The notes under the pieces were generated by a model, which was given only the letters and a program-made list of their open reading frames with translations, was not told the DNA's origin and searched no databases. Positions 1 to 33,828 of a stretch of DNA of 33,828 bases are shown piece by piece. Source of the DNA: Armatimonadota bacterium (GTDB taxonomy: Bacteria > Armatimonadota > Hebobacteria > GCA-020354555 > CP070648); contig DATLAK010000033.1 in the NCBI GenBank assembly GCA_035527535.1, forward strand, positions 1 to 33,828, in the 5' to 3' direction. The position numbers were made by a program, and so were the translations under genes. Position 1 is the first letter of the stretch, and the number at the start of each line of letters is the position of its first letter.

Positions 1-287
1 CGTGAAGCGCTCACCCAATGGGTGTGTCATCCCGAGTGGCTAAGCCCGGAGGGCCGCTGGCTAGGCCTAAAGGCCGCCATCCCGGTCTCTGACCTAGGGA
101 CACGGCGGTCGCTCCGCGACCTAGCCGCAACGCGAGGGATGCCCTACCGGGTAACGCTGCCTTCCCGTTGGGGAGGCAACGCCTTCCCAACGGGAACTGC
201 TCGCGGCTGCAATGGTTGGCCTTGGGCATCCCTGGTAGGGGATTCCTCGGTCGCGTCGCTTCCTCGGAATGACATAGCCGGAGCCTT
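1..287. repeat. Composite intergenic repeat, copy A, with two nested hairpin insertions
   Basis: This stretch matches 14400-14551 (copy B) in three blocks: 1-36, 128-151 and 198-287. Copy A carries two extra segments that B lacks. The first, 37-127, contains a GGCTAGG...CCTAGCC inverted repeat (59-126). The second, 152-197, contains facing arms around CCCGTTGGGGAGG and CCTTCCCAACGGG. The base element has facing TGTCATCCCGAG and CTCGGAATGACA sequences, so it is itself palindromic. I see no gene in it; open frames across it are repeat translations. From 288 to 383 I see nothing recognisable apart from the start region of the next gene. Confidence 0.8.
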
Positions 288-383
288 TCAGCTCGGCTCA
301 GGACAGGCGCCTCGCCTACCATAGTCTTTCTTCGCGTCTTTGTACCTTGGTGGTTTGGTTCGCGACGTGAGGCAGGAGCGACT

Positions 384-1289
384 TTGAGCGAACAGACGAA
401 CAGCGCCCGGTTATTGGCCCGGCTGAGCCGCGCCCCGCTCATCGGCGACGGCGCCATGGGCACCATGCTGGAGGCCGCCGGCCTGCTCGCCGGGGCCTGC
501 CGCGAGCTGTGGAATATCGAGCAGCCGGATAAGGTGCTGGGGGTCCACCGTGCCTACGTCGAGGCGGGCTCCGACATCATCGAGACCAACACCTTCTTCG
601 GCGGCAATCGCATTCAGCTTGCGAAATGGGGTCTCGGGGAGCGCGCGGCGGAGTTCAACCAGGCGGCAGTGCGCCTGGCGCGCGAGGCCGCAGGCGGCGC
701 ACCGGCCGCGGACGGGGCGATAATGGTGTCGGTGTCCATGGGGCCGACAGGCGAGGTGCTGGCGCCGCTGGGCAATCTCGACCCCGCGCAGGCCGCCGAT
801 GCTTTCCGCGAGCAGGCCCAGGCGGCGGCCGAGGCGGGCGCGGACGCGGCGACGGTGGAGACCTTCTACGCCCTGGACGAGATCAAGCTCGCGATCGCGG
901 CCGCGCTCGCCGCGGGATTGCCGGTGATGGCGACCATGACCTTTGAACCCAGCGGGCGCACCATGATGGGGGTTGCCCCGGCTGACGCCGCTCGCGCGCT
1001 GACGGACTACGGGGCGACCATTGTCGGCGCCAACTGCGGCACCGGGCCCGAGGTGATGGTGCCTGTGATCGAGGCGATGATGGCGGCGACCGACCGACCG
1101 CTCATGGTGCAGCCGAATGCGGGGATGCCGCGGCTGGTGGGCGGCAAGACCACCTTCCCCGCAACTGCGGAGACCATGGCCGATTACGCAGCGCGCTTTG
1201 CGCAGATGGGGGTCAAGGTCATCGGCGGGTGCTGCGGCACCACCCCCGACCACGTCCGGGCGATGGCCCGCCGTATCCGGGGCGGATAG
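384..1289 (+). CDS. Homocysteine S-methyltransferase family protein (MetH N-terminal domain-like)
   Basis: A 301-residue single-domain protein of the zinc-dependent homocysteine/betaine S-methyltransferase family, which transfers a methyl group to homocysteine or a related thiol. The N-terminal GDGAMGTMLEAAGL (about 21-34) and ETNTFFGG (about 68-75) are family hallmarks. The three predicted zinc cysteines are visible: C218 in GANCGTG, and C283 and C284 in GGCCGTTPDHVRA near the C-terminus. It begins with TTG at 384, with a purine-rich GGCAGGAG about 7 bases upstream. The cobalamin and folate domains of full MetH are absent, so it may be a stand-alone methyltransferase or a partner to split MetH parts elsewhere. 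The family is clear; the methyl donor cannot be read from sequence. Confidence 0.88.
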   Translation: MSEQTNSARLLARLSRAPLIGDGAMGTMLEAAGLLAGACRELWNIEQPDKVLGVHRAYVEAGSDIIETNTFFGGNRIQLAKWGLGERAAEFNQAAVRLAREAAGGAPAADGAIMVSVSMGPTGEVLAPLGNLDPAQAADAFREQAQAAAEAGADAATVETFYALDEIKLAIAAALAAGLPVMATMTFEPSGRTMMGVAPADAARALTDYGATIVGANCGTGPEVMVPVIEAMMAATDRPLMVQPNAGMPRLVGGKTTFPATAETMADYAARFAQMGVKVIGGCCGTTPDHVRAMARRIRGG

Positions 1290-1345
1290 GGCTTGCAGGC
1301 AGCCAGCGCACGAGCCCTTCGGCGGCGCCGAAAGCGAACTTGCGC

Positions 1346-1361
1346 CCGCCGGAGGCGGGTG
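1346..1361 (+). terminator. Possible terminator hairpin after the methyltransferase gene
   Basis: CCCGCC, loop GGAG, GGCGGG forms a GC-rich stem, followed about 10 bases later by CCTTTT. The T-run is short and displaced, so termination is only plausible. It sits in the 190-base gap before the nucleotidyltransferase gene. Confidence 0.25.
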
Positions 1362-1479
1362 AACTTCCTTTTGCCAGCAGACACTGGCCGGCGGCGGCAG
1401 GGCTGAGCCATCTGCGGATCGCCTCGTTCTGCTTCGCCTGGAATGCGCGGAGCGGACGAGATCTGGGGAGGGCACGGTA

Positions 1480-2574
1480 TTGAAGGGAGTGATTCTCGCG
1501 GGAGGCCGGGCGACGAGGTTGCGCCCGCTGACCCACACCATGACCAAGCACCTCATCCCGCTGGCCAACAAACCCATCATCTACTACTGCCTGGAGTCGC
1601 TGGCGAGAGCCGGCATCAAGCAGGTGGCGGTCGTCGTCGGCTGCCGCCACCCCGACTACCCCGGCAGCATTGACACCGGCCCCGAGATCATGGAGGCGGT
1701 GGGCGACGGCGAGCAGTGGGGGCTGCGGGTGACCTACGTCGAGCAGGACGCCCCCCGCGGCATCGCCCACGCGGTGGGCCTGACCCGCGACTTCGTCGGC
1801 GACGACTCGTTCGTCGTCTTCCTGGGGGACAACTTCCTGCCCTCCGGCATCCACGACTTCACGCGCGAGTTCGAGCGTAACCAGGCTCACGCCATGATCC
1901 TGCTGTGCCGGGTGCCCAACCCGCGCGACTTCGGGGTGGCGGTGCTGGAGGGGGAACGGGTGGTGCGCCTGGAGGAGAAACCCGAGCACCCGCCGAGCGA
2001 CCTCGCGCTGGTCGGCGTCTACCTCTTCGACCGGCACGTGTGGCGGGCGATTGACAACCTGCGCCCGTCGGGGCGAGGGGAGCTGGAGATCACGCATGCC
2101 ATCCAGGCGCTGATTGACGAGGGGCTGACGGTGCGCTCGCACGAGGTCCGGGGTTGGTGGAAGGACACCGGCACCCTGGGCGACCTGCTGGAGGCCAACC
2201 GCATCGTCCTCGACACCCTGGCCGAGAGCAACCAGGGGCAGGTGGACGGCCGCAGCCAACTGCTGGGGCGGGTCGTGATCGAGCAGGGGGCCACCATCGC
2301 CAACAGCGTCATCCAGGGCCCCGCCATCATCGGCCGCGGCGCCCGGGTGGTGGACTCGGTGGTGGGCCCCTATGTCTCGCTCTACTGCGATGTCGAGATC
2401 GAGGGCAGCGAGCTGGCGAACAGCATCGTGCTCGGGGCAAGCGCCATCCGCCGCATCCCGGGACGCATCCGCGACAGCCTGATCGGCAAGAACGTGGTCG
2501 TCCATACCAGCGACCGCCGCCCCGCGTGGCACCAGTTCATGCTCGGAGACTCGAGCCAGGTGACCCTCGGATGA
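1480..2574 (+). CDS. Glucose-1-phosphate thymidylyltransferase, long form (RmlA/StrD type)
   Basis: A 364-residue sugar-phosphate nucleotidyltransferase, expected to activate glucose-1-phosphate with dTTP (or another NTP) for deoxysugar or glycan synthesis in the cytoplasm. The N-terminal half shows the nucleotide-binding signature LAGGRATRLRPLT and the KHLIPLANKPIIYY segment. EEKP (near 170) and VGVYLFD follow. The C-terminal ~120 residues contain hexapeptide-like I/V-G-A steps (VIEQGATIANSVIQGPAIIG...), indicating a left-handed beta-helix as in long-form enzymes. It begins with TTG at 1480 after GGGGAGGGCAC. It is followed four bases later by a glycosyltransferase, then by an RmlD-like reductase, supporting dTDP-sugar metabolism; rmlB and rmlC are not in the window. 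Nucleotide specificity is inferred. Confidence 0.85.
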   Translation: MKGVILAGGRATRLRPLTHTMTKHLIPLANKPIIYYCLESLARAGIKQVAVVVGCRHPDYPGSIDTGPEIMEAVGDGEQWGLRVTYVEQDAPRGIAHAVGLTRDFVGDDSFVVFLGDNFLPSGIHDFTREFERNQAHAMILLCRVPNPRDFGVAVLEGERVVRLEEKPEHPPSDLALVGVYLFDRHVWRAIDNLRPSGRGELEITHAIQALIDEGLTVRSHEVRGWWKDTGTLGDLLEANRIVLDTLAESNQGQVDGRSQLLGRVVIEQGATIANSVIQGPAIIGRGARVVDSVVGPYVSLYCDVEIEGSELANSIVLGASAIRRIPGRIRDSLIGKNVVVHTSDRRPAWHQFMLGDSSQVTLG

Positions 2575-2605
2575 ACAGGTGAGCAGGGGAACAGGTGAGC
2601 AGGGG
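2574..2605 (+). repeat. 16-bp perfect tandem duplication
   Basis: AACAGGTGAGCAGGGG occurs at 2574-2589 and again at 2590-2605 with no mismatch. It starts at the stop codon of the nucleotidyltransferase and spans the start of the next gene. Because 16 is not a multiple of 3, the two GTG codons in the copies lie in different frames. Confidence 0.95.
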
Positions 2606-3352
2606 AGCGAGACCGACCGGGCGGCGCCCATCCACCTGTCGGTGATCATTCCGGCGCACGATGAGGCGGAGCGCATCGGGCCGACGCTGGAGCGCGTCAT
2701 GGAGTACTTGCGCGGTCAGCCGTACGTATGGGAGATCGCGGTGGTGGACGACGTCAGCCGCGACGCGACGGCGCGGGTGGTGGCGCGCTTCCAGCGCGAC
2801 GAGCCGCGGCTGCGGCTGCTGCAGCGCGAGGCCGACCCGGGCAAGGGGGCGGCGGTACGGGTGGGGATGCTGGCGGCGCGGGGGCGGTGGGTACTGTTCT
2901 CCGACGCCGATCTTTCCACCCCCATCGAGGAGGTAGAGAAACTGCTGGCGGCGGTGGAAGGAGAGAGTTGCGACATCGCCATCGGCTCGCGAGGGCTGCC
3001 GCAGTCGGACCTGCGGGTGCGCCAGCCGTGGTATCGAGAGGGGATGGGGCGCATCTTCAACCTCATGGTGCGGGCGGTGGCGCTGCGCGGATTTCGAGAT
3101 ACCCAGTGCGGGTTCAAGCTGTTCCGCGGCGAGGTGGTGCGCGATCTCTTCCGCCGCCAGACCATCACGGGATTCGCATTCGACGTGGAGGTCCTGTTCA
3201 TCGCCCTCAAGCGCGGGCTGCGCGTCAAGGAGGTGGCAGTGACGTGGATCAACTCGCCGCGCAGCAAGGTGGATCCGGTGCGCGACTCGCTGCGCATGCT
3301 GCGCGATATGCTGGGTATTCGGATCAAGAGCCTGCTGGGGCTGTACCGGTGA
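2579..3352 (+). CDS. Family 2 glycosyltransferase, dolichyl/polyprenyl-phosphate glucosyltransferase-like
   Basis: A 257-residue GT-A fold glycosyltransferase resembling the dolichyl-phosphate beta-glucosyltransferase group, which moves a sugar from a nucleotide donor onto a polyprenyl phosphate. Visible features are the N-terminal SVIIPAHDEAERIG, the VVDDVSRDAT segment, the metal-binding FSDADLSTP (DxD-like), GSRGLPQSDL, QCGFKLFRG and the acceptor-side ITGFAFDVEVLFIA. No transmembrane helices are seen, so the enzyme would be cytosolic or peripheral. The start is uncertain: GTG 2579 lies inside a 16-bp tandem duplication, and the next in-frame start (GTG 2642) would cut into the first beta-strand. 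The neighbours are nucleotide-sugar genes, a likely donor supply. Acceptor and sugar are not readable. Confidence 0.82.
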   Translation: MSRGTGEQGSETDRAAPIHLSVIIPAHDEAERIGPTLERVMEYLRGQPYVWEIAVVDDVSRDATARVVARFQRDEPRLRLLQREADPGKGAAVRVGMLAARGRWVLFSDADLSTPIEEVEKLLAAVEGESCDIAIGSRGLPQSDLRVRQPWYREGMGRIFNLMVRAVALRGFRDTQCGFKLFRGEVVRDLFRRQTITGFAFDVEVLFIALKRGLRVKEVAVTWINSPRSKVDPVRDSLRMLRDMLGIRIKSLLGLYR

Positions 3353-3410
3353 GCGCCGGGCGCGGGCCTGCACCTGGCTCGGCCACCACTGGGAGGGCGC
3401 GAGTGAAGCG

Positions 3411-4310
3411 ATGCGCATAATGGTCACCGGCGCCCAGGGCATGCTGGGGCGCGAGCTGGCGGCGCGGCTGGAGCGCGAGCACGACGTGGTGGCGGTGGAT
3501 GTCGGCGACTTCGACATCACTGATTGCGCCGCCGTCGAGGCGGGGCTGAGGCAGGCGCAGCCGGACCTGGTGTGCCACTGCGCGGGCTACACCGATGTGG
3601 ACGGCTGCGAGCGCGACCCGGCGCGCGCGTTCCGCGTCAACGCCTTGGGCGCGTGGAACGTCGCGGCCGCCTGTAGCCAGGTCGGCGCAGGTATGATATA
3701 CATAAGCACCGATTTCGTCTTCGACGGCGAAAAGGGAGCGCCCTACACCGAGTACGACGAACCGCGACCACTGGGCGTGTACGGCGCGAGCAAGCTCGCC
3801 GGTGAGCGTCACGTGCGCGAGCTGGTAGTGCGCCACTTCATCGTGCGCACGGCGTGGCTGTTCGCGCCGCACGGGCGCAACTTCGTGCTCAGCATCCTGG
3901 GCAAAGCGCGGGAGCACGCGGTCTCCGCCGCGGCGACGGGGGAGCGGCCAACGCTGCGAGTGGTGGCGGACCAGGTGGGCTCGCCCACCAGCGCCGCCGA
4001 CCTGGCCGATGCCATCACCCGCCACCTGGTGGGGTCGCGGCTTTACGGCACTTATCACATAACGAACGCTGGAGGCAGCTCGTGGGCGGAGTTGGCGGCG
4101 GAGGCGCTTCGGCTGGCAGGCAGCCCGGCGCGGGTGGAGCCCATATCGGCGAGTGAATGGCCGACGCCGACGCGGCGGCCGGCGTACTCGGTCCTGCGCC
4201 ACCTGAGCCTGGAGCTACAAGGGCGCGACGACCTGCGCCCGTGGCCGGAGGCGCTGGCGGAGGTGGTGGCGACGTTAGGGGCTACAGCCGAGGGCGGTTG
4301 TGCCACATGA
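3411..4310 (+). CDS. rmlD: dTDP-4-dehydrorhamnose reductase (RmlD-like)
   Basis: A 299-residue extended short-chain dehydrogenase of the RmlD family, which reduces dTDP-4-keto-L-rhamnose to dTDP-L-rhamnose with NAD(P)H. The Rossmann signature GAQGMLG lies at residues 7-13, followed by the family-typical HCAGYTDVDGCE. The catalytic set is STDFVFDG (about 99-106) and YGASK (Y124, K128). RTAWLFAPHGRNFV and VADQVGSPTSAADLADAI are also typical. It begins with ATG 3411. The last eight residues, TAEGGCAT, are encoded by a dispersed intergenic repeat (see findings), so the native C-terminus was probably altered. It lies in a plus-strand run with the nucleotidyltransferase and glycosyltransferase. A related 4-keto-sugar reductase role cannot be excluded. 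Confidence 0.85.
   Translation: MRIMVTGAQGMLGRELAARLEREHDVVAVDVGDFDITDCAAVEAGLRQAQPDLVCHCAGYTDVDGCERDPARAFRVNALGAWNVAAACSQVGAGMIYISTDFVFDGEKGAPYTEYDEPRPLGVYGASKLAGERHVRELVVRHFIVRTAWLFAPHGRNFVLSILGKAREHAVSAAATGERPTLRVVADQVGSPTSAADLADAITRHLVGSRLYGTYHITNAGGSSWAELAAEALRLAGSPARVEPISASEWPTPTRRPAYSVLRHLSLELQGRDDLRPWPEALAEVVATLGATAEGGCAT
4284..4307 (+). repeat. Dispersed ACAGCCG-AGGG-CGGTTGT hairpin repeat forming the rmlD 3' end
   Basis: Twenty-four bases, beginning ACAGCCGAGGG and ending TGTGCCACA, match 33637-33660 with one difference (C to T in the right arm). The arms ACAGCCG and CGGTTGT face each other around AGGG. The repeat ends directly at the rmlD stop codon. Confidence 0.85.
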
Positions 4311-4322
4311 GAACGGGAGACC

Positions 4323-7088
4323 ATGGAACGCGAGACTAGGAACTACCGGGACACGCTCAACCTGCCGCGCACGGCCTTCCCCATGAAGGCCAACCTGCCG
4401 CAGCGCGAACCGGAGATCCAGGCGCGGTGGGATGAGCTCGATCTCTACGCCCGCATCCAGGCGCAGAACGCGGGGCGCGAGCAGTACATCCTGCATGATG
4501 GGCCGCCCTATACCAGCGGCGACATCCACCTCGGCCAGGCGCTCAACAAGATCCTCAAGGACATCGTGGTCAAGTTCAAGACGATGCAGGGCTACGACGC
4601 GCCGTTCGTGCCGGGGTGGGACATGCACGGGCTGCCGACGGAGATGCGGGCGCTGCGCACCTTCGACCTCGACCGCCACCAGATCGAGCCGATGGAGCTG
4701 CGGGGGCGCGCGCACGAGACCGCGGTCAAGTTCATGGAAGTGCAGCGGCGGCAGTTTCGCCGCCTGGGGGTGCGCGGCGAGTGGGAGCACCCGTACCTGA
4801 CGGTGGACCCGACCTACGAGGCCGCGGTGCTGGGCGTATTCCGCGACCTGGTGGCGCACGATGCGGTCTACCGGGGGCTGAAGCCGGTCTATTGGTGCGC
4901 GACCTGCGAGACCGCGCTGGCGGAGGCGGAGATCGAATACGCGCCGGCGACCTCGCCCTCGATCTTCGTCAAGTTCGCGCTGGTCAGCGATGTGCGCGAG
5001 CGCTTCCCCGACGCCCCCGCGGGGACGCCCGCTTACCTGGTTATCTGGACCACCACGCCGTGGACCCTGCCCGCTAACGTCGCCGTCGCCGCGCACCCGG
5101 GGTTCGAATATGCGCTGGTGCGGGCGGGCGACGAGCTGCTGGTGATGGCGGCGGAGCTGGTGGGAGCGGTGATGACGGCGGTCGGGAAAGATGGATACGA
5201 GGTGCTGGCGACGCGGCCGGGGGAGAAGCTGGAGGGCCTGCGCGCGCGCCATCCGTTCGTGGAGCGCGAGCCGGTGGTGGTGCTCGCCGACTACGTGACC
5301 CTGGAGCAGGGCACGGGCCTGGTGCACATCGCGCCCGGGCACGGCAAGGAGGACTTCGCCACCGGCCAGCAGTACCGGCTGGCGACCTTGAGCCCGCTCG
5401 ACGGGCGCGGGATTTTCACGGCGGAGGGCGGGAAGTTCGCGGGCCTGCGCTACGACCAGGCGGAGGCGCCGATCCTGGCGGAGCTGCGAGAGCGCGAGGC
5501 GCTGCTGGCGAGCGCGGAATCAGAGCATTCGTATCCCCACTGCTGGCGCTGCCACCAGCCGATCATCTTCCGCGCCACCGAGCAGTGGTTCGTGGCGGTG
5601 GACAAGTTCACGCGCGAGGCGCTGACAGCGATTGAGGGCGTGAAATGGGTGCCGCCGTGGGGGCGCGAGCGCATCGTCGGCATGGTGGCGGAGCGGCCGG
5701 ACTGGTGCATCTCGCGCCAACGGGTGTGGGGCATTCCCATCCCCGCATTCTACTGCGAGGGCTGCGGCGAGCTGCTGCTGACCCCGGAGACGGTGGAGGC
5801 GGTGCGCGCGGTATTTGCCGAGCGCGGCAGCGACGCGTGGTTCACGCTGCCGGCGGCGGAGCTGCTGCCGGCGGGCACCGCCTGCGGCGCGTGCGGCGGA
5901 ACTGAGTTTCGCAAGGAGAGCGACATCCTCGACGTGTGGTTCGATTCAGGCGCGAGCCACGCGGCGGTGCTGGAGACACGCGCCAACCTGCGCTCGCCCG
6001 CCGACCTCTACCTGGAGGGCAGCGACCAGCACCGGGGGTGGTTCCAAGCCTCGCTGTGGACCTCGATCATCGCCCGCGGGCGCGCGCCCTACCGCTGCGT
6101 GCTCACCCACGGGTTCTTCCTCGACGAGACCGGGCGCAAGATGAGCAAGTCGCTGGAGAACATCGTTGACCCCAACGCCATCGCCGAGGTCTATGGCGCC
6201 GATATCCTGCGGCTGTGGGTCGCCTACGTGGACTTCAAGTCCGACATGCCGATGTCGGAGTCCATCTTCGAGCAGGTGATCGAGGCCTACCGGCGCATCC
6301 GCAACACCGTGCGCTTCATGCTCGGCAACCTCTACGACTTCGATCCCGCGGCGGACGCCCCGGCGCCCGCCGACCTGGCGGAGGTTGACCGCTGGGCGCT
6401 GCACCGGCTGGGGGAGCTGACGGAACGGGTCACGCGCGCCTACGAGGATTTCGAGTTCCACCGCGTCTATCACGCGGTCAACGACTTCTGCGCGGTGGAC
6501 ATGTCTGCGTTCTATCTGGACATGCTGAAGGATCGCCTATATACTACCGCTGCCGGGTCGCGCGGGCGGCGCTCGGCACAGGCGGCGCTGTACGCGCTCG
6601 CGGGCGGGCTGGCGCGGCTGCTGGCGCCGATCCTGAGCCATACGGCGGAGGAAATCTGGCAGCACTTGCCGGGCGCGCACGAGGATAGCGTGCAGTTCGC
6701 GCGGTGGCCCGCGGCTGACGGGTGTGACCCGGAGTTGGGGCGCCGTTGGGAGGAGATTCTGCGCGTGCGGGAGCAGGTCAACCGCGCGCTCGAGCGCGCG
6801 CGCACGACCGGCGTGGTGGATCAGCCGCTGCACGCCGCGGTCACCATCCACGCGCCGCAGCCGCAGGCGCGCTTGCTGCGCGAGCTGGGGGACGAGCTGG
6901 CGCGAGTGCTGATCGTGTCGCAGGCCGAGGTGCGGCCGGCGGCGGAAGCGGCGGTCGAGGTGGCGGCGGCGCCGGGCGGCAAGTGTGCGCGCTGTTGGTT
7001 GGTGCAAACCACGGTGGGAGAGCAGGCGGGACATCCGTCGCTGTGCGCGCGCTGCGCCAGCGTGATCATGGGAGAGGGCGAGGCATGA
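4323..7088 (+). CDS. ileS: Isoleucyl-tRNA synthetase
   Basis: A 921-residue class Ia aminoacyl-tRNA synthetase that charges tRNA-Ile with isoleucine. The order of motifs is canonical: HGPP-type DGPPYTSGDIHLG (the HIGH region, here H69-L-G-Q72), the CP1 editing domain with WTTTPWTLPAN and HIAPGHGKEDF, DVWFDSGASH, EGSDQHRGWF, the KMSKS loop at 606-610 (GRKMSKSLEN), then the anticodon-binding domain and a C-terminal zinc knuckle (CARCW...CARC). The last residue of HIGH is Gln, which is unusual. It begins with ATG 4323, with GGGAGA just upstream, 12 bases after rmlD. The stop overlaps the next gene by ATGA, so translational coupling is likely. Length and C-terminal zinc site match bacterial-type IleRS. 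Confidence 0.97.
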   Translation: MERETRNYRDTLNLPRTAFPMKANLPQREPEIQARWDELDLYARIQAQNAGREQYILHDGPPYTSGDIHLGQALNKILKDIVVKFKTMQGYDAPFVPGWDMHGLPTEMRALRTFDLDRHQIEPMELRGRAHETAVKFMEVQRRQFRRLGVRGEWEHPYLTVDPTYEAAVLGVFRDLVAHDAVYRGLKPVYWCATCETALAEAEIEYAPATSPSIFVKFALVSDVRERFPDAPAGTPAYLVIWTTTPWTLPANVAVAAHPGFEYALVRAGDELLVMAAELVGAVMTAVGKDGYEVLATRPGEKLEGLRARHPFVEREPVVVLADYVTLEQGTGLVHIAPGHGKEDFATGQQYRLATLSPLDGRGIFTAEGGKFAGLRYDQAEAPILAELREREALLASAESEHSYPHCWRCHQPIIFRATEQWFVAVDKFTREALTAIEGVKWVPPWGRERIVGMVAERPDWCISRQRVWGIPIPAFYCEGCGELLLTPETVEAVRAVFAERGSDAWFTLPAAELLPAGTACGACGGTEFRKESDILDVWFDSGASHAAVLETRANLRSPADLYLEGSDQHRGWFQASLWTSIIARGRAPYRCVLTHGFFLDETGRKMSKSLENIVDPNAIAEVYGADILRLWVAYVDFKSDMPMSESIFEQVIEAYRRIRNTVRFMLGNLYDFDPAADAPAPADLAEVDRWALHRLGELTERVTRAYEDFEFHRVYHAVNDFCAVDMSAFYLDMLKDRLYTTAAGSRGRRSAQAALYALAGGLARLLAPILSHTAEEIWQHLPGAHEDSVQFARWPAADGCDPELGRRWEEILRVREQVNRALERARTTGVVDQPLHAAVTIHAPQPQARLLRELGDELARVLIVSQAEVRPAAEAAVEVAAAPGGKCARCWLVQTTVGEQAGHPSLCARCASVIMGEGEA

Positions 7089-7456
7089 AGACGGCTGAAC
7101 TTGAGCGCTTTCGCAAGCGGCTCGAGGCCGAGGAACAGGACTTGCTCGAGCGACTGCGCGAGATCGCGAGCACCAAGGGGCGCGCCACCGAGTCGGAGGT
7201 GGTGATGGAGCTGTCGGGGTACGATGACCACCCGGCGGACATGGCCTCGGAGACGTTCGAAAAAGAGAAAGACCAGGCGATGCTGGAGGGCATCCACCAT
7301 TCGCTGGCGCGGGTGCGTAACGCGCTCGCCAAGGTCAAGCGCGGCACCTACGGCAAGTGTGACAACTGCAGCCGGCAGATCGGCCTGCAGCGCCTGCGGG
7401 CGCTGCCTCACGCCACGCTGTGCGTCGAGTGCCAGGGACGGCGGGAGACGAGATGA
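7085..7456 (+). CDS. TraR/DksA family zinc-finger protein (YteA-like)
   Basis: A 123-residue protein with an N-terminal coiled coil and a C-terminal four-cysteine DksA/TraR zinc finger (YGKCDNCSRQIG...ATLCVEC). The central GYDDHPADMASETFEKEKD is characteristic of the YteA/YlyA-type branch found beside ileS and lspA in Gram-positive lineages. DksA relatives act in the secondary channel of RNA polymerase; whether this one does is unknown. The start ATG overlaps the ileS stop (ATGA), which fixes the start and argues for coupling. lspA follows 25 bases later. Confidence 0.88.
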   Translation: MKTAELERFRKRLEAEEQDLLERLREIASTKGRATESEVVMELSGYDDHPADMASETFEKEKDQAMLEGIHHSLARVRNALAKVKRGTYGKCDNCSRQIGLQRLRALPHATLCVECQGRRETR

Positions 7457-7481
7457 TCCCTCCCGGCGGCAGCGGGCGAAC

Positions 7482-7958
7482 ATGATGCGCGCGCGCTGGC
7501 CGCTCCTGCTGGGGGTGGCCGTCGCCGCGCTGGCGGCGGACCAGGCGACCAAGACGGCGGCGGTGGGCCTGCTGTCCGCCCATCACCCGCACCCCGTCGC
7601 CGGAGGCTGGCTGCGGCTGACGCTGGAGCGTAACCCCGGCGGCGCCTTCGGCCTGCTGCCCCAGGCCACGACCTACCTGATCGCGGCCTCGACGGTGATC
7701 GCGCTGGCGCTGCTGGTGTACGCTCGCGCCGCCGTCGCTCACTCCACGCTGCTCACGGTGGCGGTGGCGATGCTGCTGGGGGGGGCGCTCGGCAACCTGG
7801 TTGATCGCGTGCGCCTGGGCCACGTGGTGGATTTCATTGACCTGCGGGTGTGGCCGGTATTCAATGTCGCCGACATCGCGGTGACGGCGGGGGTGGGGCT
7901 TATCATTCTGGCGGCGGCGCTGCCCCGCCGCCGCCAGGCAACGGAAAGCGAGAAGTAA
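7482..7958 (+). CDS. lspA: Lipoprotein signal peptidase (signal peptidase II)
   Basis: A 158-residue inner-membrane aspartyl protease that removes signal peptides from diacylglyceryl-modified prolipoproteins. Four hydrophobic segments are visible. Family motifs are AADQATK in the first helix, RNPGGAFGL, and the two catalytic aspartates in GGALGNLVDR and FNVADIAVT. I chose ATG 7482 (MMRARW) because it directly precedes the first membrane segment; ATG 7485 is equally possible. The gene for the preceding pathway step (lgt) begins two bases after the stop, so the pair forms a lipoprotein maturation unit. Confidence 0.95.
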   Translation: MMRARWPLLLGVAVAALAADQATKTAAVGLLSAHHPHPVAGGWLRLTLERNPGGAFGLLPQATTYLIAASTVIALALLVYARAAVAHSTLLTVAVAMLLGGALGNLVDRVRLGHVVDFIDLRVWPVFNVADIAVTAGVGLIILAAALPRRRQATESEK

Positions 7959-7960
7959 GA

Positions 7961-8740
7961 GTGCGGCCGACGCTGTTCAGACTGGGGCCGCTGGAGGTGC
8001 GCTCCTACGGCGTGATGCTGGTGCTGGCGTTCGTCGCCGGCACGCTGTGGGCGATGCGCGAGGCGCGCCGTCGCGGGCTGGCGCCGGAGCGCATGATTGA
8101 CGGCGGGCTGGCGGCGCTGGCGGGGGGACTGATCGGCGCGCGCATCGTCTTCGTGGCGCTCGACCCCTACCTGACCTGGCGCGACCTGCCGTTCGTGTGG
8201 CGCGGCGGGCTGTCGTTTCACGGCGGGCTCATCGGAGGCCTGGGTGCGGTCGCCCTCTATGCACGTGCGACCCGCACCGCCCTCGCCGCCATGCTCGACT
8301 GCGGGGCGCCGGGGATGGCTCTGGGCTATGCCGTCGCGCGCATCGGCTGTTTCCTCAACGGGTGCTGCTATGGCGGCCCCAGTGATCTCCCCTGGGCCAC
8401 GCGCTTCAGCGACGGCGGCGCCGGCCTCACTCCGCCCAGCCACCCGGCCCAGCTCTACGCCAGTGCGGGCAGCCTGGTGATCTTCGGGCTGCTGCTGCTG
8501 CGGCGGCCGGGCGCGCGCGCCGGCGGCCAGCTTTTCGCCGCCTATCTCGGTCTCTACGGCGTGCTGCGCTTCGTCGTCGAGTTCTGGCGCAAGGGCTATA
8601 CCGCGCAGGTGCTGTGGGATGGCCTGACCCAGGCGCAGGTCGCCAGCCTCGGCCTGATGGCGCTTGGAGTTATTGGGTGGTTCGGGCTCAAGGGGCTGGC
8701 AAGGCGGGCCGGGAGAAGCAGCCTGGATGAACGGGGATGA
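7961..8740 (+). CDS. lgt: Prolipoprotein diacylglyceryl transferase
   Basis: A 259-residue polytopic membrane enzyme that transfers diacylglycerol from phosphatidylglycerol to the lipobox cysteine of prolipoproteins, the step before LspA. Diagnostic motifs are GGLSFHGGLIGG, the Lgt signature region VARIGCFLNGCCYG, HPAQLYAS and LRFVVEFWR. It begins with GTG 7961, two bases after lspA, with the GAGAAG stretch at the lspA end as ribosome site. An upstream in-frame extension would overlap lspA and adds no recognisable sequence. The stop sits close to, or inside, the start region of the pseudouridine synthase gene. Confidence 0.95.
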   Translation: MRPTLFRLGPLEVRSYGVMLVLAFVAGTLWAMREARRRGLAPERMIDGGLAALAGGLIGARIVFVALDPYLTWRDLPFVWRGGLSFHGGLIGGLGAVALYARATRTALAAMLDCGAPGMALGYAVARIGCFLNGCCYGGPSDLPWATRFSDGGAGLTPPSHPAQLYASAGSLVIFGLLLLRRPGARAGGQLFAAYLGLYGVLRFVVEFWRKGYTAQVLWDGLTQAQVASLGLMALGVIGWFGLKGLARRAGRSSLDERG

Positions 8741-8780
8741 AGGCGGAGGCAGGGGCAAGGCATGCTGCGCCCCGACGCCC

Positions 8781-9764
8781 ATGACGCGGCTCGTAGTCGC
8801 GTCCGCCGACGCGGGCGAGCGCCTCGATGTCTTGATTGCGCGACGCGCGCCCGAGCTGTCGCGGGCGCAGGCGCAGCGGCTGATCAAGGCGGGCGCCGTC
8901 ACGGTTGACGGGAAAGCGGTGAAGCCCCGCTTCGTCGTGCGCGCGGGCCAGGAGATCACCATCAGCCTGCCGCCGCCGCAGCCCACGCATCTGATTCCCC
9001 AGGCGCTGCCCCTCGACATCCGCCACGAGGATTCCGATCTGATCGTCGTCAACAAGCCCCCGGGCATGGTCGTGCATCCGGGAGCCGGTCGCCGCCAGGA
9101 GACCCTGGTCAACGCGCTGCTCGCCCACTGCCGCGATCTGTCCGGCATCGGGGGCGAGCTGCGGCCGGGGATCGTCCACCGGCTGGATAAGGATACCTCG
9201 GGGCTGCTGGCGGCGGCCAAGAACGACTTCGCCCACGCCGCGCTGGCGGCGCAGCTCAAGGCGCGCACCGCGGGGCGGCGGTATCTGGCGCTGGTATGGG
9301 GACGGCCGCGGACGGATCACTTCGTCGTGCGCACGTTGTTGGGCCGGCATCCCTCACAGCGGGTGATGATGGCGGTGCTCGACCCCGCGCGGGAAGGCAA
9401 GCCCGGGGCGCGCGAGGCGATCACCGAGGTGCGCGTGCGCGAGGTGCTGGGGCCGATGACCCTAGTCGAGGCGCGGCTGCAGACCGGGCGCACCCACCAG
9501 ATCCGCGTACACCTGGCGCACGTGGGGCACCCGGTGGTGGGCGACCCGACGTATGGAGGGGGGCGGAGCAAGGCGGAACAGGGGCGGCTCAATGCCGAGA
9601 CGCGGCGGCTGGTCGCGGCCCTGCCCGGGCAGGCGCTGCACGCTTACTACCTGGCCTTCGACCACCCGCGCAGCGGCGAGCGCCTGGAGTTCACCGCCGA
9701 CCCGCCGGCGGAGATGCAAGCGGTGATCGCGCACCTGCGGGGGCGTGCATCTGAATCAGCTTAA
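8781..9764 (+). CDS. RluD-family 23S rRNA pseudouridine synthase
   Basis: A 327-residue protein with an N-terminal S4 RNA-binding domain (ERLDVLIARRAPELSRAQAQ, GAVTVDGKAVK) and an RluA/RluD catalytic domain. The active-site segment is GIVHRLDKDTSGLL, with catalytic Asp D136. KPPGMVVHPG and LQTGRTHQIRVHLAHVGHP are family hallmarks. It should isomerise uridines in large-subunit rRNA; the exact site cannot be read. The start is ambiguous. ATG 8781 fits the domain boundary but lacks a good ribosome site. In-frame ATG 8727 has GGGAGAAG upstream, would overlap lgt by 14 bases and adds 18 low-complexity residues. Confidence 0.92.
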   Translation: MTRLVVASADAGERLDVLIARRAPELSRAQAQRLIKAGAVTVDGKAVKPRFVVRAGQEITISLPPPQPTHLIPQALPLDIRHEDSDLIVVNKPPGMVVHPGAGRRQETLVNALLAHCRDLSGIGGELRPGIVHRLDKDTSGLLAAAKNDFAHAALAAQLKARTAGRRYLALVWGRPRTDHFVVRTLLGRHPSQRVMMAVLDPAREGKPGAREAITEVRVREVLGPMTLVEARLQTGRTHQIRVHLAHVGHPVVGDPTYGGGRSKAEQGRLNAETRRLVAALPGQALHAYYLAFDHPRSGERLEFTADPPAEMQAVIAHLRGRASESA

Positions 9765-9807
9765 TCGCCAGCCCGACCGCCGCAGGACGCGCCACGCTCA
9801 GGCTCGC

Positions 9808-9821
9808 CCCCGGCAGCGGGG
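9808..9821. terminator. Possible hairpin between convergent genes
   Basis: CCCCG, loop GCAG, CGGGG lies in the 105-base gap between the convergent pseudouridine synthase and HD-GYP genes. There is no T-run on either side, so any terminator role is weakly supported. Confidence 0.2.
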
Positions 9822-9869
9822 AGAACGGGCTCACAAGAACATCTCGGGGCCGATGCTGCGGAAGGTGGG

Positions 9870-11324
9870 CTAGCGCGCGAGGACGGAGGCGATCTCGGCG
9901 ATGCGGCTGACCGGCTGCAGGCAGTCCACGATGGAGCGCGAGTGACCACCATGAGGGTCGCGCACGCTGAGGTCGAGGCGCTTGAAGCCGCGCACCATGC
10001 CGCCGTTGGCATCGGCGAGCAGGCGCACCACCGGGCGCGAGAGATCGCGCTCGCTGCCGCCGCTGACCACCGCCCACTCGCCGCCGTCGAGCTTGACGAT
10101 GGCGCCGACGGGATAAAGCCGCAGCAGTTGGGCGAAGCGCCGCAGCAGACGGGGCTCGAACTGGCTGCTGCCGGAGTAGAGCATCCACCCCGCCGCCTGC
10201 TCCGGTCGCACCGGCGCGCGGTAGGGGCGGACGGTGGTTAGGGAATCGTAGCAGTCAACGATGGTGCAGATGTGGCTGTAGAAGTTGAGCGCGCGCGGCC
10301 GCGCGGTCTTGGGATAGCCGGTGCGGTCGTGCTTGATGTGATGCTCGAAGGCCACCACCGCCGCCAGGTCCGGCACGCCGGGGGTGGTGGCGAGCACCTT
10401 GGCGCCAACCAGGGGATGGGTGTGCATGACCATCCACTCCTCTTCGGTCAGCGGCCCCGGCTTGCGCACGATGTCGAGCGGCACGAAGACCTTGCCGATG
10501 TCATGGAGGATGCCGGCCATGCCCAGGTCTATCATCTGCTTCTGGTTGAGCCCCAGGGTGCAGCCGAAGACCATGGCGACGATGCAGACGTTGACCGAGT
10601 GCTCGTAGAGGTACTCGTCATAGCTCTTGATGGCGGCCAGGCTCACCAGCCCGGAGCTGTCGTAGAGCAGCGAGCTCAGCATATCCTCGACCACCGCGCG
10701 CACCGCCACCACGTCTATGACTTGCCCGCGCTCGACCGCGTTCATGGCGCGGCGGACGGTGTCCACGGCATCCTGGTAAATCTCGAATGCCTGGCGCTCC
10801 TGCATGTCGTCGGGCTGGTCGCTGCGGCGCGGTTCGAGCACGAGGTGGGTGACGCCGTGGCCCTCGAGCGCGCCCTTGGCGCCGCCCTGAAGCTCGAGCG
10901 CGCGGGGATCGGTGATGAGCACCTCCGCCAGCACCGCCAGCTCGCGCTGCTCCACCGCGGGGGTGATGGTAATGCAGCCGACCTCGCGCGCCAGCAGCTC
11001 CTCCGCCAGCGGCACCAGCGTGCCGATATTGTCGGGCAGCGGCAGGTTGTCGAAGACGAACTGATCGGTCTGAACGTTGATTTCCAGCCGGGGGCGTTCG
11101 CGCAGCAGCACGTTGAGGCGTTCGGTCGCCTCCTGCAGGCAGTCCACGGCAACCGAGTGCTGCACGCCGTAGAAGGTGCTGTTGCGCACCGCCGTCGCCA
11201 CCGCCACCAGCGCCTGCTCCACCTGCGTGGAGAACTGCACGGCGGCGGCGTTGCTGTCATCGGTGCGGGCTGGGTGGCCCCCCCGCGCCGTAGGGGTGCC
11301 CACGTTCAGGTCCTGTTCAGTCAC
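9870..11324 (-). CDS. HD-GYP domain protein with N-terminal module shared with its operon partner
   Basis: A 484-residue protein whose central part (about 235-375) is an HD-GYP domain, the cyclic-di-GMP phosphodiesterase class. Metal-site residues are present: H242 (EHS), HDIGK (H274, D275), H303, EHH (H328, H329) and D357 in VDCYDS. The GYP motif reads DRTGYP (334-338) rather than the common DGxGYP. Residues about 35-165 align without large gaps to the N-terminus of the upstream HEAT-repeat protein. The C-terminus (about 395-460) is a small beta-rich segment (VGAIVKLDGGEWAVV). It begins with GTG 11324 after TGGAG, 21 bases after the HEAT gene, so the two are one minus-strand operon. No membrane segment is seen, so it is probably cytosolic. 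Activity is inferred. Confidence 0.88.
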   Translation of the reverse strand: MTEQDLNVGTPTARGGHPARTDDSNAAAVQFSTQVEQALVAVATAVRNSTFYGVQHSVAVDCLQEATERLNVLLRERPRLEINVQTDQFVFDNLPLPDNIGTLVPLAEELLAREVGCITITPAVEQRELAVLAEVLITDPRALELQGGAKGALEGHGVTHLVLEPRRSDQPDDMQERQAFEIYQDAVDTVRRAMNAVERGQVIDVVAVRAVVEDMLSSLLYDSSGLVSLAAIKSYDEYLYEHSVNVCIVAMVFGCTLGLNQKQMIDLGMAGILHDIGKVFVPLDIVRKPGPLTEEEWMVMHTHPLVGAKVLATTPGVPDLAAVVAFEHHIKHDRTGYPKTARPRALNFYSHICTIVDCYDSLTTVRPYRAPVRPEQAAGWMLYSGSSQFEPRLLRRFAQLLRLYPVGAIVKLDGGEWAVVSGGSERDLSRPVVRLLADANGGMVRGFKRLDLSVRDPHGGHSRSIVDCLQPVSRIAEIASVLAR

Positions 11325-11345
11325 GCGTTCGGCTCCATTTGAAGG

Positions 11346-13532
11346 TTAGGCCCGGGGGCGGTCGGCCTGCATCTCCTCGAACATCTCCTGGCACGCCGCG
11401 CGCACCGCCGGCCGCTTGTCCTTGATGTAGCCGGCGAGCACATCCAGGCACTCGGGGGTGCCGATGCGCTTGAGGGCCGCCGCCGCCGCGAGCCTGGTTT
11501 CGTCGGCCCTGGCGGCCCCGAACCAGGGGCGGCGCCGGAGCACGCGCGATAAGGTTTGGATCGCCTGGCCGCCGGCGATCTTGCCCAGGGCGCAGATCGC
11601 CTCGAGCTGGTCGCCAATGGCTCGGCCGGGCAGAGCCGAGCCGCCGGTAGCGACCCGCGACAACTCGGGCACCGACTCCGCGCTGCGCAAGTCGCCGAGG
11701 GCAGCGATGGCGGCGCGCCGGATGGACGGGTAGTGGTCGGTGACGCCGGGCAACAGCAGTCGTGCGGCTCCCGGGGAGTTGGTCTTGCCGAGCGCCTGCA
11801 CCGCCATCAGGCGCACCAGCACGTCGCGCGCGCCCAAAGCCTTGCCCAGCCCCTCGAGCGCCTGCGGCGTGGCTATGCGCGACAGCACGCGCACCACCGC
11901 TTGCCCGGTCTGGGTGTAGCCGCTGTGCAGCGCCCGGCACAGCTCCGGCACCGCTTGATCGCCCAGGCGCACCAGCGCCTCCATCACCGCGGTGTCGGCG
12001 CCCGGCATCAGCGGCTCCGCGATCAACTGCGTCAGCATCGGCGCGGCAGCCTTGCCCAGGAAGACCAGAAGCTCGGTGGCCGTTTCCGCCTGGTCCGGGG
12101 TCGCCGCGCGAATCATCTGCCCCGCGAAGCGCAGGATGGCATCGGTGCCGATGGCCTCCAGGGCGGCGCGGGCGCGCAGGCGCTGCCAGGCGGGGTAGTC
12201 GCCGGACTCGTTGGCGTGGCGGGCGAGACTGGCGAGGGCGGAGAGCGCGGCCGCTCGCTGGTTGTGGTCCATCAGCTCGCGGGTCTTGCGTTCCAGCTCG
12301 GTCGCGACCTTGGAGTAGCCGTCGAGCTTGGTTTCCTTGTCGAGGACTTCCAGCAGGGTCGTCACCGCATCGGCGAGGGTGGTCTGCCCGCGCGCCGACT
12401 GGAGCAGGTCCGTCATCTCCTCCCACGGCGACAGGGGCTCGAACTTCATCGCGGCGATGCCGTTGAGGATCATCGCCAGGCGGCTGGCAGGGCGGTGGGC
12501 GTCGGCGCCGAGCAGATGCATCGCCTGGTCACCGCGTTCGGTGCCGACGAAGGCGTCGGCCAACTCACGCGGGAGGTTGCGCGCCTCCGCCAAGGCGGCG
12601 GCCAGCTCCCTGAGCACGCCGGGCAGACGTTCGTTGGCGGGGGAGGCGACGACCTCATCCGGGCTGGGCGGTCCCTGCCCCGTGTGGTTGGCGTGGAAGG
12701 CGAAGATGCGCGGGCGCACCGCCGGCGGCAGCTTGGCGACCGCCGCGCGCACGTTGGCCTTGACCTTCTCCCATTCGGCGCTGGAGCGCGCCAGGATGAT
12801 GCGCTCCAGCCGCTGCACGATCTGGCCCACGAACGCGGAACGGCCGCCCTCGGCCGCTTGCGCTGCAGCGCCGGTCAGGCATTCCGCGAGCAGGCGCACC
12901 ACCAACGCCGGGTCGGCCAGCACATGGAGTAGCTTGTCATAGGTCTCCTCGTCAACGTCGTCGGCGTCCGCACACAGGATCTCGGCCAGCTCCGCGATGA
13001 GCGCGTCCCAGTTCGCTTCCAGGAACTGGGCGGTGATCGCTTGCTCCGCGACCGGCGCCTCGTCAGCGAAGCACAGGTCCTCCACCTCGATGCCCGTCAC
13101 CCCCGAGGCCAGCAGGATCTGGCGCACGCCGCCGCGGGCGCGCAGCCGCGCCGCTGGCAGGTCCATCGCCGCCAGCAGCACTGAGAGCTCGGTGGGGTCG
13201 ACGGCGGCGCGGAAGGTGATGGCCAGGATCCCGTGCTGGCGCAGGCGCTTGGCGAGGGCATTGGTGTCGGCGGTCTGGCGATGGGCCTGGTCGTCAATAA
13301 GCAGGCCCACCTCGGTCGCGGTCAGGGTCAACTTGCCGCGTTCACGGAGAGCGGTCTCCAGCGCCAGGCACGCCTCGTCGCGCGCCGTCATCGCAATCGG
13401 GTGGTCCTCCTGGTAGAGGCTCGCCGCCCGACGTGCGGCGACCAGGCGGTCAAACACGACCGCCAGGTCGCCAGGGATCGGAGACACCGCACGGAGCAGA
13501 AGCTCCCGCGCTTCGGTGGTCTCGCTGGTCAT
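11346..13532 (-). CDS. HEAT-repeat protein, partner of the HD-GYP protein
   Basis: A 728-residue protein, first gene of the operon. Residues about 20-155 carry the module also found in the HD-GYP protein: an H-P/S site, a helical stretch, a buried D, ITF/ITI, ELxVL and GVTxxxxE. From about 430 to 720 there are HEAT/PBS-lyase-like repeats, for example QAVVRVLSRIATPQALEGL, DVLVRLMAVQALGKTNSP and SIRRAAIAALGDLRSAESV, implying a superhelical protein-protein scaffold. No catalytic motif, signal peptide or membrane segment is seen. It begins with ATG 13532. Context suggests it assembles with, or competes with, the HD-GYP protein through the shared module, but this is inference. Confidence 0.78.
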   Translation of the reverse strand: MTSETTEARELLLRAVSPIPGDLAVVFDRLVAARRAASLYQEDHPIAMTARDEACLALETALRERGKLTLTATEVGLLIDDQAHRQTADTNALAKRLRQHGILAITFRAAVDPTELSVLLAAMDLPAARLRARGGVRQILLASGVTGIEVEDLCFADEAPVAEQAITAQFLEANWDALIAELAEILCADADDVDEETYDKLLHVLADPALVVRLLAECLTGAAAQAAEGGRSAFVGQIVQRLERIILARSSAEWEKVKANVRAAVAKLPPAVRPRIFAFHANHTGQGPPSPDEVVASPANERLPGVLRELAAALAEARNLPRELADAFVGTERGDQAMHLLGADAHRPASRLAMILNGIAAMKFEPLSPWEEMTDLLQSARGQTTLADAVTTLLEVLDKETKLDGYSKVATELERKTRELMDHNQRAAALSALASLARHANESGDYPAWQRLRARAALEAIGTDAILRFAGQMIRAATPDQAETATELLVFLGKAAAPMLTQLIAEPLMPGADTAVMEALVRLGDQAVPELCRALHSGYTQTGQAVVRVLSRIATPQALEGLGKALGARDVLVRLMAVQALGKTNSPGAARLLLPGVTDHYPSIRRAAIAALGDLRSAESVPELSRVATGGSALPGRAIGDQLEAICALGKIAGGQAIQTLSRVLRRRPWFGAARADETRLAAAAALKRIGTPECLDVLAGYIKDKRPAVRAACQEMFEEMQADRPRA

Positions 13533-13778
13533 GCCGAATCGCCTCGGCGAAACGAGTTTCCGCTGACCCGCCGGCAGCGGCGGGCCGCCGCTTCATACCA
13601 ATCGGCTATATTCCACATCCGGGGTGCGTTTGTGGTCTCCGCCGGCCGGGCGCTGGCGCCGCAGCGTACAGGCGGGTTCCACCACGCCCGGCCCTGCCGT
13701 GGGGCAGGAACGGAATCGTGATCAGCGAAATACCCCTCGGCGGGGACGCGCCCGCGCCAGCGGCCGACGCCAGACCCA

Positions 13779-14255
13779 ATGACCAAGCGCATCCGCATAG
13801 AGGTCGAACGCCTGCCGCAGGGCCGGGGATTGCCGCTGCCGACGTATCAGACCGCCGGCGCGGCTGGGATGGACCTGCACGCGGCGGTGGAGACGGAAGC
13901 GGTGATCGCGCCCGGGCGCTGGGCGCTCATTCCGGCCGGGATCAAGATCGCGGTGCCCCCCGGGTACGAGGCGCAGGTGCGCCCGCGCAGCGGGTTGGCG
14001 CTGCGCCACGGGGTGACGCTGCTCAACACGCCGGGGACCATTGACGCGGACTATCGGGGGCCGGTGGCGGTGATCGTGCACAACGCCGGCCGCGAGCCGT
14101 TCGTGGTGCGCCGCGGCGATCGCATCGCGCAGCTGGTGATCGCGCCGGTGTGCCGCGCGGAGCTGGCGGAGGTCGTGGCCCTGGACGACACCCCGCGCGC
14201 CGGCGGGGGCTTCGGGCACACGGGATTGTCCGCGGAGATCACAGAGGACACGTAG
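13779..14255 (+). CDS. dut: dUTP diphosphatase (trimeric dUTPase)
   Basis: A 158-residue dUTPase that hydrolyses dUTP to dUMP and pyrophosphate, keeping uracil out of DNA and supplying dUMP. All five family motifs are visible: [18 protein letters not shown], the catalytic [23 protein letters not shown] and the C-terminal GGFGHTG. Length is normal for the trimeric class. It starts at ATG 13779; the 246 bases between it and the divergent HEAT gene hold no gene I can recognise. No obvious operon partner follows: the next 475 bases are repeats. Confidence 0.95.
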
Positions 14256-14263
14256 GAAGCGAC

Positions 14264-14298
14264 TCAGCCGCAGATGAATACAGATGAACGCGAATGAG
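14264..14298 (+). repeat. Short CAGATGAA-type periodic repeat
   Basis: GCCGCAGATGAATACAGATG followed by AACGCGAATGA is an imperfect run of ~10-11-base units (C-AGATGAA). The same type occurs at 23589-23620, 26876-26897, 30173-30196 and in the cluster 31894-32095. Confidence 0.6.
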
Positions 14299-14380
14299 GG
14301 GCAAGGGAAACAGCAGAGCTCGAGCGCCGCGGAGTTGGCCACGCTATGGGGAGTGACACCCGATGCGACGTGGCTTAGAG

Positions 14381-14564
14381 CCGGATTATGCATTGTCAAC
14401 GTGAAGCGCTCTCCCGATGGGTGTGTCATCCCGAGCAACGCGAGGGATCCCCTACCGGGGTTGCTCGCGGCTGCAATTGTTGGCCTTGGGCATCCCTGGT
14501 AGGGGATTCCTCGGTCGCGCCGCTCCCTCGGAATGACATCCCCGAAGCCTTACGCATAATCCGG
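14381..14564. mobile_element. 184-bp MITE-like element with 11-bp terminal inverted repeats (contains repeat copy B)
   Basis: Perfect terminal inverted repeats CCGGATTATGC (14381-14391) and GCATAATCCGG (14554-14564) enclose repeat copy B (14400-14551), the uninterrupted version of the repeat at 1-287. Flanks are CTTAGAG on the left and GTTAGAC on the right, sharing TTAGA, a possible target duplication. No coding capacity is seen. The rest of the gap 14256-14730 holds a CAGATGAA repeat and, at about 14600-14660, a GTCATTGCGAACGAAGCAA stretch that resembles another common intergenic repeat. Confidence 0.6.
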
Positions 14565-14730
14565 GTTAGACCCTATCCCAGGATTGACAGTCCATGACCA
14601 ATGTCATTGCGAACGAAGCAAGGGGTCTCGCGTGGCACGGGATTTGCCAGCCAGAGGCGTGTGAGCTTCGCTGCGCCCATGACCGTTGGCTCGTTTTCGG
14701 GATAGGCGCTTGGTGGAGCGGAGGAAGAAG

Positions 14731-17700
14731 ATGAGGCTGGAGGAGAAGTTTCGGCGGGCGGGGCGCGACGGCAAGCGGTATCGGGGCGCGCCGTTCTGGT
14801 CGTGGAACGATGACCTGGAGCCGGAGGAGCTGCGCCGCCAGGTGCGCGAGATGAAGGAGCAGGGGCTGGGGGGCTTTTTCATGCACGCGCGCGTCGGCCT
14901 CATCACGCCGTACCTGTCGGAGCGCTGGATGGAGTGCATCGAGGCCGCGGTTGACGAGGCGCGCCAGTTGGGGCTGGAGGCGTGGCTTTACGACGAGGAC
15001 AAGTGGCCGAGCGGCACGGTGGGCACGGTGATCCCGGACCTGGGGCCCGAGTGGCAGCAGAAGACAGTGGAGCTGGCGGAGGTCTATGCCGACCAGTTCG
15101 AGCCGCAGCCCGCTCCCGTGGCGACCTTCATCGGGCGCCGCCGCGGCAACACCGTCAGCGACGTGACCTATCTGCCCGACCACCGCCTGCCGAGCACTGT
15201 CGGCGACCGCACGGTCTTTCATTTCTACGTGCAGACCCACGGCCGTGCGGATCTGCTGAAGCCAGCCGTGGTGAAAAAGTTCATGGAGCTCACCCACGAA
15301 GCCTACCGCCGGCGCGTGGGCGCGGAGTTCGGCAAGACCATTCCCGGTATCTTCACCGACGAGCCCTCTTTCCGCCACGTGCCGTGGACTGAGGGTCTGC
15401 CGCTCTTCTTCCGCGAACGCAACGGCTACGACCTGGTGGAGAACCTGCTGTCGGTATTCTACGCGGCGGGCGATTTCCACCAGGTGCGCTACGATTTCTG
15501 GAGCACGGTGACCGACCTCTACGTCGAGAATTTCACCCGGCGCCTCCACGATTGGTGCGCGCGCCACCGCCTGGCGCTCACCGGCCACTTCCTACACGAG
15601 GAGACGCTGCTGAGCCAACTGCGGCGCATGGGCGCCGCCATGCAGCACTACGAGTACCTGCACATGCCGGGGATTGACCACCTCGGGCGCCGCATCGGGG
15701 ATCCGCTGCTGTGCAAGCAGGTGTCGAGCGTCGCCCACCAGTTCGGCGGCCGCCGGGTGCTGTCCGAGACCTTCGGCGCCGTGGGTTGGAACCTGTCGTT
15801 CGAGGACCAGAAATGGATCGGCGACTGGCAATACGCGCAGGGGGTGGACCGCTTGTGCCAGCACCTGGAGCTGTACTCGATGAAGGGCGAGCGCAAGCGC
15901 GATTACCCGCCGTCGCTGTACTACCAGCAGCCGTGGTGGCCGCACAACCGCGTCGTCGCCGACTACTTCGCGCGCCTGGGCGCCGCCCTCACCAGCGGCA
16001 AGCATCGCTGCGACGTGCTGGTGCTGCACCCCATCGGCAGCGCGTGGGCGGTGCACGATCCCAACGACGAGCGCCCGGTGATGGAGCTCAGCGGGCAGTT
16101 CTCGCGCCTGAGCACATTCCTGCTGCAGATTCACCGCGACTACGACTACGGCGACGAGAGCATCATCGAACGCCACGGCGGGGTCGAGGGCGACAGCCTG
16201 CGCGTGGGCAGCGCCCGCTACCGGGTGGTCATCGTGCCGCCGAGCGTCAGCCTGCGCACCCGGGTGCTCGACCTGCTGCTGCGGTTCGCGCAGGCGGGGG
16301 GGCGGATCATCTGCGTGGAGCCGCTGCCGGCGCTCGAGCAAGGGGTCGCCTCCGGGCGACCGGCGGAGCAACTGCGCCGGGTGGCGACGATCATCCAGCT
16401 CGACCGCGACGAGCTGCGGCTGGCGCTGGAGGGCATGGTGGAGCCGGAGATCGTGGTGCTGGAGCATGACTCCGCCGTGGAGCGCGCCCTGCACGCGCTG
16501 GGGCGCCATGAGGAGGACGCGCACACCATCTTCTACCAGCAGCGGGAGGTGGGAGAGCGGCAGCTCTTCTTCCTGGCCAACACCGACAACCACCGGGAAG
16601 TGCACGCCGAGGTGCGCCTGCGCGGCCGCGGGCTGCTGGAGGAGTGGGACCTGCGCACCGGCAGGGTTACGCCCCTGCCCGCGCACTACGCCGGGAGCTA
16701 CACGGGCGTGCGCGTGACCTTCGCCCCGGCAGGGTCGCGCCTGCTCGCCCTCAACCGCGCTCACGAACCCCTGGAGGGGAGCGCGCCGGTCTTGCGCCAG
16801 GTGCGCCGGGTGGCGTTTGAGGATCAGTGGCAGGTGCAGCCGCGGGAGCACAACGCGCTGACGCTGGACTACTGCGCCTACCGCCTGGGCGAGGGCAAGT
16901 GGCAGCCGCAGGTGCCGACGATCTGGCTGCACCAGGTGGTGCGAGAGCTGACGCAGCCGACGGCGCTCGGCCTGCGCTTCACCTTCCCGATGGAGTCCGA
17001 TCCCGCGCAGGCGCGCGATTGCTTCCTGGTGGTGGAGCAGCCGGAGCGCTACACCATCACCGTCAACGGTCACGCCCCGCCCCCGGAACACGGGTGGTGG
17101 ACTGATATTTCCTGGCGCAAGCTGGACCTCGCGGGCCTGCTGCGTCAGGGCGTGAACGTGGTGGAGATGATCGCCAGCGCGGGGCCGGAACTGGAGGTCG
17201 AGAGCATCTACGTCGTCGGCGATTTCGGCGTTGTGCGCAGCGGCGCGCGGTGGGAGGGCGGCGCGCCCATGTTCGCGCTGGTGGCGGCGCCGACCGAAGT
17301 GCACACCGGCGATCTGGGCCCGCAGGGGTACCGGTTCTTCCGGGGTTCGATTGCCTATCGGCAGGACTTGCGGGTGCCGCTGCAGGCGGGGCAGCGGGCG
17401 TTCCTGCGGCTGGAGGGACTGGAGGCGGCGCTGGCGACGGTATGGGTCAATGGCAAGCAGGCGGGGCACCTTCCGTGGCGGCCGCACGAGGTAGAGGTGA
17501 CGGCGCTGCTTCACCGGCGGCGCATCAACTCGTTTGAGATCGAGCTGCACGGCACCTGCCGCAACCTGCTGGGGCCACATCACAACGCGGCCGGCGACCC
17601 CGTCGGCGTCAGCCCCGACCTTTTCCTGGGCGGCGCGCAGTGGCGGGAGGACCCGCGCAGCCCCGATCGCATCTGGCGTGACCACTACAGCTTCGTCCCC

Positions 17701-17754
17701 TTCGGCATCACCAGGGGAGCGCACGTGGCGATCATGGAGGAGGCCAGGGGGTAG
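14731..17754 (+). CDS. GH106-like glycoside hydrolase (alpha-L-rhamnosidase family-like)
   Basis: A 1007-residue protein. The N-terminal signature APFWSWNDDLEPEELRRQ, GLGGFFMHARVGL and YDEDKWPSG is typical of the GH106-like family, whose characterised members are alpha-L-rhamnosidases. A TIM-barrel-like region covers roughly the first 400 residues. A Rossmann-like or accessory region follows, and a beta-sandwich at about 860-960 (FFRGSIAYRQDL...ATVWVNGKQAGHLPWRP) looks like a GH2-type sugar-binding domain. No signal peptide is visible, so it is probably intracellular unless exported otherwise. ATG 14731 is chosen because GGAGGAAGAAG lies 6 bases upstream; an ATG 45 bases earlier is in frame but lacks such a site. 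Substrate is inferred from family only. Confidence 0.78.
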   Translation: MRLEEKFRRAGRDGKRYRGAPFWSWNDDLEPEELRRQVREMKEQGLGGFFMHARVGLITPYLSERWMECIEAAVDEARQLGLEAWLYDEDKWPSGTVGTVIPDLGPEWQQKTVELAEVYADQFEPQPAPVATFIGRRRGNTVSDVTYLPDHRLPSTVGDRTVFHFYVQTHGRADLLKPAVVKKFMELTHEAYRRRVGAEFGKTIPGIFTDEPSFRHVPWTEGLPLFFRERNGYDLVENLLSVFYAAGDFHQVRYDFWSTVTDLYVENFTRRLHDWCARHRLALTGHFLHEETLLSQLRRMGAAMQHYEYLHMPGIDHLGRRIGDPLLCKQVSSVAHQFGGRRVLSETFGAVGWNLSFEDQKWIGDWQYAQGVDRLCQHLELYSMKGERKRDYPPSLYYQQPWWPHNRVVADYFARLGAALTSGKHRCDVLVLHPIGSAWAVHDPNDERPVMELSGQFSRLSTFLLQIHRDYDYGDESIIERHGGVEGDSLRVGSARYRVVIVPPSVSLRTRVLDLLLRFAQAGGRIICVEPLPALEQGVASGRPAEQLRRVATIIQLDRDELRLALEGMVEPEIVVLEHDSAVERALHALGRHEEDAHTIFYQQREVGERQLFFLANTDNHREVHAEVRLRGRGLLEEWDLRTGRVTPLPAHYAGSYTGVRVTFAPAGSRLLALNRAHEPLEGSAPVLRQVRRVAFEDQWQVQPREHNALTLDYCAYRLGEGKWQPQVPTIWLHQVVRELTQPTALGLRFTFPMESDPAQARDCFLVVEQPERYTITVNGHAPPPEHGWWTDISWRKLDLAGLLRQGVNVVEMIASAGPELEVESIYVVGDFGVVRSGARWEGGAPMFALVAAPTEVHTGDLGPQGYRFFRGSIAYRQDLRVPLQAGQRAFLRLEGLEAALATVWVNGKQAGHLPWRPHEVEVTALLHRRRINSFEIELHGTCRNLLGPHHNAAGDPVGVSPDLFLGGAQWREDPRSPDRIWRDHYSFVPFGITRGAHVAIMEEARG

Positions 17755-17807
17755 AGGGAGTGCGGCTGGTTGGCGCCTCCCGGTGTGGGTCATGACGCGA
17801 CAGACGG

Positions 17808-19844
17808 ATGGCAGCACGTGAGAGCACAGTGACGGCAGCGCGGAAGAAGAAAGAGGAAGCCCGCGCCGCCGCGGAACCGGAACCAACGCGGACGCGCGAC
17901 CGGGGGCCGTGGGTGGCCGCGCTGGTCACGGGGGCGGTGGCGATGGGGGTGTATGTCGCCGCCCTGGCGCCGACCTTCGTGCGCGGCGATAGCGCCGAGC
18001 TGATGGTGGCGGTGCATGTGCTGGGCGTGCCGCACCCGACGGGGTATCCCTTGTTTCTGCTGCTGGGCAAGGCGTTCGAGGTGCTGCTGCCCATCGGCAC
18101 CGTCGCCTACCGCTTGAATCTGGTTTCCGCGCTCTACGGCGCGGCGACGGCAGGCGGGTTGGCGTGGGTGGCGGCGAGGGTGAGCGGGCGCGCGTGGTGC
18201 GGGATGGCAGCCGGCCTGATGGCGGCGCTGAGTCAGGGTTTGTGGTCGCAGTCGGTCGCGTTCGAGGTCTACTCGCTGCACGCCCTGACGGTGGCGCTGA
18301 TGCTGGCGGCGGTCGTTCGCTGGGAGGACACGCGCTCGCGGCAGTCGGCCTACCTGGTGGCGCTGATGGCGGGGCTGGGGCTGGCGCACCATCGCACCTC
18401 GCTCTTCTTCAGCTTGCCCGCGTGGGCGCTGTGCCTGTGGGGGACGCGCGGGCGCGACTGGAAGCTGGCGCTCAAGATGGCGGGGATCACGGCGGCGCCG
18501 AACCTGCTCTACCTGCTGCTGATTCCGCTCGCGAATCGTCACCCGGTGATGAACTGGGGCGCCATCCACCTGGGATGGCGCTACTGGTGGTGGCACGTCA
18601 CCGGCAGGCAGTTTGCACAGTGGGCGTTCGCGCGCTCGGCCGCGGAGGCGCTGACGACGGCGACCGAGCACTGGGCGCCGCTCATCGCGCAGCACACGCT
18701 GGTGGTGCCGGCGTTGGCGGTGGTGGGATTGGCGGCGACGCGCAGGACCGTGCTGCGGGTGGCGACGCTGAGTGGATTCATCTTCTCGGCGATCTACGCC
18801 TACTCCAACATGGTGCCGGACCGCCTGGTATTCGCGATGCCGACCGAGCTCGTGCTGGTGTTATGGGCCGCGATCGGGCTGGGGGTGGTGACGGCCTGGT
18901 TGGGTCGCCGGCGGTCGGGGGCGGGTGGGCGGTGGCCGGAACTGGTGATGGCGGTGGCGGCGGTGGCGCTGGTGGCGCACCTGCTGCTGGTGAACTGGCG
19001 GGCGATGGACAAGCGCGGCGACTGGAGAATGTATAACGAGAGCCTCAACGCGCTGCAAACCCTACCCCCGGACGTGACCCTGCTGGTAGATGCGGATTTC
19101 ACGCTGCACGGTTCCTATCCCTACTTGCAGCACATCGAGGGCTACCGGCGCGACGTCACGGTGGTTCCGGTGGACCTGGTGCGGGAGCACTTCGGATGGG
19201 CGAACATCGAAGACCCCGTGGTGAAGAGAGCCGCCGTGCACGCCTACGAGATCTCGCCGCCATGGCCGGCCAACCCCAACCTCAGGGCCCCGTGGGTGTA
19301 CCCGCCGTACCTGACACGGGCGCTGATGGCGACCAAGGGGAAGCGCCGGCTGTTTGCGCAGTTTGACAACACGGTGCGCACATCGGAGTACGTCTGGAAG
19401 GACTACGGGGTGTTCATGGAGGTGCTGGAGAGCTGGCCCGAGATGGAGCAGCCGGCGACGGGCGCGCTGCCGCAGACGGGGACGGTGAACTGCGTGGAGG
19501 TCGAGGTGGCGCCGAGGTCGCTGCGGCCGGGCGAGGTCTTCCACATGAAGTTTCGCTGGCAGGTGCGGGAGCGGCTCGAGCGGCTGGTGCCGGTACTGCT
19601 GCATTTCCCCCGGGTGGTACCCGCAACCGGCGAGCTGGAGGAGGGGTTTGGGGTCCAGTTTCCGCTGGCGTACGGCAAGGTGCCGCTGGATGCCAACCGG
19701 CCGCACCACGTATATGTGCAAGCGATATCGTGGACGGTGCCGAAGAACGCGCGCCCTGGCAAGTACGCGATGGCGCTGATGGGGCCGTCGGACCAGGAAG
19801 GGGAAGTCCGGATGCTGCCGGTGACGCTGGAGGTCGAGCGCTAG
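17808..19844 (+). CDS. DUF2723/GT117-like polytopic membrane glycosyltransferase
   Basis: A 678-residue integral membrane protein. After a charged cytoplasmic N-terminus (about 40 residues) come about ten hydrophobic segments. The first periplasmic loop holds APTFVRGDSAEL, then GVPHPTGYPLF, the diagnostic segments of the DUF2723 family (related to TMEM260 and protein O-mannosyltransferases, GT-C fold). The acidic D-S-x-E in the first loop is the expected catalytic position. The C-terminal ~220 residues are soluble and beta-rich. Family members transfer sugars from lipid-linked donors onto proteins or glycans; donor and acceptor are unknown. The start may be ATG 17808, GTG 17819 or GTG 17829; none has a strong ribosome site. 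Confidence 0.8.
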   Translation: MAARESTVTAARKKKEEARAAAEPEPTRTRDRGPWVAALVTGAVAMGVYVAALAPTFVRGDSAELMVAVHVLGVPHPTGYPLFLLLGKAFEVLLPIGTVAYRLNLVSALYGAATAGGLAWVAARVSGRAWCGMAAGLMAALSQGLWSQSVAFEVYSLHALTVALMLAAVVRWEDTRSRQSAYLVALMAGLGLAHHRTSLFFSLPAWALCLWGTRGRDWKLALKMAGITAAPNLLYLLLIPLANRHPVMNWGAIHLGWRYWWWHVTGRQFAQWAFARSAAEALTTATEHWAPLIAQHTLVVPALAVVGLAATRRTVLRVATLSGFIFSAIYAYSNMVPDRLVFAMPTELVLVLWAAIGLGVVTAWLGRRRSGAGGRWPELVMAVAAVALVAHLLLVNWRAMDKRGDWRMYNESLNALQTLPPDVTLLVDADFTLHGSYPYLQHIEGYRRDVTVVPVDLVREHFGWANIEDPVVKRAAVHAYEISPPWPANPNLRAPWVYPPYLTRALMATKGKRRLFAQFDNTVRTSEYVWKDYGVFMEVLESWPEMEQPATGALPQTGTVNCVEVEVAPRSLRPGEVFHMKFRWQVRERLERLVPVLLHFPRVVPATGELEEGFGVQFPLAYGKVPLDANRPHHVYVQAISWTVPKNARPGKYAMALMGPSDQEGEVRMLPVTLEVER

Positions 19845-19891
19845 TGCCCAGTCAACGTATTCCTGCAACAAGATTCAAGTGTGGCCATCTG

Positions 19892-19914
19892 AGGCCAGGC
19901 GGGACGCCTGGCCT
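19892..19914. repeat. Hairpin with AGGCGGGACGCCT core
   Basis: Arms AGGCCAGGCG and CGCCTGGCCT pair perfectly around GGA. It lies between the convergent GT117-like and NAGPA genes and may end transcription from either side, although no T-run follows. Related cores occur at 28816-28842 and 32238-32256. Confidence 0.7.
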
Positions 19915-19938
19915 ACCGGTATCACCGCTCTCGCGGTA

Positions 19939-19960
19939 GGACAGCCGTCCGCGGCTGTCC
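19939..19960. repeat. Hairpin with ACAGCCG...CGGCTGT core
   Basis: Arms GGACAGCCG and CGGCTGTCC pair perfectly around TCCG, 24 bases after the preceding hairpin. The core resembles the hairpins at 4284, 29133 and 33637. Confidence 0.7.
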
Positions 19961-20004
19961 TGGAGGCTGCGGCGTCTTTGATTCACAACCATGTTAACTG
20001 AGCG

Positions 20005-20799
20005 CTAGCCGCTGCGCGGGTGGGGCGCTTGGGCCACCACCGACGGGCGGCCATTGGCGTAAACCGCGATGACATGGGTGAGGCGGCGGCCGGGGCGCAC
20101 GATGGTGTGGCCGCGGTAGTGCAGGGCGGCGGAGGTGCCGCCGTCGAGAGCGAAGGCGTGGCGAGCGCCCAGCGCCTTCATGATGGCCGCCATCCGCGTC
20201 AAGGTTACAGGCCGCGCGACCGCCACCAGCAGCAGCTTATGGTTGGGCCTGATGCCGAGGGCGGTGCGGCGAGCAGGGCGGTAGTGCCCCCGGTCGTGGA
20301 AGCCCTCTGCCGCAGGATCCACCGCGTACCTGCCGTCCTTGACCAGCGTCGGCCCCGCGAACAGGGCGGCGGAATACCCGCTCCAGTCCATGGCCTGATT
20401 GGCCCGGGTGGGCAGCAGCACCGCTTCGTTGCCGCGGGTGATGGCGAGGGTGGTGCCGGTGGCGACCGGGGACAGCAGCCGCCCGTCGAGCACGAGGTTG
20501 CCAATGGGCAGCAGGCACTCGACGCCGAAGAAGGTGCCGGTGATCGCGGCGTCGGGCCGCGAGCGACGCATGATCGAGGCGAAGGGCTCGGCGCTGCCGA
20601 TGCCGTCGCGCGCGACCACCAGGGTCACGGCGACGTCGGGGTCGTTGAGGTTGACGGTGACGACGTGGACATCGGTGGCGGCTACCCGGCGGTATTCGTA
20701 GCCCACCGAAGAGGGGTCGGCAATCGCGGCAGCACCCGCGGTAATCAGCGCGACGCATATGGCGGCGAAGAGGCCGCTTCTCGCAAGCATCTGCTTCAC
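20005..20799 (-). CDS. Secreted phosphodiester glycosidase (NAGPA domain) protein
   Basis: A 264-residue protein of the NAGPA/DUF2233 family, whose known member removes N-acetylglucosamine from a phosphodiester; bacterial relatives act on cell-wall or exopolysaccharide phosphodiesters. A signal peptide is visible: basic MKQMLARSG, then a hydrophobic stretch, with likely cleavage after AAAIA (about 27). Domain hallmarks are ITGTFFG, the RTALGIRPNHKLLLVAV segment, MAAIMKALGARHAFALDGG and SAALHYRG. It begins with GTG 20799 (GGGGTGA upstream); ATG 20790 is an in-frame alternative. It is transcribed toward the GT117-like gene. Substrate unknown. Confidence 0.82.
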   Translation of the reverse strand: MKQMLARSGLFAAICVALITAGAAAIADPSSVGYEYRRVAATDVHVVTVNLNDPDVAVTLVVARDGIGSAEPFASIMRRSRPDAAITGTFFGVECLLPIGNLVLDGRLLSPVATGTTLAITRGNEAVLLPTRANQAMDWSGYSAALFAGPTLVKDGRYAVDPAAEGFHDRGHYRPARRTALGIRPNHKLLLVAVARPVTLTRMAAIMKALGARHAFALDGGTSAALHYRGHTIVRPGRRLTHVIAVYANGRPSVVAQAPHPRSG

Positions 20800-21037
20800 G
20801 CCCGGTCACCCCGCACGGCCACTGAGCGCCGGTGGGCACGCCTCCACCTATGGTTATACCCGATGTCGGCCGGAAGCCATGGTACCTGGTTGGCTACTCG
20901 GCCCCAGGCGAGGCGCGTTGGGGTGGAACCAGGTGCGTTTCCAGCGATACGTGGAGCAATGCCGCCTCGGACGACCGTGTTTCGCCATCAATCTGAGACC
21001 CACCGGGGTTCCAGATACACCCCCGCTTGCTAGCTTG

Positions 21038-21052
21038 TGGCACAGGAATTGC
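21038..21052 (+). promoter_or_regulatory. Candidate sigma-54 promoter
   Basis: TGGCAC, five bases, TTGC gives the GG-N10-GC spacing of -24/-12 promoters. It lies on the coding strand, upstream of the solute-binding-like gene (start 21254), with a MITE-like element inserted between them. Whether the genome has rpoN is unknown. From 20800 to 21037 I see nothing else recognisable. Confidence 0.4.
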
Positions 21053-21066
21053 GATGCAATGAGCGA

Positions 21067-21198
21067 GGGTGTGACCTCGAAAAGCGGGATTGAGGCGTGA
21101 CGCCTGGTGGCAGCTCTATTCGAGGGGCTGCTTCACCCCGACGGGTCGGGGTGCCACTCCAGCGCGCCCCGGCATCCCCACCGATGAAGGTCACACCC
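21067..21198. mobile_element. MITE-like element, copy 1 (132 bp, 8-bp target duplication)
   Basis: Begins GGGTGTGACC and ends GGTCACACCC, a 10-bp perfect terminal inverted repeat. It is flanked by ATGAGCGA (21059-21066) and GTGAGCGA (21199-21206), an 8-bp duplication with one mismatch. The left end, GGGTGTGACCTCGAAAAG, matches copy 2 (27639) at 17 of 18 bases; the interiors differ but both contain a central GC-rich hairpin. No transposase is encoded. Confidence 0.75.
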
Positions 21199-21253
21199 GT
21201 GAGCGAGTCCGGCGCACAACCGGCGCTGGGACGGTCCTTCACCGGAGCAACGC

Positions 21254-22447
21254 ATGACCAGAAGCGTGTCATTCCATCACTTCGTCGGCGGCGACCGCGC
21301 CAGCGCGATGGAGCACTTGGTGGGCGTGTTCAACGCCAGTCAATCCCAGGTCGTGGTGCGGGCGAAGGAGCTGCGAGACGGCATCAGGGATGACGCCACC
21401 GAGAGGCTGGGCCTCTTGCCGCCGTACCTGGGTAACAGCCTGCCGGAGGTAGTGATGGTCTATGCCGAGTTCATCGCCACGCTCGCGGACCAGGAGCGCA
21501 TCCGGCCGCTGGATGATTTGATCGCCGGTGCGGAGGGCATAGAGGTCTCGGACTTCGTGGACGGGGTGATGGACACGGTGCGCTACCGCGGCCACATCTG
21601 GGGGCTGCCGATCGAGGGGGATCCGCACGCTCTGTACTGCAATCGCTCGCTGCTGGAACGGGCGGGGGTGAGCGCGGCGCCCGCGACCTGGGGGGAGGTC
21701 ATGGCGGCGTCGGTCATGCTCGCCGCCGACACCGACGGGGACGGACGGACCGACCGCTTCGGCTGCAGCCACCATGCGTCTGACGTGCCCCTGCTGATGT
21801 GGCAGTTCGGGGCCGATCTCGTGAACGAGGAGCGGACGCGGATCGCCTTCGACAGCGAGGAGGGGACGCAGGCGCTGAAGTGCCATGCCGACGTGGGGGC
21901 GTGCTGCCCGGCGCACGCGGAGTTCGAGCGCGGCGACGTCGGCCTCAAGCTGGGGATGCTCGACTACTACCTGTCGGGGCGATGCGAGCATCTCGACTAC
22001 GAGATCGCGCCGCTGCCGCGGGGGCGGCGGGCGGCCAACGGTTTCGGCGGAGCGGACAGCACGCTGTGCCTGGCGCTCGCCTGCCGCGAGCGGGAATGCG
22101 AGCGAGCGGGGTGGCGCTTCCTGCGCTGGTTCACGACCCAGGAAGGGCTTATGGAGTGGGTGCGGGCGACCGGCCACCTGCCCCTGGTGGGGCCGGTGCT
22201 GGCGAGCGACGAGTACCAGGAGTTCGTCGCGCGGCGGCCCCGGCTGCATACCTTCATCAAGCAGCTCCCCGCGTGCCGTGCGCGCCCGTGCATGCCCGAG
22301 TACCCGATGATCAAGTGGGCGATTCACGCGGCCGCGCATGAAGCCCGGCAGGACGGGCGCGGCTGCACCCTGGATGAGGCGCGAGAGACCCTGCGGCGCT
22401 ACGCCGTCGAGGCGCAGGAGGCGCTCGACCGCCGGGTGAAGGTGTAG
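21254..22447 (+). CDS. Extracellular solute-binding (family 1) -like protein lacking a signal peptide
   Basis: A 397-residue protein with the fold signature of ABC sugar-binding proteins: an N-terminal beta-strand then helix (VSFHHFVGGDRASAMEHLVGVFN), LPPYLGNSLPEVVMVYAEF, YRGHIWGLPIEGDPHALYCNRSLLERAGV, TWGEV and a C-terminal WRFLRWFTTQEGLMEW...ATGHLPL. It starts directly at the mature domain. The start is fixed within 17 codons by an in-frame stop at 21200, and no hydrophobic leader or lipobox cysteine fits in between. GGAG lies 6 bases before ATG 21254. No permease or ATPase genes adjoin. It could be a cytoplasmic sensor derived from a binding protein or a gene that lost its leader. Cysteine content (for example CCPAH) is high for an exported protein. 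Confidence 0.72.
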   Translation: MTRSVSFHHFVGGDRASAMEHLVGVFNASQSQVVVRAKELRDGIRDDATERLGLLPPYLGNSLPEVVMVYAEFIATLADQERIRPLDDLIAGAEGIEVSDFVDGVMDTVRYRGHIWGLPIEGDPHALYCNRSLLERAGVSAAPATWGEVMAASVMLAADTDGDGRTDRFGCSHHASDVPLLMWQFGADLVNEERTRIAFDSEEGTQALKCHADVGACCPAHAEFERGDVGLKLGMLDYYLSGRCEHLDYEIAPLPRGRRAANGFGGADSTLCLALACRERECERAGWRFLRWFTTQEGLMEWVRATGHLPLVGPVLASDEYQEFVARRPRLHTFIKQLPACRARPCMPEYPMIKWAIHAAAHEARQDGRGCTLDEARETLRRYAVEAQEALDRRVKV

Positions 22448-22583
22448 GGCGGTCGAGCCCGGTGCCGCGGCCTCCGCATCCCCGGCGGGCGCAGGCGGCG
22501 GCGTGCTGTCGGCCGGGGACGACAGGATCGCCGCGGACGCGCCCCAAGTAACGAACCCACCACGCTGACGCCGGAGACCGCCC

Positions 22584-23579
22584 ATGAAGATCGCCTTTTT
22601 CGAGGTGCAGGACTGGGAGCGCGAGCTCATCGCGCAATCGCCGCTGGCGGACGCGACGGAGCTGTACGAGGAATGCCTCGGTGACCGATCACCACCGCCG
22701 CCGGCGAACTACGACGCCGTTTCGGTGTTCGTGTACTGCGGGATCAATCGCCAAGTCATGGAGAGCATGGCCAGCCTCAAGCTCATCGCCACGCGCTCGA
22801 CCGGCACCGACCACATAGACCTGGCGGCGGCGCGGGAGCGGGGAATCACGGTCTGCAACGTTCCCGAGTACGGCGCGAATACGGTGGCGGAGCACACCTT
22901 CGGCCTGATCCTGGGGCTGTCGCGCAGGATCTTCCTGGCGCACGACCGGGTGAGCGGGGGCGACTTTCGGCTGGCGGGACTGCGGGGGTTTGAGCTCAAG
23001 GACAAGACGCTGGGGGTGGTGGGCGCGGGGGCCATCGGCCTGCACGTGATACGTATTGCGCGAGCGTTGAGCATGGAGGTGCTGGCCTACGATGTCAAGG
23101 AGAGCGCGCTGCTGGCGGAGATCCTGGGGTTTCGCTACGCGCCGCTGGCGGAAGTGTTCGCGCAGTCGGAGGTGATCTCGCTGCACGCGCCGCTGGCGCC
23201 GGCGACCCGGCATCTCATCAACCGCAAGTCGCTGGCGACGATGAAGCGGGGGGTGCTGATAGTCAACACCGCGCGCGGGGAGCTGATTGACACGCAGGCG
23301 CTGGTGGCGGCATTGGACTCAGGGCAGGTCGGGGGCGCGGGGCTGGATGTGTTCGAGGGCGAGCAGGCGGTCAAGGAGGAGAGCGTCCTGCTGCGCGGGG
23401 AGCGCAAGCCGCCGCGGGAGCTGCGGCCGCTGCGGAGCCTGCTGGAGCGCGACAACGTGATCATCACCCCGCACATGGCGTTCTACAGCGAGGAGGCGCT
23501 GCGGCGCATCCTGGATACGACCATCGAGAACCTGGTCGCCTTCGAGCGCGGGCAGCCGCAGAACGTGGTGGGGGGGTAA
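22584..23579 (+). CDS. D-isomer-specific 2-hydroxyacid dehydrogenase
   Basis: A 331-residue NAD-dependent enzyme that interconverts 2-oxoacids and D-2-hydroxyacids, most like the D-lactate dehydrogenase branch. The Rossmann signature GVVGAGAIGLHVIRIA is followed by an acidic residue at the end of the next strand (YDVKE), favouring NAD. Catalytic residues are the Arg in NTARGELID, the Glu in DVFEGEQ and the His in ITPHMAFYS. ATRSTGTDHIDLAAARERGI and NVPEYGANTVAEH are family-typical. It starts at ATG 22584. A fragment matching its last 23 codons lies beyond the next gene at 26799-26870. Confidence 0.9.
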   Translation: MKIAFFEVQDWERELIAQSPLADATELYEECLGDRSPPPPANYDAVSVFVYCGINRQVMESMASLKLIATRSTGTDHIDLAAARERGITVCNVPEYGANTVAEHTFGLILGLSRRIFLAHDRVSGGDFRLAGLRGFELKDKTLGVVGAGAIGLHVIRIARALSMEVLAYDVKESALLAEILGFRYAPLAEVFAQSEVISLHAPLAPATRHLINRKSLATMKRGVLIVNTARGELIDTQALVAALDSGQVGGAGLDVFEGEQAVKEESVLLRGERKPPRELRPLRSLLERDNVIITPHMAFYSEEALRRILDTTIENLVAFERGQPQNVVGG

Positions 23580-23588
23580 ACAAGAGGT

Positions 23589-23672
23589 AACCGCCGATTG
23601 ACGCCGACACACGCCGATAGAACTGAAGCACTGGACAAGTTCCTTCCTATCGGTGTCCGTCGGCGTTGTCGG
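23589..23672. repeat. Periodic CGCCGAC repeat with a long imperfect inverted repeat
   Basis: Left arm GACGCCGACACACGCCGATAG (two halves, about 23601-23621) faces a right arm CTATCGGTGTCC then GTCGGCGTTG (about 23649-23670) across roughly 27 bases. It lies between the dehydrogenase and the GNAT-GH116 gene and could form a stem. The left arm is the CCGATTGACGCCGA-type repeat also seen after the dehydrogenase remnant at 26876. Confidence 0.5.
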
Positions 23673-23699
23673 GGGTTCAATCCTTGACGGAAGACGATT

Positions 23700-26600
23700 G
23701 TGGTGATAGTGATACGCGAGGCTTGCTTGGCGGACACGGGTGGGATCGCGCGGGTACATGTGGATGCGTGGCGGAGCACGTACCGGGGGATGGTTCCCGA
23801 TGAGCACCTGGCTGGTTTGTCGTACGAGAAAGCGGAGAAGGCGGCAGAGCGGAACTTCACCGAGGCCGAGACCGGATACTTCGCTTTCGTTGCGGAGACG
23901 GAAGAAGGCGAGATCGTCGGCTTCGCGAGCGGCGCGCAAGCGGCCGCGGATGACGCGCCGTTTGCGGGGGCGTTGCCGGCCATTTATATCCTGGAGGAGT
24001 ACCAACGGCGGGGGATAGGACGCCGACTCGTGCAGGCGGTTGCGCAGCGGCTGGTGGAAATGGGCATGTGCTCGATGGTGGTGGGGGTGTTGAGAGAAAA
24101 TGCGTCGCGCAGCTTCTATGAGCATCTGGGCGGTAGATTCACGGGTAGCAGGACCATTGTCATCGGCGGGCGGGAGTGCGAAGAGGTCTGTTATGGCTGG
24201 GATAATGTGATGGCGCTGGCGGCGCAGCGCCAGGCGGAATGGGACGCACACCGGCGGGAGCTCGCGTCGGAGCGGCACCTTTTCGGGCGCGGCGAAACGC
24301 GCGTCTACCGCGGCGACAACCTGACTGCCATCAGCTTTCCCGTGGGCGGCATCGGCACCGGCTGCATCCAGATGGACGGCACGGCGCGGCCGGCGGTCTG
24401 GCAGATATTCAGCAATCACCGGCAGGCGGTGGTGCCCCACAGCTTTTTCGCCGTGCGGGTGAAACCGCGCGACGGCGAACCCCTGGTGCGCGCGCTGCAG
24501 ACGACGGCGGTGGGCCCCTTGGCGGGGATGAAAGGGCTGAGCTTTCGCGGCGAGTACCCGTTCGGATGGTTCGAGTTCGAGGACCCGGAATGCCCGATCG
24601 GGGTGACGATGGAGACGTTCAATCCGCTGCTCCCGCTGGAGGCGAGAGACTCGGCGATCCCCTGCGCGGTCTTCAACCTCGCGGCTGAGAACCGCGGTGC
24701 GGACGGCATCGCCGTGAGCTTCCTGGCGAGTCAGCAAAACGCCGTTGGGTTTACCGGAGCCGAGGAAATCAGGGAGCGTTCGCACCCGCATTACGGGGGT
24801 AACCGCAACCGGGTCCTGTGCGAGAACGGCGCGACCGTCGTGCACATGACGGCGGGAAGGGACTGCGCGGCGCCCGGCTGCGGAGACATGGCGCTGGCGA
24901 CGTTCGCTGAGGCCGCGACGGCGACCGCCGCCTGGGACCGCCTCGAAGCGCTGGCGGCCGATTTCGCCGTGGACGGCGCGGTCGCGGGCCCGCAGACCGC
25001 GGGGCCTTCGCCGGGCGGGGAGACGATAGACGCGGCGCTGGCGGTGGGCTTCAGCCTGCAGCCGGGGGAGAAGAAGACGGTCACGTTCGTCCTGACCTGG
25101 CACTTCCCCGGTGCCACCCACGGAGAGGGCGCGTGGGGCGGAGCGGGCAACATGTACGCCAACTGGTGGCCCAACGCGCTTGAGGTGGCGCGCGAGCTGG
25201 GCGCACGGCTGGAGGAGCTGACGAGGCGGACGCGGCTCTATCACGACGCGCTGTACTCCTCGAACCTGCCCCACTGGCTGCTGGACCGCATCAGCTCGCA
25301 GGTGGCGATCCTGCGCAGCCCGACGTGCTTCTGGACGGGAGGCGGCTACTTCGGCGGCTGGGAGGGGTGCGGGCAATCTCAGGGCTGCTGCGCAGGGAAC
25401 TGCTCCCACGTGTGGCACTACGCGCAGGCACCCGCGCGCCTGTTCCCGCAGATCGGCCGCGTCATGCGCGAGCAAGAGCTGCGCTTGCAGACGGCGGAGG
25501 GCGGGGTGCCGCACCGCCAGTGCCCGGAGTACGGGCCGGCGTGCGATGGGCAGTGCGGGGCGATTCTCGGCGCCTACCGGGAGCACCTGCTGAGCGCCGA
25601 TTCGGGATGGCTCGACCGGTGGTGGACGCGCATCCGGAGGGCGATGGACTACGCCATCGCGACGTGGGACGCGGACGAAGACGGGGTGCTTGCGGGGGCG
25701 CAGTGGAACACCCTGGACGAGGCGCTCGGGGGGAGCTCGTCGTGGCTGGGATCGCTGTACCTGGCGGCGCTGGCGGCGGCGGAGAAGATGGCTGGACTGC
25801 AGGGGGATGAGGCGGCGGCGCGTTATCGTCACCTGCGCGAGTCGGGGGCACGCGCGCAGGACGAGACCCTGTTCAACGGCGAGTACTACGTCCAGCTCCC
25901 TGATGCGGAGGCGGGCAAGGACTACCTGACGGGCTGCCACATAGACCAGGCGCTCGGCCAGTGGTGGGCGCATCAGCTCGACCTCGGCTGGCTCTACCCG
26001 CCCGACCACGTGCGCAGCGCCTTGTCGGCGCTGGTGAAGTACAATTTCCACGCGGACTTCCGCGGCATCGCGCAGTCGCCGCGCAAGTTCGTGGCGGACG
26101 AGGACGCGGGGATGCAGATGATCACCTGGCCCCGCGGGGGGCGTCCCGACGCCGAGCAAACGACGTTCTACGCCGACGAGGTGATGAGCGGGTTCGAGTA
26201 CGCGGCGGCGGCGACGATGGTGCAGGCGGGGCTGCTGGAAGAGGGTTTGATGGTGGTGCGAGCGGTACACGACCGCTATGACGGGCGGCGGCGGGAGGGG
26301 CTGACGCCGGGGGACACGGCGTCATGGGGCTACAGCGGCAACCCGTTCGGGGACGATGAGTGCGGCAAGTTCTACGCGCGGGCGCTGAGCGTGTGGTCGC
26401 TGCTGCTCGCATGCCAGGGGTTCGTCTACGACGGGCCGGCGGGGGTCATCGGCTTCAGGCCGGTGTGGAGGCCCGAAGATCACAGGTCGTTCTTCATCGC
26501 CGCGGAGGGCTGGGGGGTGTTCGCGCAGCGGCGCGGTGATCGCAGCCAGATCGAACGCATCGAGGTGCGCCACGGCCGGCTGCGGGTGAAGACGATGGTC

Positions 26601-26762
26601 TTCGAGGTGCCGGAGCAATGGCAGGTGTCGCAGGTGACGGTCATACTCTCCGGCGCGCCGGTGCCCGCGGCGCTCACCGTTGAGGGGGGACGAGTCCGCG
26701 CTCTCCTGACCGCGGAAACAGTCGTGCGGGAGGATGAAAGCCTGGAGGTCACGCTGCGATAG
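23700..26762 (+). CDS. GNAT acetyltransferase - GH116 (GBA2-like) fusion protein
   Basis: A 1020-residue open frame with two unrelated domains. Residues 1-165 are a GNAT N-acetyltransferase: VIREACLADTGGIARVHVDAW, then the acetyl-CoA loop QRRGIGRRLV (about 102-111) and ENASRSFYEHLG. From about 190 onward it is a GH116-family beta-glucosidase/glucosylceramidase-like protein: the N-terminal domain opens with SFPVGGIGTGCIQMDG, and a C-terminal alpha-toroid includes GNCSHVWHYAQ, NTLDEAL and DEVMSGFEYAAAATM. By position D673 in NTLDEAL corresponds to the family acid/base. No signal peptide. It starts at GTG 23700. ATG 24210 (residue 171), in frame, overlaps a TGA in another frame as TGATG, so a former two-gene arrangement or an unfused second start is possible. 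Confidence 0.8.
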   Translation: MVIVIREACLADTGGIARVHVDAWRSTYRGMVPDEHLAGLSYEKAEKAAERNFTEAETGYFAFVAETEEGEIVGFASGAQAAADDAPFAGALPAIYILEEYQRRGIGRRLVQAVAQRLVEMGMCSMVVGVLRENASRSFYEHLGGRFTGSRTIVIGGRECEEVCYGWDNVMALAAQRQAEWDAHRRELASERHLFGRGETRVYRGDNLTAISFPVGGIGTGCIQMDGTARPAVWQIFSNHRQAVVPHSFFAVRVKPRDGEPLVRALQTTAVGPLAGMKGLSFRGEYPFGWFEFEDPECPIGVTMETFNPLLPLEARDSAIPCAVFNLAAENRGADGIAVSFLASQQNAVGFTGAEEIRERSHPHYGGNRNRVLCENGATVVHMTAGRDCAAPGCGDMALATFAEAATATAAWDRLEALAADFAVDGAVAGPQTAGPSPGGETIDAALAVGFSLQPGEKKTVTFVLTWHFPGATHGEGAWGGAGNMYANWWPNALEVARELGARLEELTRRTRLYHDALYSSNLPHWLLDRISSQVAILRSPTCFWTGGGYFGGWEGCGQSQGCCAGNCSHVWHYAQAPARLFPQIGRVMREQELRLQTAEGGVPHRQCPEYGPACDGQCGAILGAYREHLLSADSGWLDRWWTRIRRAMDYAIATWDADEDGVLAGAQWNTLDEALGGSSSWLGSLYLAALAAAEKMAGLQGDEAAARYRHLRESGARAQDETLFNGEYYVQLPDAEAGKDYLTGCHIDQALGQWWAHQLDLGWLYPPDHVRSALSALVKYNFHADFRGIAQSPRKFVADEDAGMQMITWPRGGRPDAEQTTFYADEVMSGFEYAAAATMVQAGLLEEGLMVVRAVHDRYDGRRREGLTPGDTASWGYSGNPFGDDECGKFYARALSVWSLLLACQGFVYDGPAGVIGFRPVWRPEDHRSFFIAAEGWGVFAQRRGDRSQIERIEVRHGRLRVKTMVFEVPEQWQVSQVTVILSGAPVPAALTVEGGRVRALLTAETVVREDESLEVTLR

Positions 26763-26798
26763 CGGCAACCGATGCTGCCGCCACCGGGTGTTGCGGGG

Positions 26799-26870
26799 AT
26801 GCTCGATGCCGGCGGCGCCGGTATCCTCGCCTGCGAGCGGGGGCAGCCGCGGAACGTGATGGGGGGATAG
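26799..26870 (+). pseudogene. Remnant of a 2-hydroxyacid dehydrogenase 3' end
   Basis: Twenty-three codons plus stop align without gaps to the end of the dehydrogenase gene (23508-23579): both read LD...A.ERGQP.NV.GG and then stop. About half the residues are identical, and similarity continues past the stop into a CCGCCGAT-type repeat. No upstream part of the gene is recognisable, so this is a truncated copy. It begins 37 bases after the GNAT-GH116 stop. Confidence 0.7.
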
Positions 26871-27049
26871 AGGTCTTAGCCGCCGATGAACGCCGAACAA
26901 GCAGGAAAGAGATTAGCCGCGTGGGAGAACGCGGCGGCTTGCCCGCCGCAGAGGGGCGCGGAGGAAAACGAGAAGAGGCTAGCCATACGCAAGAGCTGAT
27001 AAGCGCGGATGGGACGGATGGCACTGAAGAGATGGCACAGAGGGTACTC

Positions 27050-27077
27050 GTAGGGGCACGGCATGCCGTGCCCCTAC
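27050..27077. repeat. Perfect 28-bp palindrome (GTAGGGGC family)
   Basis: GTAGGGGCACGGCA is followed immediately by its exact reverse complement. It lies 57 bases downstream of the rpmB stop and might stop rpmB transcripts, though no T-run follows. Relatives are at 27867, 32119 and 33607. The rest of 26871-27133 holds a CCGCCGATGAACGCCGA repeat and purine-rich sequence without a gene. Confidence 0.9.
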
Positions 27078-27133
27078 CTGTGTCGCGCCCGGTCCGACCC
27101 CGAAGAACACCCATCAATTCATCGTTGACGCAA

Positions 27134-27361
27134 CTAGGGCCGTGTGACCTTGCCGGCCTTGAGGCACTTGGTGCAGACGCGCATGGTGCGAGAGCGCCCG
27201 TTGACGACAGCGCGGACGCTCTGCAAGTTGGGCTTCTGCCGGCGCTTCGTCCGCTTGAGGATGCGTGAGCCGGCGCCGCCCTCCTGCTTGGGCTTGCCGC
27301 GACGCGCGACGGTGTTACCGGCAAGTGGTCCCTTGCCGCAAACGGCACAGCGATGTGACAT
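27134..27361 (-). CDS. rpmB: 50S ribosomal protein L28
   Basis: A 75-residue ribosomal protein of the large subunit. It is the zinc-binding (C+) form, with CAVCGK near the N-terminus and [10 protein letters not shown] near the C-terminus. [17 protein letters not shown] is the family core. It starts at ATG 27361 with a strong AAAGGAG site 7 bases upstream. A consensus sigma-70 promoter lies about 230 bases upstream, leaving a long leader. It is monocistronic as far as seen. Confidence 0.97.
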
Positions 27362-27588
27362 CTCATTCTCCTTTGGGGCGGAGAACGAGCAGGGGTCAAG
27401 CAGAGGGCCGCCGGAATCCGCGAAGTGGTCGGCGGCTCGTGGTCAAGATCGCGTGGATGGCCCTGCCGTTGCTCCGGATAGACACGTGACATAACCCCGG
27501 CCCGCGGCAGAGGCGAGCGCAGGGAACAAAGAAGCAGGTGTGTCTATCCGCTAGTCCGGCATAGGGCCTCGCAGTGCACGGCGGTGGT
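27362..27588 (-). promoter_or_regulatory. Long structured leader (or small RNA) upstream of rpmB
   Basis: Between the predicted transcription start (about 27588) and the rpmB ribosome site lie about 210 bases without an open gene. They can fold into a rod. GCCCTGCCG (27460-27468) pairs with CGGCA/GGGC (27557-27567, two-base bulge). A 6x6 internal loop follows, then CGGATAGACAC (27475-27485) pairs perfectly with GTGTCTATCCG (27540-27550). It could be an L28 autoregulatory leader or an independent RNA such as a 6S-like RNA; I cannot decide between these. Confidence 0.35.
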
Positions 27589-27594
27589 GACCAG

Positions 27595-27623
27595 AGTATA
27601 GCCCCGCAGCGCGGAGGTGTCAA
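27595..27623 (-). promoter_or_regulatory. Consensus sigma-70 promoter for rpmB
   Basis: On the minus strand TTGACA (27618-27623), a 17-base spacer and TATACT (27595-27600) match the housekeeping consensus almost perfectly. Predicted start is near 27588. A MITE-like element begins 16 bases upstream of the -35 box. Confidence 0.8.
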
Positions 27624-27638
27624 TCAAGCGGCGGCGGG

Positions 27639-27816
27639 GGGTGTGACCGCGAAAAGTTGGTGTGAGGATCAACCCATGGAGCATGGCCGCCCCGGCCGTG
27701 TGGGCGACCCGCCTCGTCGGGTCGCCAAATGACACAGGCGAGGGCGCCTATGCTCCACGTGGGATGCACGGCGCCACCTCTCCGGTCAACTCCACCAACG
27801 AAAATCGGTCACACCC
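27639..27816. mobile_element. MITE-like element, copy 2 (178 bp, perfect 8-bp target duplication)
   Basis: Starts GGGTGTGACC and ends GGTCACACCC; the inverted repeat continues with G, a six-base mismatch and GTTGGTG on both ends, about 24 bases in all. It is flanked by GCGGCGGG at 27631-27638 and 27817-27824, a perfect 8-bp duplication. A central hairpin GGGCGACCCG/CGGGTCGCC is present. No protein is encoded, so movement would need a transposase acting in trans. Copy 1 is at 21067-21198. Confidence 0.85.
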
Positions 27817-27866
27817 GCGGCGGGCGGCGGGTGGCGAGCGCAGAAAGCGTAGACGGCGGTCGCGTT

Positions 27867-27980
27867 GTAGGGGCGGCCCGGTGTGGCCGCCCATTCCCAG
27901 CGGCTAGGCCTAAAGGTCGCCGTGGCGGTCGCTTTGCGACCTAGCCACCGAGGGCCCCGATAGATCGGGATTCGGAAACG
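27867..27980. repeat. Composite repeat: GTAGGGGC hairpin, GGCTAGG hairpin insertion, GGGCCCCGAT block
   Basis: Three parts can be separated. 27867-27892 is a hairpin with arms GTAGGGGCGGCC / GGCCGCCC. 27902-27946 is a 45-base element with arms GGCTAGG and CCTAGCC. 27952-27980 is a 29-base block, starting GGGCCCCGAT and ending CGGAAACG, that recurs at 32160-32188 with one mismatch. The related locus at 32119-32188 has the outer parts but lacks the GGCTAGG element. Confidence 0.75.
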
Positions 27981-27993
27981 GCGGTGCGACACC

Positions 27994-28680
27994 TCACCGG
28001 CGCAGGGCGGAGCGGGGGCGCCAGGAGCAGGTGACGACACCCTCGATGGCGAGGTCGCCCGGGGACATGGGGATGGCGGCGTAGGCGGGGTTGTCGGATT
28101 GGAGAGTGATGCCGTGGGGGGAGCGGCGCAGGCGCTTGAGCACCAGTTCAGATCCCACGCGGGCGATGACGATGTCGCCATCCTCCGCCGCATGCTGGCG
28201 GTGCACCGCGACATACTCGCCCTCGCGCAGGGTGGGCTCCATGGAGTCGCCGGCGATGCGCAGCGCGTAGTCGGCGTTTTCGGAGACCGCCTCGGGCAGG
28301 CGCAGCACGCCCTCGTCGCGCGGCTCGATTTCGCTCAGGGGGCCGGCGCGGATATGGCCCAGCACCGGCAGGTCAATGATGCCGGGGCGCACCTCCGCGC
28401 GCTCGACGCGAGCGCGATGCAGGGCGCGGTCAATCTGGGTTTGGGCGGCTTCCTCGCGCACGGAGTCGGGCTGCCCCTCGAGCAGACGACCCACGGGCAC
28501 CCGCAACACTTCAGCCAGCCGCACCACGGTCGCCAAGGCGGGGGTCTTGGTGCCGCGGAAGTAGGCGTGCAGGGCCTGGGGTGACACGGGCACCCGACTG
28601 GCTGCCTCGACTACGGTCAGGCCCGCCGCGCGCACCGCCGCGCGCAGCTTTTCACCGAGCAAGTTGCGGTCGAGAGGCAT
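27994..28680 (-). CDS. CI/LexA-like phage repressor (XRE HTH plus S24 autopeptidase)
   Basis: A 228-residue repressor. Residues about 8-65 form an XRE-type helix-turn-helix (AGLTVVEAASRVPVSPQALHAYFRGTKTP). The C-terminal S24 domain has the self-cleavage site A112-G113 (GHIRAGPL), the nucleophile S146 (GDSMEPTL) and the general base K182 (ELVLKRL). This is the architecture of RecA-responsive CI repressors, so DNA damage would relieve repression. It reads divergently from the terminase-containing gene series. No ribosome site precedes ATG 28680, and a TAGAAT -10-like box ends only 10 bases upstream, suggesting a leaderless mRNA as for lambda cI. The N-terminal HTH type favours a phage repressor over host LexA. 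Confidence 0.85.
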   Translation of the reverse strand: MPLDRNLLGEKLRAAVRAAGLTVVEAASRVPVSPQALHAYFRGTKTPALATVVRLAEVLRVPVGRLLEGQPDSVREEAAQTQIDRALHRARVERAEVRPGIIDLPVLGHIRAGPLSEIEPRDEGVLRLPEAVSENADYALRIAGDSMEPTLREGEYVAVHRQHAAEDGDIVIARVGSELVLKRLRRSPHGITLQSDNPAYAAIPMSPGDLAIEGVVTCSWRPRSALRR

Positions 28681-28689
28681 TGTAATGGG

Positions 28690-28695
28690 ATTCTA
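28690..28695 (-). promoter_or_regulatory. Candidate -10 box of a leaderless repressor promoter
   Basis: TAGAAT on the minus strand would start transcription near 28683, about three bases before the repressor ATG. The matching -35 position falls in the palindrome at 28701-28722 and is poor (CAAAAA). Confidence 0.35.
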
Positions 28696-28700
28696 CCATG

Positions 28701-28722
28701 AATGCAAAAATATTTTTGCATT
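28701..28722. promoter_or_regulatory. Perfect 22-bp AT-rich palindrome, probable repressor operator
   Basis: AATGCAAAAAT is followed directly by its reverse complement ATTTTTGCATT. It is strikingly AT-rich for this GC-rich DNA and lies between the repressor gene and the divergent consensus promoter. Position and symmetry suit a dimeric HTH repressor. It overlaps the expected -35 of the repressor promoter. A terminator is the alternative, since four Ts follow the right arm. Confidence 0.65.
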
Positions 28723-28736
28723 TTTTAGCGTCGCCC

Positions 28737-28765
28737 TTGACAATAGGCTCCTCAGAGTTTATAGT
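28737..28765 (+). promoter_or_regulatory. Consensus sigma-70 promoter of the rightward phage operon
   Basis: TTGACA (28737-28742), a 17-base spacer and TATAGT (28760-28765) point toward the DUF2292-like gene and the phage genes beyond. It starts 14 bases past the palindrome at 28701-28722. Confidence 0.8.
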
Positions 28766-28815
28766 AGAAACCACTGGGTGCTTCGGAGCGGCCGTGATTA
28801 ACGGGGATGGCTGGG

Positions 28816-28842
28816 ACGATACAGGCGGAGCGCCTGTATCGT
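28816..28842. repeat. Perfect hairpin in the phage leader (CAGGCG...CGCCTG type)
   Basis: Twelve-base arms ACGATACAGGCG and CGCCTGTATCGT pair around GAG. It lies in the untranslated leader between the rightward promoter and the small protein gene. The core matches other dispersed hairpins in the window (19892, 32238). Confidence 0.8.
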
Positions 28843-28915
28843 TCGCTGTAGCCCGGAGCCGCGGGACGGCTCGGAGGGATCGGCGAAAAGCATCGGCTGG
28901 GAGGAGAAAGGTAGT

Positions 28916-29086
28916 ATGGCTAAGGTATCGCCGGCGCAGCGCAAGTGGCTGTTGGAGATGACATGGGAGGAGGTCGAGCTGGTCAGGGCCTTGCGGGCCC
29001 TGAAGTACGGTCGCGTGACCGCGGTCATTCAGGATCGTCGGGTGGTGCGATTGGAAACGATGGAGCAGCGGGCCTTTAGCACCTAG
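28916..29086 (+). CDS. Small DUF2292-like protein
   Basis: A 56-residue protein (MAKVSPAQRKWLLEM...) preceded by an excellent ribosome site, GGGAGGAGAAAGG. The second half, LRALKYGRVTAVIQDRRVVRLETMEQ, resembles DUF2292/YezD-type proteins, which have a short helix, the LxYG element, a two-strand hairpin and a polar tail. Function of the family is unknown. It is the first gene behind the rightward phage promoter and is followed by a large nested stem-loop. No alternative reading is as good in this interval. Confidence 0.65.
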   Translation: MAKVSPAQRKWLLEMTWEEVELVRALRALKYGRVTAVIQDRRVVRLETMEQRAFST

Positions 29087-29113
29087 GCCCCATTTCGCCG
29101 AGCGAAGAACGCA

Positions 29114-29178
29114 GGCGAGTCATTCCGCGAAGTTCACAGCCGGGAGCGGCTGTGAATCACACGCGGAGGTGGCTCGCC
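29114..29178 (+). terminator. Nested multi-stem hairpin followed by TTTT, possible terminator
   Basis: Three stems nest inside each other: GGCGAG/CTCGCC (29114-29119, 29173-29178), CCGCG/CGCGG (29125-29129, 29162-29166) and TTCACAGCCG/CGGCTGTGAA around GGAG (29133-29156). TTTTGG follows at once. The inner hairpin belongs to the ACAGCCG repeat family. It lies between the DUF2292-like and zinc-ribbon genes. Confidence 0.45.
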
Positions 29179-29242
29179 TTTTGGTTTGGCGCTCGGCGCG
29201 CATCGTCCCCCCTTTTCCGACCAGGCACCAACGGAGGTCCTG

Positions 29243-29554
29243 ATGATTACGGAGGTCATGCGGCACGAGTTGGATTCGCGACTGGCGTCGTGGCTGGGGC
29301 TGCGGCGTTGCCCGTGGTGCGAGCAGCGGACGCTGGTCATCCACACCGCGGCGGAGCCGTGGCGCACGCGGGTGGAGCGCGGCATCACCGTCATCCGCGG
29401 CACGCCGTGGTTTCGCTGCGGCCACTGCGGCCAGGACGGAACGCTGGAGTTCCTCTACTACATCGTTTTCCCCGACGCCCCCGAGACCGAGGAGATGGAG
29501 CGCTTCCGGCACCTGTTCTCGGGCGGGGTGTGGGACCGGGAGGAAAGCCGATGA
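29243..29554 (+). CDS. Zinc-ribbon protein of the phage module
   Basis: A 103-residue protein with two cysteine pairs, RRCPWCEQ (about 22-25) and FRCGHCGQDG (about 65-68), spaced as a zinc ribbon, and an acidic C-terminus. I do not recognise a named family. ATG 29243 is chosen because GGAGG lies 6 bases upstream; longer in-frame starts lack such a site. The stop overlaps the next gene by ATGA, so both are co-translated. Position before a sigma-like HTH gene and terminase fits a small phage nucleic-acid-binding protein, but that is inference. Confidence 0.7.
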   Translation: MITEVMRHELDSRLASWLGLRRCPWCEQRTLVIHTAAEPWRTRVERGITVIRGTPWFRCGHCGQDGTLEFLYYIVFPDAPETEEMERFRHLFSGGVWDREESR

Positions 29555-30165
29555 CGCGCGCCGACACGAAGCCCCCGGCGGCGGGCACCGCGGCCGCCGA
29601 GGAGGCCGCCGACGGCTTGCTCCGCGAGACCCCAGGGGTCTATACGGCACGCCAGTTGCGCGAGAAGGCGCGGCGCGAGACGCCGGTGAGCGGTCTCGCC
29701 GCGGCTGGAGGTGAATACGCGCTCGACGCCGAGGATTGGCTAACGTTGCGCCGGCTGGGGGCGCTGCAGCGGCGCTTGCGCCTGACCATCTTCTACGACC
29801 GGCTGGATGACAGCGAGCGGCGAGTGATGATTCGCCGGCTGGATGGGGCGCGCCAGCGCGAGATCGCGGCGGAGTTGGGGGTTTCGCAGCAGCGGGTATC
29901 AAGAATCTTCGCGCGGGCGGTTGTAAAATGCCGCGATGCGTCCGCGTTATATGAAGGCAGTCCGCTGGAGGGGGAGTTCTGGTGGCAGGTGCGGGAGGCG
30001 GAAAAGTCGGTTTACCGGCGGCCCGAGCGCGTGTGGCGGCACCAGCGGGCGCCGGACCGGGCGCTGGTGCGCAGCCTGCGCGGCAAGGGCGGGAGGTTCC
30101 TGTTCTTCGTGAATGTGGAGGGAATCACCGCAGAGGCGCAGAGACCGCAGAGCAGAAAAAGGTAG
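29551..30165 (+). CDS. Sigma region 4-like HTH protein of the phage module
   Basis: A 204-residue protein. Residues about 70-130 (RLTIFYDRLDDSERRVMIRRLDGARQREIAAELGVSQQRVSRI, in part) read like sigma-70 region 4 or ArpU-type phage late regulators: a helical segment, then an HTH with EIAAELGVSQQRVS. It has GGGAGGAAAG before ATG 29551 and a 4-base overlap with the zinc-ribbon gene. The last ~14 residues (GITAEAQRPQSRKR) are encoded by a CGCAGAG-type periodic repeat that is otherwise intergenic. A role in switching on packaging/structural genes is a guess from position. Confidence 0.7.
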   Translation: MTRADTKPPAAGTAAAEEAADGLLRETPGVYTARQLREKARRETPVSGLAAAGGEYALDAEDWLTLRRLGALQRRLRLTIFYDRLDDSERRVMIRRLDGARQREIAAELGVSQQRVSRIFARAVVKCRDASALYEGSPLEGEFWWQVREAEKSVYRRPERVWRHQRAPDRALVRSLRGKGGRFLFFVNVEGITAEAQRPQSRKR

Positions 30166-30295
30166 AGGGTCATAGCCGCGGGTGAACGCGGATGAAGTCC
30201 GCCGTCGGACGCGGGCTCCGTCCACGGCGACCCTCACCGTGAGAGGGGTTGGCAGCCGGGACGGCTGCCTCACGATGACGAGGTCGGAGGGCAGG

Positions 30296-30733
30296 GTGAG
30301 ATCAGGACGCAACCACCGCTGGGAGCAGGCGATACCGCTGCTGTTGGCGGGCATGAGCAGAGAAAAGGTCGCGCAGGAGGTGGGGGTGCGCGCGGACACG
30401 ATTGAGGCGTGGCAGCGCGATCCCGATTTCTGCCGCCGCCGCCAGGAGCACCTGGAGGCCAACTTCTCGCTCGCCGCGCAGGTGCTGCGCAACTCTTCGC
30501 TGCGGGCGGTGGAAAAGCTGCTGGAGCGGGTGGAGGAGAGCGACGTCAGCGCGGCGGTGCATGTCCTGAAGGCGGTCGGCCTCTACTCCGAGCGCACGGC
30601 CGGCAAGCTGAACCATGACCACGGCGGAGAGATCGTTATCCGATGGGACGACGGCGACGCTATCGTGTCCGCCCGCGCGCCGGACGCTGACCGTCCCGTA
30701 CCGCCCCACTACAGCGCAGCGGAGGTTTCATGA
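30296..30733 (+). CDS. Small terminase subunit-like protein
   Basis: A 145-residue protein with an N-terminal HTH (AIPLLLAGMSREKVAQEVGVRADTIEAWQRDPDF) as in terminase small subunits that bind the packaging site, then a helical region (AAQVLRNSSLRAVEKLLERVEESD...AVHVLKAVGLYSERT) suited to oligomerisation. GTG 30296 is preferred: GGAGG lies 5 bases upstream. Earlier starts (30182 or ATG 30275) would translate intergenic repeats and the CAGCCGGGACGGCTG hairpin. It precedes and overlaps the large terminase by 119 bases. The family call rests on HTH plus context. Confidence 0.7.
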   Translation: MRSGRNHRWEQAIPLLLAGMSREKVAQEVGVRADTIEAWQRDPDFCRRRQEHLEANFSLAAQVLRNSSLRAVEKLLERVEESDVSAAVHVLKAVGLYSERTAGKLNHDHGGEIVIRWDDGDAIVSARAPDADRPVPPHYSAAEVS

Positions 30734-31892
30734 TTCCCGGGCGCGGTTTCGCGTCCTCGTCGCCGGGCGGCGCTTCGGGAAAACGAAGGCCGCGGTGAAT
30801 GAACTGATCCGCGCCGCCATCCGCCAACCGGGGTCACTCAACTGGTGGGTGGCGCCGACGTTCTCGATCACGCGCAAGGGGTGGCGCGAGTTGTTCGCGT
30901 TCCTGCCGGAGGAGATCATCGCCAACGTCTCGCGCACGGAGGTGATGGTGGAGCTGGTCAACGGCTCCAGCATCTGGTTCAAGTCCGCCGACAACCCCGA
31001 TTCGCTGCTCTCCGAGGGGCTGGATTTCGTGGTGGTGGACGAGGCGGCGCGGGTGAGCGAGGAGGCGTGGGGCCGCGCCCTGCGCCCCGCGTTGAGCGAT
31101 AAGCTCGGGCGCGCCGCCTTCACGGCGACGCCCGCGGGCAAGAACTGGCTCTACCGACTGTGGCTGCGGGGGCAGGACGCGCTGGACACCGAGGTTGAGA
31201 GCTGGCGCTTTGCGACCACCGACAACCCGTACATCCCGCGCGGCGAAATCGCGGCAGCGCGCAAGGGGATGGTGGAGCGATACTTTCGCCAGGAGTACCT
31301 GGCGGCGTTCGAGGATGACGTGGGCGCGGTGTTTCCGCAGGCCCGGCGGCAGGCGACGGGCGCGTTTGAGGAGCCTGGCGCGCAGGAAGTGGTAATCGGG
31401 GTTGATTGGGGCAAGCACCAGGACGCGAGCGTGTTCGTGGTGTTGGATGTCGCGCGCAACACGGTGGTGGCGCTCGACCGGCAGCTGCAGGTGGATTACA
31501 CGCTGCAGATGGGGCGGCTGGGGGCGCTGGTCGAGCGCTGGCGGCCGCGGATGATGGTGGCGGAGATGAACTCGGCGGGCGACCCGCTGGTGGAGCAGTT
31601 GCGGCGCGATCTGCCGTGCCCGGTGGAGGGGTTCCTGACCACCGCCGCCAGCAAGCGGCAGTTGATTGATGCGCTGGCGCTCGCAATTGAACGGGGAGAC
31701 ATCACTTACCCCGATGTGCCGGAGCTCGTCGGGGAGCTCGAAGCCTTCCGCTACGAGCTGACGGCGGCGGGGAATGTCCGCTATGCCGCGCCCAGCGAGC
31801 GCTATCACGATGACTGCGTGATGGCGCTGGCGCTCGCCTGGCACGCGGCGGCGCATACACGGCCGCCGGTGGTGCGGTGGCTGGGGGAGTAG
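30615..31892 (+). CDS. Large terminase subunit (packaging ATPase-nuclease)
   Basis: A 425-residue phage DNA packaging motor. The ATPase half has a Q-motif-like YRPTTAQRRFH, Walker A GRRFGKT (51-57), Walker B FVVVDEAA (D142, E143) and the coupling motif TATPAG. The RNase H-like nuclease half has GVDWGKHQDAS (D264), AEMNSAGDP and a C-terminal YHDDCVMALALA. All expected catalytic positions are present, so the protein looks functional. ATG 30615 is the only start before the ATPase core and forces a 119-base overlap with the small subunit gene, longer than usual. A 390-base repeat tract separates it from the portal gene. Confidence 0.92.
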   Translation: MTTAERSLSDGTTATLSCPPARRTLTVPYRPTTAQRRFHDSRARFRVLVAGRRFGKTKAAVNELIRAAIRQPGSLNWWVAPTFSITRKGWRELFAFLPEEIIANVSRTEVMVELVNGSSIWFKSADNPDSLLSEGLDFVVVDEAARVSEEAWGRALRPALSDKLGRAAFTATPAGKNWLYRLWLRGQDALDTEVESWRFATTDNPYIPRGEIAAARKGMVERYFRQEYLAAFEDDVGAVFPQARRQATGAFEEPGAQEVVIGVDWGKHQDASVFVVLDVARNTVVALDRQLQVDYTLQMGRLGALVERWRPRMMVAEMNSAGDPLVEQLRRDLPCPVEGFLTTAASKRQLIDALALAIERGDITYPDVPELVGELEAFRYELTAAGNVRYAAPSERYHDDCVMALALAWHAAAHTRPPVVRWLGE

Positions 31893-31893
31893 G

Positions 31894-32095
31894 GATTAAC
31901 CACGGAGAGCACAGAGGGCACGGAGAGGGATCATCCACAGATAAACGCAGATGGACACGGATGAGGGAAACCGACTAACCACAGAGCACACAGAGAAGAG
32001 AAGAGGCGGAATGAACCGCCGATGAACGCCGACGAGACTTGAACCGCGGAGGCGCAGAGGACGCGGAGACAAGACGGCAATTAGCCGCCGCTCAA
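31894..32095 (+). repeat. Cluster of CACAGAG / CGCAGATG periodic repeats
   Basis: Successive imperfect runs built on AACCACGGAGAGCACAGAG, CCACAGATAAACGCAGATG, AACCACAGAGCACACAGAG, AACCGCCGATGAACGCCGA and AACCGCGGAGGCGCAGAGG, each about 20-30 bases with ~10-base internal periodicity. No gene is seen in 31893-32283; frames across it are repeat translations. Confidence 0.75.
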
Positions 32096-32118
32096 CAGGG
32101 ATGGGCGCGGATTACTGG

Positions 32119-32188
32119 TAGGGGCGCATGGCCATGCGCCCCTAAGGTTTGCCAGCCGGGGGCCCCGATGGATCGGGATTCGGAAACG
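32119..32188. repeat. GTAGGGGC palindrome plus GGGCCCCGAT block
   Basis: 32119-32144 is a perfect 26-bp palindrome (TAGGGGCGCATGG and its complement). 32160-32188 is the 29-base block that also lies at 27952-27980 with one mismatch. Compared with that locus, the GGCTAGG hairpin is missing here. Confidence 0.85.
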
Positions 32189-32227
32189 ACTGGGCCACAT
32201 GGGCGCGATGAATCGCGCCGTCAGAAG

Positions 32228-32263
32228 CTGGTGTGCTCGCAGGCGGGACGCCTGCGCTACCAG
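32228..32263. repeat. Hairpin with CGCAGGCG...CGCCTGCG core
   Basis: Inner arms CGCAGGCG and CGCCTGCG pair around GGA (32238-32256); outer CTGGT and ACCAG extend the structure. It lies 20 bases upstream of the portal start. Confidence 0.75.
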
Positions 32264-32283
32264 ATGATGGGGAGTCAACGCGA

Positions 32284-33828
32284 TTGACCCGTAATGTAAT
32301 GACAGGTTTGCGAAATCTCGCCGGGCGGGTGTTGGGCAAATCGGCCTGGGAGACGGTGTGGCGGCGGCACCATGTCTATGGCATGGACGAGGCGCCGGCG
32401 GGCATGTTCTCTCACACCTCGGACTACCTGGAGGCCTACTCGAAGATCGGCACGGTCTATGCCTGCACCAGCCTGATCGCGTCGTCGTTCGCGCGGGTGC
32501 CGTGGCATTTCGAGGACGCGATGGGCAATGAGGTGCGCCGCGATGACCTGCGCCGTCTGCTGCGCCGCCCCAATGCTTGCATGTCGGGGTTGGAGTTGTT
32601 CGAGGCCACGGTTACACATCTCGAACTGACGGGCAACGCCTTCTGGTATCTGAGCGAGGTGGACGGGACGGGCCTGTTTGAGGCCGATCCCGCGGGGGTG
32701 TTCATCACCGACGCCGACGGCCGGCCGCGGCCCTCGGGTCGCCCGAACTTCGGGCGCCCGCGGGAGATCCATTACCTGGAGCCGGACCGCGTGCGCATCG
32801 CCAAGGGCGCGGACGGCGCGCCCTCGGGCTATGTCTATCGCGCGGCGACGACCGACGTGCCGCTGGAGCCGGACTGGGTCGTCCACTTCAGGTATTTCAA
32901 CCCCCTCGACCGCTACTGGGGGATGGGCGTGATCCAGGCGGCGGCGCTGAAGCTGGAGACGGACTACTACTCGGAGCGCTGGAACCGCAATTTCTTCAAG
33001 AACTCGGCGCGTCCCGACGGTGTGCTCGAAACCGACCGCACGCTGAGCGCGGCGGAGTTCGATCGCCTGCGCGAGGAGTGGCGCAAGGGGCACCTGGGCA
33101 CGGAATCAGCACACCGAACTGCGATTCTGGAAGCCGGGCTGAAGTACAAGCAGCTCACCGCCGGCCAAAAGGACATAGATTTCTTGGCGGGGCGCGAGTT
33201 GACGCGGGAGGAGATCTGCTCGATGTTCGGGGTGCCGCCGGCGAAGATCGGGGTGCTGCGCTACGCGAACTACGCCAACGCGCGCGAGCAGGACAAGACG
33301 TTCTGGGCGGAGACGATGGAGCCGAAGCTGGCGCGGTTCGCGGCGCGGGTGACGGGGGAGCTGTGCGCGCGGTATGCCCCGAACCTGGAGTTAGTGTTCG
33401 CGGATGTGACGCCGCAGGACCTCGCGCAGCAGGCGGAGGTGGCGGTGCGGCTGGCGGCGGCGGGCTTGCGGACGATCAACGAGCTGCGGTCGGAGTTCAA
33501 ATGGGGGGACCCGGTGGCGTGGGGGGATGCGTGGTGGGCGCCGAGCACGCGGGCGCCCGCGTGCCGGTCCGAGGGGACGGTGACGGCGGAGATCGGTGAG
33601 CGCACTGTAGGGGCGGCGCTCCGTGGCCGCCCGTTCACAGCCGAGGGCGGCTGTGCCACAGGTGAGGATGGCGTGCGGCGGGGGCTGAAGCGGCTGTACC
33701 AGGGACAGCAGAGCGCGGTGCTGCGGGCGCTGCGGAGCAAGGACGGACTGCTGAAGGCGATGGCCGCGGCGGATGAAACGGAGCGCTTGCGCCAGGTGAA
33801 GGAATTGCTCGACCACGCGGTTGACTGG
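32284..33828 (+). CDS. Phage portal protein (HK97-type), 3' end beyond the window
   Basis: At least 515 residues, open to the window edge, so the C-terminus is missing. It resembles HK97/SPP-family portals, the dodecameric ring at the capsid vertex through which DNA is packaged. Supporting segments are the early YSKIGTVYACTSLIASSFARVPW, LTGNAFWYL, RYFNPLDRYWGMGVIQAA, FFKNSARPDGVLET, and the late DFLAGRELTREEICSMFGVPP with ANYANAREQDKTFW. It begins with TTG 32284, 9 bases after GGGGAG; ATG 32299 is an in-frame alternative. Residues 440-461 are encoded by an inserted intergenic repeat flanked by GGTGAG (see findings). Position after terminase is standard. Confidence 0.88.
   Translation, partial: MTRNVMTGLRNLAGRVLGKSAWETVWRRHHVYGMDEAPAGMFSHTSDYLEAYSKIGTVYACTSLIASSFARVPWHFEDAMGNEVRRDDLRRLLRRPNACMSGLELFEATVTHLELTGNAFWYLSEVDGTGLFEADPAGVFITDADGRPRPSGRPNFGRPREIHYLEPDRVRIAKGADGAPSGYVYRAATTDVPLEPDWVVHFRYFNPLDRYWGMGVIQAAALKLETDYYSERWNRNFFKNSARPDGVLETDRTLSAAEFDRLREEWRKGHLGTESAHRTAILEAGLKYKQLTAGQKDIDFLAGRELTREEICSMFGVPPAKIGVLRYANYANAREQDKTFWAETMEPKLARFAARVTGELCARYAPNLELVFADVTPQDLAQQAEVAVRLAAAGLRTINELRSEFKWGDPVAWGDAWWAPSTRAPACRSEGTVTAEIGERTVGAALRGRPFTAEGGCATGEDGVRRGLKRLYQGQQSAVLRALRSKDGLLKAMAAADETERLRQVKELLDHAVDW
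33601..33666. repeat. In-frame repeat insertion inside the portal gene
   Basis: A GTAGGGGC hairpin (33607-33632) and an ACAGCCG/CGGCTGT hairpin (33637-33654) lie within the coding sequence. GGTGAG occurs at 33595-33600 and 33661-33666. Insert plus one GGTGAG copy is 66 bases, exactly 22 codons. Confidence 0.75.

Follow-up and report, generated by a model that had tools for sequence, protein, structure and literature searches.

What are the two short, similar sequences that lie between genes in an Armatimonadota bacterium, and what placed them there? The window in which they were noticed comprises positions 1 to 33,828 of contig DATLAK010000033.1. The answer involves the ends of the two sequences, their relatives elsewhere in the host genome and a decayed insertion sequence.

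Two elements and the architecture of their ends

The original prediction had placed elements of 132 bp and 178 bp in the window, each bounded by perfect 10-bp inverted repeats, with near-identical 18-base left ends and flanking 8-bp direct repeats. The positions, the inverted ends and the flanking repeats are all as claimed (Table 1), and the left ends of the two elements are equal at 17 of 18 positions. The GCGGCGGG duplication is weak evidence by itself because it is located in a stretch rich in this sequence (GCGGCGGGCGGCGGG). The 132-bp element is intergenic, flanked by a phosphodiester-glycosidase gene on the minus strand and a solute-binding-protein gene on the plus strand. Both elements have better predicted folds than their dinucleotide shuffles: z was -2.8 over the full length of the 132-bp element and -4.5 over the inner 121 bases of the 178-bp one. 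A further match, at position 6720 of the window, is solitary, lies within a reading frame and has the appearance of a chance occurrence.

Table 1. Positions of the elements, their target duplications and the copies of the palindromic unit. Window positions unless a contig of the host genome (G000) is named.
Feature	Position	Strand	Sequence or remark
Left target duplication, 8 bp	21059..21066	.	ATGAGCGA
132-bp MITE	21067..21198	+	Left end L-type (GGGTGTGACCTCGAAAAGCGGG), right end R-type (GGGTGTGACCTTCATCGGTGGG)
Right target duplication, 8 bp	21199..21206	.	GTGAGCGA; 7/8 vs left copy
Left target duplication, 8 bp	27631..27638	.	GCGGCGGG; inside GCGGCGGG-rich stretch
178-bp MITE, subfamily A	27639..27816	+	
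Right target duplication, 8 bp	27817..27824	.	GCGGCGGG
Subfamily-E MITE interior, remnant without ends	27866..27983	+	From comparison with C149/C168/C84/C89 copies; split by the palindromic unit of the next row
Palindromic unit	27902-27948		
Palindromic unit	59-126		
Palindromic unit	C65, about 34222-34268		
Palindromic unit	C192, about 5925-5967		
Palindromic unit	C92, about 55904-55950		

The true end extends beyond 10 bp. The outer block, GGGTGTGACC, is followed by a 7-nt spacer and then by GTKGGG at about positions 18-23, giving ends of about 24 bp of the form GGG...CCC. The spacer is purine-rich at one end (consensus CGAAAAG) and pyrimidine-rich at the other (TTTTCG), as judged by eye in all 18 elements listed for the genome. 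The opposite composition at the two ends means that on one strand the spacers are direct, not inverted, repeats. The outer GGGTGTGACC and the inner GTKGGG, both conserved, are putative binding blocks for a transposase.

The family in the host genome

The host genome is a draft assembly of 3.24 Mb in 192 contigs. An assignment to Armatimonadota is probable, as this is the label of several of the closest relatives of a window protein. Other copies, for which a genome-wide check had been proposed, are present: GGGTGTGACC occurs exactly 62 times, compared to 2 times for the reversed control. When up to 2 of 14 positions were allowed to mismatch, the two-block end matched 162 times versus 43 in the control, and the genome is therefore estimated to contain about 60 elements. 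The catalogued genome stretches (285 kb) contain 18 elements, 111-311 bp long, whose 8-bp duplications match at 7 or 8 of the 8 positions, whereas no reversed-end control pair in the same stretches has such duplications. The 18 duplications have a G+C content of 72%, compared to 69% for the genome window, and contain no clear target motif by eye. The lengths of the elements group by subfamily (136, 142, 178, 188-311 and 129 bp), and the subfamilies have common ends but different interiors. Near-identical full copies of the 178-bp element are found at C162:6860-7037 and C92:55782-56006, the latter with a 47-bp insert, and partial copies on C110 and C177.

Empty sites were found at paralogous loci within this one genome, for two elements other than those of the window. 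A 135-bp element at C8:3074 is positioned between two copies of GCGGTCAC, whereas a paralogous stretch on C105 is uninterrupted and has a single GCGGTCAC. A 136-bp element at C176:7584 lies inside a repeat, and the copies of this repeat on C192 and C92 are free of the insert and contain a single target (TGTGGCTC and TGCGGCTC, respectively). These elements have therefore inserted precisely, with duplication of the target. Among 69 public relatives of the GH116 protein encoded in the window, none has GGGTGTGACC and none has the neighboring genes, and this set yielded no between-strain empty site.

Thus the elements are short, contain no transposase gene, share terminal inverted repeats, and have a fixed 8-bp duplication and single-target empty sites, all of which are features of MITEs. 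The two window sequences are members of this MITE family, that is, short non-coding DNA transposons. Their earlier reading as non-autonomous transposons agrees well with the genome-wide copies, the duplications and the empty paralogous loci. The family is new but of a known kind, lineage-restricted and probably fading.

An ISKra4-type transposase as the candidate driver

The ISKra4 family is group 4 of the prokaryotic Mutator-like elements and includes the ISKra4, ISMich2 and ISAzba1 groups. The original prediction did not recognize the ends as those of a named family and proposed a search for an autonomous relative; the evidence now points to ISKra4. A candidate relative with a near-identical left end is present, but it is broken. 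It carries the sole ISKra4-family transposase gene of the genome, found by a profile search with the NCBIfam model NF033572 on the minus strand of C65 (33896-35000). NF033572 is the best model. It matches in two halves (E 3.8e-33 to 7.7e-33 and 9e-24 to 3.7e-23) that meet at model position 288/289 and sum to about 199 bits; neither half reaches the curated cut-off of 205, which is set for an intact protein. The gene is divided by a palindromic unit of roughly 46 bp (Table 1), and the element has lost its 3' part.

The end-like sequence GGGTGTGACTCCAAAGAGTGGGGATGG, on the strand that carries this gene, begins at C65:35209, 17 bp upstream of the gene's longest reading frame. Given about 65 ends (up to 1 mismatch) in 6.5 Mb of strand, the chance of finding one in the 250 bp upstream of any particular gene is about 0.25%. 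The first 26-33 bp of the ISKra4 copy are 88-92% identical to the MITE ends. Past that end, the MITEs share nothing with the copy except the palindromic unit. Homology is thus limited to the ends, and the MITE interiors are not simple internal deletions of this copy. The best candidate for its right end, at C65:33779 (GGTAGTGACC), agrees at 8 of 10 positions, lacks a duplication and is unconvincing, so there is no duplication to examine at this locus.

Annotated ISKra4 elements of the cyanobacterium Tolypothrix end in GGGTGAACGAAAAAAAGTGTGGGA, which has the same architecture as the MITE ends: both start with GGGTG, after which come an AAAAG tract and another GGG block. Three of these elements have GGGTGAACGAAAAAA[AG]GTGTGGG[AG], and one is accompanied by a 9-bp duplication. 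The L-type MITE end resembles the Tolypothrix ends only modestly (shuffle P about 0.01-0.04), and the Tolypothrix elements are distant in sequence from the resident copy (tblastn E about 1 or worse). Furthermore, Tolypothrix ISKra4 has the AAAAG type of spacer at both ends, unlike the MITEs with their opposite spacers, and the MITEs, in contrast to ISKra4 elements, are non-coding and only 0.1-0.3 kb long. Prokaryotic Mutator-like elements have inverted repeats of 18-39 bp, a conserved terminal C and 8-9-bp repeats (PMC3942029). The MITEs, with ends of about 24 bp that terminate in CCC and with duplications of 8 bp, compared to 8-9 bp for ISKra4, lie within these limits.

The left end of the decayed copy, the Tolypothrix ends, the features given in PMC3942029 and the differing ends of IS256 (see below) together make ISKra4 the most likely mobilizer, as far as this can be read from the end sequences, the position of the end and the duplication length. 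Mobilization of the MITE family in trans by an ISKra4-type transposase is accordingly held with good, though not complete, confidence. Such a transposase would cut at the MITE ends, and its insertion of the element would duplicate 8 bp of the target. As the only ISKra4 copy in the assembly is decayed, the family probably has little or no mobility left in this genome.

A partner from some other family that makes 8-bp duplications (e.g. IS6, IS66, ISAs1 or ISH6), or an element that has since been lost, is an unlikely driver. The assembly is a draft and the transposase search covered five family models, which leaves some room for such a partner, but the near-identical end of the ISKra4 copy is correctly placed and oriented, and the profile models for ISL3, IS1595 and DDE_Tnp_1 transposases, tried as drivers, had no match in the genome. 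The genome stretches examined contained no autonomous element whose paired ends were 0.6-6 kb apart. A tblastn search of plasmids with the ISKra4 reading frame (default cut-off) gave no match, and no viral relatives of this reading frame were found.

Even less probable is an IS256-family transposase in place of ISKra4. IS256 elements are also of the Mutator-like type, start with GG and give 8-9-bp duplications, and a 71-bp MITE is situated about 10 bp away from the one copy in this genome. However, in each of the three IS256 elements whose ends were measured, the resident copy among them, TGTAAA[TC] forms a second block at about positions 20-26, and the MITE ends lack this block. The resident ends, GGTAGTGT...GTGTAAAC, differ from those of the MITEs; alignments of IS256 and MITE ends are weak to marginal (shuffle P 0.036-0.60), and the resident ISKra4 end aligns far better with the MITE ends than does the resident IS256 end (score 43 versus 18). 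The IS256 copy itself is located at C192:5430-6900, with ends GGTAGTGTACC...GTGTAAAC and a 9-bp duplication, GGCCCCGGG; the adjacent 71-bp MITE has no duplication. Finally, an origin in situ as regulatory hairpins, terminators or structured RNAs can be dismissed almost entirely, because, although both window copies are intergenic and fold well, the 8-bp duplications are precise, unrelated interiors lie between conserved ends, the window has no Rfam match, and the empty paralogues of the C8 and C176 sites refute any non-transposon reading for the family.

The family with its probable ISKra4 parent resembles MITEAba12 of Acinetobacter (PMC6382973), a non-coding element of about 0.1 kb that a resident insertion sequence is believed to mobilize in trans; the two are homologous only at their ends. 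MITEAba12 differs in having 16-bp ends, 9-bp duplications, ISAba12 as the parent and one AT-rich core, whereas the MITEs described here are GC-rich, have several unrelated cores and have a candidate parent that is broken.

Mosaic cores, a second repeat and distribution

The MITE interiors are mosaics of hairpin modules common to several subfamilies, and some, on C89 and C110, are chimeric. Several interiors are broken by a second palindromic repeat, which is 43-47 bp or longer and has the form GGCTAGG...CGCC[GA][TC]GGCGG...CCTAGCC, with a bulged TA in each hairpin. This unit is REP-like or PATE-like. It disrupts the ISKra4 transposase gene (between codons GAT and TGG), the IS256 transposase gene (between TGT and TGG) and a 178-bp MITE, with no obvious target duplication at its insertions. 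It is conceivable, but rather doubtful, that the MITEs are shuttles that capture and exchange palindromic modules through recombination of their cores, and that the precisely inserting 43-47-bp repeat, having broken the ISKra4 and IS256 genes, contributed to the silencing of the drivers. With its mosaic cores and nested palindromic unit, this genome can serve as a case of small-repeat build-up after the death of a transposase.

A search of 290 other genomes of the phylum did not find the two-block end, except for relic ends in the sister genus (G001). The long left end had no match in a collection of genome contigs, nor did the end pattern in a collection of viral contigs. The G001 genome has two or three unpaired MITE-like ends (C1:3052284, 1731716 and 609791) without a partner or duplication, one of which matches 20 of 20 specified bases, and the ISKra4 model NF033572 has no match there. 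The relic ends suggest an ancient presence of the MITE family; it would thus be old in the lineage and expanded only in the host genus, among the genomes searched.

Literature searches with the end sequences gave no relevant account among the matches listed, which were unrelated human, viral or plant work, and nothing was found on MITEs and insertion sequences in Armatimonadetes. For this poorly sampled lineage, the analysis gives good support for a MITE family and names a probable parent insertion sequence family. It also links MITEs to ISKra4; no ISKra4 MITE was found in the titles and abstracts of the few papers that name both.

The window has two other features of note. The reading frame at 23700-26762 encodes a fusion of a GNAT acetyltransferase domain with a GH116 glucosidase; its relatives align only from about residue 170, so the start or the fusion may be misjudged. 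The region after the second MITE, at 27994-31892, encodes an S24-type repressor, a protein with a sigma/HTH domain and the large subunit of a phage terminase, and is likely the edge of a prophage.
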